Assembly: GCF_002933345.1 (NCBI RefSeq)
Contig: NZ_PDKR01000001.1
Coordinates: forward strand, 1 to 64,000
DNA length: 64,000 nt
Reading direction: 5' to 3'
Source of the DNA: Candidatus Pantoea edessiphila
GTDB taxonomy: Bacteria > Pseudomonadota > Gammaproteobacteria > Enterobacterales > Enterobacteriaceae
Shown in pieces: positions 1-64,000 of the stretch. How positions within the stretch are numbered: position 1 is the first letter of the stretch; each line of letters starts with the position of its first letter. Under the pieces are notes generated by a model. The model made no database searches, was not told the DNA's origin, and saw only the letters and a program-made list of their open reading frames with translations. The position numbers and the translations under genes were made by a program.

Positions 1-150
1 AATTGTTAAAGAGCTTTGTTAATAATAATTATAATAATTCGTTATGCTAACTCTGTTGACCTTATTAGTCAAGTTTTTCTTGTCTAAATATACTGATTAA
101 TTATAAATATCTTGACTATATTATAATCTCTATCTGATATCATAATTTAA
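1..150 (-). promoter_or_regulatory. rRNA operon promoter/leader region with boxA
   Basis: Read on the minus strand, positions 15-4 give AGCTCTTTAACA, matching the enterobacterial rRNA leader boxA antitermination site (TGCTCTTTAACA) at 11 of 12 bases. Further upstream on the same strand is a plausible promoter: TTGACT, a 17-base spacer and TAGCAT, between about 75 and 45. In E. coli a 16S gene directly follows murI in this orientation, which fits the frameshifted murI next door. The 16S gene itself would lie beyond the left edge and is not seen. boxA recognition is direct; the promoter is inferred and its -10 is weak. Confidence 0.72.
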
Positions 151-157
151 AATAATA

Positions 158-1017
158 TTAATTTAATATAAGTTGTTTTAATATTGGAAAACCATAATCT
201 CTAAAAACACGAGATAGCTGATTCGATTTTTTATTTAAAGAAGTGCAGTATGCTATGTTTTCTTTTAAATATCCAAGTTTAATTTTTTTATATTTTAATA
301 ACCAATTTACACGGTAAGCAATAGCTATACCGGAATCTACTAAATATGTATTTAAAGGAAATATTTTTTTTAATTCATCACGTAGTAAAACAAAATGAGT
401 ACAGCCTAAAATTATGGTATCAGGTGTTTTAAAATTATTTAACCAAGGTTTAAGAATACAACGTAAATCTTCTAAAAAAATTTTTTTACCTATAAATTTT
501 TCTTCTGCCAAAATTACTAGTTTGCTAGATTCTATTGCTAAAATTTTACATTTACCAGCGAATTTAGATATTAAATCACTAACGATGTTACTATATATTG
601 TGTTATGTGTAGCTAAAAGACCTATTATACCATTTCTTGTTATTTGGACTGAAGGTTTGATAGCTGGGACTAAACCTATAATTGGAAATAAATGATATTT
701 ACGTAATTCAATTAAAGCAATTATACTTGCTGTATTACATGCTATCACAGCTAAAGATATTAAATATTTTTTCGATATTGTTTCAATAATATTAATAATA
801 CGTTTAAGAATGAATAAATCATCTTTATTCCCATAAGGGAAGCTATCATTATCAAAGACGTAAATATAATGAATATTGGGATTTTTTTTTTAATTTCTTT
901 GTATACTGAAATACCACCAATACCAGAATCAAAAATTAGTACAATAGGTTTTAGATTATAATCTGATAAACCATTTGTGATGTCATCTTGTATAAACAAC
1001 ATGCTAATCAATCCCAT
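158..1017 (-). pseudogene. murI: glutamate racemase, frameshifted in a poly(A) tract
   Basis: MurI converts L-glutamate to D-glutamate for peptidoglycan. The N-terminal part (1017 to about 892) carries the conserved VLIFDSGIGG motif with the first catalytic-region Asp-Ser. The C-terminal part (to 158) carries both catalytic cysteines in IACNTAS and LGCTHF. The two lie in different frames. The break is at a run of ten T on the plus strand (882-891), read as A10 in the gene. With eleven A the frame is continuous, reading ...EIKKKNPNIHYIYVFDNDSFPYG..., and the product keeps the E. coli length and alignment through this region. Everything else in the gene looks intact. It may be a sequencing error, a genuine one-base deletion, or a gene rescued by polymerase slippage on the A tract. 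The following rRNA leader matches E. coli order. Confidence 0.88.
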
Positions 1018-1095
1018 AATTTTTATTGAGGATATTAAAAAATTTTAATTTTGAGTTATTCATTTTTAAATTTAATTCTATTTGATATAATTAAT

Positions 1096-1117
1096 ATATT
1101 ATTATATATAATAATAT
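1096..1117. repeat. 22-bp perfect AT palindrome in the murI-argH spacer
   Basis: Two 11-base arms of pure A/T meet without a loop in the 286-bp spacer between argH and murI. It could fold as a hairpin or cruciform. With no G or C it may be a chance product of the base composition; nothing else is recognisable in this spacer. Confidence 0.4.
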
Positions 1118-1303
1118 GAATTATTTTATTATTTTAAATAATTAATTACAATAACCATTAATTCAATGTTTAAACATAAAAATATGTTGGTTGTTTTTAA
1201 TAACATATTTTAAGTTAAATTCTTTTTAATATAAGAATGTCTTTTAAATCAAACAGATGTTTTTATTTATTAATAATGATACTTTTTAATTTTTTAAAAA
1301 AAA

Positions 1304-2692
1304 TTAAATAACTATTGAAGTTGTCAGCATTTTTTTTGCATATTCAATAGCATGTGACACTTGATTAAAAGATACACCTCCTGTTGCGTTACGCTTATCA
1401 AGACAAGACTGTATACTAAGAATAGAATATACATCTTCTGTAATTTTAGAGCTAAATGTTCTTAATTGATTTAAATCAAGTTCTTCTAATGCTAAATTTT
1501 GGTTAATTGCTTCTAATACTATTTTACCAACTATATGGTGTGCTGTTCGAAAAGGAATACCTTTAGATACCAGATAATCTGCTAATTCAGTTGAATTGGA
1601 ATAATTTTTTTTTATAGCTTCTTGGCATCGTATTTTATTTATTTTTAATTTATTTAATACAAGTGCTGACATATATATACAATCAATCCAAGTATCAACA
1701 GCATTGAATAAAAATTTTTTATCTTCTTGCATATCTTTATTATAAGCTAAAGGTAATCCTTTTAAGGTTGTTATTATTCCGGTTAAAGCACCATGAACTT
1801 GACCACATTTGCCACGAATCAGTTCCAATACATCTGGATTTTTTTTCTGTGGCATTAGTGATGAACCAGATGTTATTTCATCTGCTAATTCTATAAAACT
1901 TAATTCATTAGTATTAAAAAAAATTAAATCTTCAGCAAATCGCGATAAATGTATCATACCAATTGCTGCATTAGATATTAATTCTAATATATAATCACGA
2001 TCAGAAACAGCATCTAAGCTGTTATTAGTAACAGATTTAAATCCCAACCAGCTAGCTAATTGTTGTCTATTAATGGCATAAGTAGTTCCTGCTAACGCAC
2101 CAGAACCTAATGGACTAATATCCATACGTTTTAAAGTATCTTTTAAACGACCTTCATCTCTAATCAACATTTCTAGATAAGCTAAACACCAATATGCAAA
2201 GGTTATTGGTTGTGCATGTTGTAAATGAGTATAACCTGGCATAATAACATCTTGGGTATTTTCTGCAGTTGCTATTAATTTTTTCTTCAGTTCTAAGTGT
2301 GCTTGTAACAATCTTTTAATATTAACTTTACACCATAATTTTAAATCTGTTGTTACTTGATCATTACGACTACGACCAGTATGTAATTTTTTTCCTAATT
2401 CACCAAGCTTTTCGATTAATTGACTTTCAACCCAACTATGAATATCTTCAGCATTACTGGATAAAATTATTTCTGGATTAATACTAACTTTTTTTAATAT
2501 TAAATTTAATGTATTCTCTAATAATTGCTGTTCTTTTGTATTTAAAACATTTACTGTCATTAATGCTTTTGACCATGCAATAGAACCAATAATATCTTGT
2601 TCTACAAGTCTATAATCAAAATACAATGAATCACTAAACTTTTTGAAAGTTTTGTTCATTGACATAGCAAATCTTCCGCCCCAAAGTGACAT
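1304..2692 (-). CDS. argH: argininosuccinate lyase
   Basis: ArgH splits argininosuccinate into arginine and fumarate, the last step of arginine synthesis. The protein has 462 residues (E. coli 457). It shows the fumarase/lyase superfamily signature [12 protein letters not shown] at 276-287, the TGRSRND substrate motif at 105-111, and the [10 protein letters not shown] motif around 153-162 with the conserved histidine. It is the last gene of a minus-strand argC-argB-argG-argH operon, 60 bp after argG. The start opens MSLWGGRF, as in the E. coli family. No damage is visible. The fumarate released could join the partial TCA branch encoded later in the window. Confidence 0.97.
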
Positions 2693-2752
2693 ATAAACCC
2701 TCCACTTAATTAGTTTTTTATAAAAATGAATAAAATATTCTTATCTTAATAA

Positions 2753-3970
2753 TTATTTATTTTGTTTTTTAAGAGCTCTTATTTTAGAAGAAAGAGAAAA
2801 TAATTTAATAAAACCATCTGCATGACGATGATCATATACACTATCTTCTTCAAAAGTAGAATAATCTTTAGAATATAGGCTATTTTTTGAACTTTTTTCA
2901 ATAGCAGTCGCAGTACCTTTATAAAGGTTCATCACTATTTCGCCAGTTAATTGTTCAGCTAGTACGTTAGCAGCAGCTTGTATAGATTCTCTTAATGGGG
3001 AAAACCATTTACCATCATAAACTATATAAGACATTTCATGTCCAATTTGTTCTCTCCATTTAAAACTTTCACGATCTAAAACCATTTGCTCTAAAGCACG
3101 TAATGCATTAACCATTATTGTTCCACCTGGAGTTTCATAACAACCTCTTGATTTTATACCTATTAAACGGTTTTCTATCATATCAACACGACCTATTCCA
3201 TGTTTAGCACCAATTTTATTTAATTTCTTTAAACATTGAAAAGGACTTAATATTTCATTATTTATTGCAATTATTTTCCCTTTTTTAATATTAATAATTA
3301 CTTTTTCAGGTTCGTTTGGTGCTTCTAGTGGATCATTAGTCAAAATCCAACAATCCTTATTAGGCGCATTTAATGGATTTTCTAATATTCCACCTTCAGT
3401 TGAAGTGTGCCATGCATTTTCGTCTCGACTATATATTTTCTTTATAGATAATTCCGTAGGTATATTTTTTTTCTTTAAATATTGCAAAATATCTTTTCGA
3501 GAACGTAAATCCCATTCACGCCAAGGAACTATTAATTTTAATTTTGGTGCTATTGCAGCATAAGTAGTTTCGAAACGTACTTGGTCATTACCTTTACCTG
3601 TTGCTCCATGGCATAAAGCATCGGCATTAAGTTTTATAGCTAAATCAATTTGCGCTTTGGCTATAATAGGTCTTGCCATAGCTGTACCCATAAGATAATG
3701 ACCTTCATATATTGCACCTGTTTGTAATATAGGGTAAACATATTTGCTAATAAATTCTTCTTTTAAATCAACTATATAACACGAAGATGCACCAGAGCTT
3801 ATTGCTTTTTTTTCTACACTATCTAAACAACTGTAAGGTTGACCAACATCAGCTACAAAGGCAATTACTTCACAAAAATTATAATTTTCTTTTAACCATG
3901 GTATTATAGCTGAAGTATCAAGCCCACCTGAATAAGCTAGTACTATTTTTTTAACGTTTTTTAATTGCAT
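2753..3970 (-). CDS. argG: argininosuccinate synthase (about 400-residue type)
   Basis: ArgG joins citrulline and aspartate using ATP. The N-terminal ATP pyrophosphatase motif AYSGGLDTS is at 12-20. The 405-residue length and sequence match the short bacterial type used in many gammaproteobacteria, not the roughly 447-residue E. coli form. It sits between argB and argH with only 29 bp to argB, so it is co-transcribed with them. This argCBGH arrangement is known from Proteus/Photorhabdus/Yersinia-type relatives and is a weak taxonomic hint. The reading frame is intact. The citrulline supply (carAB, argF/I) is not in this window. Confidence 0.96.
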
Positions 3971-3999
3971 TTATGTAAATCCTTTTCCATAATATTCTA

Positions 4000-4779
4000 T
4001 TAAACAAAAACCTTAGTGCCAACTGAATAACATCCATTAAATAAATTAATTAACTGATCAGCTTGTTCCCAGCTAGCTATGTTTACTGGACGATTTAAAG
4101 TTCGTGCCGCAGTTAGTGCAGCTCTTACTTTAATAATCATACCATTTTGTATTATATTTTCAGAAATTAATTTTTCTGCCTCATATGTATTTATTTCTGC
4201 TATAGTGTTTCCTTCATTATTTATGATACCATGTACATCTGATAATAAAACTAAGTCAGCATTTAAAGTTAAAGCTAGTGCGGTCGCTGCTTCATCGGCG
4301 TTAATGTTCAATAAAATACCTTTATTATCAATGCCTATTGAACTAATAATTGGTACATAATCATTATCAAATAAAATATTTAATAATTTTGGCTTACCAA
4401 TAAATGCATTGCCAACATGTCCCAAATTTTTATTAAATTGTATAGTGTTAACTATATGTCCATCACCTAAGCATAAACTTACAGCATTAATCCCTATTTT
4501 TTTCGCTAAGGCAAGGAGTTTCTTATTAGCAATTCCTGCTAAAGCAGCTATAACAATGTCAATTTGATCAGATGGGGTAATACGTAATCCATTTTTTTTT
4601 ATTGATTTTAATGATAATTTATTCATTAAGTTATCTATTATAGATCCTCCTCCATGAATTATGGTTATACAGCGATTAGCAATCTTGCGATAACTCACTA
4701 TTGTTTTAAATAAATTATTTAATGCTATTTCTTTTTCTAAAATAGAACCACCTAACTTAACAACCAAAGGATTAATCAT
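4000..4779 (-). CDS. argB: acetylglutamate kinase
   Basis: ArgB phosphorylates N-acetylglutamate, the second step of ornithine synthesis. It has 259 residues (E. coli 258). The amino-acid kinase fold is marked by the lysine and glycines of VKLGGSIL at 7-14 and the HGGGSIIDN loop starting at His42. Aspartate-rich catalytic motifs (NADEAATALA, LLSDVHG) follow in the C-terminal half. It starts 20 bp after argC within the same operon. No N-terminal extension typical of arginine-feedback-sensitive forms is present, as in E. coli. Confidence 0.96.
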   Translation of the reverse strand: MINPLVVKLGGSILEKEIALNNLFKTIVSYRKIANRCITIIHGGGSIIDNLMNKLSLKSIKKNGLRITPSDQIDIVIAALAGIANKKLLALAKKIGINAVSLCLGDGHIVNTIQFNKNLGHVGNAFIGKPKLLNILFDNDYVPIISSIGIDNKGILLNINADEAATALALTLNADLVLLSDVHGIINNEGNTIAEINTYEAEKLISENIIQNGMIIKVRAALTAARTLNRPVNIASWEQADQLINLFNGCYSVGTKVFV

Positions 4780-4799
4780 AGTTTATATATGTATTAAAA

Positions 4800-5804
4800 T
4801 TAAATAATAGATTGCGTTTCAGGAAAACCAAACCGGATATTCATGCATTGGACTGCTTGAGATGCTGCCCCTTTTAACAAATTATCCTCAACAGCAACAA
4901 TAATTAAATGATTATCTTTTACTTCAAAACCAATATCACAATAAGGTAATCTAACAATTGAATTTAATGTTGGAAATCCTTTTTGATATAATCGAACAAA
5001 AGGTTTGTTATGGTAAGCATTATGAAAAGCTTTAGTAATATTCTCTTTTTTTATGCCAATTTTTAATAAACATGTAATAGTGGCTAAAATACCTCGAGAA
5101 AAATTACCTATATGTGGAATAAAAATTACCGGTATTCCTAGATTTTTAACAATCTCTAAATGATGACGATGATTAAATACGCCATAGGCTTTTAAACTAA
5201 TTTCACAAAAATGATTATTTATAGTTGCTTTTCTTCCAGTTCCACTAACTCCACTGATAGCATTAATGACTGGATATTGTGATTTATTGATTAAACCATT
5301 ATCAACTAATGGTCTTAGAGCTAACTGTGAAATAGTTGGATAACATCCTGGTAATGCAATTAATTGTGCTTTTTTAATTTTATCGCATTGAAATTCAGCC
5401 AAACCATAGACAGCTTTACGTAAAATTTTCTCATTTTTATGAGAAAATCCATAAAAATCATCATAAAACTTTTTATCTTTAACACGAAATGCTCCTGAAA
5501 GATCAAAAACAATACAACCCATATCAAGAAAATTTGGCACTAATTTATAACTAACTTCATGAGAAGTAGCAAAAAAAACTAAATCTATTCTATCTGTTTT
5601 AAAGGACATGCTTTTAATACTAATTAACGGTAAATCTATGATATTTTTCATTCTTGGATAAACTTCAGATAAAGGTTTTCCTATATCTATACTATTTTCT
5701 GAAACTAATAAACCAATTATCTTTATATGAGGATGACGAATTAAAATATTTGCAAGTTCTACACCAGCATATCCGTTAGCACCAATAATTAAAGTATTTA
5801 ACAT
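4800..5804 (-). CDS. argC: N-acetyl-gamma-glutamyl-phosphate reductase
   Basis: ArgC reduces acetylglutamyl phosphate with NADPH, the third step of ornithine synthesis. The 334-residue protein (E. coli 334) begins with the dinucleotide-binding motif [12 protein letters not shown] and has the catalytic cysteine at Cys154 in LPGCYPT, the same position as in E. coli. It is the first gene of argCBGH and is divergent from argE across a 77-bp intergenic region, as in E. coli. A GGAAA ribosome binding site precedes the ATG. I could not recognise an intact ARG box in the shared promoter region. Confidence 0.96.
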
Positions 5805-5881
5805 AATGATAAATCGCTATTTCCAGTGAATATGTTTATGATTGTATATATTAATTAAATTTAAATTAAGGGATATAATTA

Positions 5882-7033
5882 ATGAAAATAAAAACACCTT
5901 CTTTTATTGAATGTTATCGTAAAATAATATCAATACCATCCATAAGTTCGATTGATCCTTCTTTAGATCAAAGTAATGAAAGTTTAGTTCATTTATTAGC
6001 CAACTGGTTTTATGATCTTGGTTTTAAAATTACATTATCTTCTATTCCGAATACACGCAACAAATTTAATTTACTGGCCACAACTGGAAAAGGTTTAGGT
6101 GGTTTATTGTTATCTGGTCATACTGATACAGTACCATGTGATCCTAATTTTTGGAAGTATGATCCGTTTATTTTAACTGAATCTGATAATAAATTTTATG
6201 GCTTAGGAACAGTAGATATGAAAGGTTTTTTTGCATTACTTATTAATGTACTTAGTAATATTGACATAAGCAAACTAAGAAAACCTTTATATATTTTAGC
6301 AACTGCTGATGAAGAAACAACAATGATCGGAGCTAAAAATTTTTCAAAATTAACTGCATTAAAACCAGATATTGCTATAATAGGTGAACCAACTTCTCTT
6401 AAATTAATTTCCTCGCATAGAGGACATATTTCTATTACCGTTAGAATTAGAGGTGAATCAGGTCATTCAAGCGATATGTCTAGCATCAATAGTGTTAATG
6501 CTATTGATATAGCACAAAAAATAATATATCACTTATCAAAATTACGTAAAATTGTAATAAAAAATCATCATGATAATAAATCTGATAGTCCTTATTTAAT
6601 TGTTAATTTTGGTAGTATTAAAGGAGGAGATTTATCTAATCGTATTTGTTCTTACTGTGAATTACATTTAGATATTCGTTTTTTGCCTAACTTTACTATT
6701 AATGATATAAACAAATTTATTAATCAAGCTTTAAAACCTATAAGAAAAATTTGGTTAGACAGAATATATATTGATCAATTACATCAACCTATTCCTGCTT
6801 ATAAATGTTCTAATAGTAGTAGTATACAACAAATACAACAATTATTAGGTAAAAAATTAGAAATAGTAAATTATTGCACAGAAGCTCCATTTATTCAGAA
6901 TATATGTCCAACCTTAATTTTTGGTCCTGGCTCAATAAATCAAGCTCATCAACCAAATGAGTTTATGGATATATCATTTATTAAACCTGCTTATGAAAAT
7001 ATTTTTAGGATAGTTCATTATTTTTGTAATTAA
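5882..7033 (+). CDS. argE: acetylornithine deacetylase
   Basis: ArgE hydrolyses N-acetylornithine to ornithine, so this organism uses the linear rather than the ArgJ acetyl-recycling route. It has 383 residues (E. coli 383). Metal-binding residues of the M20 peptidase family are visible: His80 and Asp82 in GHTDTV, Asp112 in VDMKG, Glu144-Glu145 in the EET motif, and GEPTS. The C-terminal PGSINQAHQPNE motif carries the last metal-ligand histidine. An AAGGGAT ribosome binding site precedes the ATG. It is divergent from argCBGH and convergent with metF. Confidence 0.97.
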   Translation: MKIKTPSFIECYRKIISIPSISSIDPSLDQSNESLVHLLANWFYDLGFKITLSSIPNTRNKFNLLATTGKGLGGLLLSGHTDTVPCDPNFWKYDPFILTESDNKFYGLGTVDMKGFFALLINVLSNIDISKLRKPLYILATADEETTMIGAKNFSKLTALKPDIAIIGEPTSLKLISSHRGHISITVRIRGESGHSSDMSSINSVNAIDIAQKIIYHLSKLRKIVIKNHHDNKSDSPYLIVNFGSIKGGDLSNRICSYCELHLDIRFLPNFTINDINKFINQALKPIRKIWLDRIYIDQLHQPIPAYKCSNSSSIQQIQQLLGKKLEIVNYCTEAPFIQNICPTLIFGPGSINQAHQPNEFMDISFIKPAYENIFRIVHYFCN

Positions 7034-7101
7034 TGAAAAATAAGAAAGATTAAATAATGAAATATGTTAGAAAATTTATATTAAATAATATTTAAGATAA
7101 T

Positions 7102-8493
<1,392 letters not shown>

Positions 8494-9657
8494 CTAAATA
8501 CTATCTGATATAATTTCAAATGCATTATCTAAGTCATTAATTAAATCTTCATGATCTTCGATTCCAACTGAAATACGTAATAACATTTCAGATATGCCTG
8601 CTATAGATTTTGCTTCACTGGACATACCTGCATGTGTCATAGAAGATGGATGAGAAATCAAACTTTCAACACCTCCTAAAGATTCTGCTAAAGTAAATAA
8701 TTTTAATGAATTTAGAAATAATTTTAATAATTTATCATTTCCGTCAAATTCAAAACTTAAAATAGCTCCAAAACCTCTTTGTTGTTTCATTGCATATTGA
8801 TATCCAACATTTTCTATTAAAGATGGATGGTATATTTTTTTTACTAATTTTTGTCTTTTTAAATATTCAATTATTTTTAATGCATTGTTTTGAGCTGTTT
8901 CAATACGAGGGATTAAGGTTCGTAAACTACGTAGTAGTAAATAACTATCGAATGCTGCTGCCGTAACACCTATATTATTAGCCCACCAGGTTAATTTATT
9001 TATAAGTTCAGGATCTTTTGCAATTATTACACCAGCTAATACGTCAGAATGACCACTAATATATTTAGTACATGAATGAACAACAAGATCAGCTCCTAAA
9101 GATATAGGATTTTGTAATACTGGAGTCATAAATGTATTATCTACAACACTAATAGCACCTACTTCACGGGCTAATTTACAAATATTAGTAATATCTACAA
9201 CACGTAATAAAGGGTTGCTTGGACTTTCAATTAATATTAAATTTGGTTTTTTTTCAAATGCTATATTTAATGCTGATATATCACTTTGATTAATGAATTT
9301 CACATGATATGCATTTCTTTGATTCATACTATAAAATAATCTATAACTTCCACCATAACAATCATAAGGTGCTATTAATAAAGAATGCGGTGTAAGGAAA
9401 CTCATCATTATTAAATGGATTGCTGACATACCAGTATTGGTTAATACAGCACCTACGCCTTTTTCTAATTCAGATAATGCTTTTTGTATTAGATCCCTTG
9501 TAGGATTAATACGACGTGAGTAATCATGAATTCTTGGTTCTTTAAAATTAATAAAATTATAAGTACTAGAAAGATAGATAGGCGAAGACACACAACCATA
9601 TTGTTTGTCGGTATTTAAACCACTGTGAACTGCTATAGTCGCCTGTTTAAGGGTCAT
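8494..9657 (-). CDS. metB: cystathionine gamma-synthase
   Basis: MetB is a PLP enzyme that condenses O-succinylhomoserine with cysteine to cystathionine. It has 387 residues (E. coli 386). The PLP lysine is Lys198 in HSCTKYISGHSDV, at the same number as in E. coli, and the family motif ESPSNPLLRVVD lies around 144-155. The cysteine substrate links to cysE later in the window. metJ, the methionine repressor that adjoins metB in E. coli, is absent from the 134-bp gap towards rpmE. Confidence 0.95.
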   Translation of the reverse strand: MTLKQATIAVHSGLNTDKQYGCVSSPIYLSSTYNFINFKEPRIHDYSRRINPTRDLIQKALSELEKGVGAVLTNTGMSAIHLIMMSFLTPHSLLIAPYDCYGGSYRLFYSMNQRNAYHVKFINQSDISALNIAFEKKPNLILIESPSNPLLRVVDITNICKLAREVGAISVVDNTFMTPVLQNPISLGADLVVHSCTKYISGHSDVLAGVIIAKDPELINKLTWWANNIGVTAAAFDSYLLLRSLRTLIPRIETAQNNALKIIEYLKRQKLVKKIYHPSLIENVGYQYAMKQQRGFGAILSFEFDGNDKLLKLFLNSLKLFTLAESLGGVESLISHPSSMTHAGMSSEAKSIAGISEMLLRISVGIEDHEDLINDLDNAFEIISDSI

Positions 9658-9791
9658 ATTATTAATTTTCCTAAAATTTATAAACTAAGATGTTTTATAA
9701 TATTTGTATCTTTATAATTTAATATTACTTTAAATAGGAATGCTAAATATTTTAAATAAGCATTCCTTTCTATAATTTTATTAAAGATTCA

Positions 9792-10004
9792 TTACTCTTT
9801 ATCAATTAAAGAGAATCGTTTGTTAAAACGATCAATACGTCCGCCACTTGAAACATCTCGCTGTTTACCAGTATAAAAAGGATGACATTGACTGCATACG
9901 TCCAAATTCAATTTATTTTTTAGAGTTGATCGAACTGTAATTTCATTACCACAAGTACAGTTAACAGTAATTATCTCATAATTAGGATGAACATTTTTTT
10001 TCAT
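9792..10004 (-). CDS. rpmE: 50S ribosomal protein L31 (zinc-binding type)
   Basis: L31 bridges the two ribosomal subunits. The 70-residue protein has the four zinc-ligand cysteines at 16, 18, 37 and 40, which define the C+ form. Length and sequence match E. coli L31 (70). It is divergent from priA, the same neighbour as in E. coli. The frame is intact and the start is an ATG encoding MKKNVHP. Confidence 0.97.
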
Positions 10005-10238
10005 ATAAAAACCTTAAATAAAAGTTAATGTTAATATTTTTATTATATATAATTAACATATTGATAATGTAAATTAAAACCGGAAAAACCATATATTTGT
10101 GTAATATTATATAACCTAATATTTCTAATTTTACGACTTAAATGTACAATTAATCATACTTTAATAAATTTTATTTTTATTAATATTTAATGAGACTACC
10201 GATATAATTTTTATTTTTTGAATTATAAAGGGATTAAT

Positions 10239-12440
10239 ATGTTTATTGTTCAAGTTGCTTTACCAATTCCAATACACCGTTTATTTACATATATATATCC
10301 AAAGGATATCCAGCCAGTTATTGGGGGACGTGTAAAAGTACCTTTTGGCAATAGAAAAATGATTGGTATCATTGTATCATTATATGATAATAATAATTCT
10401 AATATACAAGAAAAAAGACTAAAAACAATTGAAGAAATTTTAGATAAAGAATCCTTATTTGATCAATCATTATGGAATATATTGAAATGGGCTTCAGATT
10501 ATTATCATTCTCCTCTAGGAGAGGTTTTAAACCACGCTATTCCTACATTGTTACGTCAAGGCAAATTAATATCTAAACATTCAAAATTGTTATGGCAAAT
10601 TACTAAAAAAGGTATTTGTATTAATATTGAAAACCTTAAAAATGCACCTAAACAACAACAAGCCTTAAATTTATTACGCAAAAAATCACTATTTTTTAAC
10701 GATATAAACCAATACAACATAACTAATCAAGTTATGAAATCTTTATGCATTAAAGGGCTTTGTACTCTCAAAGAATACAACCTACCAACACAGAATTGGT
10801 GTAATAATTTAACTATTCAACATGAAAAACCAATATTGAATAAAGAACAAATTACAGCTATTGAATCTATAAGAAAAGAAGATAAACACTATGTAGCATG
10901 GTTGTTAGCAGGAATTACAAGTTCTGGCAAAACTGAAGTATATCTTCAAATACTAGAAAATATTTTAATACGTAGTCAACAGGCATTAATTTTAGTACCA
11001 GAAATTGGTTTAACAATTCAAATTATTAATGCTTTTCGTAAACGTTTTAATGTTCCTATTGATTTACTTCATTCTTCATTAAATAATAATGAACGCCTTT
11101 CTGTATGGTTAAGAGCTAAACGTGGTGAAAGTGCTATTGTAATTGGGACTCGCTCAGCTTTATTTACTCCACTAGCACGACTTGGTATAATTATTATAGA
11201 TGAAGAACACGATAATTCTTATAAGCAACAAGAAGGTTGGAAATACCAGGCTCGTGACTTAGCTGTATTTAGAGCTTGTCAAGAAAATATACCAATTGTA
11301 TTAGGTTCGGCAACTCCTGCATTAGAAACATTACATAATGTAATTAAGGGTAAATATCGTCAGTTAAGCTTAATGAAGCGTGTTGGTAATGCTAAATTAG
11401 TATTACAACAAGTTATAGATCTTAAAGGATTAGCATTAATTGGTGGTTTATCACAAGTTCTTATCAAGAAAATTCAAAGCCATTTGTATGCTAAAAATCA
11501 AGTTTTACTGTTTTTAAATCGTAGAGGTTTTTCACCTTTAGTTTTATGTCATGATTGTAGTTGGATTGCTGAATGTCACAACTGCCAGCGTCGTTTTACA
11601 TTACATCAATGTAAAAATCAAATAATTTGTCATTATTGTAATAATACAAAATCCATACATAATGGATGTCCTAACTGTAATTCAAAAAATTTAATACCAG
11701 TTGGTGTAGGTACAGAGCAAATTGAACAAAAATTAAATAAATTATTTCCTAATATAAAGATAATACGTATAGATCAGGATACTACTAGAAAAAAAAATGC
11801 ATTAGGAAAATATATAGCTAAGATAAATAACGGAGAACCTTGTATTTTAATCGGCACTCAAATGATTACAAAGGGTCATCATTTTCCAGATGTCACTTTA
11901 GTATCGCTATTAAATGTGGATGGAGCACTATTTTCATCTGATTTTCGAGCGACAGAACGTTTCGCTCAGCTTTATATTCAAGTTGCTGGACGTGCTGGGA
12001 GAGCTGAGAAACAAGGAGAAGTCTTGCTACAAACTCATTATCCTAATCATCCATTATTAAAAATTTTACTAAATAGAGGATATTTTTCATTTGCTGAAAA
12101 AACGTTAATGGAACGTAAATCTGTATTATTACCTCCATGGACTAATCATGCTATATTTCGTGCAGAATACTTTGATAATATAAAAGTGATTCAATTGCTT
12201 CAAAAATTACGTAATTTATTAGAAAATAATTCATTAAATGATAAATTAATATGGTTTATGGGACCATCTCCATGTTTGCAACCTAAAATAAATAAACGTT
12301 GGCGTTGGAATCTTTTAATACAGCATCCTTCACGCAAGAAATTACAAGAGTTAATTAACAAATCTTTACCATCAATTAATATAATACCAGAAACACGTAA
12401 AGTTAAATTAACTATAGACATTGATCCAACTGAAATTTAA
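10239..12440 (+). CDS. priA: primosomal replication protein N' (PriA helicase)
   Basis: PriA reloads the replisome at repaired forks. I start the gene at the ATG at 10239, which has an AAAGGG ribosome binding site 6 bases upstream and gives 733 residues (E. coli 732) beginning MFIVQVALPIPIHRLF; an upstream in-frame TTG at 10218 has no such support. Order: N-terminal 3' DNA-binding domain, Walker A GITSSGKTE near 225-233, DEEH box near 320, then a cysteine-rich zinc region with CHDC, CHNC, CHYC and CPNC pairs near 437-480, then the helicase C-terminal motifs. Retention suggests fork restart still matters. In E. coli cytR and ftsN lie between priA and hslV; both are missing here. Confidence 0.96.
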   Translation: MFIVQVALPIPIHRLFTYIYPKDIQPVIGGRVKVPFGNRKMIGIIVSLYDNNNSNIQEKRLKTIEEILDKESLFDQSLWNILKWASDYYHSPLGEVLNHAIPTLLRQGKLISKHSKLLWQITKKGICINIENLKNAPKQQQALNLLRKKSLFFNDINQYNITNQVMKSLCIKGLCTLKEYNLPTQNWCNNLTIQHEKPILNKEQITAIESIRKEDKHYVAWLLAGITSSGKTEVYLQILENILIRSQQALILVPEIGLTIQIINAFRKRFNVPIDLLHSSLNNNERLSVWLRAKRGESAIVIGTRSALFTPLARLGIIIIDEEHDNSYKQQEGWKYQARDLAVFRACQENIPIVLGSATPALETLHNVIKGKYRQLSLMKRVGNAKLVLQQVIDLKGLALIGGLSQVLIKKIQSHLYAKNQVLLFLNRRGFSPLVLCHDCSWIAECHNCQRRFTLHQCKNQIICHYCNNTKSIHNGCPNCNSKNLIPVGVGTEQIEQKLNKLFPNIKIIRIDQDTTRKKNALGKYIAKINNGEPCILIGTQMITKGHHFPDVTLVSLLNVDGALFSSDFRATERFAQLYIQVAGRAGRAEKQGEVLLQTHYPNHPLLKILLNRGYFSFAEKTLMERKSVLLPPWTNHAIFRAEYFDNIKVIQLLQKLRNLLENNSLNDKLIWFMGPSPCLQPKINKRWRWNLLIQHPSRKKLQELINKSLPSINIIPETRKVKLTIDIDPTEI

Positions 12441-12855
12441 ATATTTTAATAGAATAGACATTGAAATCATATAAATCAATACAATTATTATATTATAGTC
12501 TACTCAAGATTTTTTATTAAAATAACTATTTAAAGAAACAATTTTAATTAAATTTAATTTAAAATATTTTATATTTATCGATTGATTGCAGAATTTAAGG
12601 ATTAATGCATCATTATCTTTAAAGGATATTGTTTATAATAACTTTAGACAAACTTTAAGATATTCCTTTAAAAGGAATTTAATAAATTTACAAAATCTAT
12701 TATTTAGAGAAATAATAGAAATAATCTTTTATATAGCTTTAAACATAGATAATATAGAAGTATTCTATTGATAAAATCAAATATAATTAATTATATTTGA
12801 TTTTAAAAATAGGTCTTATTATTTTAAACATGTTAGAATCATATTTTATTAGGGG
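12441..12855. other. spacer replacing cytR and ftsN
   Basis: About 415 bp without a credible gene. A 61-codon open frame at 12586-12771 has no start codon signal and no recognisable motif, so I do not call it. A hairpin with 7-bp arms (12662-12668 and 12672-12678, 3-base loop) lies within. By synteny cytR and ftsN once stood here; no remnant is recognisable. Confidence 0.5.
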
Positions 12856-12882
12856 TTGAAACCCATTAAACTTACCCCATAT
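12856..12882 (+). promoter_or_regulatory. sigma-32 heat-shock promoter of hslVU
   Basis: TTGAAA at 12856-12861, a 13-base spacer, then CCCCATAT at 12875-12882. This matches the RpoH consensus (CTTGAAA, 11-16 bases, CCCCATNT) and sits where the E. coli hslVU heat-shock promoter is found, about 70 bp before the hslV start. A C/G-rich element surviving in such AT-rich spacer DNA argues for selection. A perfect 10-base inverted repeat, AAGAGCTCTT at 12910-12919, lies in the leader and may be part of the 5' UTR stem-loop reported for hslVU mRNA. Confidence 0.85.
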
Positions 12883-12949
12883 TTCTCATGATGCTCTATA
12901 ATCCAAATTAAGAGCTCTTCTTGACTGAATGTGACAAGGAAATCTACCT

Positions 12950-13480
12950 GTGACAACAATAGTAAGTGTCAGACGTAACAGCCAAGTAGTAATTGGCGGT
13001 GATGGTCAAGCTACTCTTGGTCATACTATAATGAAAAGCAATGTTAAGAAAGTACGTCGTCTTTATAACGATAAGGTAATTGCTGGATTCGCAGGTAGTA
13101 CTGCAGATGCTTTTAATTTATTTGAACTATTTGAACGAAAACTAGAAACTTATCAAGGTCATTTAGTTAAAGCAGCTGTTGAATTGGCAAAAGACTGGCG
13201 TGCTGACCGTATATTAAGACGTCTTGAAGCTATGTTAGCAGTAGCTGGTGAATCATCATCACTTATTATAAGTGGTAATGGAGATGTAATTCAACCAGAA
13301 AATGATTTAATCGCTATCGGTTCCGGAGGTGCGTTTGCACAAGCTGCAGCACGTGCTTTATTAGAAAATACTGAATTAGATGCTAGAAATATAGTTGAAA
13401 AAGCACTTTGTATCGCTGGTGATATATGCATCTATACCAATCATAACGTTAATTTTGAAGAATTACCGTTCAAGACGTAA
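12950..13480 (+). CDS. hslV: ATP-dependent protease HslVU, peptidase subunit
   Basis: HslV (ClpQ) is the proteasome-like threonine peptidase that forms a double hexamer with HslU. The 176-residue product has the E. coli length. It starts with GTG, as in E. coli, encoding MTTIVSVRR; after Met removal the catalytic Thr is the new N-terminus. The GDGQATLG and [15 protein letters not shown] motifs are intact. It lies 11 bp before hslU behind a recognisable heat-shock promoter, so both are probably induced by protein-folding stress. Confidence 0.98.
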
Positions 13481-13491
13481 GGATTTTAATT

Positions 13492-14829
13492 ATGTCCGAA
13501 ATGACTCCTCGTGAAATTGTTAAAGAATTAAATCGCTTTATAATAGGTCAGGATAGTGCTAAAAGAGCTGTAGCTATTGCGTTACGCAATAGATGGAGGC
13601 GTATGCAACTAAATGAGGAATTACGTCACGAAGTAACACCTAAAAACATCCTAATGATTGGACCAACTGGTGTAGGAAAAACAGAAATAGCACGTCGATT
13701 AGCAAAGTTGGCCAATGCACCTTTTATTAAGGTTGAAGCGACAAAATTTACAGAAGTAGGTTATGTAGGTAAAGAAGTTGATTCTATTATTCGTGATTTA
13801 ACTGATTCAGCTATCAAGATGGTACGTAGTCAAGCAATAGAAAAAAATAAATATCGAGCTGAAGAATTAGCTGAAGAACGTATCTTAGACGTATTAGTTC
13901 CTCCAATTAAAAGTAATTGGGGTCAAACAGAACAAAAAAATGAACCTTCTGCAACACGACAATCTTTCAGAAAGAAACTACGAGAAGGTCAGTTAGCTGA
14001 TAAAGAAATTGAAATTGATTTAGCAATGGCATCTTTAGGTATAGAAATAATGGCACCACCAGGTATGGAAGAGATGACAAATCAATTACAATCTATATTT
14101 CAAAATATAGGATTTCAGAAACAAAAATCTCGAAAATTAAAGATAAAAGAAGCTATGAAATTGTTAATAGAAGAGGAAGTGAGTAAATTAGTAAATCCAG
14201 AAGAATTAAAACAAAATGCTATAGAAGCTGTTGAACAGCATGGAATTGTTTTTATTGATGAAATAGATAAAATTTGTAAATTTGGTGGTCAAAATATTGG
14301 AGGACCAGATGTATCACGTGAAGGTGTACAGCGTGATCTTTTACCTTTAGTAGAAGGATGTACTATATCTACTAAACATGGAATGGTAAAAACTGATCAT
14401 ATTTTATTTATTGCTTCTGGTGCTTTTCAAGTAACTAGTCCTTCTGATCTTATTCCTGAGCTTCAAGGTCGATTACCAATTCGTGTTGAATTAAAAGCTT
14501 TAACTGTAAATGATTTTAAACGAATACTGATTGAGCCGAATGCTTCAGTTACTATGCAATATAAAGCTTTAATTAATACTGAAGGTGTAAACATAGATTT
14601 TACTGATGATAGTATATGTAAAATAGCAGAAGCTGCATGGCATGTTAATGAAACAACTGAGAATATCGGTGCACGTCGCCTTCATACCGTTCTTGAACGT
14701 CTGATGGAAGATATTTCTTATAATGCTACTGATCGCAAAGGTGAATCAGTAACAATTGATGCAGAATATGTTGGAAAACATCTAGATCAATTGATATCTA
14801 ATGAAGATCTAAGTCGTTTCATATTATGA
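13492..14829 (+). CDS. hslU: ATP-dependent protease HslVU, ATPase/unfoldase subunit
   Basis: HslU (ClpY) is the AAA+ ring that unfolds substrates for HslV. It has 445 residues (E. coli 443). Walker A GPTGVGKT is at 57-64, Walker [10 protein letters not shown] near 255, and the pore motif GYVGKEV near 91. The I-domain (roughly 110-240) and the arginine-finger region ENIGARRLH are intact. The C-terminus ends DLSRFIL, very like the E. coli tail that docks into HslV. Confidence 0.98.
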
Positions 14830-15007
14830 CATATTAATTTATAGAATTATTTGTTAATTATTATAATATAAATCATTTATCTAAAAAATGAATATTTTAT
14901 TGCTAACTAATTCATAGCAAAAACATAATTGATTTATAATTTTTGATTTTAAAACATTTATTCTAAATTACAGCTGAGTTAATATTTAAATCAGCTTAAA
15001 TTGTTAT

Positions 15008-15041
15008 AATTTCAATATATTATATATAATATATTGAAATT
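15008..15041. repeat. 34-bp perfect palindrome
   Basis: Two 17-base arms meet without a loop between hslU and fpr. The arms are A/T apart from one C and its partner G. It lies 180 bp after the hslU stop. It might act as a transcription terminator hairpin or form a cruciform, though no long T run follows directly. The rest of the 290-bp spacer, where E. coli has menA and rraA, holds nothing recognisable. Confidence 0.65.
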
Positions 15042-15119
15042 TATTTAATGTTATTGTAAACTTAATCCAGATTTATTATTTGTTAAAATTTATTAATGAT
15101 ATTTTGAAAAGGTTTTTAT

Positions 15120-15866
15120 ATGTCTGATTGGGTTGATGCTAAAGTTTATGAGATAAAGAATTGGACAGATATTTTATTCAGTCTTAGAGTTGAAGCGCCT
15201 ATTTGTTCTTTTGTAGCTGGTCAATTTGCTAAAATAGCATTAAATTTTAACGGTAAACGTATACAAAGAGCTTATTCTTATGTCAATGCTCCTAACGATA
15301 AAATATTGGAATTTTATCTAACTATGGTATCCGGAGGAAAACTGAGTCCATATTTACGTTCATTACAACCAGGTAAAAAATTATTAATAACAAAAAAAGC
15401 TAGCGGATTTTTTGTTTTAAGTTCAATTCCTCAATGCGAAACACTATGGATGATTTCAACTGGTACTGCTATCGGACCATATCTTTCCATTTTGCAATAT
15501 GGAAAAGGATTAGAGCGTTTTCAAAATATAATACTTGTTCATGCTGTCAGGTATTTTGCAGATTTAAGTTTTACTAATTTAATAAATAGTTTACAAAAAA
15601 AATATAACGGGAAGTTACAAGTTAAAACAATAGTAAGCAGAGAAAAAATATTTGGCTCCTTACATGGTCGTATACCTGATTTAATTTCTAATGGAGAGTT
15701 AGAAAAGTCAATAGGATTGAATATAAATTGTAAAAATAGTCACGTGATGTTATGTGGTAACCCTGCAATGGTATATGAAACTAAAAATTTGTTAAAAGAT
15801 ACTCGCGGAATGGAATTAAACTTAAAAGAAAAATGCGGGCATATAACCAGTGAAAATTATTGGTAG
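15120..15866 (+). CDS. fpr: ferredoxin/flavodoxin-NADP+ reductase
   Basis: Fpr passes electrons from NADPH to flavodoxin, which feeds radical-SAM enzymes and iron-sulfur steps of isoprenoid synthesis. The 248-residue protein (E. coli 248) shows the FAD-binding RAYSYVNAP motif near 56-64 and the NADP-binding GTAIGPYLSIL motif near 115. The C-terminus ends in tryptophan, as in E. coli. Its likely partner, fldA, is at 40725-41240. E. coli order fpr-tpiA is kept. Confidence 0.95.
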   Translation: MSDWVDAKVYEIKNWTDILFSLRVEAPICSFVAGQFAKIALNFNGKRIQRAYSYVNAPNDKILEFYLTMVSGGKLSPYLRSLQPGKKLLITKKASGFFVLSSIPQCETLWMISTGTAIGPYLSILQYGKGLERFQNIILVHAVRYFADLSFTNLINSLQKKYNGKLQVKTIVSREKIFGSLHGRIPDLISNGELEKSIGLNINCKNSHVMLCGNPAMVYETKNLLKDTRGMELNLKEKCGHITSENYW

Positions 15867-16024
15867 TTAATTGCATACCAATTAAGTAGTATCTATTTAA
15901 TTATTTTAAATAAATTATTAAGCAATAATATCTAAAATTGTTAGCAATAAAATATTGTTTAGGTTGCTTGTCAATGTTATTCATTATACAATGATTATCT
16001 TTAGATATAAAATAGGAATTTTTA

Positions 16025-16789
16025 ATGAAATATCCATTAATTATAGGAAATTGGAAGCTAAATGGAAGTAACTTAATGGTGAACTCATTGATTAATCAGC
16101 TTAATCAAAAACTATTTAATATAAAAAATTGTCATATTGCAGTTGCACCACCTATTCTCTACATAGACAGAGTAAGTAAAGTTATATCAGATAATATTAA
16201 AATATGTGCTCAAAACGTAGATATAAGTTTATGTGGAGCTTATACAGGTGATGTTTCGATAGAAATGTTAAAAGAAATAGGGGTACAATACGTTATTGTT
16301 GGTCATTCTGAACGTCGTAATTATCATAAAGAAGATGATAATTATATATCAAAAAAATATTCAATAATAAAATCGTTTGATCTGATCCCAATTTTATGTA
16401 TTGGTGAAAATGAAACTCAAAATAAAACAGGTAAAACAAAAGAAATTTGTAAATTACAGCTTGCATCTGTATTGGATAATCAAGGAGTTCAAGCATTTGA
16501 AAATGCAGTTATTGCTTATGAACCAATTTGGGCAATTGGAACAGGAAGATGTCCTACTCCAGTACAAATACAATCTGTTCACAAGTTCATTCGAGACTAC
16601 ATTGCAACATACGATATGAACATTGCTAAAAAATTAATTATTCAATATGGTGGTTCTATTAATGAAAAAAATGCTGCTGAAATAATTAGCAAACCAGACA
16701 TTGATGGATTATTAGTAGGAAATTCTTCATTGAATGCTTCAGTGTTTTCAAAAATTGTTAAAATAGCTCAAGCATCAAAATTAATTTAA
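16025..16789 (+). CDS. tpiA: triosephosphate isomerase
   Basis: TpiA interconverts dihydroxyacetone phosphate and glyceraldehyde 3-phosphate. The 254-residue TIM barrel has the substrate lysine in GNWKLNG (Lys11), the electrophilic histidine in VGHSERR (His94) and the catalytic glutamate in AYEPIWAIGTG near 166. The phosphate-binding GGS loop (IQYGGSIN) is intact. It is convergent with pfkA across 28 bp, so the two glycolytic genes face each other as in E. coli. Confidence 0.97.
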   Translation: MKYPLIIGNWKLNGSNLMVNSLINQLNQKLFNIKNCHIAVAPPILYIDRVSKVISDNIKICAQNVDISLCGAYTGDVSIEMLKEIGVQYVIVGHSERRNYHKEDDNYISKKYSIIKSFDLIPILCIGENETQNKTGKTKEICKLQLASVLDNQGVQAFENAVIAYEPIWAIGTGRCPTPVQIQSVHKFIRDYIATYDMNIAKKLIIQYGGSINEKNAAEIISKPDIDGLLVGNSSLNASVFSKIVKIAQASKLI

Positions 16790-16817
16790 ACAACATAAAT
16801 ATTTTTATTTTAATTAT

Positions 16818-17780
16818 TTAGTAAAGTTGTTTGGCAATTTTCAATAAATCTCTTTTAAATGAACGCTTCATATTTTTAACTGTATCTGTAATATCGTAAT
16901 GAACCATTTTTTCATTTTGGATGCCTATACAACGTCCACCATAACCTTGCATTAGTAATTGAATTGAATAATTACCCATACGTGAAGCTAAGATACGATC
17001 GTATGCACAAGGAGCACCTCCTCTTTGGATATGTCCTAATACAGTAGTTCTAGTTTCTCGTTTAGTTTTTGATTCAATAAAAAATGCTAAATCATTTATA
17101 TCGCAAATATGTTCAGTAATTGCAACTATTGCATGCTTTTTACCTTTAGCTATACCTATTTTAATTTCTTTTACTAATTCTTCACGAATATATGGCATTT
17201 CGGGTATTACAATAAATTCACAACCACCAGCTATAGCAGCTGCTAATGTTAAGTCTCCACAGCAATGACCCATAACTTCAACAATAGAAATACGTTGATG
17301 TGAAGACGAAGTATCTCTTAAACGATCAATAGCTTGTACTATAGTTTCAAGTGCAGTAAAATATCCTATAGTATAATCGGTTCCAGGTATATCATTATCG
17401 ATAGTTCCTGGAAGTCCTATACAAGGAAAACCCATTTCAGTCATTTTTATGGCACCCATATAAGATCCATTGCCCCCTATGACTACTAGGGCATCAATAT
17501 CTGATTTTTCCATATTTTTTATAGCAATTTGTCTGATTTTTTCGTTAATAAATTTAGGAAATCGAGCAGAACCAAGAAAAGTACCACCTCGATTAATCAC
17601 ATCAGACACACTATAGCGATCAAGATTAATCATGCGATTTTCATATAAACCTAAATAACCATCGTAAATGCCACAAACTTCTAATCCTTCACTTAATGCA
17701 GAACGTACAATACTACGAATGGCTGCATTCATCCCTGGTGCATCACCACCACTAGTTAGTATACCAATTTTTTTTATCAT
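16818..17780 (-). CDS. pfkA: 6-phosphofructokinase I
   Basis: PfkA phosphorylates fructose 6-phosphate with ATP, the committed glycolytic step. It has 320 residues, equal to E. coli. The ATP-binding [15 protein letters not shown] lies at 9-23, the catalytic aspartate in [12 protein letters not shown] near 124-135, and the allosteric/hexose motifs MGHCCGD and HIQRGG are intact. Together with tpiA and gpmA in this window it shows that glycolysis is retained. Confidence 0.97.
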
Positions 17781-17969
17781 AATAACCTCTATTTAAAAAT
17801 GATATTTTTGAAAAATCTATATATTATTATTGATTTGGTATTTATTATTGCAAATAATATAATAATAATTATTATTTAAGTTAATAATGATAATTAGAAA
17901 AAGCTATAATTTTTTATAAGAAATTATTTCGCTAATCTTAATTAAAGTGATATTCAATAAATTATGAAA

Positions 17970-18854
17970 TTATTTACTAAAATTTGCAGCAGAATATGGA
18001 TCTTGATGAATCATTATATCCGAACCTGGAAATTCTATAAGTAGGGCTTTTTTTATTAAATCAGATATGTCGTGCGCTTGTGAAAGTGTTAAATGATCTT
18101 CTAATTCCAAATGAAATTGAATAAATCTAGTTGATCCTGATTGGCGCGTACGCAAATCATGGATACCTTTTATGTTAGGCCATTTATCTAGTATTGCCAA
18201 AATTTTTAAACGTTCTGTTTCTGGCAAAACACGATCTAATAGCGATTGAATTGCATTATATCCCATTTTTAATGCACTACAAAGAATAAATAAACCAACT
18301 CCTAAAGCAAACAATGCATCAGCATGAATAAAGTTATAACTACTTAACACAAGACCAATTAAAATTGAACAATTCATAATGACATCTGATTGATAATGTA
18401 ACATATCAGCACGAATTGCTTGGCTACCAGTTTTACGAACCACCCATCTTTGAAAAAATACTAAAATTAAAGTAGAAATAAGCGAAATTATTGTAACAAT
18501 AATTCCAATACCTAAAGAATGAACGACAGTCGGTGATATAAGATATTTTATACCTGTAAGAAAAAGTAAAAGAGAAGAACCAGAAATAAACATACTTTGT
18601 GCTAATACAGCTAATGATTCAGCTTTCCCATGACCAAACATATGCTCAGAATCTGCAGGTTGTAATGAATAACGTACAATTAATAAGTTGATCAAAGAAG
18701 CAGTGATATCAACTATTGATTCAATTAAACCAGCAAGTAAACTTACTGATTCAGTATACCACCATGAAAAAATCTTTATAATAAATAATATAAATGAAAA
18801 AATAGTAGCTACTAATGCGGCTAGTTTTACTAATTGGCAATAAGATTGTTGCAT
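17970..18854 (-). CDS. fieF: cation diffusion facilitator FieF
   Basis: FieF (YiiP) exports Zn(II) and Fe(II) using the proton gradient. The 294-residue protein (E. coli 300) has about six membrane segments in the first 200 residues. Metal-site residues are visible in [16 protein letters not shown], where one conserved Asp position reads Glu, and in HYQSDVIMN, followed by a cytosolic domain with [10 protein letters not shown] and HQDP motifs. It follows pfkA in E. coli order; the cpx genes that come next in E. coli are absent. The Asp-to-Glu change may alter metal preference. Confidence 0.9.
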
Positions 18855-19130
18855 TTTAAGCTCTTTATTTTTTTAAATTAAATAAGGTTATTATTTAAAT
18901 TAATAAAAAGTATTATGATTTAAATTAATAAAATAATTTAGTCTTAATTATTTCTTTTAAGTTAAACTGACATCTATACGTAAGGTAAAGATACAATTGA
19001 CTTAATGAATACAATTCATTGTTAACTATTGATATTAAAATATTAATACTAATATATTAATCTATAATTATAGACACTATATTAATGTTTATTTAATTTA
19101 TTGATTATAATTTTCGAAATATAATTTGAA

Positions 19131-19946
19131 TTAGATACCATCGCCAAGTTGAAATTCTAAACTATTAAAATATTGATCCATTTCCATGGATGGTTTTTTG
19201 CTACCTGATTTACCAATAATCCGAGCTGGAATACCAGCAGCAGTAGTATTTGGTGGTATATTTTTCAATACTACTGAACCAGCACCAATTTTAGCGCCTT
19301 TTCCTATTTCTATATTGCCAAGAATTTTAGCACCGGCTCCAATCATTACACCTTCGTGAATTTTTGGATGTCTATTTCCTACTACTTTACCAGTGCCTCC
19401 TAAAGTAACTGATTGCAATATTGAAACATCATTATCAATCACTGCTGTCTCACCAATAACAATTCCTGTTGCGTGATCAAGCATAATACCATGACCAATT
19501 TTTGCTGCAGGATGAATATCTACACTAAAAGAGGTAGAAATTTCATTCTGTAAATAAACTGCTAAGGTATATCTACCTTTATTCCACAGCCAATGACTAA
19601 TACGATATAATTGTAATGCTTGAAATCCTTTTAGGTAAAGCAAAGGGACTGAATATTTATTGACTGCTGGATCACGTTGAAGTATAGCTTGTATATCATA
19701 AGCAGAAGAAATAATAATAGATATATCATCATTATATACTTCTTTTATTATTTCTTGCATATTAATGGTAGGCATTATAAAATTGGACAGTTTATTAGCT
19801 AAAATATAGCTCTGTGCATTAATGAAATTTTCATGCCTAAGTAATGTCTTATAATAAAAATCAGCAAGTATCGGCTCACGATTAGATATAATAAAAGCTT
19901 CCGATTTTATATGAGTCCAAATTATTTCTAATAGATCAAAAAACAT
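19131..19946 (-). CDS. cysE: serine acetyltransferase
   Basis: CysE makes O-acetylserine from serine and acetyl-CoA, the first step of cysteine synthesis. The 271-residue protein (E. coli 273) has an N-terminal helical domain and a C-terminal left-handed beta-helix of hexapeptide repeats, roughly 140-245. The catalytic-region motifs DIHPAAKIGHGIMLDHATGIVIGE and GNRHPKIHEGVMIGAGAKILG are intact. The C-terminus ends GDGI, as in E. coli; its final isoleucine docks into CysK. The cysteine made can feed MetB. Confidence 0.96.
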   Translation of the reverse strand: MFFDLLEIIWTHIKSEAFIISNREPILADFYYKTLLRHENFINAQSYILANKLSNFIMPTINMQEIIKEVYNDDISIIISSAYDIQAILQRDPAVNKYSVPLLYLKGFQALQLYRISHWLWNKGRYTLAVYLQNEISTSFSVDIHPAAKIGHGIMLDHATGIVIGETAVIDNDVSILQSVTLGGTGKVVGNRHPKIHEGVMIGAGAKILGNIEIGKGAKIGAGSVVLKNIPPNTTAAGIPARIIGKSGSKKPSMEMDQYFNSLEFQLGDGI

Positions 19947-20413
19947 ATATTTTACTTCCTATAAAATTTTAATTATTAATTACAAAATTATATTTATACT
20001 ATTAAAATTTTTTATTTCTTTTTGTTAAAGATTGAATAATAAACAATTAATCAAACAGTAACCAATATAAAACCATAAATTTTATTTATATAGCAATCTT
20101 GGTAAAAACGGTTTAAAATACATATATTTTAAATATAAAAATATTAGTATGTTTAGTTTAAATCAACAGTTTTATTTAGCATAATTTATTATATCATAAT
20201 ATAATCAATAGAAAATTTTTATCAAATAACATGTATCGTTAATTATAAAATATAAAAAATAATTTGTATTAACGCGCTCAAAATTAAAGCAATATATCTA
20301 ATAATAAATGAAAATATCAAATTTACATTTTTGTTTGCTATCTATGTATAATATTAATTTCATTAATACATGTATTTATAAAACTTATATATAATTTGTA
20401 TTTCTATTATAAA
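19947..20413. other. gene-free spacer where gpsA would be expected
   Basis: These 467 bp lie between secB and cysE, where enterobacteria carry gpsA (glycerol-3-phosphate dehydrogenase). No open frame or GpsA motif is recognisable on either strand. The sequence is A/T-rich with short runs only. Confidence 0.6.
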
Positions 20414-20863
20414 TCAATTATCTTTTTTTAGTGTTCCTTTAGATTGTTTATGAAAAAGGTCATCAAAGTTAATAGGTGCTAAATTTATCTGAGGAAATGT
20501 TCCACGTGTAACTAGATTAGAAATACATTCACTTCCATAAGGAAACAGAATTGTTGGACAATATACTCCTAAAAAATATATGATTTGAGAGTCATGGATA
20601 CTATTTGTATTAAATATTCCAGCTTGTTTTACTTCGCAAATAAATGCAATATCTTTATCCATGCTAGCGGTTACAGTCAATCCTAATACAACTTCAAATA
20701 ATTTACTAGATAGTTGATAAGAAGAAGTATATACATCTAATTTAAAATTTGAATTCCAATCTTTATGGAAGATTTTCGGTGTATTTGCTGCTTCAAATGA
20801 AATATCTTTAACATATATACGATTAATTTGAAATTTTATTTCATTAATATTGTAATTTGACAT
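20414..20863 (-). CDS. secB: protein-export chaperone SecB
   Basis: SecB is the tetrameric chaperone that holds preproteins for SecA. The 149-residue protein (E. coli 155) matches throughout: INRIYVKDISFEAANTPKIF at the N-terminus, CEVKQAGIF in the middle, and the strongly conserved RGTFPQINLAPINFDDLF at the C-terminus. The acidic tail that contacts SecA in E. coli is shortened to a Lys-rich end, so SecA binding could be weaker. SecB is often lost from strongly reduced symbionts, so its retention suggests that some outer-membrane export persists. Confidence 0.95.
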   Translation of the reverse strand: MSNYNINEIKFQINRIYVKDISFEAANTPKIFHKDWNSNFKLDVYTSSYQLSSKLFEVVLGLTVTASMDKDIAFICEVKQAGIFNTNSIHDSQIIYFLGVYCPTILFPYGSECISNLVTRGTFPQINLAPINFDDLFHKQSKGTLKKDN

Positions 20864-21891
20864 ATAGTCATACCTTGAAATTAAAATTTTGATAAAACTA
20901 TAAAGAAAGTAAAGTTAAGCTTTTATTGTTATCAAGCTTAAAATAAATCATCATAACCTCTTATATGTATGTTTTTCGTTAATAAACATTTGAGTTAATG
21001 TTTTATAACCCTTACGTTGAATCATTTTTTGTTTTTTTATTTCGTTTTATCTTATGTTTTTTTATTATATATATTCTACTTTTAATATTTTACATCTTAT
21101 ACTGTTAACTAGATAAATATTCTTACTTTTATTATTAATTTATTAATTTTTAAATTAATTACTTTATTAATATATTATTTATAATTATTAAATAATAAAA
21201 ATTTAAACATATCTAATATATTGTAATTTTTTATTTTATAAAATCATAATAATACATTTGATATTAAAATATATTTATTTTTTATAAAAACTAAATATAT
21301 TAATTAATTGTAATGTAAAAATTGTAAAAATAAAATAATAATAAATGTTAATTATTATATCAAAGTTATTAAAATTACATTAAAGTATTTATTTAATCCT
21401 GAATAATTTTATTGAATCAATATGTAATGATATTGAAATATTTTTATAGTTTAATAAAGTATTATAAAATATTAGTCATACTTTATATATTAAATACAAA
21501 ATTATAATAAATTTTATATATTTTTATTTTCATGATTATCATAAAATAGAGTGAATTATATTTGTTAATTAAAAAATAATATTATAATTTATAAAATTTA
21601 TCTTAAAAAACTTATTAATGACTAATTAATGAGTTTAATTGATATTTAATTTGATAATAATATTTGATTATATATATTTATATTTTTCTAGAAATGATAA
21701 AATACGATATCAACCTTAATATAAATTATTTTATATTAAAATATAATATTATAATATACAATAATATTTTAATCACCGTAAAATAGTGTATTTATAAATT
21801 AATATCATTATTAAATAATGGAAAAAATCATTTAATATATTATAACTATTTTAAATTAAATAAAACTTATAAGATTTTATCGGAGTATTTA
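20864..21891. other. 1-kb gene-free spacer
   Basis: No credible coding region, tRNA or known RNA is visible in 1,028 bp of extreme A/T content. A hairpin with 8-bp arms (TTAAGCTT at 20915-20922, its complement at 20934-20941) stands near secB. The right end supplies the sdaC promoter and its CGGAG ribosome binding site. The spacer marks a synteny junction between secB and sdaC. Confidence 0.6.
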
Positions 21892-23175
21892 ATGAAAACC
21901 ACTCAAATAAGCACGTCAAGTAATATTAATACGGCAGCTAAAAAAGGGTGGTATAAAACTGATACTACCTGGTTAATGGGATTATATGGAACAGCAATTG
22001 GTGCTGGAGTATTGTTTTTACCTATTGATGCAGGAATTGGAGGCTTGATTCCATTAATTATTATGGCTATTATTGCTTTTCCTTTAACTTTTTTTTCTCA
22101 TCAAGCATTAACAAGATTTGTATTATCTGGAAATAATCCTTCAGGAGGTATTACTGAAGTAGTAGAAGAACATTTCGGTACTCATATAGGTAATATTATA
22201 ACGTTATTTTACTTTTTATCTATATATCCTACTCTATTGATGTATAGTGTAGCTATGACCAATACATTAAATAGTTTTATTTTAAATCAATTAAAAATAA
22301 TACCTCCACCACGAGGGTTATTATCATTCATTTTAATTGTGCTAATGATGCTAATATTTAGATTTGGTGAAAAAATAATATTAAAAGTAATGAATTTATT
22401 AGTTTATCCATTTATTATTTCATTGATTTTAATATCATTTTATTTGATGCCACATTGGCAAAGAGCTACCTTAGAAACTTTAAATTTTCATCAAACCAAT
22501 AATATTTGGATTACATTATGGTTAGCTATTCCAGTTATGGTTTTTTCTTTTAATCATTCACCTATTATATCTTCTTTTGCTTTAGCAAAAAGATCTGAAT
22601 ATGGAGAATATGCAGAAAAGAAATGTTCACGTATTCTTGCTTATGCACATTTATTAATGATAATAACAGTTATGTTCTTCGTTTTTAGCTGTGTATTTAG
22701 TTTATCTTCTGAAGATTTAAATATTGCTAAAAAACAAAATATTACTGTATTAACATATCTTACAAATCATTTTAATGCACCAGTGATAGATTGGTTGGGT
22801 TCACCTCTTGCTATTATAGCAATTACTAAATCATTTCTTGGACATTATTTAGGAGCTAGAGAAGGACTTAATGGAATAATAGATAAATTACTACGCAAGT
22901 TAGGTAAAAATGTAAACAATAAACGGATAAATTATATAACTTCATTTTTTATTTTAACAACAACTTGGTTTGTAGCTACATTAAATCCCAATATTTTAAA
23001 AATGATAGAAATTTTAGGGGGACCAATTGTTTCAGTAATTTTATTTTTAATGCCAATATATGCAATTAAAAAAGTTCCAATTATGTGCAAATATTCTAAT
23101 AATTTTGTTAATTTATTTGTTGTATTTATTGGTTTAACTGCAATTTCTGCAATTTTTTATTCATTTTTTTATTAA
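21892..23175 (+). CDS. sdaC: serine/proton symporter of the HAAAP family
   Basis: The 427-residue protein matches E. coli SdaC (429) end to end, from KTDTTWLMGLYGTAIGAGV near 22-40 to the C-terminal ISAIFYSFFY. About eleven membrane segments are predicted. Signature stretches include LWLAIPVMVFSFNHSPIISS near 210-229 and KSFLGHYLGAREG near 316-328. SdaC imports L-serine with protons at high serine, which could supply cysteine, glycine and one-carbon units from the host. It stands alone between two spacers and the adjacent sdaB of E. coli is absent. Specificity for serine rather than threonine is inferred from overall similarity. Confidence 0.93.
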   Translation: MKTTQISTSSNINTAAKKGWYKTDTTWLMGLYGTAIGAGVLFLPIDAGIGGLIPLIIMAIIAFPLTFFSHQALTRFVLSGNNPSGGITEVVEEHFGTHIGNIITLFYFLSIYPTLLMYSVAMTNTLNSFILNQLKIIPPPRGLLSFILIVLMMLIFRFGEKIILKVMNLLVYPFIISLILISFYLMPHWQRATLETLNFHQTNNIWITLWLAIPVMVFSFNHSPIISSFALAKRSEYGEYAEKKCSRILAYAHLLMIITVMFFVFSCVFSLSSEDLNIAKKQNITVLTYLTNHFNAPVIDWLGSPLAIIAITKSFLGHYLGAREGLNGIIDKLLRKLGKNVNNKRINYITSFFILTTTWFVATLNPNILKMIEILGGPIVSVILFLMPIYAIKKVPIMCKYSNNFVNLFVVFIGLTAISAIFYSFFY

Positions 23176-23834
23176 TTATATTTAAAAATTTTAATAAAAT
23201 ATTAAATTTTATTAAATGATTTGTTATTATATTATTTAATATAATAAAATGATCATAATAAAAAGATACTAATTTAAATTATTTTTTAATATTATTGAAT
23301 ATGTTTAATACTATATTAATGGTCTTAATTATTTTAACTAAATTTATGGGCATATTTAAAAATAATATTTAAAATATATATTATATTGGATACTGTTTTA
23401 TAAAACTTATTGATTTTTATGATTTATTAATAAATACTTCAGTACAGTGAATAATTTATTCTATTAATTATAAAAAATATTAATTAATAATAACTATATT
23501 TTTTCAACTTGATAGAGTACACTTATTTATAATGTATGGTATAATGGCAGCTAATTTGAAAATTTTATTAAGACATAATGTAAATATTTTATTTGAATTA
23601 AATATTATTTTGTGTAATAGTTAGAAACATTTAGTATTAAAAATTTAAATATAAATTTAATATAAAATCAAAAAGGAGGGTACTGAATTATTCAAAAAAA
23701 TAATAATTAAAAATATAATTAATATTAATACTTTTAAAGTATAGATAGATTTAAATTATGTATTTTTTACAATTGCTGTACTGAATATTAATACAGTGAT
23801 AGTGTTATTTTTTTTCAAGTAAAGGTAATATTAG
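23176..23834. other. spacer and long upstream region of cspE
   Basis: 659 bp with no gene. A TATAAT at 23540-23545 followed by GGCAGC is a possible -10 element, but no good -35 stands at the right distance. A purine block AAGGAGGG near 23674 lies 160 bp before cspE and leads no open frame that I recognise. Cold-shock genes often have long leaders, so part of this may be transcribed. Confidence 0.4.
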
Positions 23835-24044
23835 ATGTCTAAGATCAAAGGTAATGTTAAATGGTTTAATGAATCAAAAGGATTCGGTTTCATTACTCCT
23901 GAAGATGGTAGCAAAGATGTATTTGTGCATTTCTCTGCTATTCAGAGTAACGGATTCAAAACTCTAGCTGAAGGTCAAAGAGTTGAGTTTGAAATTACTG
24001 ACGGCGCAAAAGGCCCATCTGCTGCTAACGTTATCAGTCTTTAA
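23835..24044 (+). CDS. cspE: cold-shock-like protein CspE
   Basis: CspE is a small RNA chaperone and antiterminator. The 69-residue protein differs from the E. coli CspE I recall at only about three positions. RNA-binding motifs RNP1 (KGFGFI, near 16-21) and RNP2 (VFVHF, near 29-33) are intact. Codon choice is visibly less A/T-biased than in its neighbours (TCTGCTGCTAACGTTATCAGTCTT-like codons), as seen for very highly expressed genes. AAAGG precedes the ATG. A strong terminator follows at once. Confidence 0.97.
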
Positions 24045-24069
24045 CTTAACAGTCAGAAACACTACAACC

Positions 24070-24094
24070 ACCCGCCGTAATTAGGCGGGTTTTA
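24070..24094 (+). terminator. Rho-independent terminator of cspE
   Basis: A 7-bp stem, ACCCGCC (24070-24076) with GGCGGGT (24084-24090), encloses a 7-base loop and is followed by a T-rich run. It is one of the few G/C-rich intergenic elements in the window and lies 26 bp after the cspE stop. Confidence 0.92.
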
Positions 24095-24541
24095 TTTTAA
24101 ATTAATAATTCAATATAATTTTATTATAATATACACCAAACTATTTTAATTTTTCCAAGTTTTTCATATATTTTTTAATATTTGAATTAATATGACTAGC
24201 ATTTATCATTTATAGTAATATTAACAGAAGAATAATAAAGTCCTATCACTTGAATCACATTTTTACTAAATTTATTTTGATAAACCAATTATTTTATAAC
24301 TAAATTTTCTATGAAATTTAATCAAATAATTAATATTTATTTGCATAGAAATATTTTATTGTGAATAACAATTATTATTGCTATTAATGATATATAGTAA
24401 ATTATAACGAGTAATAAAAAATATTTAATAAATATAATTTTTATATTGTAATTTAAATTAGTGGTATTTTATCCAAATAATTATTATAGTATAATTCTAT
24501 TATGAAATATAATTTTTTCGAAAGTTTAAAAAGGGAGTCCA
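24095..24541. other. spacer at the left edge of the inverted lip segment
   Basis: Nothing is recognisable in about 450 bp beyond the lipB ribosome binding site (AGGGAG at 24532-24537). By E. coli order tatE and others stood near here. It is one breakpoint of the lipB-lipA inversion. Confidence 0.5.
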
Positions 24542-25177
24542 TTGCCAACTAACTCTATAATAGTACGTCAATTGAATTTGTGTGATTGGCAATCTATATC
24601 AATTGCAATGCACCAATATACAAGTCAACGTAATCAAAGAAGTTACGATCAAATATGGCTAGTGGAACACTATTCAATATTTACTCAAGGCAGAACAGGA
24701 AAAAGTAAACATATTTTACAACCTAGTTTAATTAAAATTGTTCAAAGTGATAGAGGTGGTCAAATAACCTATCATGGTCCAGGACAGCAAATAATGTATG
24801 TCTTGATTGATTTAAAACGTCAAAAAATAAAGGTTAAGGAACTAGTAAGTATATTAGAAAAAACAGTAATTAATACTTTAAATTATTTTGAAATAAAAGC
24901 TCATAATCGTTTAGATGCTCCCGGAGTTTACGTAAAAAACAAGAAAATTTGTTCATTGGGACTACGCATCAGTAATGGATGCTCCTTGCACGGATTAGCG
25001 CTAAACGTAACAGTAGATTTAAAACCATTTTTAATTATCAATCCTTGTGGTTATGCCGATATGAAAATGACTAAAATACAAAATTATTGTCCAAATATTA
25101 ATATCGATAAAGTTAGATCTCTGTTAATATTAGAATTTTCTAGTCTAATGAACTATCAACATATTAAATATCAATAA
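24542..25177 (+). CDS. lipB: lipoyl(octanoyl) transferase
   Basis: LipB moves octanoate from acyl carrier protein to the lipoyl domains of enzyme E2 subunits. The 211-residue protein (E. coli 213) has the acyl-acceptor Cys169 in NPCGY and Lys135 in KKICSLGLR, both at E. coli numbering, with SDRGGQITYHGPGQ at 69-82. It starts with TTG at 24542 behind AGGGAG. SucB, encoded later in the window, is an expected substrate. lipB precedes lipA on the plus strand, whereas in E. coli both point towards cspE. Confidence 0.96.
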   Translation: MPTNSIIVRQLNLCDWQSISIAMHQYTSQRNQRSYDQIWLVEHYSIFTQGRTGKSKHILQPSLIKIVQSDRGGQITYHGPGQQIMYVLIDLKRQKIKVKELVSILEKTVINTLNYFEIKAHNRLDAPGVYVKNKKICSLGLRISNGCSLHGLALNVTVDLKPFLIINPCGYADMKMTKIQNYCPNINIDKVRSLLILEFSSLMNYQHIKYQ

Positions 25178-25229
25178 TAAAAACTATTGAATCATAATAT
25201 TTTAAGTCTAATATAGAAATATAGTAACA

Positions 25230-26135
25230 ATGAAAATAATTTCAATAAAAAACATAGAAAATCAAGAAACTCTATCTAAACCAGAATGGATTAAAATTAA
25301 ATTACCTACAAATTTAGTTCGTATTAATAATATTAAAGCTATTATGCATGAAAATAATGTAAATTCAGTTTGCAAAGAAGCTTCATGTCCAAACATTGTT
25401 GAATGTTTTAATAATAATACAGCAACATTTATAATACTTGGAGTAATCTGTACCAGAAAATGCCCATTCTGCGATGTTAAACACGGAAATCCTTCTATGC
25501 CTGATCCTGATGAACCTAATAGGTTAGCTAATGCTGTAATTGCTATTGGATTAAAGTACATAGTAATTACTTCTGTTAATCGCGATGATTTAATTGATGG
25601 TGGGGCACAACATTTTGTTAATTGTATTATTGCAATTCGTAAACATAGTCCCAACGTTAGAATTGAAATATTAGTCCCTGATTTTCGAAAATGTATGAAT
25701 CATGCTTTAAAGATTATAAATAACCAACCACCTGATATATTTGGTCATAATATAGAAAATGTTCCAAGAATATACCGCCAAATACGTCCTGGTGCTAATT
25801 ATAAAAAATCTTTACAATTATTGGAAAAATTTAAGAAATATCATCCAAATATTCCATCTAAATCTGGGTTAATGGTAGGATTAGGTGAAACAAATGCTGA
25901 AATTATCAAAGTAATGCAAGATCTACGTAGTCACGGTGTAACTATGTTAACTGTAGGACAGTATTTACAACCAAGTCATAAACATTTACCAGTAAAACGC
26001 TACATAAGTCCTAAGGAATTTAATGATATAAAAAAAGAAGCGTTATCTATGGGTTTTACTTATGCTGCTTGTGGCCCACTAATTAGATCTTCTTATTATG
26101 CTGATAGGCAAGATAGAGGATTGCATATTAATTGA
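25230..26135 (+). CDS. lipA: lipoyl synthase (radical SAM)
   Basis: LipA inserts two sulfurs into octanoyl groups. The 301-residue protein (E. coli 321, so about 20 residues shorter at the N-terminus) carries both cysteine clusters: Cys48, Cys53 and Cys59 for the sacrificial auxiliary cluster, and Cys74, Cys78 and Cys81 (CTRKCPFC) for the radical-SAM cluster. The C-terminal RSSYYADRQ motif with its serine ligand is present. It follows lipB by 52 bp. Electrons probably come from FldA/Fpr. Confidence 0.96.
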
Positions 26136-26199
26136 ATATTAACATTTTTGTAAAAATATATAAAACTTAAGTTATGAATTATAAATATTTATAATAAAC

Positions 26200-27327
26200 T
26201 TAAATATAGTAACTTAATATTTTTTTATGCGTGTCAATAGACATCATAATCCCAAATCCAGCCATAAGTACGACTAATGATGATCCTCCATAACTTATCA
26301 TAGGTAATGGTATGCCAACTACTGGTAAAACACCACTAACCATACTTACGTTAATGATTATGTATATAAATAAAACTAATATTAAAGTACTTATTATTAC
26401 ACAACCAAAAGAACTTGAAGCACGTAATGCTAAAATTAAACCTCTTATGATTAAGAGTAAATATAACAAAAATAAAAATACTATACCTATTAGGCCTAGT
26501 TCTTCTGCTATAACTGCAAAAATAAAATCAGTATGTCTTTCTGGTAAAAATTTTAATTGTGATTGAGTACCTAAAAGAAAACCTTTTCCATATAAACCAC
26601 CAGAACCAATAGCTATTTTAGATTGCATAATGTGATATCCAGCTCCTAAAGGATCACTATTTGGATGTAGTAGCATAATTATACGTTCACGTTGATAATC
26701 TTGCATTAAAAAAAACCACAGAATAGGACTAAATAAAATTATTAAAAATAATGTTATAATAATTAACTTCCAATTTATGCCAGAAATAAACAATACAAGT
26801 AGTCCCGATATAGCTACTAAAATAGATGTCCCTAAATCAGGTTGTATTGCTATTAATAAAGTTGGTATTAATATAAAAATTAAGGCAGCAAATATACGTC
26901 TTATTGTTATCGGTTTGAAATCATTATTGATAAATCTGGTGATTGCTAATGGAACAACTATCTTAGCAATTTCTGATGGTTGAAACCGTAATATTCCTAA
27001 ATCTAACCAACGTTGTGATCCTTTGCTTATTTGACCATAAACATCTACAACTACTAATAAAATCACACATATTATATAGAGATAATAAGCATATTTTTCA
27101 TAAATTTTAGGTGGTAGTTGAGCTAATAATATCATAGTCGTTAAACCAACTATAACTTGAATGATTTTTTTCTCTGTAATTCCTATATTCTGATTACTAG
27201 CACTCCATACAATAATTATTCCATAAATTAATAAAGGAACCATTGTAAACATAAATAATGGATCAATATGAATACGCATCCAAATTGAATTTACGTTGAA
27301 TTTATTATTAAATGCTCTGATTGACAT
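26200..27327 (-). CDS. mrdB: rod-shape peptidoglycan polymerase RodA
   Basis: RodA is the SEDS glycosyltransferase of the elongasome, partner of PBP2. The 375-residue protein (E. coli 370) has about ten membrane segments. SEDS landmarks include LRFQPSEIAKI near 113-123 and the C-terminal GIPLPMISYGGSSLV motif. It lies 48 bp after mrdA on the same strand, as in E. coli. rlpA, dacA and ybeD, which follow in E. coli, are missing, because the next genes (lipAB) lie in opposite orientation. Confidence 0.95.
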   Translation of the reverse strand: MSIRAFNNKFNVNSIWMRIHIDPLFMFTMVPLLIYGIIIVWSASNQNIGITEKKIIQVIVGLTTMILLAQLPPKIYEKYAYYLYIICVILLVVVDVYGQISKGSQRWLDLGILRFQPSEIAKIVVPLAITRFINNDFKPITIRRIFAALIFILIPTLLIAIQPDLGTSILVAISGLLVLFISGINWKLIIITLFLIILFSPILWFFLMQDYQRERIIMLLHPNSDPLGAGYHIMQSKIAIGSGGLYGKGFLLGTQSQLKFLPERHTDFIFAVIAEELGLIGIVFLFLLYLLLIIRGLILALRASSSFGCVIISTLILVLFIYIIINVSMVSGVLPVVGIPLPMISYGGSSLVVLMAGFGIMMSIDTHKKILSYYI

Positions 27328-27375
27328 ATTGATCTTTCCGTAAAGATTTTGTTGTAAACATAGTCTTTAATTAAT

Positions 27376-29220
27376 TTATTTACTCTTATTAATTAAATAA
27401 TAATCTAAAATTTTGCGCATAACTAATCCTATTTTATGATTATTATTACTATTTTCCATAATAATTGTCACCGCTATACGTGGTTTATCATAAGGAGCAT
27501 ATGCATTCATTAACTTATGATCACGTAAATTTTCTTGGATTTTATATGAATTGTAAATTTCACTTTTTTTTAATCCGAATACTTGAGCAGTACCAGACTT
27601 TGCTGCTACTTTATAAGGAGCATTTGCAAAATTATGATATGCAGTTCCGTTTACATGATTAGCCACACCATACATTCCATATTTAACTATATTCCAATAT
27701 TTGGAATTGGAAGTGATTGCATTTTTTGTAAATGGTTTGTTATAAAGGATATTGGAATTTATATCAGTAATAAAATGAAGAATATGTGGAATCTTAACAA
27801 TTCCATTATTTATCAAAGTCATCAATGCTTTATTCATTTGTAATGGAGTAGAAGTCCAGTAACCTTGTCCAATTCCAATTGGAACTGTATCACCTTTATA
27901 CCATGGTTTTTGAAAATTATCTACTTTCCATTTACGTGTTGGCATGTTTCCTATATTTTCTTGAAACAAATCAATACCAGTATGTTTACCAAAACCAAAT
28001 TTTGTCATCCATTCATTGATATAATCAATGCCCATATTATATGAGACTTGATAAAAAAAAGTATCAGAAGATTCCTCTATAGACTTTATTACGTCCAAGT
28101 ATCCATGACCTGATTTTTTCCAATCACGGTAATATTTTTTAGAACCTGGTAATTTCCACCAACCTGGATCAAATATGGTAGTATCACTACTAATTATTCC
28201 AGCATTAAGTGCTGTAAGTGCCATATATGGTTTGACTGTAGATGCAGGAGGATAAATAGCTTGAATTACACGGTTATATAAAGGAAAATTTTTATCTTTT
28301 AATAATATATTATAATCTTTATTAGAAATGCCCTTTACAAATAAATTTGCATTAAAACTAGGAATAGAAACCATAGCTAATATTGCACCAGTTTTAGGAT
28401 TACTTGCTATTACAGCAATACGACCTTTATTTGCAACTATCTTTTCGATATATTGTTGTAATTTTAAATCTATAGTAAGGTATATATCATTACCTGATAT
28501 TGGCGGTTTTTTACGTAATTCTCTAAGTTTATAACCACGGCTATTAATTTTAATTTTTCTATAACCAATATTTCCATGTAATACATCTTCATAATAAGCT
28601 TCAATTCCTAGCTTACCGATATTTTTAGTGCCTAAATAGTTATCTCTTTTTTTAATTTTAGTTAAATTATTGATATCTTTATTATTAATATTTGATATAT
28701 AACCTATAATATGAGATAGTGTTTTACCAAAAGGATAATAACGAATTTGATATTTTTTTATTCTTACTCCGGGAAAAAGATGTTTATTTGCCGTAAATTT
28801 AGCAAGTTTAGTTATATTTACTTGAGATCCGAGAGGAATATCAATAACATTAAAACCTTTTATAAGTTCTTTTTTTAAATTTTTAAAATCACTATCTGTT
28901 AAATCGAAAATCTTACTTAAATTTAAAAATGTTTTATTTAAATCATGAATCTTTTTTAATATAAATTGTATTTTATAAGAATTTCGATTAATTGCTAAAG
29001 CTATACCATTACAATCATATATAGTTCCTCTACTAGGTTCAATTGGAATTAATTTAACATAATTTTTTTTTGCTTGTATTGTATATTCTTTAAAATTTAT
29101 TACTTGTAAATAATATATATTTACCAATATTACACAAAGCACTATTAGAATAAAGGAAAAACCAATTAATATTCTTCGTATAGAAATATTTTTCCCGTTG
29201 TTACGATTATTAAAATTCAT
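27376..29220 (-). CDS. mrdA: penicillin-binding protein 2 (transpeptidase)
   Basis: PBP2 cross-links peptidoglycan during side-wall growth. The 614-residue protein (E. coli 633) has one N-terminal membrane anchor near 16-38, a dimerisation domain and a transpeptidase domain. The active-site Ser327-Thr-Val-Lys330 (YPPASTVKP), the Ser-Ser-Asp motif near 384 and the KSGTAQV motif near 540 are all intact. With RodA it suggests a rod-shaped walled cell. This makes loss of glutamate racemase function (frameshifted murI) unlikely to be tolerated. Confidence 0.96.
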   Translation of the reverse strand: MNFNNRNNGKNISIRRILIGFSFILIVLCVILVNIYYLQVINFKEYTIQAKKNYVKLIPIEPSRGTIYDCNGIALAINRNSYKIQFILKKIHDLNKTFLNLSKIFDLTDSDFKNLKKELIKGFNVIDIPLGSQVNITKLAKFTANKHLFPGVRIKKYQIRYYPFGKTLSHIIGYISNINNKDINNLTKIKKRDNYLGTKNIGKLGIEAYYEDVLHGNIGYRKIKINSRGYKLRELRKKPPISGNDIYLTIDLKLQQYIEKIVANKGRIAVIASNPKTGAILAMVSIPSFNANLFVKGISNKDYNILLKDKNFPLYNRVIQAIYPPASTVKPYMALTALNAGIISSDTTIFDPGWWKLPGSKKYYRDWKKSGHGYLDVIKSIEESSDTFFYQVSYNMGIDYINEWMTKFGFGKHTGIDLFQENIGNMPTRKWKVDNFQKPWYKGDTVPIGIGQGYWTSTPLQMNKALMTLINNGIVKIPHILHFITDINSNILYNKPFTKNAITSNSKYWNIVKYGMYGVANHVNGTAYHNFANAPYKVAAKSGTAQVFGLKKSEIYNSYKIQENLRDHKLMNAYAPYDKPRIAVTIIMENSNNNHKIGLVMRKILDYYLINKSK

Positions 29221-29557
29221 GTTAATATATAATTAAATTGATAAATAACGTTGTATATAAAATAGTATATTAAATAATTAATAATTATTTTTACTTTTAA
29301 CAATATCCCAGTTTATTTCATTTATTTATATTAGTGAATAAATATATTCCTAACAGGGATACAAGTACCGATACTATTTCAGTATATATTCTTTTTTGCT
29401 AATTAAAAATTAATTTTAATGTTAAGTAAAATGCTAACTAGCAGTTTTTAATTAGATATCAAATATAATATAAATTTTGATTATTAAATATTATTTTATA
29501 AAATAAAAACCAATGCTTTTCTTTAATTTTAATAAATAATCTCGTCTAATACTAAAT
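29221..29557. other. spacer where rlmH and rsfS would be expected
   Basis: 337 bp between nadD and mrdA without an open frame. E. coli has rlmH and rsfS here. I could not recognise a remnant of either. Confidence 0.5.
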
Positions 29558-30205
29558 TTATTTTTTATATAACCCATATTTTAAAATATAATCAATAACA
29601 ACTTGTGGAAGTAAGTTATTACATGGTTTATTTTGCTTAAAAAGTATTCTGATTTCGCTAGATGAAATATTAAAAAAAGGAGTATCGGCTAACCATATAT
29701 ATCCTGATGGTTTTAAATATAAATTTTTTATATCTTGAATAACGTACTTATTTATCCAAAAAAATCTTTCTTTTTTTTCATTACTTAATTTATAATAGCG
29801 ACGCTTACATACTAATAAATGACATAAAGAGAGGATATCCTGCCAACGATACCATTTATTTAAATTTAATAAAGAATCATAACCAATTATAAAAGCAATA
29901 GATTGATTATTACCAAATTCTGTACGTATATTTTCTAAAGTAGAAACAGTCCATGAAGGTGTTTCATATTGTAATTCACGAGAATCAATTTTAAATAATG
30001 GTTCTCTTTCAATAGCATATCTTATCATATTAATGCGTTGTATTGCATTAGCTTCTGGTAATAAACGATGAGGTGGATTACAATTAGGCAATAAAAATAT
30101 GCGTTCTAAACGAAGCTTAGTAGCTAATATCTTTGCTGTATATAAATGACCAAAATGAATAGGATCAAAGGTCCCTCCAAATATGGTTCGTATTTTACAA
30201 GACAC
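29558..30205 (-). CDS. nadD: nicotinate-nucleotide adenylyltransferase
   Basis: NadD adenylates nicotinate mononucleotide on the way to NAD. I choose the GTG at 30205, giving 215 residues (E. coli 213) that begin VSCKIRTIFGGTFDP; the longer frame from an ATG at 30262 would add a hydrophobic stretch unlike the family and overlap holA by 68 bases. The nucleotidyltransferase motif GGTFDPIHFGH is at 9-19 and the second motif ISSSEIR lies near the C-terminus. With this start it overlaps the holA end by 11 bases. nadA in the same window supplies quinolinate upstream in the pathway. Confidence 0.93.
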   Translation of the reverse strand: MSCKIRTIFGGTFDPIHFGHLYTAKILATKLRLERIFLLPNCNPPHRLLPEANAIQRINMIRYAIEREPLFKIDSRELQYETPSWTVSTLENIRTEFGNNQSIAFIIGYDSLLNLNKWYRWQDILSLCHLLVCKRRYYKLSNEKKERFFWINKYVIQDIKNLYLKPSGYIWLADTPFFNISSSEIRILFKQNKPCNNLLPQVVIDYILKYGLYKK

Positions 30206-31235
30206 GATAAAAGTCAATAGGCAACATATTACTATTGCATAATAAAAATGACAACATTTCAAATTGCAACCAAACTATCTTAGTATAGTTTTGCTTTATT
30301 GAAGTTTCTACTTTGATCAATAAATGTATTATTGTTTGTAAATTAGTAGTATCCAATCTTTTTAAAGCATACTTAAACAAGTAACGTCTTTGTTTCCATA
30401 CATTACAATTATCCATAACAACACATAAAGGTTTTTGTTTTTGTTGATAATAATGCAATTTTACCAATATTAATATATCACGTTGTAAAGTATTAAGTAA
30501 AAGAATTGCTTCATTATTGCTTCGTTCTAACTCATTTAAAATCTTTATTGCACGAATAATATTGCCTTCTAATAAAGCATTAACCCAAACAATAGAAGAA
30601 AAACATTGTGTTTTACTTATTGATAATTTAACTCTAGATAAAGTTAATTTCCTGTCAGGCCACTGCAAACATAACATTTTCATAGTTTGAGTTAATGCTG
30701 ATAAATTACCCTCATAGTAATGACAAAGTAACTTTATTGAATTATCATCTATAGATAATTTCATATCTTTAGCACGAATTTCTACCCATTTGTATAAATT
30801 ATTCAGTTCTAATTTCCAACATAAAACTGATATACCACATCTAGAAATTATTTTAAACCAAATACTACTTTCATCATTTTTATTTAGTTTTCCTATACGA
30901 TAAATAAATAAAATTTCAGGATGTAATAACTTAGATAGTACATTTAGCTGTTTTGTTATTAATTCATTTTGACTAAATTCATTGAATTGTAAATTAATAA
31001 CTTTTTTAGTATTAAATAAACTCAATGAATTACAAATTATAAATAAATTAATCCAATTAGTACTATTATCTATTATAAAATAAAAACTTTCTCCAAAACC
31101 ATTTTTTTTAGCTATTGTATTTATTAAATTAGCACTTTCATTTATTAAAGATGGTTCATTCCCTATTAATATATAGCAATTATGTAATTTCTTATGAAGT
31201 TGAGTGCTAAGTTGTTGAGCATAAATTTTGATCAT
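30195..31235 (-). CDS. holA: DNA polymerase III delta subunit
   Basis: HolA opens the beta clamp within the clamp loader. It has 346 residues (E. coli 343). Sequence is divergent, but the N-terminal IYAQQLSTQL...CYILIGNEPSLINES and the central helical domain follow the family, and the position between lptE and nadD is diagnostic. The start ATG lies just beyond a 25-bp tandem duplication that separates it from lptE. Confidence 0.9.
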   Translation of the reverse strand: MIKIYAQQLSTQLHKKLHNCYILIGNEPSLINESANLINTIAKKNGFGESFYFIIDNSTNWINLFIICNSLSLFNTKKVINLQFNEFSQNELITKQLNVLSKLLHPEILFIYRIGKLNKNDESSIWFKIISRCGISVLCWKLELNNLYKWVEIRAKDMKLSIDDNSIKLLCHYYEGNLSALTQTMKMLCLQWPDRKLTLSRVKLSISKTQCFSSIVWVNALLEGNIIRAIKILNELERSNNEAILLLNTLQRDILILVKLHYYQQKQKPLCVVMDNCNVWKQRRYLFKYALKRLDTTNLQTIIHLLIKVETSIKQNYTKIVWLQFEMLSFLLCNSNMLPIDFYRVL

Positions 31236-31283
31236 CTAAATCTCTTATTTAATCTTCTATCTAAATCTCTTATTTAATCTTCT
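31234..31283. repeat. perfect 25-bp tandem duplication at the lptE/holA junction
   Basis: Copy 1 is 31234-31258 and copy 2 is 31259-31283; they are identical. Copy 2 encodes the last residues of LptE (RRLNKRFR) on the minus strand, and copy 1 lies between the lptE stop and the holA start. If one copy is removed, lptE would end with TGA overlapping the holA ATG as ATGA, a common coupling arrangement. The duplication thus appears recent and has separated the two genes. Confidence 0.95.
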
Positions 31284-31919
31284 AGGTATTATCCTTTTCT
31301 GTCTATTATTATTATTAGAACTTAAAAATTTACGATTATAATATTTATAATTTGATCCCCTATTATGATTTGACGGATTTAATACAATTCTTTTAATTTT
31401 AACTTTTGAGCTATACTGATAGAATAACTCATTTAAAAACTTATCAGCAGCTTGTTGCCCTACATCATCAATTAATTTGTTATATTTTTCATTATTTTTT
31501 GTATCAATAGTTCCAATATACTCACATAATGAATGATAACTATAAGTTTTTATTTTAAATATTTTATGCTTTGGTAATTTTAAATCTACTGATGTCTCTA
31601 ATTTAAATTTACAATTTTTTGTTGTTAATTTCTTTTGCTTAAGAATTTCTAGAAGAGGATAGTTTTGTTTTTGTGGGTGAATAAAATATAGTACAGGGAA
31701 GTTAGCACGATTTTGTTCAGTATCCTTAACTATTCTAATATGATTAGAAGCTAACCCTTTATAAATATAAGGTGAAATAGGGCTATGATCTTTGTCTTTA
31801 TAAATAATTACATCCCTAAATCCATGTGGAGCATGAAAAATCTTAGGTAACTTAAAATTACAACCTGTTGTTGTAAATGTTATCAATATAATTAATAACT
31901 TATAAAAAATATTTTTCAT
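31257..31919 (-). CDS. lptE: LPS-assembly lipoprotein LptE (divergent)
   Basis: LptE plugs the LptD barrel that inserts LPS in the outer membrane. The identification rests on position between leuS and holA, an N-terminal lipoprotein signal (hydrophobic segment 5-16, lipobox ending at Cys20 in TTTGC) and a weak family pattern. It has 220 residues (E. coli 193). The body has diverged strongly. A basic, Asn-rich tail of about 45 residues (from about 175, with repeated N, R and K) is unlike E. coli. The tail might be non-functional drift. An unrelated lipoprotein cannot be excluded. Confidence 0.72.
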   Translation of the reverse strand: MKNIFYKLLIILITFTTTGCNFKLPKIFHAPHGFRDVIIYKDKDHSPISPYIYKGLASNHIRIVKDTEQNRANFPVLYFIHPQKQNYPLLEILKQKKLTTKNCKFKLETSVDLKLPKHKIFKIKTYSYHSLCEYIGTIDTKNNEKYNKLIDDVGQQAADKFLNELFYQYSSKVKIKRIVLNPSNHNRGSNYKYYNRKFLSSNNNNRQKRIIPRRLNKRFR

Positions 31920-31957
31920 GTTATTTCCCTATTTTAATTATTAACAAAATTAGTTGT

Positions 31958-34564
31958 TTAATTAGTTACGAAATTTATTACTTTTCCTGGTATATATATT
32001 ACTTTTCTAATAGTAACTCCATTAACATATTTTGCAACTGCATATCGTTGAATAGCAACATGTTCTACCTGTTCTTTTGTAAGATTAATGTCTGTAATTA
32101 CTAATTTATCTCGTAATTTTCCATTTACTTGTACAACTATTAAAAATGAATCATTAATAGTTTCATTCCTATAATTATTAGGAACTGGCCAAGACGCTTC
32201 GTCTATACTGATATTTTTATCCCCTACTAGATTTTGCCATATAACATAACAAATATGAGGAGTGAAAGGATAAAGCAAACGTGTTAAAACTAGCAATATT
32301 TCTTGTCTTAATGCTTTATCTTGTTCACTCTCTTTAGGAGCGAGAATTGTTTTATTCATTAATTTCATAATAGCCGCAATAGCTGTATTAAAGGATCTAC
32401 GGCGATCAATGTCCTCAGTTACCTTAATAATTGTTTTATTCAACATTTCTAATAAATTTTTTTGTTTATTATTAAGATTGGATAAAACTAATGGAGCTAT
32501 ACTTAAGTTACTTATATGTTCAAATGCTAAATTCCAAAAACGCTTTAAGAATCTATGTGCTCCAATAATACCAGATTCTTGCCATTGTAATGTCATTTCT
32601 ACTGGAGCAGCAAACATTATGAACAAACGTAACGTGTCAGCACCGTAACAACTAATTATTTTTTGAGGGTCAATTCCATTATTTTTAGATTTAGACATTT
32701 TATTCATTCCATCATAAACTAATAGACGTCCCTTTTTATCAATAGCATTTATAATTTCACCTAATTTATTACGTTTTACAATTACATCTAATGGAGATAT
32801 CCAATTGCGATTACCATTGTTATCTACGTAATAAAAAGAATCAGATAATACCATACCTTGACAAAGAAGACGCTTTACAGGTTCATTGGAATTTAAAAAA
32901 CCAGCATCTCGTAATAATTTATGATAAAAACGAAAATACATCAAATGCATTATAGCATGTTCTATACCTCCTATATATTGATCTACTGGCAACCAGTAAT
33001 TGGCTTCTACAGAATCTATAATATCTTTAGTATAGCCAGGTGAGGTATAACGTGCATAATACCATGAAGATTCCATAAAAGTGTCAAAAGTATCAGTTTC
33101 TCGAAACGCAACTTGATTATTTATTTTAATTTTAGCCCATTCTTTATTTGTTTTTATTGGACTAATAATACCATCCATAACAATATCTTCAGGTAATATA
33201 ACCGGTAATTGATCTTTAGGAATTGGAACTAAAGTTCCGTCTTTTAATGTTGCCATTGGAATTGGCGTACCCCAATAACGTTGACGTGAAATATTCCAAT
33301 CACGAAGACGATAATATATTTTACGTATTCCAATTTTTTTTGATATTAATTCTTCAGATACAATATTAATTGCATCTTTATGATTTAATCCATTAAATTT
33401 TCCTGAATTAAATAATACACCTTTTTCTATCATTGCTGATTTATTAACATTTGGCTCACTACCGTCATTATTTAAAATGACTGATTTTATAGGCAAATTA
33501 TATATTTTAGCAAATTCCCAGTCATCATTATTATGGGCCGGAACAGACATTATGGCACCTGTACCATATTCTGAAAGGATAAAATTTGATATCCAAACTT
33601 GGATAAGTTCACTAGTTAATGGATGAATTGCCATTAAATTCGTAATGACTCCTTTCTTTTTTCTCTTTGCTATATTAGTTGCAGAAATATTAGTATTTCT
33701 GCATTCCTTGATGAAATTAGAAATTGAAATATCATTTTTAGAAATTTTTAAAGTTAATGGATGATTTAAAGATAAATTAATATAAGTTACTCCAAAAATA
33801 GTATCTGGACGTGTAGTATATACTATTATTTTATCCTTAATGTTATTATTATTGGCTATTTGAAAAATAATTTCTAAACCTTCAGAACGTCCAATCCAAT
33901 TACGTTGCATAGTTTTTACTTTTTCAGGCCAATCTTCTAAAAGATCTAAATCTCTTAATAGTTCTTCTGCATAATCAGTGATTTTCATAAACCATTGTGA
34001 AATTTCTTTACGTTTAACTGGAGTATCACAACGCCAACAACGACCATTAATAACTTGTTCGTTAGCTAATACAGTTTGGTCTTGATTACACCAATTTACT
34101 TCTGATAGTTTCTTATACACTAGACCTTTATTATAAAGTTTTATAAAAAATAATTGTTCCCAGTAATAATATTCTGGTCGACAAGTAGTTATTTCTCGAT
34201 TCCAGTCATAGCTAAAACCTAAAGATTTTAGCTGTTTTTTCATATAAGCTATATTTTTATAAGTCCAAATCGCAGGAATAGTATTGTTTTTAATTGCAGC
34301 ATTTTCAGCTGGTAGTCCAAATGCATCCCATCCAATTGGTTGCAATACATTTTTTCCAAGTAAACGTTGATATCTTGTAATTACATCTCCAATAGTATAA
34401 TTACGAACATGTCCCATATGTATATGACCAGAAGGATAAGGTATCATAGATAAACAATAATATTTTTCTTTATTTTTATTCTCAGTTACATTAAAAATTT
34501 TATTTTCATCCCAAATACTTTGAACTTTAAATTCAATATCTTTAGGATGGTATTCTTTTTTCAT
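31958..34564 (-). CDS. leuS: leucyl-tRNA synthetase
   Basis: LeuS charges tRNA-Leu. I start at the ATG at 34564, giving [15 protein letters not shown], which aligns with E. coli MQEQYRPEEIESKVQ without a gap; an in-frame GTG two codons upstream (34570) is better spaced from AAGGA and cannot be excluded. About 868 residues (E. coli 860). The HIGH motif appears as [11 protein letters not shown] near 40-50, the CP1 editing domain around 220-420 has TTRPDTIFG, and the KMSKS loop KMSKSKNNG is intact near 619. tRNA-Leu(UAG) is in the same window. Confidence 0.96.
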
Positions 34565-34907
34565 AAACACTTACAGTGATCCTTAATTTATAACCGACTG
34601 CAATAATATATTTTTATCTTTATTATAACAATTTTATTATTTTATTAATAATACTAAAAACATAAAGAATATGTTATTAAAACTTTACTTGAAAATATAT
34701 AATAATTTATTATATTTAATACAACAAAATTGTTTATTTATTTTGAAAGAACTTAAAACCTAAAATAGGTTTGTTTATTTAAAATATAAAAAATTCAACA
34801 AGACATTTTATTTTAAGAATAATTGAGTATAGTTTGTAAAATTTGTTTTTGTTGACTATTATCATCTGGATTTAAACTAATCTATTCTCTTTATCTAAAA
34901 TGATGTT
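34565..34907. other. spacer between ybeY and leuS
   Basis: 343 bp, A/T-rich, no gene recognised. E. coli has lnt, corC (ybeX), glt transport genes and others in this interval; all are gone. Confidence 0.5.
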
Positions 34908-35363
34908 TTATTTGTATGGATTAGGATAATCAAGGATAGACATTATCTTGATTTCTAGACATTCCATTAAGTTAGTCTCATTTTCTGTATTATGCGTGTA
35001 TCCAAGCAAATGAAGTACGCCATGAACTAACATGTGTACTAAATGAAGTTCAATATTTTTTCCTTGTTCTATTGCTTCTCTTTCAATTAATGGGAAACAA
35101 ATAACTAAATCACCTAATAAAGATAACTTAATATTTGTAGGTTGTTCAAAAGGAAATGAAAGAATATTTGTAGACTTATTTTTTCCTCTATATCTTAGAT
35201 TAAGATTACGACTTTCTTCTTCATCTACTAAACGAATAGTAATTTCACTTTTTTTGTGAAAATAAATTAATATTTTTTCTATCCAATTTTTAAAGTTTAA
35301 TATATTAGGTATGTTATTAACTTCTCTACAAGCAATTTGTAAATCTACTATGATTTCTCTCAT
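34908..35363 (-). CDS. ybeY: endoribonuclease YbeY
   Basis: YbeY is a zinc-dependent RNase used in 16S rRNA maturation and ribosome quality control. The 151-residue protein (E. coli 155) has the metal motif HMLVHGVLHLLGYTH near 110-124 (H-x3-H-x5-H) and the conserved NILSFPFE and LLGDLVIC segments. ybeZ, which normally precedes it, is missing from the 337-bp gap to miaB. Confidence 0.95.
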   Translation of the reverse strand: MREIIVDLQIACREVNNIPNILNFKNWIEKILIYFHKKSEITIRLVDEEESRNLNLRYRGKNKSTNILSFPFEQPTNIKLSLLGDLVICFPLIEREAIEQGKNIELHLVHMLVHGVLHLLGYTHNTENETNLMECLEIKIMSILDYPNPYK

Positions 35364-35700
35364 TTATTTATTTTTCAAAAAATTAATATACATTAATTAC
35401 TAATGTTTTATTTATAATAAACTAACAACTAGTTTCTAAAATTTCATATTTTTTATAAAAATATGAATTAATTAAAAATATATAATTATTAATAAAAGAC
35501 TAATATGATTATATCTTATTGAAGATACGCATTTTATTTAAATTATTCTAATTTATTACTTAATGAAAATTCAAACAAATATACACATTTATTAATATAT
35601 TTGCTGGTAATTTTATTAGTTTCTTAGGAGAAGAATTATTAACAATTTTTTCTACTTTTTTATTGTGCTAATAAATTATTATTTTAGTAATATTTTATAT
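35364..35700. other. spacer where ybeZ would be expected
   Basis: 337 bp without a gene. It contains a hairpin with 11-bp perfect arms (35443-35453 and 35457-35467, 3-base loop), partly G/C-paired, which might terminate miaB transcription on the minus strand. No PhoH-like motif of ybeZ is recognisable. Confidence 0.5.
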
Positions 35701-37047
35701 TTATGAAAAATTTATTTCATCTTCAGTCTTGAGTAATTTACCTTTTAAATAATTAAAATTATTACCTGTAATTCTTACATCAACAAATTTGCCAATGTTA
35801 TTATATGATCCTTTAAACGTGACTACACGATTATTTTCCGTCTTTCCTGATATTTCTTTGGTATCTGTACGTGAAAATCCATCCACTAAAACACGTTGTA
35901 TAGTGCCAACCATACGATCACTCCAATATTTAGCTTGTTTATTAATAAGATCTTGAAGTAAATAAAGCCTTCGTTTTTTTTCTTCTTCTTTTACTTCATC
36001 AGGTAAATAAGTTGCAGGTGTACCTGGTCTAGGAGAATATAGAAAACTAAAACTCATATCAAAGTTTATATCTTTGATAAAGTTGATAGTTTCATTAAAA
36101 TCACAGACTGTTTCACCAGGAAAACCAACAATAAAATCCGAGCTTATTTGAATATTTGGACGTACTTGAATTAATTTATTAATGATAGATTTATAATCTA
36201 ATGCAGTATGTGAACGTTTCATCAATTTAAGTATACGATCAGAACCACTTTGTACAGGTAAATGTAAAAAACTTACTAAATTAGGAATATCTTTATAAAC
36301 TTCAATTAACTCATCATTAAATTCAATTGGATGACTAGTAATAAAACGAATGCGATCTATTCCTTGAATTTTTGCAACAAGACGTAATAAATTAGCTAGT
36401 GTACATATCTGCCCTTCAGAATTTAATCCTCGGTATGCATTTACATTTTGCCCTAATAAAGTAATTTCTCTTACCCCTTGTGATGCTAGCTGAGAAATTT
36501 CTAATAATATTTCATTGCTAGAACGACTTACTTCTTCGCCTCGAGTATAAGGTACTATACAAAAAGTGCAATATTTATTACAACCTTCCATAATAGAAAC
36601 AAAAGCAGTAGGCTTATCTGCAATAGCACTAGAAAATCTATCAAATTTTTCTAGTTTTGGAAAGCTAATATCTATAATTGGATTTTTTATATTATAAGAT
36701 CTGTTAATCATTTCAGGAAGACGATGTAGTGTTTGTGGACCAAAAACTATATCTACGTAAGGTGCACGTTCTATAATATATTCACCTTCCTGTGATGCTA
36801 CACATCCACCAACGCCGATAATTAAATCAGTATTGTTTTTTTTAAAATTTTTCCATCTTCCCAATTGGTGAAAAACTTTTTCTTGTGCTTTTTCTCTAAC
36901 AGAACAGGTATTCAATAACAAAATATCTGCATTTTCAGCTTCTTTTGTCAAAATATAACCATGAGATTGTTTTAATAAATTGATAATTTTAGATGAATCA
37001 TATTCATTCATCTGACAGCCCCAAGTTTTAATATATATTTTTTTCAT
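35701..37047 (-). CDS. miaB: tRNA-2-methylthio-N6-isopentenyladenosine synthase (radical SAM)
   Basis: MiaB adds a methylthio group to i6A37 in tRNAs reading U-starting codons. The 448-residue protein (E. coli 474) shows the N-terminal UPF0004 cysteines ([12 protein letters not shown] at 8-19, then NTCSVREKA and GGCVASQ), the radical-SAM motif CNKYCTFC near 155-162, and a C-terminal TRAM domain. Retention implies that miaA is probably present elsewhere. It needs reduced flavodoxin, as do LipA and BioB. Confidence 0.97.
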
Positions 37048-37612
37048 TTATAAACTCTTAGAGTTAAACACTCTATTATATAAATAATCAATCATATTTA
37101 ATATGATTGATTAAATTTTCATTATCATTATACATATATTAATAATAATTACTTTATTTTACATTAATTAAAATCAAAATTATTTTCGACTTTTAATAAT
37201 ATTTAATACATAATACTTTAAATCTTAAATAAGTTTCAATATTAAGTAAAAATCATTATAAATTAATTATAATATTTAAAATTTTGTAAAATATAAATAT
37301 ACATTAAATATTTATTTATTAATAGTTTCAGAAAAATAAATATATAGATTATATACGAATATAAATTTTATCTAAAATGTTCTGATATAAAACGAAAATG
37401 AAATTATTATTAATAAACTATTTAATAAAAGTAAAAATATAATTTATATATATCTTTAGAAATCATCGAATATGAAAAAGCTCTTTCAAATAAAAATTTC
37501 ATAAAATGAGAAAAGATTCATTTAACGTTTATCAATAATAAATCGATAAATAAACCCAATATATCTTAATTATAAAAATTGAATGATATAATAATCTTAA
37601 AGATTAGTTTTT
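37048..37612. other. spacer between miaB and the tRNA cluster, with a 29-bp palindrome
   Basis: 565 bp without a gene. A perfect palindrome, 14-bp arms around one base, spans 37085-37113, about 40 bp upstream of the miaB ATG. It contains several G/C pairs (the TGATTGA-type arms). The rest is A/T-rich and unremarkable. Confidence 0.6.
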
Positions 37613-37687
37613 TAGCTGGGGTACCTGGATTCGAACCAGGGAATGCCGGTATCAAAAACCGGTGCCTTACCGCTTGGCTATACCCCA
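37613..37687 (-). tRNA. tRNA-Gln (anticodon UUG)
   Basis: Minus strand from 37687. The acceptor stem TGGGGTA/TACCCCA, D arm, anticodon loop TTTTTGA with TTG, and T arm with GGTTCGAATCC fold as a standard cloverleaf and match E. coli tRNA-Gln closely. The discriminator is G at 37616. The next three bases read CTA instead of the encoded CCA usual in enterobacteria. It is the last of three tRNAs in E. coli order (metT-leuW-gln). Confidence 0.97.
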
Positions 37688-37710
37688 TCTGATTCACCCG
37701 CATCTGAATG

Positions 37711-37797
37711 GAATGCGGAAGACGAGATTTGAACTCGTATACCAATAGAGGTGCCAGAATCTAAATCTGGTGCGTCTACCCATTTCGCCACTTCCGC
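37711..37797 (-). tRNA. tRNA-Leu (anticodon UAG)
   Basis: Minus strand from 37797. The acceptor stem GCGGAAG/CTTCCGC, anticodon TAG in the loop ATTTAGA, a long class II variable arm and T arm GAGTTCAAATCTC are clear, closely matching E. coli leuW. The mature body ends with discriminator A at 37714; the next bases are TTC, so CCA is not encoded. Confidence 0.97.
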
Positions 37798-37799
37798 AA

Positions 37800-37876
37800 T
37801 AGTAGCTACGACGGGAATTGAACCCGTGACCCCAGCGTTATGAGTGCTGTGCTCTAACCAACTAAGCTACGTAGCT
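37800..37876 (-). tRNA. elongator tRNA-Met (anticodon CAU)
   Basis: Minus strand from 37876. The acceptor stem AGCTACG/CGTAGCT, anticodon CAT in the loop CTCATAA, and T arm with GGTTCAATTCC fold normally. It matches E. coli metT, except that the first pair is A-T rather than G-C. The discriminator is A at 37803 and the next three bases are CTA, so CCA is not encoded. Confidence 0.97.
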
Positions 37877-38868
37877 ATTTTGCATATAGCAAATTAATTC
37901 AACTATTATTATGATAAGTTAATCATATATCGTCAACTAATTTTTTTATAATGACTTTAATCTTATTAAATTTAAAGGATATTCAAGAAAAAACTTTAAA
38001 TTAAAATATAAAACTAATATAGGAATTAGGAATTAAATATAGAAATTAATATATAACTGATTATACTCATTTCTAATAAATATTAGAAATAATCTCTTTA
38101 TTTAATTAGTTAGCTAGCTGACAATATTTTTTGTATTATATAATCCATAATTTTAAATTATTAATTTCAAGATCTTATAATGCAAATACTTGTTAAAGTA
38201 GAACAAAACTATAATAATTATTTCTGTATTTATTCTATAATTATGTAATTACATAAAAAAATATAATCTCATAATTCATTTAGGAGTAATTTTCGGTTAT
38301 TTTTCAACTATTTTTTTAACACGTGTAATTTATTTTATTAACTTTATAATAGAATATTTGTAAATATAAGTTTATATTTTATCTTACATTGATTGTATTC
38401 CTAATAATAATAAATTATAGGATTATAAAATAATCCCTAATAATTTAGTTTAACGAGTTAAATATGTTTAATATTTAGATATGAAATACATTTATCTTCT
38501 ATCATAATAGATCTGAGATTGACAACATTATTAATGTCTGGTATTTCATCATTAGATAATTGTAAATCACACTATTTAGAATCTCATAATATGAACAATA
38601 TTAAATTCAATACAATTTTTATATTATTTATTTCAATTTTTTAAAAAAAATCAAATATTTCAGTTAAGATAACTAAATTACAATATAGTTGCTCTAATAA
38701 TATTAATTTAAGTTTTTTATAATTACAAAATAATATGTATAATTGCGTTGAATTTACATATATAAATTATCTCTAATAGTTAAATAAAATTTTTGATTTA
38801 TATTACTAATTATTTTAATAATTTATATTCTTATTATTTTATTTACTATAATTGAGGGAATTAAAAAA
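37877..38868. other. 1-kb gene-free spacer before glnS
   Basis: 992 bp between the tRNA cluster and glnS with no recognisable gene, RNA or motif. The tRNA promoter should lie at its left end and the glnS promoter with a GAGGGA ribosome binding site at its right end. E. coli has asnB and the nag genes here. Confidence 0.55.
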
Positions 38869-40551
38869 ATGAAACAAAACAAATACCAAGTTATGAATTT
38901 TATTCGTCATATTATAGATGAGGATTTAGCAATTGGTAAATATGACAATATACATACTCGTTTTCCACCAGAACCAAATGGTTATCTTCATATTGGACAT
39001 GCAAAATCAATATGTTTGAATTTCGGAATTGCAAAGGATTATAATGGTAAATGTAATTTACGTTTTGATGATACAAATCCTGTAAATGAAAATAGTAATT
39101 TTATTGAATCCATAAAGAATGATATAAAGTGGTTAGGTTTTACTTGGAGCGGAGATATTAAATACACATCAAATTATTTTGATCAAATATATAAATATGC
39201 AATTGAACTTATCAATAAAGGACTTGCATATGTAGATGAATTAACAATAGAAGAAATTAAAGAATATCGCGGAGTTTGGAGTAAACCTGGAGTAAACAGT
39301 CCATATCGTAACAGATCTATAAAAGAAAATATATTTTTGTTTGACAAAATGAAAAAAGGTTATTTTAAAGAAGGAAAAGCATGTCTACGTGCTAAAATTG
39401 ATATGTCTTCTAATTTTATCTTAATGAGAGATCCAGTACTGTATAGAATTAAATTTTTTAAACATCATCAAACTAGTGATGATTGGTGTATTTATCCAAT
39501 GTATGATTTTGCTCATTGTATATCTGATGCTTTGGAGGGAATTACTCATTCATTATGTACATTAGAATTTTTAGATAATAGACGTCTTTATGAATGGATA
39601 TTGAAACATATTTCTATTTCTACAATATATCCAAGTCAGTACGAATATTCTAGATTAAATTTAGAGTATTCAGTTACGTCAAAAAGAAAATTAAGCCAAT
39701 TAGTAAATAAAAAATATGTTGAAGGTTGGGATGATCCTCGTATGCCAACAATCTCTGGTTTACGGCGTAGAGGTTACACACCAGCTTCAATCTGTGAATT
39801 CTGTCATCGTATCGGAGTAACTAAACAACAAAATATTATTGAAATGAGTTTGCTAGAATCATGTGTTCGTGATGAACTTAATAGAAATGCACCTCGTGCA
39901 ATGGCTGTATTAGATCCAATTCAAATCATTATTCAAAATCTTCCGTTGAATTATGAAAAAATCATTGTAATGAAAAATCATCCCAATATGCCAGAAATGG
40001 GTACTCGTGAAGTAGTGTTTAGTAATACAATTTGGATTGATAAAGCTGATTTTCGTGAACAATATATTAAAAATTATAAACGTTTAATTCTTGGAAAAGA
40101 AGTTCGTTTGCGTAATGCTTGTATAATTCGTTGTGATTATATTACCAAAGATAAAGAAGGAAACATAATTTGTATATATTGCACATGTGATCTAAATACA
40201 TTAAGCAAAAATGTAATTGATAAAAGTTACAAAAATAACGGTATTATTCATTGGATATCAAAAGCACATGCACAGCCAGCTGAATTTCGTTTATATAATC
40301 GTTTATTTAACATTCCAAATCCAAGTTCAGAAAAAAATTTTCTTGCAAATATAAATCCAAATTCACTAGAAATTAAACATGGTTATGTTGAACAAAGTAT
40401 TAAAAACGCAAAAGCCAACAAACCTTATCAATTTGAACGCGAAGGTTATTTTTGTGCAGATAGCGTTTATTCTAATCAATCGCATTTAGTATTCAATCGC
40501 ATTGTTAGTTTACGTGATTCTTATGAAAAATTATCTAGTAAATCATTTTAA
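38869..40551 (+). CDS. glnS: glutaminyl-tRNA synthetase
   Basis: GlnS charges tRNA-Gln directly. The 560-residue class I enzyme (E. coli 554) shows the HIGH motif in [12 protein letters not shown] near 33-44, the RFDDTNP motif, [18 protein letters not shown] and the KMSKS-like loop VTSKRKL. The matching tRNA-Gln is 1.2 kb away, as in E. coli order. A GAGGGAATT ribosome binding site precedes the ATG. Confidence 0.97.
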
Positions 40552-40724
40552 TTTCCAAATTAAATTAACATTTTAATTTTATTAATATATATCAATATTA
40601 GCAATTAGCATGACTTTACATATTTTTATAGATATAATCAAAAACATACTTTAGTTAAAAAATCAAATTTACCACTATAATATTTAATCAATAATAACAA
40701 TATAGTTAGAACTTCTATTTTATT

Positions 40725-41240
40725 TTAAAGAAGACCACATTCATTTAAAATTTGTTTCACCCATTTATTAACTCTATCATTAGTAAGATGTGATTGACGA
40801 TCTTCATCAATAGCTAATCCTAAAAAAATATCTTTATTTACTAGTCCTTTTGAGGATTCAAAATTATAACCTTTAGTAGGCCAATGACCTATAATTTTTG
40901 CTCCATTGGATAGAACAACGTTATATAAGATACCCATCGCATCACAAAAATATTCTGTATAATCTTCTTGATCTCCACAACCAAATAAACCTACATTTTT
41001 TCCATTGAATTTAATTTTTTTTAATATTGGTAGAAAATCCTCCCAATCACATTGTAATTCTCCATAATACCATGTTGGGCTTCCTAATAAAATTATATCA
41101 AATATTTCTAAATCTTCTCTGCTACTATCAGCTATATCATAAATTTTTGCAATATTATTACCTATTTTTTTTTGAATTATTTGAGCAACATTTTCTGTAT
41201 TGCCAGTATCACTACCAAAAAAAATACCTATATTTTTCAT
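40725..41240 (-). CDS. fldA: flavodoxin 1
   Basis: FldA is a small FMN electron carrier. The 171-residue protein (E. coli 176) has the phosphate-binding loop [11 protein letters not shown] near 9-19, the FMN-stacking tryptophan/tyrosine loops [13 protein letters not shown] near 54-66 and [15 protein letters not shown] near 100-114. Fpr (15120-15866) reduces it. Likely users are BioB, LipA, MiaB and isoprenoid enzymes. fur, which follows fldA in E. coli, is missing from the spacer to glnS. Confidence 0.96.
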
Positions 41241-41611
41241 AAAAACCTCTACTAATATTGATTTAAAATTTTTATAAACGATAAATTAATATGTTATTTT
41301 TTGATCAAAATTCTATAGAGTTTTGATCAGTTAAATCCTATTATAAATTATGTTATTATATAAAATAACATATCTTAAATGATTGATATCAAAAATGATA
41401 AAATTATCAATGAATAATAAATTTTAAAATGAATTTATAAAACATTTTAATGCTAAATTGTAATTTATTAAGATAATTTAATAATTATAGAATAAGGTAA
41501 TCAATCTAAAATATTTTAAAAAATTTAATCAATCTATAAACTTACTAAAGTATTGTATCTATAATTCAATTAATAAAGTATATTAAATAAGTATTATAAA
41601 GTGTTAGTCAT
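41241..41611. other. spacer between fldA and the gltA pseudogene
   Basis: 371 bp without a gene. A hairpin with 9-bp arms TGATCAAAA (41302-41310) and TTTTGATCA (41321-41329), 10-base loop, stands 62 bp upstream of fldA. It resembles an operator or terminator stem; no factor can be assigned. Confidence 0.5.
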
Positions 41612-42747
41612 TTAACATAAATCATTTAACTTAGAAACAAATTTACGTTCAGTATATTCAGTCTGACATAGTCTAGCTATCTTAATTTTATCATCATACA
41701 TTTCTTTCTAATGCGCAATCTAATCAACATTACGAGCCATTGCAAATATAAAACGAAGAGGTAATACCCATTGCTTTTAGTATTATACCAGAATAAAAAT
41801 CCACATTTGGATATAGCTTTTTTCTATAAAATATGGATCATAGTTTTTATATACGCGACGTCCAAAAACCATAAACAAAAAGAATCATTTTTATTTTTTA
41901 CACTGTTAATAAATTTTGGAATACGAATAACATTATTAATTTCTTCTAACATATGCAAACAAGTTTCATTTGTTCCAATGTGTTTGTTCTCATACCACCT
42001 ATAAGAGAAGCAATACCTGCTATACAAGCAAATAATGGATTTGCTCCTAAACCTGCACTGCTAACTATTAATGTAGAGGCATTTTGTTTATGATCAGCAT
42101 GAAGAATTAATATTCGATCCATAGCTCGTTCTAAAACAGGATTAATGTTATAAGTTTCACAAAGTGTAGCAAACATCATTTGTAGGAAATTACCAGCACA
42201 TAAGATAAATCATTATGAGGATATTTATTAACCTATAGAATATTTATAACACATTGCAGCTACTGTTGTCATTTTAGACAACAAACTGAAAGATGCAATT
42301 TCACGATGACGTTCTACGTTAAATGCTACTAATGCTCCAGTAACACCACACATAACAGCCATAGGATGGTAATATCTTCTAAATAAATTGAATAATCTCG
42401 TTATTTGTTCATGAATCATTGTATAAGGCATAATGAAAATTTATAAATTTATTTTTTGTAGGTGTATATCCCTTTAACAAAATATAACACACTTCTAGGT
42501 AATTATATTCAGTTGCTAATTAGCTTATAGGGAAGACCCTATGTAATCAAATACCTTTATCTCCATTTATGAAAGTAATTTTTGATTTGCAAGAAACTGT
42601 AGAAGTAAATCCAGGATCGAAAGCAAGTAATTCTTTAGAGTTTAATATTCTAATATCAATAATATTTTGACCTAATGTTCCTTTTAATATTTTTAATTCA
42701 ATTGGTTTTTTATCATGTATAGTTATTTTTGTTTTTTCATAATTCAT
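41612..42747 (-). pseudogene. gltA: decayed citrate synthase
   Basis: GltA joins acetyl-CoA and oxaloacetate to open the TCA cycle. Pieces of E. coli-like GltA are spread along the minus strand in order but in several frames. The start at 42747 gives an N-terminal piece with ILKGTLGQNIIDIR and DPGFTSTVSCKSKITFI, stopping at 42547. Then come MIHEQITRLFNLFRR...MAVMCGVTGAL and CYKYSIG (42431-42228), [14 protein letters not shown] (about 42140-42090), MLEEINNV...KNKNDSFCLW (about 41945-41870), and a C-terminal piece with FAMAR and KIARL. Frameshifts, small deletions and internal stops, including two TAG codons at conserved Trp positions near 41720, show it is inactive. Position before sdhC fits E. 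coli. Confidence 0.97.
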
Positions 42748-43182
42748 TTGTTATAGACCCCTTAATTGTTAACATAACAATATATAATATTGTTATGTTA
42801 TGATATGCTCATAAACTAAAAAAGTAATGATTATAAAATCACATATTTTGAATAATTATAATGTATTGAGGAAATTATTTAATTAAACATTTAATTTTAT
42901 AATTATATTACTTAATAAAGTAAATTATTATTGTTAAATAATATTTATTATTGACACATATATATGGTTGTATAATGAATTATAAATGAATATAAAGAAT
43001 ATCAACTATTTTAAATAAGACAGATAAAAAGTGATCATTATCAATTTTATCTAAAAAATATTCAAAAATTTTTATCGAAGAATTGTAATCATTATTATGA
43101 TACCTTTATAATAATAGTAATTTTTTAAAATAATTATTATAATCAGTATTATTGAATTGATTTTTAATTAAAATTATTAACA
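42748..43182. other. gltA-sdhC intergenic region with a 14-bp-arm hairpin
   Basis: 435 bp holding the presumed sdhC promoter. A perfect inverted repeat with 14-bp arms (42770-42783 and 42787-42800, 3-base loop ATA) lies 23 bp upstream of the dead gltA start. In E. coli this interval carries CRP, ArcA and Fur control sites; I recognise none. Confidence 0.6.
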
Positions 43183-43560
43183 ATGAATAAATCACGACCT
43201 ATTAACTTAAAGCTATCAACGATTCATTTTCCTGTTACAGCAATATCGTCTATCTTACACCGTATTTCTGGTATAGTGATATTGATTGTTTTTGGTATTT
43301 TATTATGGTTTTTAAATTTATCTCTTTCTTCTCCAGAGAATTTTCAGTATGTTATATCTTTGTTTAATAGTTCTTTCTGTAAATTTATTATTTGGTTAAT
43401 TTCTATATCTCTAATATATCATATAACCAATGGCATTCGTCATATTTTGACAGATCTAAGTTTTTTATCTGAAACGCTAGGTAATAGTATTATCTCAACT
43501 TACGTAATATTTGGTATAACTATTATCCTTTCTATATGTGCAGGAGTTTTTATATGGTAA
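43183..43560 (+). CDS. sdhC: succinate dehydrogenase cytochrome b556 subunit
   Basis: SdhC anchors complex II in the inner membrane and binds heme b and ubiquinone. The 125-residue protein (E. coli 129) has three membrane segments. The HRISGIVILI motif near 29-38 with conserved Ser/Arg near the quinone site and the heme-ligand histidine in YHITNGIRHIL near 81-90 are visible. It opens the sdhCDAB operon; its stop overlaps the sdhD start by 7 bases, as in E. coli. Confidence 0.95.
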   Translation: MNKSRPINLKLSTIHFPVTAISSILHRISGIVILIVFGILLWFLNLSLSSPENFQYVISLFNSSFCKFIIWLISISLIYHITNGIRHILTDLSFLSETLGNSIISTYVIFGITIILSICAGVFIW

Positions 43561-43901
43561 GTTATCCTTCTGCTTTAAGCCGTAATGGTGCTATAGATTG
43601 GTTTATATTACGTATAACGGCAATTGTTATAGTTATATATGCAATTTACCTTTGTTGTTTTTTCATTAATGTAGATAAACTAGATTATTATACTTGGCAT
43701 AAATTTTTTGAAAATATTATAACCAAAACACTTACTATGTTAGTGATATTTTCTGTTCTTATCCATGGCTGGATTGGTATTTGGCAAGTATTAACAGATT
43801 ACGTCAAATTAGCATTTGTACGTCTAATACTACAATCAATAATTATATTATTCTTAATATCATATGCTATTTTTGGATTTATTGTAGTTTGTGGAGGATA
43901 A
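43554..43901 (+). CDS. sdhD: succinate dehydrogenase membrane anchor subunit
   Basis: SdhD is the second membrane anchor. I start at the ATG at 43554 (MVSYPSALSRNGAIDWF), giving 115 residues like E. coli; a GTG at 43536 would add residues absent from the family. CAGGAG lies just upstream. Three membrane segments and the HGWIGIWQVLTDY motif with the quinone-site residues are present. It abuts sdhA directly. Confidence 0.94.
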   Translation: MVSYPSALSRNGAIDWFILRITAIVIVIYAIYLCCFFINVDKLDYYTWHKFFENIITKTLTMLVIFSVLIHGWIGIWQVLTDYVKLAFVRLILQSIIILFLISYAIFGFIVVCGG

Positions 43902-45668
43902 ATGAATTTACCAGTTATAAATTTTGATGCTGTTGTAATAGGTGCTGGTGGTGCTGGTATGAGAGCTGCACTTCAAATTACTAAAGCAGGACAAAGTTGT
44001 GCTTTATTATCAAAAGTATTTCCTACTCGTTCCCATACAGTTTCTGCACAAGGTGGTATTACTGTGACTTTGGGTAATATACATAAAGATAACTGGGAAT
44101 GGCATATGTATGACACTGTAAAAGGTTCTGATTATATAGGTGATCAGGATGCAATTGAGTATATGTGTAAAAATGGTCCAGAAACAATATTAGAGCTAGA
44201 ACATATGGGTTTGCCTTTTTCACGTCTTGATGATGGACGTATTTACCAACGTCCTTTCGGCGGTCAATCAAAAAACTTTGGAGAAGAGCAAGCAGCTCGT
44301 ACTGCCGCTGCTGCTGATAGGACTGGTCATGCTTTATTACATACTTTATATCAGCAAAACTTAAAAAATAAAACTACTATTTTTTCAGAATGGTATGCAT
44401 TAGACTTAGTAAAAAACAACGATAATGCTATAGTTGGATGTGTTGCAATTAAAATAGAAACTGGTGAAATAGTTTATTTTAAAGCTAGAGCTACTATATT
44501 AGCAACAGGAGGAGCAGGTCGTATATTTCAATCTACAACGAATGCATATATTAACACTGGTGATGGAATTGGTATGGCATTGCGTGTTGGAGTTCCATTG
44601 CAAGATATGGAAATGTGGCAGTTTCATCCAACAGGTATAGTTGGTTCAGGAGTTTTAGTAACAGAAGGTTGTCGTGGTGAAGGAGGCTATCTTTTAAATA
44701 AATATGGTGAACGTTTTATGGAACGTTATGCACCAAATTCTAAAGATCTTGCAAGTCGTGACGTAGTAGCCAGATCAATTATGATAGAAATCCGTGAAAA
44801 TCGTGGTTTTGATGGTCCTTGGGGTCCTCATGTGCAGCTAAAATTAGATCATTTAGGAAAACAAATACTTGAATCGCAATTACCAGGTATTCTTGAATTA
44901 TCTCGTACTTTTGCTAATATTGATGCTACGAAAATACCTATTCCTGTAGTTCCAACATGTCATTATATGATGGGTGGTATCCCTACAAAAATAACTGGCC
45001 AAGTAATAAAAGTTAATGAACAAGGTCAAGATATTATTGTTCCTGGTTTATTTGCAGTAGGTGAAGTTGCTTGTTTATCAGTACATGGTGCTAATCGCCT
45101 AGGAGGTAATTCATTATTAGATCTAGTAGTGTTCGGTAGAGCAGTTGGTTTATTTTTATTGCAAAGTATAGAAGAACAAGGAGAATTACGTGAGGCTTCT
45201 AAAGAAGATATTGATAATGCAATGATGCGTTTGAATTATTGGGAAAAAAATAAAACAGGCGAAAATCCAATTGATATTCGTAAAGCACTTCAATACTGTA
45301 TGCAAAATAACTTTTCTGTATTCAGAGAGGGTAAAACGATGGAATATGGTATTAATGAATTAAAAATTATTAGAGAAAGATTAAAATTAGTTAGATTAGA
45401 TGATCATTCAAAAGAATTTAATACACAACGCATTGAATGTCTTGAATTAGATAATTTAATGGAAACAGCTTATGCAACTGCAATTGCTGCTAACTACCGT
45501 ACTGAAAGTCGAGGTGCACATAATCGTTTTGACTTTCCAGATCGAGATGACAAAAATTGGTTATGCCATAGTATTTACCTTCCACAAACTGAAAATATGA
45601 TGCGTCGTAAAGTTAATATGCAACCTAAATTACGCAAATCTTTTCCACCAAAGGTACGCACTTATTAA
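43902..45668 (+). CDS. sdhA: succinate dehydrogenase flavoprotein subunit
   Basis: SdhA oxidises succinate to fumarate using covalent FAD. It has 588 residues, equal to E. coli. The FAD fold [13 protein letters not shown] is at 12-24, and the flavin-attaching His45 lies in [10 protein letters not shown]. The substrate-site [21 protein letters not shown] and the active-site arginine region ([19 protein letters not shown]) are intact. The frame is undamaged, in contrast to gltA just upstream. Confidence 0.98.
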
Positions 45669-45683
45669 TTGAGTTGAATAGTT

Positions 45684-46403
45684 ATGAAGCTTTTGTTTTC
45701 AATTTATCGCTATAACAAAGAAGTGAATAAAAAGCCATATATGCAGGATTATACTCTTGAACTAGAAGATGGCCGTGATATGATGGTGCTAGATGCTTTA
45801 ATTTTTTTAAAAGAACAACAAGATCCAACATTATCATTTCGTCGTTCATGTCGGGAAGGAGTATGCGGTTCTGATGGGATGAATATCAATGGCAGAAATG
45901 GATTAGCTTGTATTATTCCATTATCAAAATTAAAAAATAGAAAAAAAAGAATAATTATACGTCCTTTACCTGGATTACCAATTATACGTGATTTAGTAGT
46001 AGATATGAGTCAGTTTTATGATCAATATAAAAAAATAAAACCTTTTTTATTAAATAATGAACCAAATACTCCGATGCGTGAATATCTTCAATCTCCATCT
46101 GAACGTGAACGATTAGACGGACTATATGAATGTATTCTTTGTGCTTGTTGTTCTACTTCATGTCCTTCATTTTGGTGGAATCCAGATAAATTTATTGGCC
46201 CAGCTGGTTTATTAAACCTTTATCGTTTTTTAGTAGATAATAGAGACACAGAAAAAAATATAAGACTTGATAATTTATATGATTCTTTTAGTGTTTTTCG
46301 TTGTCATAACATTATGAATTGTGTTAGTGTTTGCCCAAAGGGATTGAATCCCACAAGAGCTATTAATCAAATTAAATTAATGTTGTTAAAGAATAGAACT
46401 TAA
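45684..46403 (+). CDS. sdhB: succinate dehydrogenase iron-sulfur subunit
   Basis: SdhB carries three iron-sulfur clusters from FAD to quinone. The 239-residue protein (E. coli 238) has the 2Fe-2S motif CREGVCGSD near 55-63 with a further cysteine in GLAC, then CILCACCSTSCP near 149-160 and CHNIMNCVSVCPKGLNP near 206-222 for the 4Fe-4S and 3Fe-4S clusters. It ends the sdh operon 50 bp before sucA, so sdh and suc may be co-transcribed. Confidence 0.97.
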   Translation: MKLLFSIYRYNKEVNKKPYMQDYTLELEDGRDMMVLDALIFLKEQQDPTLSFRRSCREGVCGSDGMNINGRNGLACIIPLSKLKNRKKRIIIRPLPGLPIIRDLVVDMSQFYDQYKKIKPFLLNNEPNTPMREYLQSPSERERLDGLYECILCACCSTSCPSFWWNPDKFIGPAGLLNLYRFLVDNRDTEKNIRLDNLYDSFSVFRCHNIMNCVSVCPKGLNPTRAINQIKLMLLKNRT

Positions 46404-46453
46404 ATAAACTAATAATAGTAAATTAAATAAAAGTTAATATCTAAGGGATTATA

Positions 46454-49267
46454 ATGCATAATAGAGCGATAAAATCTTGGTTAGAATCGTCTTGGTTAGT
46501 CAGTATAGACCAACATTATATAGAGAAGCTCTATGAAGATTTTTTAAAAAATCCTGAATCTATTGATACAGGATGGAGAAAAATATTTCAAAAATTAACA
46601 GATATAGAAATAAAACTTGAAAAATCACATTCTAATATCCGTAATTATCTGCGTTGTTGTTTAGTAAAAAATAAATGTTATTATGATTCTAATCTTTACA
46701 ATAACGGTAATAAACAATTCAAAATAATGCAATTAATTAATGCCATACGATCTCATAGTCACAGGCATGCAAGTTTAGATCCATTAGATTTTTATAAACC
46801 AGATTTAGTGCCTGATCTTGATCCTGCTTTTTATGAATTAACAGATTCTGATTTTCAAGAAAAACTTTATCTGAATTATTTCATCAATGAAAAAAAGCCA
46901 ATAAAACTATCTGATTTTTTAAATAAATTAAAAAATATATATTGTGGTTCTATTGGTGTGGAATATATGCATATTAATGATGTTAAAGAAAAGTTTTGGA
47001 TTCAGGATAAAATTGAATCGAATAACTATCGCAATCTATTTAATGAAAAAGAAAAAAAAGATTTTCTAAATGATTTAATTGCAGCAGAAGGTTTAGAAAA
47101 ATATTTAGGTGCTAAATTTCCTGGTGCAAAACGTTTTTCATTGGAAGGTGGAGATGTATTAATTCCGATGTTAAGGGAAATAATTCGTTGTTCAGGTAAA
47201 AATAAAATTAAAGAAATAGTATTGGGTATGGCACATCGTGGTCGTCTTAACGTGTTAATTAACATTTTAGGCAAAAAGCCAAAAGATCTCTTTAACGAAT
47301 TTTCTGGAAAATATGAAGAAAATTTAGTTAGAGGAGGAGATGTAAAATATCATATGGGATTTTCATCTGATATAAAAACAAAAGATGGTTTATTACACTT
47401 AACATTAGCATTTAATCCTTCTCATCTTGAGATTATTAACCCAGTGATTATGGGTTCAGTACGTGCAAGATTAGACAGATCGGAAGAAAATGACAATAAT
47501 GAAGTTTTACCAATTATGATTCATGGTGATGCTGCTATAATTGGTCAAGGAGTTGTTCAAGAAACATTAAATATGTCTCAAGTAAGAGGTTATGAGGTAG
47601 GTGGAACTTTACATATTATAATTAATAACCAAATAGGTTTTACTACATCCAATCCTAAAGATTCACGTTCAACACTATATTGTTCAGATATTGGTAAAAT
47701 GATATTAGCGCCTATTTTTCATGTTAATGCTGATGATGTAGAAGCTGTATTATTTATTACAAGACTAGCTTTAGATTATAGAAAAAAATTCAAGCGGGAT
47801 ATATTCATTGATTTAGTTTGCTATAGAAGACATGGACATAATGAAGCTGATGAACCAACAGTTACTCAACCATTAATGTATGAAAAAATAAAAAAACATC
47901 CTACTATACGTAAAATGTATACAGATCTTTTGGTTAAGAATGCAGTTATTTCTGAAAATGATGTCAATAACATGATGATTTCTTATCGTATTAGCCTTGA
48001 AAAAGGAGAATGTATTATACCAAATCTATTTACTGATAATTCACGTTCTTCTATTTGGTCTCCATACCTAAATCATAATTGGGATGGGAATTATATATCA
48101 AAAATAGATGTAAACCATCTTCAAAAGTTAGCCCATCTTATTAGTTATATTCCTGCAGAAATAAAAATGCAAGAAAGAGTAGTTAAAGTTTACAATGATA
48201 GAAAAGAAATGGCAGAAGGTAAAAGAAATTTTGATTGGGGTGCTGCTGAAAATCTTGCCTATGCTTCATTAATTGACCAAGGAATTTCAATACGTATTTC
48301 TGGAGAAGATTCCAGTCGAGGTACTTTTTTTCATAGACATGCAGTTATTCATAATCAAATTGATGGATCTACCTATGTTCCTTTAAATCATATATGTAAT
48401 AATCAAGGAAAGTTTAACATTTGGGATTCTGTTTTATCAGAAGAAGCTGTTCTTGCATTTGAGTATGGCTACTCCATAACTGAACCGAAAGTTTTAACAA
48501 TTTGGGAAGCTCAATTTGGAGATTTTGCAAATGGAGCACAAGTAGTAATTGATCAATTTATAAGTTCTGGTGAACAAAAATGGGGTCGTATGTCGGGACT
48601 TGTTATGTTATTACCACACGGGTATGAAGGTCAAGGTCCAGAACATTCTTCTGCACGTCTTGAAAGATATTTACAACTTTGTGCTGAACAAAATATGCAG
48701 ATTTGTATTCCTTCTACACCAGCACAAATGTATCATATGATACGACGACAATCTATAAGAAAGATGCGTCGTCCATTAATTGTTATGTCTCCAAAATCAT
48801 TACTACGGCATCCTTTGGTTACTTCAAAAATAGAAGAAATGGCAAATGGGGATTTTCAATTAATAATCGATGAAACTTATAATTTAAATCCAAAAAAAAT
48901 AGAGCGTGTAATAATTTGTTCTGGTAAGGTATACTTTGATTTAATTGAACAACGTAACAAAAATAAACAGATTAGTATAGCTATAGTACGTATTGAACAA
49001 CTTTATCCCTTTCCGTACAATGCATTTAAAAAATTATTAAAAGAATCATATTCTCATGTAAAGGATTTTATATGGTGTCAAGAAGAACCTTTAAATCAAG
49101 GTGCATGGTTATATGTTGAGCATTATTTTAGTAAAATTATACCATTTAATGCAACAGTTCATTATGTAAGTCGTCCACCCTCTGCTTCACCTGCTGTCGG
49201 TTGTATTTCCACACATCTTAAACAACAAAAAGATCTGATTAATAAAGCATTGATTGATGTTAATTAA
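46454..49267 (+). CDS. sucA: 2-oxoglutarate dehydrogenase E1 component
   Basis: SucA decarboxylates 2-oxoglutarate with thiamine diphosphate. The 937-residue protein (E. coli 933) shows the N-terminal [18 protein letters not shown] segment, [15 protein letters not shown] and the ThDP-binding [13 protein letters not shown]...NNQIGFTT motif near 357-396, then the transketolase-like pyrimidine domain with [26 protein letters not shown] precedes the ATG. It provides the entry point of the truncated TCA branch. Confidence 0.98.
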
Positions 49268-49278
49268 AAGGAAAGATA

Positions 49279-50544
49279 ATGAGTAACTTGGAAATCCTTG
49301 TTCCTGATTTACCTGAATCAGTTAGCGATGCTTCAATAGCAGTTTGGCATAAAAAACCAGGAGATATTGTCAGTTTTGATGAAGTATTGGTAGAAATCGA
49401 AACTGATAAAGTTATAATAGAAGTTCCAGCAGTTGCCGACGGAATACTTGCCAATATTTTAGAAGATAAAGGTGCAGTTGTAAAAGCACGTCAAGTTATT
49501 GGTTATTTAAAAGAAACTATTAATAAAGAAACTGTCATAATTAATAATGATACAGATAATAGAAATGATACAGATAATAGAAATGATACAGATAATAGAA
49601 ATGATCAAAATAAAAAAATAGACATCTTAGTTGAGAAAAAAGAAAAAGATAAAGAAAATAATGCATTAACTCCATCAATTCGCAGGTTAATTATGGAGTA
49701 TGATTTAGATATTTCTCAAATAAAAGGAAAGGATATTAATCAACGCATTAATATTGAAGACATCAAAAATATTATAGAAAATCAACAAAAAAATACAAAT
49801 GTAAATATACATTCAACAGTTAAGGATTCTATTTCAAATGCTAATCGTGTTGAAGAACGTATCCCAATGACACGTTTAAGAAAACGCATTGCAGAAAGAT
49901 TAATAGAAGCAAAAAATAATACAGCTATGTTAACAACATTTAATGAAGTTAACATGCAACCAATTATAAAAATTCGTAACCAATATGGTGATCTTTTTGA
50001 GAAAGAACATGGAATTCGTTTGGGTTTTATGTCCTTTTATGTTAAAGCGGTTGTTGAAGCACTAAAAAAATATCCAGAACTCAATGCTTTCATTGATAAT
50101 GATGATATAATCTATCATAACTATTTTGATGTCAGCATCGCTATATCAACACCTCGCGGATTAGTTACTCCAGTTTTAAATAATGTTGATAGTATGAGTA
50201 TGGCAGATATTGAAAGAAAAATAAAAGAACTAGCAACTAAAGGTCGGGATGGTAAATTAAAAATAGAAGACTTAATAGGTGGTAATTTTACCATTACTAA
50301 TGGTGGTGTATTTGGATCATTAATGTCAACACCCATCTTAAACCCACCACAGAGTGCAATTTTAGGTATGCATGTTATTAAAGATCGACCTATGGCCTTG
50401 CAAGGTGAGATTGTAATATTACCAATGATGTATTTAGCTTTATCTTATGATCATCGGTTAATTGATGGTCGTGAGTCTATTGGTTGTTTAGTTAAAGTAA
50501 AAGAAGCTCTAGAGGATCCAATACGTTTGTTGCTGGATATATAA
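49279..50544 (+). CDS. sucB: 2-oxoglutarate dehydrogenase E2 component (dihydrolipoyl succinyltransferase)
   Basis: SucB forms the core of the complex and makes succinyl-CoA. It has 421 residues (E. coli 405). The N-terminal lipoyl domain has the lipoylated lysine in [13 protein letters not shown] (Lys44); a flexible linker follows, then the peripheral subunit-binding domain ([14 protein letters not shown] near 133-146) and a catalytic domain with His392 and Asp396 in [10 protein letters not shown]. The extra length lies in the linker, where three tandem copies of an 18-bp unit encode repeated DTDNRN. Its lipoyl group needs LipB and LipA of this window. Confidence 0.97.
49549..49602 (+). repeat. 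three perfect 18-bp tandem repeats in the sucB linker
   Basis: Copies at 49549-49566, 49567-49584 and 49585-49602 are identical and in frame, encoding DTDNRN three times between the lipoyl and subunit-binding domains. Being a multiple of three, copy changes would only alter linker length. Confidence 0.95.
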
Positions 50545-50571
50545 TTATAATATTACTTGGATATAATATTA

Positions 50572-51741
50572 ATGAACATACATGAATATCAATCTAAAAA
50601 TTTATTTTCAAAATACGATATACCAATACCAAAAGGTTACATATGTAGTACTTTAGCTGAAGCAGAAGAATTATTTAATAAGATTAAAGCTGATTCGTTA
50701 GTAATGAAATGTCAAGTACATGCTGGCGGTCGTAGTAAATCTGGTGCTGTAAAAATAGCACGTAATATAGAAGAAATAAGAGATTTTTTTAAAAAATGGC
50801 TTGGAAAACGTCTGATAACTTATCAGACAGATAGTAATGGTCAACTAGTTAACAAAATTCTAATTGAAGAAAATGCTGCAATCGACAAAGAGCTTTATTT
50901 AAGTGCTGTTGTAGATCGTGAAACATATCGCATAAGTTTTATGGTTTCTGTTAATGGAGGTGTTGAAATTGAAAGAATAATAACAAAAACACCTAATATG
51001 CTTTATAAAATAGAAATAGATCCTATTACAGGTCCTCAACAATATCAAGGACGAGAACTAGCATTTAAATTAGGATTAACAGGTACACAAATAAATCAAT
51101 TTACTGATATTTTTATTAAATTAGCATGTATGTTTACAGATCTTGATCTTAAGTTGGTTGAAATTAATCCTTTAATAGTTAATAAAAGTGGTAATTTAAT
51201 TTGTCTAGATAGCAAATTATCTATTGATAGCAATGCTTTATTTCGTCATCCAGAATTTAACAAGATGATAGATTCAAGCCAAGAAGACCCACGAGAAGCT
51301 CTTGCAAATAAATTTGAATTAAGTTATGTATCATTAAAAGGTAACATTGGGTGCATGGTTAATGGCGCTGGTTTAGCCATGGGAACTATGGATATAATTA
51401 AATATTATGGTGGTCAACCAGCTAATTTTCTCGATGTTGGTGGCAATGTAACTAATGAACGCGTTATTGAAGCTTTTAAAATAATAATATCAGATAATAA
51501 TATTAAATCTATTCTTGTTAATATTTTCGGTGGTATTGTACGATGTGATTTTATTGCCGATGGTATAATTAATGCAATAAAGAAGTTACAAATAAAATTA
51601 CCAATAATAATACGATTAGAAGGTAATAACTCTGAATTAGGCATAAAAAAACTAATAAATAGTAATTTAGGTTTTACTATTAGAAATGATTTAATAGAAG
51701 CAGTTAAATATGCTGTTAGCGCTGCATCGGAGAATAAATAA
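50572..51741 (+). CDS. sucC: succinyl-CoA synthetase beta subunit
   Basis: SucC is the ATP-grasp subunit that forms ATP or GTP from succinyl-CoA. I start at the ATG at 50572 ([12 protein letters not shown]), giving 389 residues (E. coli 388); a TTG five codons upstream adds nothing that matches the family. Conserved stretches include [13 protein letters not shown] near 46-58, IEINPL-like VEINPLIVN, and [15 protein letters not shown]. Its stop overlaps the sucD ATG by one base (TAATG). Confidence 0.97.
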
Positions 51742-52613
51742 TGTCAATTCTAATTAACAAATTGACTAAAGTCATTTGTCAAGGTTTTACCGGAAAACAA
51801 GGTACTTTTCACTCCAAACAAGCATTGAATTATGGAACTAAACTTATGGCTGGGGTTACACCTGGAAAAGGTGGCAGTATACACCTGGGTTTACCTGTAT
51901 TTAATACAGTAAAAGAAGCCGTTGAATATACTGGTGCTACCACGAGTGTAATATATGTTCCCGTTCAATTTTGTAAAGATAGTATTCTTGAAGCTATAGA
52001 TTCCGACATAAAGTTGATTATCACAATTACAGAAGGTATTCCAACTTTAGATATGATAGGAATAAAGACAAAATTAAATGAAAAAGGCGTGCGTATGATT
52101 GGACCTAATTGTCCGGGAGTTATTACTCCGGGTGAATGCAAAATTGGTATAATGCCTGATTACATTCATAAACCTGGTTGTGTTGGTGTTATTTCTCGTT
52201 CTGGTACGTTGACTTATGAAGCAGTACAGCAAATTACTAATGCTGGATATGGTCAATCTACTTGTGTAGGCATTGGAGGAGATCCTATTCCAGGATCTGA
52301 TTTTATTGACATATTAAAAATGTTTCAAAATGATATACAAACTAAACTGATTGTTATCATTGGTGAAATTGGTGGTGTAGCAGAAGAAAAAGCAGCTGTT
52401 TTTATAAAGAAATATATTACAAAACCTATTGTAGGTTATATAGCTGGAATAACCGCTCCAAAAGGCAAACGAATGGGACATGCTGGTGCTATTATATCGG
52501 GAGATAGGGGTACAGCAGATAAAAAATTAACTTTACTTAGGAAAGCTGGGGTAAATACAGTTCTTAAATTGACAGATATTGGTGAAACAGTTAGATCTAT
52601 TTTAATTCAATAA
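51741..52613 (+). CDS. sucD: succinyl-CoA synthetase alpha subunit
   Basis: SucD binds CoA and carries the phosphorylated histidine. The 290-residue protein (E. coli 289) has the CoA-binding [14 protein letters not shown] near 16-29, [19 protein letters not shown], and the active-site histidine in [10 protein letters not shown] near 246-255. It is translationally coupled to sucC and ends the sdhCDAB-sucABCD block. Confidence 0.97.
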
Positions 52614-52977
52614 TTTTTTTATAGTTTACTATCTTTGAACTAATTTTTAAACAACATAAATTTAATATTTTTATAATTAATATATCCATTATTGAATTAA
52701 TTTTTAAATTATATAACGATAATTAATATTTATTATACTAATTTAATAGTATTATTTAATATAATAATATTTAAAATATATACAATATTAGAGATTGCAA
52801 ATAGATAAAATTTGTAATTTATTTATGGTTATTATATTTAATCTAATTTTTTATTATATTAAACTAATAAAAATTTGATAAATTTTTTTTAAATATCAAT
52901 ATAATTAAACTTAACTATTTTAATTTGTTAATTAAAAATTATTTTTTATTAATTTGATCAAAAAAAATGAGTTATAT
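52614..52977. other. spacer between sucD and nadA
   Basis: 364 bp of A/T-rich sequence with no gene or clear terminator; T runs follow the sucD stop without a strong stem. The nadA promoter should lie at the right end. Confidence 0.5.
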
Positions 52978-54045
52978 ATGAAAAGTAATGTATTTGTTGA
53001 TTATAGAGATATAACTTATCCATTTGGGATAAAACCTTCTATATTAACTCAAGACGAAAAATTGTTTTATTTAACTAAAATTAAGATGCTATTGAAATCT
53101 CGTAATGCGGTTATAATAGCACATTATTACACTAATCCTGAAATTCAAAAATTAGCTGAAGATACCGGTGGATGTGTTTCTGACTCACTAGAAATGGCTA
53201 GATTTGGTAGTACATATCCAGCAACTACTTTATTAGTTGCTGGGGTACGTTTTATGGGAGAAACAGCTAAAATACTTAGTCCAGAAAAAAATGTTATTAT
53301 GCCTACCTTAAAAGCAGATTGTTCCTTAGACCTTAGTTGTCCGATCAAAGAATTTAGTGCTTTTTGCGACGATCATCCAGATCGTACTGTGGTGGTTTAC
53401 GCTAACACTTCAGCTGAAGTTAAAGCTAGGGCGGATTGGGTTGTTACATCAAGTATTGCAGTCGAATTAATTGAATATCTAGACAGTTTAGGGCAAAAAA
53501 TTATTTGGGCACCTGATCGTAATTTAGGTAATTATATTATTAAAAAATCAAATGTTGATATGATAAATTGGCAAGGTACTTGTATTGTACATAATGAATT
53601 TAAATTCAAATCACTAAGACGTATGAAATTTATCTATCCTGATGCTGCAATAGTAGTTCATCCAGAATCTCCACAAGCAATAATTGAATTAGCAGATGTT
53701 GTTGGATCAACTAGTCAATTAATTAATGCAGTAAAAGAATTACCAAATAAACAAATTATAGTAGCCACTGATCGATCTATTTTTTATAAAATGCAACAAG
53801 TTGTACCAAAAAAAGAACTTTTGGAAGCACCTACTGCTGGTGAAGGTGCAACATGTCGTAGTTGCGCTCATTGTCCATGGATGGCAATGAATAATCTAAA
53901 AAATATTGCTGATAGTTTAGAATTTGGTGGTTCTAAATATGAAATTAATATTGACTCTGAATTGAGTAAAGCAGCATTATTACCATTGAACCGGATGCTA
54001 GATTTTGCAAAACAACTTAATCGTGAAATAAAAGGAAATATTTAA
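52978..54045 (+). CDS. nadA: quinolinate synthase
   Basis: NadA condenses iminoaspartate with dihydroxyacetone phosphate to quinolinate, the start of de novo NAD synthesis. I start at the ATG at 52978 (355 residues; E. coli 347), preferred over a TTG eight codons upstream. Cysteine ligands for the 4Fe-4S cluster are visible in [11 protein letters not shown] near 108-118, GTCIVHNEF near 200 and [15 protein letters not shown] near 297-303. Its substrate comes from NadB and from triose phosphate (TpiA). nadD is in the window; nadB and nadC are not. Confidence 0.96.
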
Positions 54046-54147
54046 TTCATTAATTCAATGTATTGATTTAAAATATTTTATAAAAAATCAATATTTAAAT
54101 CTAATATAATAAATTTAAGTCATTTCTATAAATATATTATATAATAT

Positions 54148-54843
54148 TTATTCTAAATAATAATTTTTTGATATTTTAAAGTTATTTAGGAATTCATATA
54201 CCAAGGGTTTTCCAGTAGGAATGTTAATATCTTCAATTTTTTTCTTACTAATATTATTTAAATATTTTACCAATGCTCTTAATGAGTTACCATGTGCAAC
54301 AATAATTACTCTGTTACCTTTTTTTACCAAAGGTAAAATATTTGTATTCCAATAAGGAACGACTCTGTTAAGAGTTGATTCTAAACTTTCTGTTAAAGGT
54401 AGTTGTTCGAATTTTAATAAAGAATATCTGTAATCATGCCCTGGAAATCTTTTGTCATCAATTGTGATTTTTGGTGGAAATGTAGAAAAACTACGTCTCC
54501 ATTGTTTAACCTGTTCTTCTCCATATTTGTTAATTGCATCTGTTTTATTTAATCCTTGTAAAGCACCATAATGACGTTCGTTAAGACACCAAGATTTTTC
54601 TACTGGAATCCAAGTTTGATCAAGTTGATATAAGACATGCCATAGTGTATGGATTGCTCTTTTTAACATAGAAGTATAAGAAAAATCAAATAAAAAACCT
54701 TCTTTTTTTAAAAGTTTAGCAGCTTTATTTGCTTCATCATGACCTTGATTAGATAGCTCTACGTCTTCCCATCCGGTAAAGCGATTTTCTTTATTCCATT
54801 TGCTTTCACCATGTCTTAATAAGACTAATTTATTTAAATTCAT
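54148..54843 (-). CDS. gpmA: 2,3-bisphosphoglycerate-dependent phosphoglycerate mutase
   Basis: GpmA interconverts 3- and 2-phosphoglycerate. The 231-residue protein has the phosphohistidine His11 in [10 protein letters not shown], the [13 protein letters not shown] motif near 86-98 and the second catalytic histidine in [15 protein letters not shown]. coli GpmA has 250 residues; the missing part is the flexible C-terminal tail, here ending [10 protein letters not shown], so a conservative trimming rather than damage. Order nadA-gpmA-bioA fits E. coli after gene loss. Confidence 0.96.
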
Positions 54844-55103
54844 ATAATCATCCTTAATTTTAATTATTTTATATGATATAAAATGTTTTGAGATAATATA
54901 TCATTTGATAGTATATCAATTTATCATTTATTTTTAATATTTATAAAATAAAAAATAAATTAAAAACTATTTTGTCTAAAATAAAATTTTTAAACTCTAT
55001 ATATTTATTTTTATTAGAATATATAAATATTATTTATAAATAATTTTGTGTATTTTTTTGTATATTATATCAATAAATTCATTACAGTGAGAATTAAAAA
55101 GAC

Positions 55104-56396
55104 TTATTGTAAGTAATGTACAGGTTTTTCAATTGCTAAAATAACAGCCCCAATTAATTTTTCTAATTCATGTTTTTTTATAATATATGGTGGTGCTAAA
55201 TAAATTAATTTACCAAAAGGACGGATCCAAACACCTTGTTCAACAAAGAATTTTTGAATTGCTACAACATTTAATAAATTATGGGTTTCAATAACACCAA
55301 TGGCACCTAATATACGAATGTCTGCAACTTGTTTTAATTGATTTAATGGTAATAAGTACTTTCGAAGTTGATTTTCAATATTAAAGACTTGATTTATCCA
55401 TTTATTATTCTGTAATATATTTAAATTTTCTACAGCTACAGCACATGCTATAGGATTACCCATAAAAGTTGGACCATGCATAAAGCAATTTGCTGAACTA
55501 TTACTAATTGTATTAGCTATTTTACGGGTAGTAATCGTAGCGGCAAGACTCATAGTACCGCCAGTAAGAGCTTTTCCTAAACATAGGATATCAGGTTCAA
55601 TTTTTGCATGTTCGAAAGCAAATAATTTACCAGTTCTGCCAAAACCAGTGGCAATTTCATCAATAATTAGTAATACTCCATAGTGAGTACAATATTCACG
55701 AACTAATTGCAAATAACGAGGGTTATAAATGCGCATTCCACCAGCTCCTTGAACTATTGGTTCAAGAATAACAGCTGCTAAGCTTTTATGATGCATTTCT
55801 ATAAGATAGGCAAAACTGTTAAAATCTTTTTCATCCCAATCTGAATAAAAATTGCATTTTGGTGCTGAAGCAAAATAATGTTTATTTAAATATCCTTGCC
55901 ATAAACTATGCATTGAATTATTAGGATCGCATACAGACATCGCAGCAAAAGTATCACCATGATAACCACCTTTAAGTGCTAAAAATTTCTGACGGTTTTC
56001 TTTTCGTCCTAACCAATATTGCAATGCCATTTTCATTGATATTTCTACCGATACTGAACCAGAATCTGATAAAAATATACACTCTAAAGACAAAGGAGTT
56101 ATTTCTATAAGTTTACGACATAAAGAAATTGCCGAAGGATGTGTAATACCACCAAACATTATATGAGACATTTTTTTTATTTGTTTTTTAATTGCATAAT
56201 TAAGACGAGTATTATTATATCCATGAATAGCTGCTAACCATGATGACATTCCATCAATAAGTATCTTTCCGTTTTTCAATTTTAATTTACATCCTTGGGC
56301 ATTTATTACCTGATAACAAGGAAATGGTTCTTTAATTGAACTGTAAGGATGCCAAATATGTTTATAATCAAATTCATAATCGGTTTTTATTGACAT
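55104..56396 (-). CDS. bioA: adenosylmethionine-8-amino-7-oxononanoate aminotransferase
   Basis: BioA transfers an amino group from S-adenosylmethionine to KAPA, giving DAPA in biotin synthesis. The 430-residue protein (E. coli 429) has the PLP lysine Lys275 in LCLGKALTGG, the DEIATGFGRTGK motif near 246-257 and HPYSS near 16-20. It is divergent from bioBFCD across 96 bp, as in E. coli, but I cannot find the BirA operator there. Confidence 0.97.
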   Translation of the reverse strand: MSIKTDYEFDYKHIWHPYSSIKEPFPCYQVINAQGCKLKLKNGKILIDGMSSWLAAIHGYNNTRLNYAIKKQIKKMSHIMFGGITHPSAISLCRKLIEITPLSLECIFLSDSGSVSVEISMKMALQYWLGRKENRQKFLALKGGYHGDTFAAMSVCDPNNSMHSLWQGYLNKHYFASAPKCNFYSDWDEKDFNSFAYLIEMHHKSLAAVILEPIVQGAGGMRIYNPRYLQLVREYCTHYGVLLIIDEIATGFGRTGKLFAFEHAKIEPDILCLGKALTGGTMSLAATITTRKIANTISNSSANCFMHGPTFMGNPIACAVAVENLNILQNNKWINQVFNIENQLRKYLLPLNQLKQVADIRILGAIGVIETHNLLNVVAIQKFFVEQGVWIRPFGKLIYLAPPYIIKKHELEKLIGAVILAIEKPVHYLQ

Positions 56397-56408
56397 TATT
56401 ATTAAACC

Positions 56409-56436
56409 ATACTAGAAGAAATTAATTTATTAGTAT
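56409..56436. promoter_or_regulatory. bioA/bioB divergent control region with a short inverted repeat
   Basis: ATACTA (56409-56414) and TAGTAT (56431-56436) form an inverted repeat separated by 16 bases in the 96-bp bioA-bioB gap. Spacing recalls the BirA operator, but the half sites do not match its TTGTAAACC-type sequence. It is more likely overlapping -10 elements or chance. Confidence 0.25.
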
Positions 56437-56492
56437 AACTATATTGATTAATAGAAAATAATCTTTAATTATTAGAGTAAATTGGAGTAAAA

Positions 56493-57515
56493 ATGAAACA
56501 AATTTGGAAAATAAAACAAGTAGAAAAACTTTTTAACAAACCTTTAATTAATTTAATATTTAAGGCACAACAAGTCCATCGTAGACATTTTGATCCTCTC
56601 CTCATACAGATCAGTACATTACTATCAATAAAAACTGGTAATTGTCCAGAAGATTGTAAATATTGTTCTCAAAGCATAAGATATAAAACTGGTTTAAAAT
56701 ACCAAAGTTTAATGAAAGTAAAAGAAATATTAATTGCTGCTCATCAAGCTAAAGCTTCTGGTTCCAGTCGTTTTTGTATGGGAGCTGCTTGGAAAAACAT
56801 CAATGATCGTGATATACCTTATATAAAAAAAATAATAAAAGAAGTAAAAGCAATAGGAATGGAAACTTGTATGACTCTTGGTTCATTAACCAATTCTCAG
56901 GCGCAACATTTAGCTAAAGCAGGTCTTGATTTTTATAATCATAATCTTGATACTTCACCAGAATTTTACAATAAAATAGTAACCACAAGAAAATATGAAG
57001 AAAGATTAGAGACTTTAAATAAAGTTCGTAATGCAGGAATTAAAATTTGTTCTGGAGGTATCTTAGGTTTGGGAGAAACAGTAAAAGATCGTGCTAGTCT
57101 ATTAATACAACTAGCTAATTTACCAAAACCTCCTGAAAGTATACCAATAAATATGCTAGTAAAAGTAAAAGGAACACCTTTAGAAAATAATAAAAATATT
57201 GAACCATTTGAATTTATTAAAACTATTGCTATAACGAGAATTATGATACCAAAATCATACATTCGTTTATCAGCTGGAAGAGATCGAATGAATGAACAGA
57301 CTCAAGCTATGTGCTTTATAGCTGGAGCTAACTCAATTTTTTACGGATGCAAATTGCTTACAGCACCGAATTCAAATGAAAAGAAAGATATTATGTTATT
57401 GAATAAATTAGGACTCAAAGCTGAACATAATAACATCAAAAAAAATGAAAATTATATAAATACAAAAAATCAGGTGTTAACTAACGAACAATTTTACGAT
57501 GCGACATTACAATGA
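56493..57515 (+). CDS. bioB: biotin synthase (radical SAM)
   Basis: BioB inserts sulfur into dethiobiotin. The 340-residue protein (E. coli 346) has the radical-SAM motif CPEDCKYC with cysteines at 51, 55 and 58, the FCMGAAW motif, and the arginine/cysteine residues for the 2Fe-2S cluster ([27 protein letters not shown]). A TTGGAG ribosome binding site precedes the ATG. Its stop overlaps the bioF ATG as ATGA. Confidence 0.97.
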
Positions 57516-58663
57516 GTTGGCAACAAAGAATAGATGAAGCTTTATCTAAACAACTATTTAGAAATAGATGGCGTAAACGCTATGTTGTGGAAGAAAATAG
57601 TACTCGTCTTATTAAAATAGAAAACAAAACATATATTAATTTTTCCAGTAATGATTATCTTGGATTAAATCAACATCCTTTGATAATTGATAGCTGGAAA
57701 AAAGGTATGCATTTAATGGGTGTAGGTGCAGGATCATCTGGTCATATCACTGGGTTTAGTCGTTTTCATTCAGATTTAGAAAAACAAATTGCTGCTTGGT
57801 TAGGTTACTCACGTGCAATATTGTTTATTTCTGGTTTTGCTGTTAATCAAGCAGTTATTAGTTTGCTTAGTAAAAAGAATGATCGTATTATCGCTGATAA
57901 ATTAATTCATGCTTCATTACTTGATGCTGCAATTCATAGTCCTGCTAAGTTATATCGTTTTAAACATAATATAATAGAAAATCTAATTTTTTATTTACAA
58001 TATTTATGTAGTGGCGAAACATTAGTGGTAACTGAAGGAATTTTTAGTATGGACGGTGATGCAGCACCTTTGAATAAAATTAATCAAATTACTAAAAAAA
58101 ACAATAGTTTATTATTAGTAGATGATGCTCATGGAATTGGAATTATAGGTGATAAAGGACGTGGTAGTTGTTGGGTTCATAAAATCAAACCTGATTTATT
58201 AACTATATCATTTAGTAAGGCATTTGGCATTAGTGGTGCTGCTCTATTATGTAACGAAAATATTGCTGATTATTTTTTACAGTTTTCAAGACATTTAATT
58301 TATTCAACTTCTATTCCACCTGCACAAGCTTTCGCTTTAAAATCTGCCTTAAGTTTAATTCAACAAGGAGAATATTTACGAAAGTGTCTCGATGATAACA
58401 TCAGTTACTTTAAATTAGGAATAAAATCCACTTCTTGGAGATTTTTAGATTCAAATAGTGCTATCCAGCCAATAATTATAGGCGATGATAATAAAGCTAA
58501 AGATTTGTCAGAAAAATTAGCTAGTGCTGGATGTTGGGTTAACGTAATAAAACCACCAACAGTACCAATTGGTACAACTCGTTTACGAATTACTTTAACT
58601 TCTGTTCATACATTTAAAGATATAGATGTTTTACTGGAGGTTTTAAATGAAGCTGCAAATTAA
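57512..58663 (+). CDS. bioF: 8-amino-7-oxononanoate synthase
   Basis: BioF is a PLP enzyme joining pimeloyl thioester and alanine to KAPA. The 383-residue protein (E. coli 384) shows [13 protein letters not shown] near 44-56, the [15 protein letters not shown] motif near 73-87, [10 protein letters not shown], and the PLP lysine in [10 protein letters not shown] near 233-242. It overlaps bioB by 4 bases and bioC by 17 bases, so translation of the operon is coupled. Confidence 0.97.
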
Positions 58664-59408
58664 CAAACAAGCTGTAATAACAGCTTTTGATAGAGCAGCA
58701 ATAAATTATAATAATTATGCAGTACTACAACGTCTAAGTGGTGATATTTTATTAAAAATAGCACCTTCTTTTTTTTCTGGAAGATTGCTGCTTGACGCAG
58801 GATGTGGTACAGGATGGTATAGTAATATTTGGCGTGAACGTGGAAAATTTGTAATAGCATTAGATCTTTCAATTGAAATGTTAAAACAAGCTCAAAAAAA
58901 TAATTCTGCAAATTACTATATAGTAGGTGACATTGATTATTTACCAATATCTAATTCTAGCTTAGATATAATTTGGAGCAATTTAGTTGTACAATGGAGT
59001 AGCGATCTAGGTAGGGTATTGAATCAGTTTAATAAAACATTAAAACCAAATGGATATTTGCTTTTTTCTACGCTTAGTGAAGGTTCTTTAAAGGAATTAC
59101 ATTGTGCTTGGTCATATATTGATAATTATTATCATGTAAATGAATTCCTTAGTAAAGAGGAAATATTTAAAATATGTCGTGAAAAACGTCTAACATGTAA
59201 ATCTCAAGTTATTATTATGCATTTTCCTAATGCACTTAGCGCAATGCGTTCATTAAAAGGTGTTGGAGCTACACATATACATAAGAAATGCCGTAATAGT
59301 GGTATTTTACTTCGTAAGAATTTAAATCTATTAGAAACATATTGGCCACGTGATAAACACGGTTTTCGTCTTAGTTATCATTTAATATATGGAGTTACTA
59401 ATTTATGA
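58647..59408 (+). CDS. bioC: malonyl-ACP O-methyltransferase
   Basis: BioC methylates malonyl-ACP so that fatty-acid synthesis can build the pimeloyl chain. The 253-residue protein (E. coli 251) has the SAM-binding motif LLDAGCGTGWYS near 49-60 and IVGDIDYLPISNSSLDIIWSN near 92-112. The start ATG lies 17 bases inside the end of bioF. The partner esterase BioH is not in this window, so either it is encoded elsewhere or another esterase replaces it. Confidence 0.95.
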   Translation: MKLQINKQAVITAFDRAAINYNNYAVLQRLSGDILLKIAPSFFSGRLLLDAGCGTGWYSNIWRERGKFVIALDLSIEMLKQAQKNNSANYYIVGDIDYLPISNSSLDIIWSNLVVQWSSDLGRVLNQFNKTLKPNGYLLFSTLSEGSLKELHCAWSYIDNYYHVNEFLSKEEIFKICREKRLTCKSQVIIMHFPNALSAMRSLKGVGATHIHKKCRNSGILLRKNLNLLETYWPRDKHGFRLSYHLIYGVTNL

Positions 59409-60079
59409 AATGTTTGTTTATTACAGGCACTGATACTGAAGTTGGTAAAACAATATCTAGTAGCTTATTACTTCAAATAGCTAATGAATATGGTTATCGT
59501 ACTGCAGGTTACAAACCGGTTGCTTCTGGGTGTGAAATAACATCTAAAGGAATCCGTAATAAAGATGCAATTATATTACGAAAATACAGTAGCGTAGATT
59601 TGGAATATTCACAGGTAAACCCAATAGCTTTTATTGAACCAACCTCCCCACATATAATTAGTATTAAAAATAACAATCCAATATCTTTTTCTATTTTATC
59701 ACAAGGATTATTAAAATTAAAAAAATTAGCTAATTGGATATTAATAGAAGGTGCAGGTGGTTGGTATACACCACTTTCTGAAATACAAACTTATGCTGAT
59801 TGGGTTTGTTTAGAAAAAATCCCGGTAATTTTAGTAGTTGGAGTTAAATTAGGTTGCATTAATCATGCGATGTTAACTATTGATGCAATCAAAGCTCGTA
59901 GGTTAAGATTAGCTGGTTGGATTGCTAATACTGTAATTCCACCGGATAAGTATTATGATGATTATATTGATAGTCTTAAAAGAATGCTACCAAATCAATT
60001 CTTAGGCATAATACCTCATTTAAAATTACTAAATAAAAAAGTCGTCAATTATAAAAAATTTTTAGTTCTGCCTGAATGA
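59405..60079 (+). CDS. bioD: dethiobiotin synthetase
   Basis: BioD closes the ureido ring of dethiobiotin with CO2 and ATP. The 224-residue protein (E. coli 225) has Walker A in GTDTEVGKT near 7-15, the GYKPVASGCE motif near 35-44 and EGAGGWYTPL near 116-125. It overlaps bioC by 4 bases (ATGA) and ends the operon. uvrB, which follows in E. coli, is gone. Confidence 0.96.
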   Translation: MKCLFITGTDTEVGKTISSSLLLQIANEYGYRTAGYKPVASGCEITSKGIRNKDAIILRKYSSVDLEYSQVNPIAFIEPTSPHIISIKNNNPISFSILSQGLLKLKKLANWILIEGAGGWYTPLSEIQTYADWVCLEKIPVILVVGVKLGCINHAMLTIDAIKARRLRLAGWIANTVIPPDKYYDDYIDSLKRMLPNQFLGIIPHLKLLNKKVVNYKKFLVLPE

Positions 60080-60454
60080 TTATTTTCTTAAATTATAAGA
60101 ATGAATATATTATGATTAATATTTATTTATGATGACTTTAATTTTTTCGTTACCTTTTCCCCTAGAATCCGATAATTCCTTTAAAATTTAATGATTTTAA
60201 ATAAATTAAAACGTCAATATTAGATATTGAATTCAAAGATCTTATTTCAATTAAGTATTTTATTCAATTATCTTTCCCTTATAAATAACTCAATTACTAA
60301 ATAATTAATATCAATTTTATTTTAATTAAATATATAATATTGTAAGTTTTAGTATATATCAAATAAATATTTATTATTTAATTATTACTTAAAACGCGAT
60401 CATTGAAAAATATAACTCTATTGAATTATCAATTCTTTGATTAAGATAAAAAAT

Positions 60455-60508
60455 AAATCATTAAATATTAATTCAATATAAACTTATTGAATTAATATTT
60501 AATGATTT
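60455..60508 (+). terminator. 24-bp perfect-arm hairpin, possible terminator
   Basis: Perfect arms 60455-60478 and 60485-60508 enclose a 6-base loop; the right arm ends in T and continues into further T residues. The form fits an A/T-rich intrinsic terminator, though it stands about 375 bp after bioD, far for that role. The arms include two G/C pairs. Confidence 0.5.
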
Positions 60509-60556
60509 TTATATAATAAAATTAATTATTATATAATAATTGATTTTATTATATAA
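60509..60556. repeat. 48-bp near-perfect palindrome
   Basis: Immediately follows the preceding hairpin. The two 24-base halves are reverse complements apart from one mismatch (T at 60523 against G at 60542) and meet without a loop. Function unknown. Confidence 0.6.
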
Positions 60557-60748
60557 TTATAAATAATCGTCGAAATATAAAATTATTTAAAGAAACATCA
60601 AATTATTATAATAAAAAATTATAAATAAAATGTAATTTTAACTTATTTGTTTTTATAAATATTTTGCTTAAAAGAATTTGTCTTTGTATAAGAATTATAT
60701 TTTTACTTAACAATGACATTTTTAGCTTTATTTTAAGAGGTATAAATT

Positions 60749-61459
60749 ATGAACCGATACTCAAAAAATGGTTCAATTTCTCATCAATCAGTAAAAGAGC
60801 TTCAAACTTACATGGCTCATGTATACGGTTGGATGACATGTGGTTTAATACTTACATCATTTGTATCTTGGTTAGTTGCTCATACGCCAATTTTAATAAA
60901 TTTTGTATTTAATAATAAAAGTGTTTTATTTACATTAATTTTTATCCAATTAACCTTAACAATTATTATTTCTAGTGCAATGACTAATTTAAGTAGCTCC
61001 TTAATAACAGGAATGTTCATGTTTTATTCTATGCTAACTGGATTAGTAACATCACATATCTTTTTACTATACCATTATTCTTCAATTTCAATTACTTTTT
61101 TTATATCTGCGAGTATGTTTGGAATAATGAGCATTTATGGTTATACTACAAAAAAAGATTTAAGTTGTTTTAAAAATATATTGCTTATGGGATTAATTGG
61201 GTTAGTAGTATCTTCATTAATTAATTTTGTCTTAAAAAGTTCATCATTAACATGGTTAATAACATATATTGGTATATTATTGTTCGTTGTATTAACAGCT
61301 TATGATACACAAAAATTAAAAAATTTAGGTAATAAAATTGATATTAGTAATAGTACTAATCTGAGAAATAAATCAATTGCAGGTGCTTTTATTCTTTATT
61401 TAGATTTTATTAATCTATTCAATTTGTTACTTAAAATATGTGGTGATCGTAATAAATAG
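60749..61459 (+). CDS. ybhL: BAX-inhibitor-1 family membrane protein YbhL
   Basis: A 236-residue membrane protein matching E. coli YbhL (234) throughout: LQTYMAHVYGWMTCGL near 17-32, MFGIMSIYGYTTKKDLS, the family signature LTAYDTQKLKN near 186-196 and LYLDFINLFNLLLKICG at the end. About seven membrane segments are predicted. BI-1 family proteins are proposed calcium-leak or stress channels; the bacterial role is not settled. AAGAGG precedes the ATG. Confidence 0.95.
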   Translation: MNRYSKNGSISHQSVKELQTYMAHVYGWMTCGLILTSFVSWLVAHTPILINFVFNNKSVLFTLIFIQLTLTIIISSAMTNLSSSLITGMFMFYSMLTGLVTSHIFLLYHYSSISITFFISASMFGIMSIYGYTTKKDLSCFKNILLMGLIGLVVSSLINFVLKSSSLTWLITYIGILLFVVLTAYDTQKLKNLGNKIDISNSTNLRNKSIAGAFILYLDFINLFNLLLKICGDRNK

Positions 61460-61472
61460 ATATACTTTTATA

Positions 61473-61503
61473 TCTCCCTAGCTCCTGTTAGAAGTTAGGG
61501 AGA
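61473..61503. terminator. stem-loop after ybhL
   Basis: TCTCCCTA (61473-61480) pairs with TAGGGAGA (61496-61503), 8 bp with a 15-base loop, 14 bp after the ybhL stop. Three of the pairs are G/C in an A/T-rich setting. No T run follows, so it may protect the mRNA end rather than terminate by itself. Confidence 0.6.
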
Positions 61504-61650
61504 AAAATAAGAAATAATTTTTGTTATTTACTATTTTTAATATATTATACAATATCTTGCAATATTTTTTACGGTATGTTTAATAGATTTTTATTGTCTT
61601 AATTTCGCATAGAAGAAAATTAACTTTTATTAAGGATAATAATTATAATA

Positions 61651-62229
61651 TTATTTATCTCTTTTTTTATTTAAAAACAATATTAATATATAACTTATTA
61701 ATAATATACTTACTGAAGGAATAAATATCCAAAGAACATATTTCAAATGTTTATTGATTTTATATAACCAATGGATAATTGCACTTCCAGCATAATAGCC
61801 TAGAGTAATAAATGTAAATGACCAAATAAATGCTCCTATTATATTTAATATGAAAAATTTCATTGAATTGAGACGGCTAGCACCTATGATAATTGGCCCA
61901 ATTATACGAAAACCATACATAAATCTAACTCCAATAACGAAAAAACTGGGTTGACGTTTAATTGATATTTTTGCCTTTATAATTTTATTTTTATATTTTT
62001 TTGCTTTTTGTAAAATTCTTGTACCATATTTGCGCCCAATCCAATAAAGTATTTGGTCTCCTAGTATACCTCCTGCCATTGCTGTTAAAAATACTCCAGT
62101 AGGATTTAACAATCCTTCGTGTACAGTTATACCACCAATTAAAGTAAAAGTTTCCCCTTCTGCAAGACATCCAATAAAAAGAGCTAAATAGCCATATTGA
62201 GCTATTAGTTCGCTAGTATTTAAGTGCAA
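61651..62229 (-). CDS. yohD: DedA family membrane protein YohD
   Basis: The 192-residue protein equals E. coli YohD in length and follows it closely: ISQYGYLAL-like N-terminus, the DedA signature FIGCLAEGETFTLIGG near 18-33, GDQILYWIGRKYG near 57-69 and the VRFMYGFRIIGPIIIGASRL motif near 101-120 with the conserved arginines. Four to five membrane segments are predicted. DedA proteins are linked to envelope integrity and lipid-carrier flipping. The gene is moved relative to E. coli, where yohD lies far from ybhL and trxB. Convergent with ybhL. Confidence 0.92.
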   Translation of the reverse strand: MHLNTSELIAQYGYLALFIGCLAEGETFTLIGGITVHEGLLNPTGVFLTAMAGGILGDQILYWIGRKYGTRILQKAKKYKNKIIKAKISIKRQPSFFVIGVRFMYGFRIIGPIIIGASRLNSMKFFILNIIGAFIWSFTFITLGYYAGSAIIHWLYKINKHLKYVLWIFIPSVSILLISYILILFLNKKRDK

Positions 62230-63955
<1,726 letters not shown>

Positions 63956-64000
63956 AATATCTAAGAACTATAATTATAATATTTTAAATTAATCAAAGAT

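Follow-up and report, generated by a model that had tools for sequence, protein, structure and literature searches.

The lipoprotein LptE (RlpB) of the Enterobacterales is known as the plug of LptD and as its assembly partner in the export of lipopolysaccharide (LPS). A review recounts that mutating its K136 (E. coli numbering) together with a second residue disrupted LPS binding (PMC6164715). Buchnera has lost both LptE and LptD (PMC3246468), and the symbionts of Edessa stink bugs are all reported to be without the lipid A pathway, except for lpxA in some (PMC8032781). The main text of the latter study contains no occurrence of lpt, lptD or lptE and leaves the lptE that these symbionts retain undiscussed, and a limited literature search found no account of a symbiont that retains LptE but not LptD.

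The overlapping of neighbouring genes offers a further point of comparison. Overlapping pairs amount to 6% in Buchnera versus 13% in E. coli, and gaps of 20-100 bp are more frequent in the former (PMC3091783). For native E. coli pairs, reinitiation at the downstream gene is reported to drop by 40-80% at +14 nt and to be nearly all lost at +38 nt, while a distance of ~20 nt almost abolishes coupling; the same paper also cites studies with a far longer reinitiation reach (PMC10666635).

The locus considered here belongs to the Edessa symbiont Candidatus Pantoea edessiphila (G000) and lies in a window of 64,000 nucleotides, by which we mean the whole stretch of DNA analysed. Its LptE is like that of other Enterobacterales in its place between leuS and holA, in its lipobox cysteine and in its predicted fold, but differs in that its partners are undetected, five of 37 family-conserved columns are kept, two cysteines (Cys103 and Cys132) are new, and the tail is long and unconserved. 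As in coupled ATGA pairs, the inferred one-copy state of the junction has the 4-nt overlap found in 36/52 larger relatives, whereas the genes are now separated by 21 nt, a distance that costs the published pairs most of their reinitiation (PMC10666635). Fewer overlaps and wider gaps in a reduced genome recall Buchnera (PMC3091783), with the difference that the mutation which opened the gap is still visible; LptE, lost there together with LptD (PMC3246468), is moreover kept in the Edessa lineage. For the Edessa symbionts as such, loss of the lipid A pathway is on record, lpxA persisting in some (PMC8032781).

A tandem duplication across the lptE/holA border

The genes concerned are all encoded on the minus strand. 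The leucyl-tRNA synthetase gene leuS (31958..34570) lies upstream in the same cluster, followed by lptE (31257..31919; 220 aa) and by holA (30195..31235), which encodes the DNA polymerase III delta subunit and has a nadD-like cytidylyltransferase gene (29558..30262) downstream of it. The holA reading frame is intact and matches TIGR01128 at E 6.5e-59.

Where lptE meets holA, two perfect 25-mers adjoin with 0/25 differences between them, and TRF reports the array at 31234-31284 with a period of 25 and a match of 100%, so that the identical side-by-side copies claimed in the preliminary description are indeed present. Copy 1 (31259-31283, minus strand), the upstream one in transcription, consists of the final eight LptE codons (RRLNKRFR) and the T of the TAG stop; copy 2 (31234-31258, minus strand) takes in the AG of that stop, the spacer of 21 nt and the first two letters (AT) of the start codon of holA. 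Read along the minus strand, LptE ends in RRLNKRFR-TAG (stop at 31259-31257) and is followed by 21 nt and the holA ATG (31235-31233). With one copy removed the junction would read AGATGATC, a TGA stop overlapping the start codon as ATGA, and the residues of LptE would not change. Provided that the single copy is the ancestral state, the step to two turns a 4-nt overlap into a 21-nt gap and exchanges the TGA for the present TAG. The unit that was copied reaches across the border of the two genes, so that the end of LptE lies in copy 1 and the holA start region in copy 2, and both proteins are untouched. The junction sequence thereby bears out what had been described for the ATGA of the one-copy state, the preserved LptE sequence, the new TAG stop and the displacement of holA.

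A chance origin of the repeat was considered and ruled out. The 25-bp unit, with up to three mismatches allowed, has two sites only in the 64-kb window, where 100 shuffles lead one to expect 0.00. Perfect tandem repeats with a period of at least 12 likewise number two in the window, against a mean of 0.08 in 100 first-order Markov windows, none of which contained one with a period above 17. Adjoining and identical copies beyond chance expectation are the marks of a tandem duplication, and a 161-base junction query has a single match in the 835,639-base genome (12 contigs).

Slippage, which the preliminary description had named as the cause, fared less well. The copies agree over 26 positions at period 25 and show no leftward extension, leaving a breakpoint homology of 1 nt in place of the short direct repeat on which replication slippage depends. 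So little shared sequence gives no support to slippage on a short repeat that was already there, and a template switch of another kind would account for the copy equally well. The claimed recency holds: 0/25 differences between the copies set a 95% upper bound of 0.113 per site, while the lptE tails of G000 and four congeners differ by 0.36-0.59 per codon position. Measured on these sequences, the duplication is recent relative to species divergence. Assembly error aside, it is genuine, recent and ordinary.

The consequences for holA translation were gauged from the same two states. The 23 nt preceding the holA ATG are identical before and after the duplication, and a weak Shine-Dalgarno-like stretch upstream of holA has -2.9 kcal/mol in both; the genome has two sites where a 16S rRNA 3' end contains the anti-Shine-Dalgarno motif. 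Opening the holA start region is predicted to cost 5.8 in the two-copy state and 5.0 in the one-copy state, the difference amounting to 0.8-1.4 kcal/mol in the direction of a higher cost. With the 23 nt unchanged and opening costs so close, an altered Shine-Dalgarno sequence or fold was rejected as the main effect. From the distance dependence described for E. coli (PMC10666635), a strong loss of reinitiation from lptE to holA at 21 nt is plausible by analogy, but the uncoupling asserted in the preliminary description is an overstatement.

Overlap loss in relatives and repeats in the LptE tail

The five genomes which we call the Edessa symbionts (G000, G001, G002, G004 and G005) fall together as a single group in both the HolA tree and the LeuS tree. 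The congeners include Pantoea sp. SoEX (host Edessa oxcarti) and Candidatus Pantoea edessiphila SoEL and SoET; we infer that G001 is an Edessa symbiont and that G003 is a Brachystethus symbiont.

We compared 78 lptE/holA junctions, 60 from among the matches listed and 18 from the 30 loci of an earlier locus set. The 60 are a non-random choice, comprising 35 higher-scoring large genomes, all 19 listed genomes below 2 Mb not already included, and six of 2.4-3.3 Mb; the 12 loci left out of the junction count are G002 (contig end), G003 and ten genomes from other families. In genomes of at least 2 Mb the overlap measures 4 nt at 36/52 junctions and 1 nt at 12/52 (48/52 together), which agrees with the earlier characterization of ATGA as the usual overlap. 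Among the 26 genomes below 2 Mb, five are without a detectable lptE, and the remaining 21 comprise four 4-nt overlaps, 16 gaps and one longer overlap, with G060 counted as a gap that would become a GTGA overlap if its start codon is GTG. The gaps of the Edessa symbionts measure 21 nt in G000, 16 in G001, 1 in G002 (by eye), 18 in G004 and 12 in G005, and an overlap of 1-4 nt is absent from all five. It has also been lost in 12 reduced genomes which retain LptD. Judged from these junctions, overlap loss is the rule in reduced genomes and nothing special to G000.

The spacers of G001 and G004 appear alike by eye, while G002 and G005 share another ending, and these differing endings suggest that there was more than one route to overlap loss among the Edessa symbionts. 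The species tree was tried as an arbiter of how often the overlap was lost and was set aside because the HolA, LeuS and joint trees disagree: the first does not resolve the placement of G000, the second sets it among the other Edessa symbionts (support 82/82) with G001 outermost, and the third sets it outside the other four (support 27.9/38).

The duplication copied the final eight codons of the LptE tail (residues 177-220; 31260..31391, minus strand), a region which is unconserved, falls outside the LptE profile match (residues 5-166) and is modelled with low confidence, pLDDT being below 50 in a first structural model and block means 47-57 in a second. Between species, its codon positions 1, 2 and 3 show nearly the same level of difference (0.448, 0.495 and 0.483). 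Tandem repeats were matched by TRF in the tails of three Edessa genomes, with period 25 in G000, period 24 in G002 on both sides of a contig break, and period 18 (85%) in G004; the tail of G001 is repetitive by eye, yet TRF gave no match there. Over all genomes, TRF matched 5/78 tail entries (14,947 bases), a set in which four entries are upstream ORFs from genomes without lptE, and 5/77 core entries (34,424 bases). Among the tail matches, that in G217 lies outside the Edessa group. Repeats are thus not peculiar to tails, and matches this few do not show lptE-tail repeats to be a family-wide property or hotspot. Within the Edessa group the 3' end of lptE is repeat-prone, as far as these tails can tell.

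Two observations on repeats elsewhere may be recorded here. In the Edessa oxcarti symbiont (G002), two contigs (L032 8220-8287; L005) end in one 24-bp, 8-residue array inside lptE, so that the assembly divides the gene between them. The window also contains a perfect 18-bp in-frame tandem repeat of 3.3 copies (49546-49605) in a 2-oxoacid dehydrogenase acyltransferase gene (49279-50544), where it sits between the lipoyl and E3-binding domains. As in the lptE tail, extra residues are probably harmless at this site.

LptE without detectable export partners

The lptE product is best described as an orphan homologue of the LPS-assembly lipoprotein. It matches NCBIfam NF008062 at E 1.6e-8 and with 34.6 bits, below the curated cut-off of 235, and a Pfam search with it returned no match at E 1; its gene occupies the orthologous position in the order leuS-lptE-holA. 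The modelled core has the LptE fold, the best Foldseek matches of the predicted model in the PDB being LptE structures (5ixm, 5iv9, 5iv8 and 4n4r; for 5ixm_H, E 3.2e-8 and TMt 0.68). A second model, based on 17 sequences, reproduced the same two hairpin strands at higher confidence (mean pLDDT 76.4).

Residues were counted in 61 proteins drawn from the 78 junctions together with G002 and G003, namely five from Edessa symbionts, 48 from genomes of at least 2 Mb and eight from other small genomes. Fourteen were excluded because they did not match the lipobox pattern (G107, G050, G068, G059, G192, G181, G155, G100, G110, G139, G090, G018, G016 and G003), and five because the upstream ORF was absent or too distant (G054, G011, G201, G020 and G013). 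The lipobox cysteine, Cys20 (31860..31862, minus strand), as read from the sequence, is conserved in 5/5 Edessa symbionts. So too are Cys103 (31611..31613, minus strand) and Cys132 (31524..31526, minus strand), both invariant in this group; the 48 proteins from larger genomes have no Cys at the former position and F at the latter (48/48 each), and neither cysteine occurs in the other small-genome proteins (0/8). Columns conserved in at least 95% of the 48 larger-genome proteins number 37, of which five persist throughout the Edessa proteins; the eight other small-genome proteins keep nearly all. In the Edessa proteins different residues have become fixed, most notably Cys103 and Cys132. K136 falls in a gap in 4/5 Edessa proteins and is K in G000, in a region where the alignment is weak. 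In the predicted hairpin (strands 104-114 and 120-130) the new cysteines lie at the open end, where they miss directly opposite positions by no more than one residue. A DsbA-family gene is present in 6/6 genus genomes, and a Cys103-Cys132 disulfide is possible.

The LptE of G004 (L116), the shortest and most divergent, has an Asp directly after its lipobox cysteine. An Asp in this position is a mark of inner-membrane retention in E. coli.

Profile searches (for LptD at E 0.001) detected LpxC, LptD, LptF/G and LptA/LptD_N in none of the five Edessa symbionts, and each of these matches one of the six genus genomes, always G003. Of what a functional LptE would be expected to accompany, neither lipid A synthesis, for which LpxC was the sole gene tested, nor LptD with the Lpt bridge was thus detected in any of the five. 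The LptD of G003 scores only 32.5 bits, so a more divergent LptD could escape a profile search at this threshold. The lptE frame is open in 5/5 Edessa symbionts (in G002 up to the contig break). At the lptE place of G003, a genome with LptD and LpxC, there is a 289-residue frame (L021) with an Asn/Tyr-rich insert, which overlaps holA by 8 nt; holA itself was matched in two pieces there.

The wider family offers a frame for this pattern. Among 198 family genomes, a sample that includes only G000 and G001 of the Edessa group, LptD was found in 156, LptE in 159 and neither in 39. Every genome with LptD has LptE (156/156), LptD without LptE occurs in none, and LptE without LptD is confined to G000, G001 and G153. 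The last of these (2.8 Mb) is a draft which is 94% complete, and a missing contig is the likely reason for its absent LptD. On these counts of gene presence, joint loss of LptE and LptD is the rule and the Edessa symbionts are the clear exception.

Codon positions 1, 2 and 3 differ by 0.441, 0.306 and 0.400 in the lptE core, by 0.327, 0.226 and 0.330 in holA, and by 0.194, 0.103 and 0.309 in leuS, marking lptE as much less constrained than either neighbour. Set against the lptE tail, only position 2 is clearly lower in the core (0.306 vs 0.495). Third positions of the core codons show 0.33-0.46 differences between species, and core identity between species is 26-51%, a range which slow decay would also produce. 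In a simulation of substitutions only (2000 runs), the 170-codon core was stop-free in 0.65% at 0.15 neutral substitutions per site.

Competing readings and their meaning

Taken together, we consider it likely that a single, recent and probably neutral 25-bp tandem duplication arose at the 3' end of lptE in this stink-bug symbiont, and that the orphan lptE, freed from LPS export, probably serves another envelope role. Copy 1 would have kept the LptE end and copy 2 the holA start region, leaving the spacing alone altered. Comparative evidence suggests that the duplication was tolerated because the LptE tail is unconserved and repeat-prone and because the overlap is dispensable in reduced genomes. 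It seems very improbable that the repeat is an artefact of assembly or sequencing and that the true genome holds a single copy with an intact ATGA overlap. The G002 assembly does break at the same gene end, both contigs ending in the 24-bp array, but the array in G000 is only 51 bp long, and short-read assembly usually collapses short tandem copies and seldom creates them. Also against an artefact are the 2 x 300 bp MiSeq reads used for the new genomes of PMC8032781 and the 206x mean coverage listed there for the Edessa bella symbiont, which we infer to be G000. The duplication might instead be adaptive, freeing holA translation from that of lptE once LPS export had ceased to depend on LptE. 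The missing overlap in all five Edessa symbionts and the strong distance dependence of reinitiation in E. coli pairs (PMC10666635) are compatible with such a benefit; nevertheless, the 12 reduced genomes which retain LptD have lost the same overlap, the duplication leaves the 23 nt that precede the holA start as they were and raises the predicted opening cost by 0.8-1.4 kcal/mol, and there is no sign of selection, and we regard an adaptive origin as improbable.

As to lptE itself, its survival where the rest of the LPS export machine and its cargo are undetectable implies that it may now do something else. It persists as an open lipoprotein-coding frame without detectable LptD, LptA, LptF/G or LpxC, and if it has indeed been freed for another envelope role, the new cysteine pair would be the most visible change. 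The gene might alternatively be a decaying remnant, open by chance or acting as a mere bridge which carries translation from leuS to holA. The low core identity of 26-51%, the retention of 5/37 family-conserved residues across the five species and the repeat-bearing tail are all such as decay would leave. Yet the frame is open in five diverged species, although neutral cores were rarely stop-free in the simulation, which modelled substitutions and no indels; position 2 differs less between species in the core than it does in the tail; the lipobox and the cysteine pair are invariant; a translational bridge is superfluous once the overlap is gone in 5/5; and 39/40 other LptD-less genomes of the 198 are also without detectable LptE, the exception being the incomplete G153. 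We therefore judge a remnant unlikely, if deserving of attention. The original function of LptE could have persisted, with LPS of outside origin or an LptD that escaped detection, but there is little to recommend this idea: in its favour are the conserved lipobox cysteine and the LptE fold of the model, and against it LptD, LptA/LptD_N and LptF/G are undetected in 5/5, and K136 lies in a gap in 4/5 Edessa proteins, albeit where the alignment is weak. A new envelope role is favoured because five species keep lptE open with its lipobox and predicted fold, and the orphan LptE has probably been repurposed. A fuller version of this repurposing, on which our opinion is evenly divided, holds that LptE outlived LPS and LptD to become an LPS-independent envelope lipoprotein, with its export residues dropped, an invariant and possibly disulfide-bonded pair of hairpin cysteines, and a variable tail growing by tandem duplication, the 25-bp repeat being the latest step.

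The duplication may be read as one route by which overlaps are lost in reduced genomes, captured while the mutation is still readable. For a protein known through its partnership with LptD, the orphan LptE outweighs the duplication in importance. A lineage with LptE, and without detectable LptD or lipid A synthesis, would offer a natural test of an independent role for LptE in an LPS-free outer membrane.
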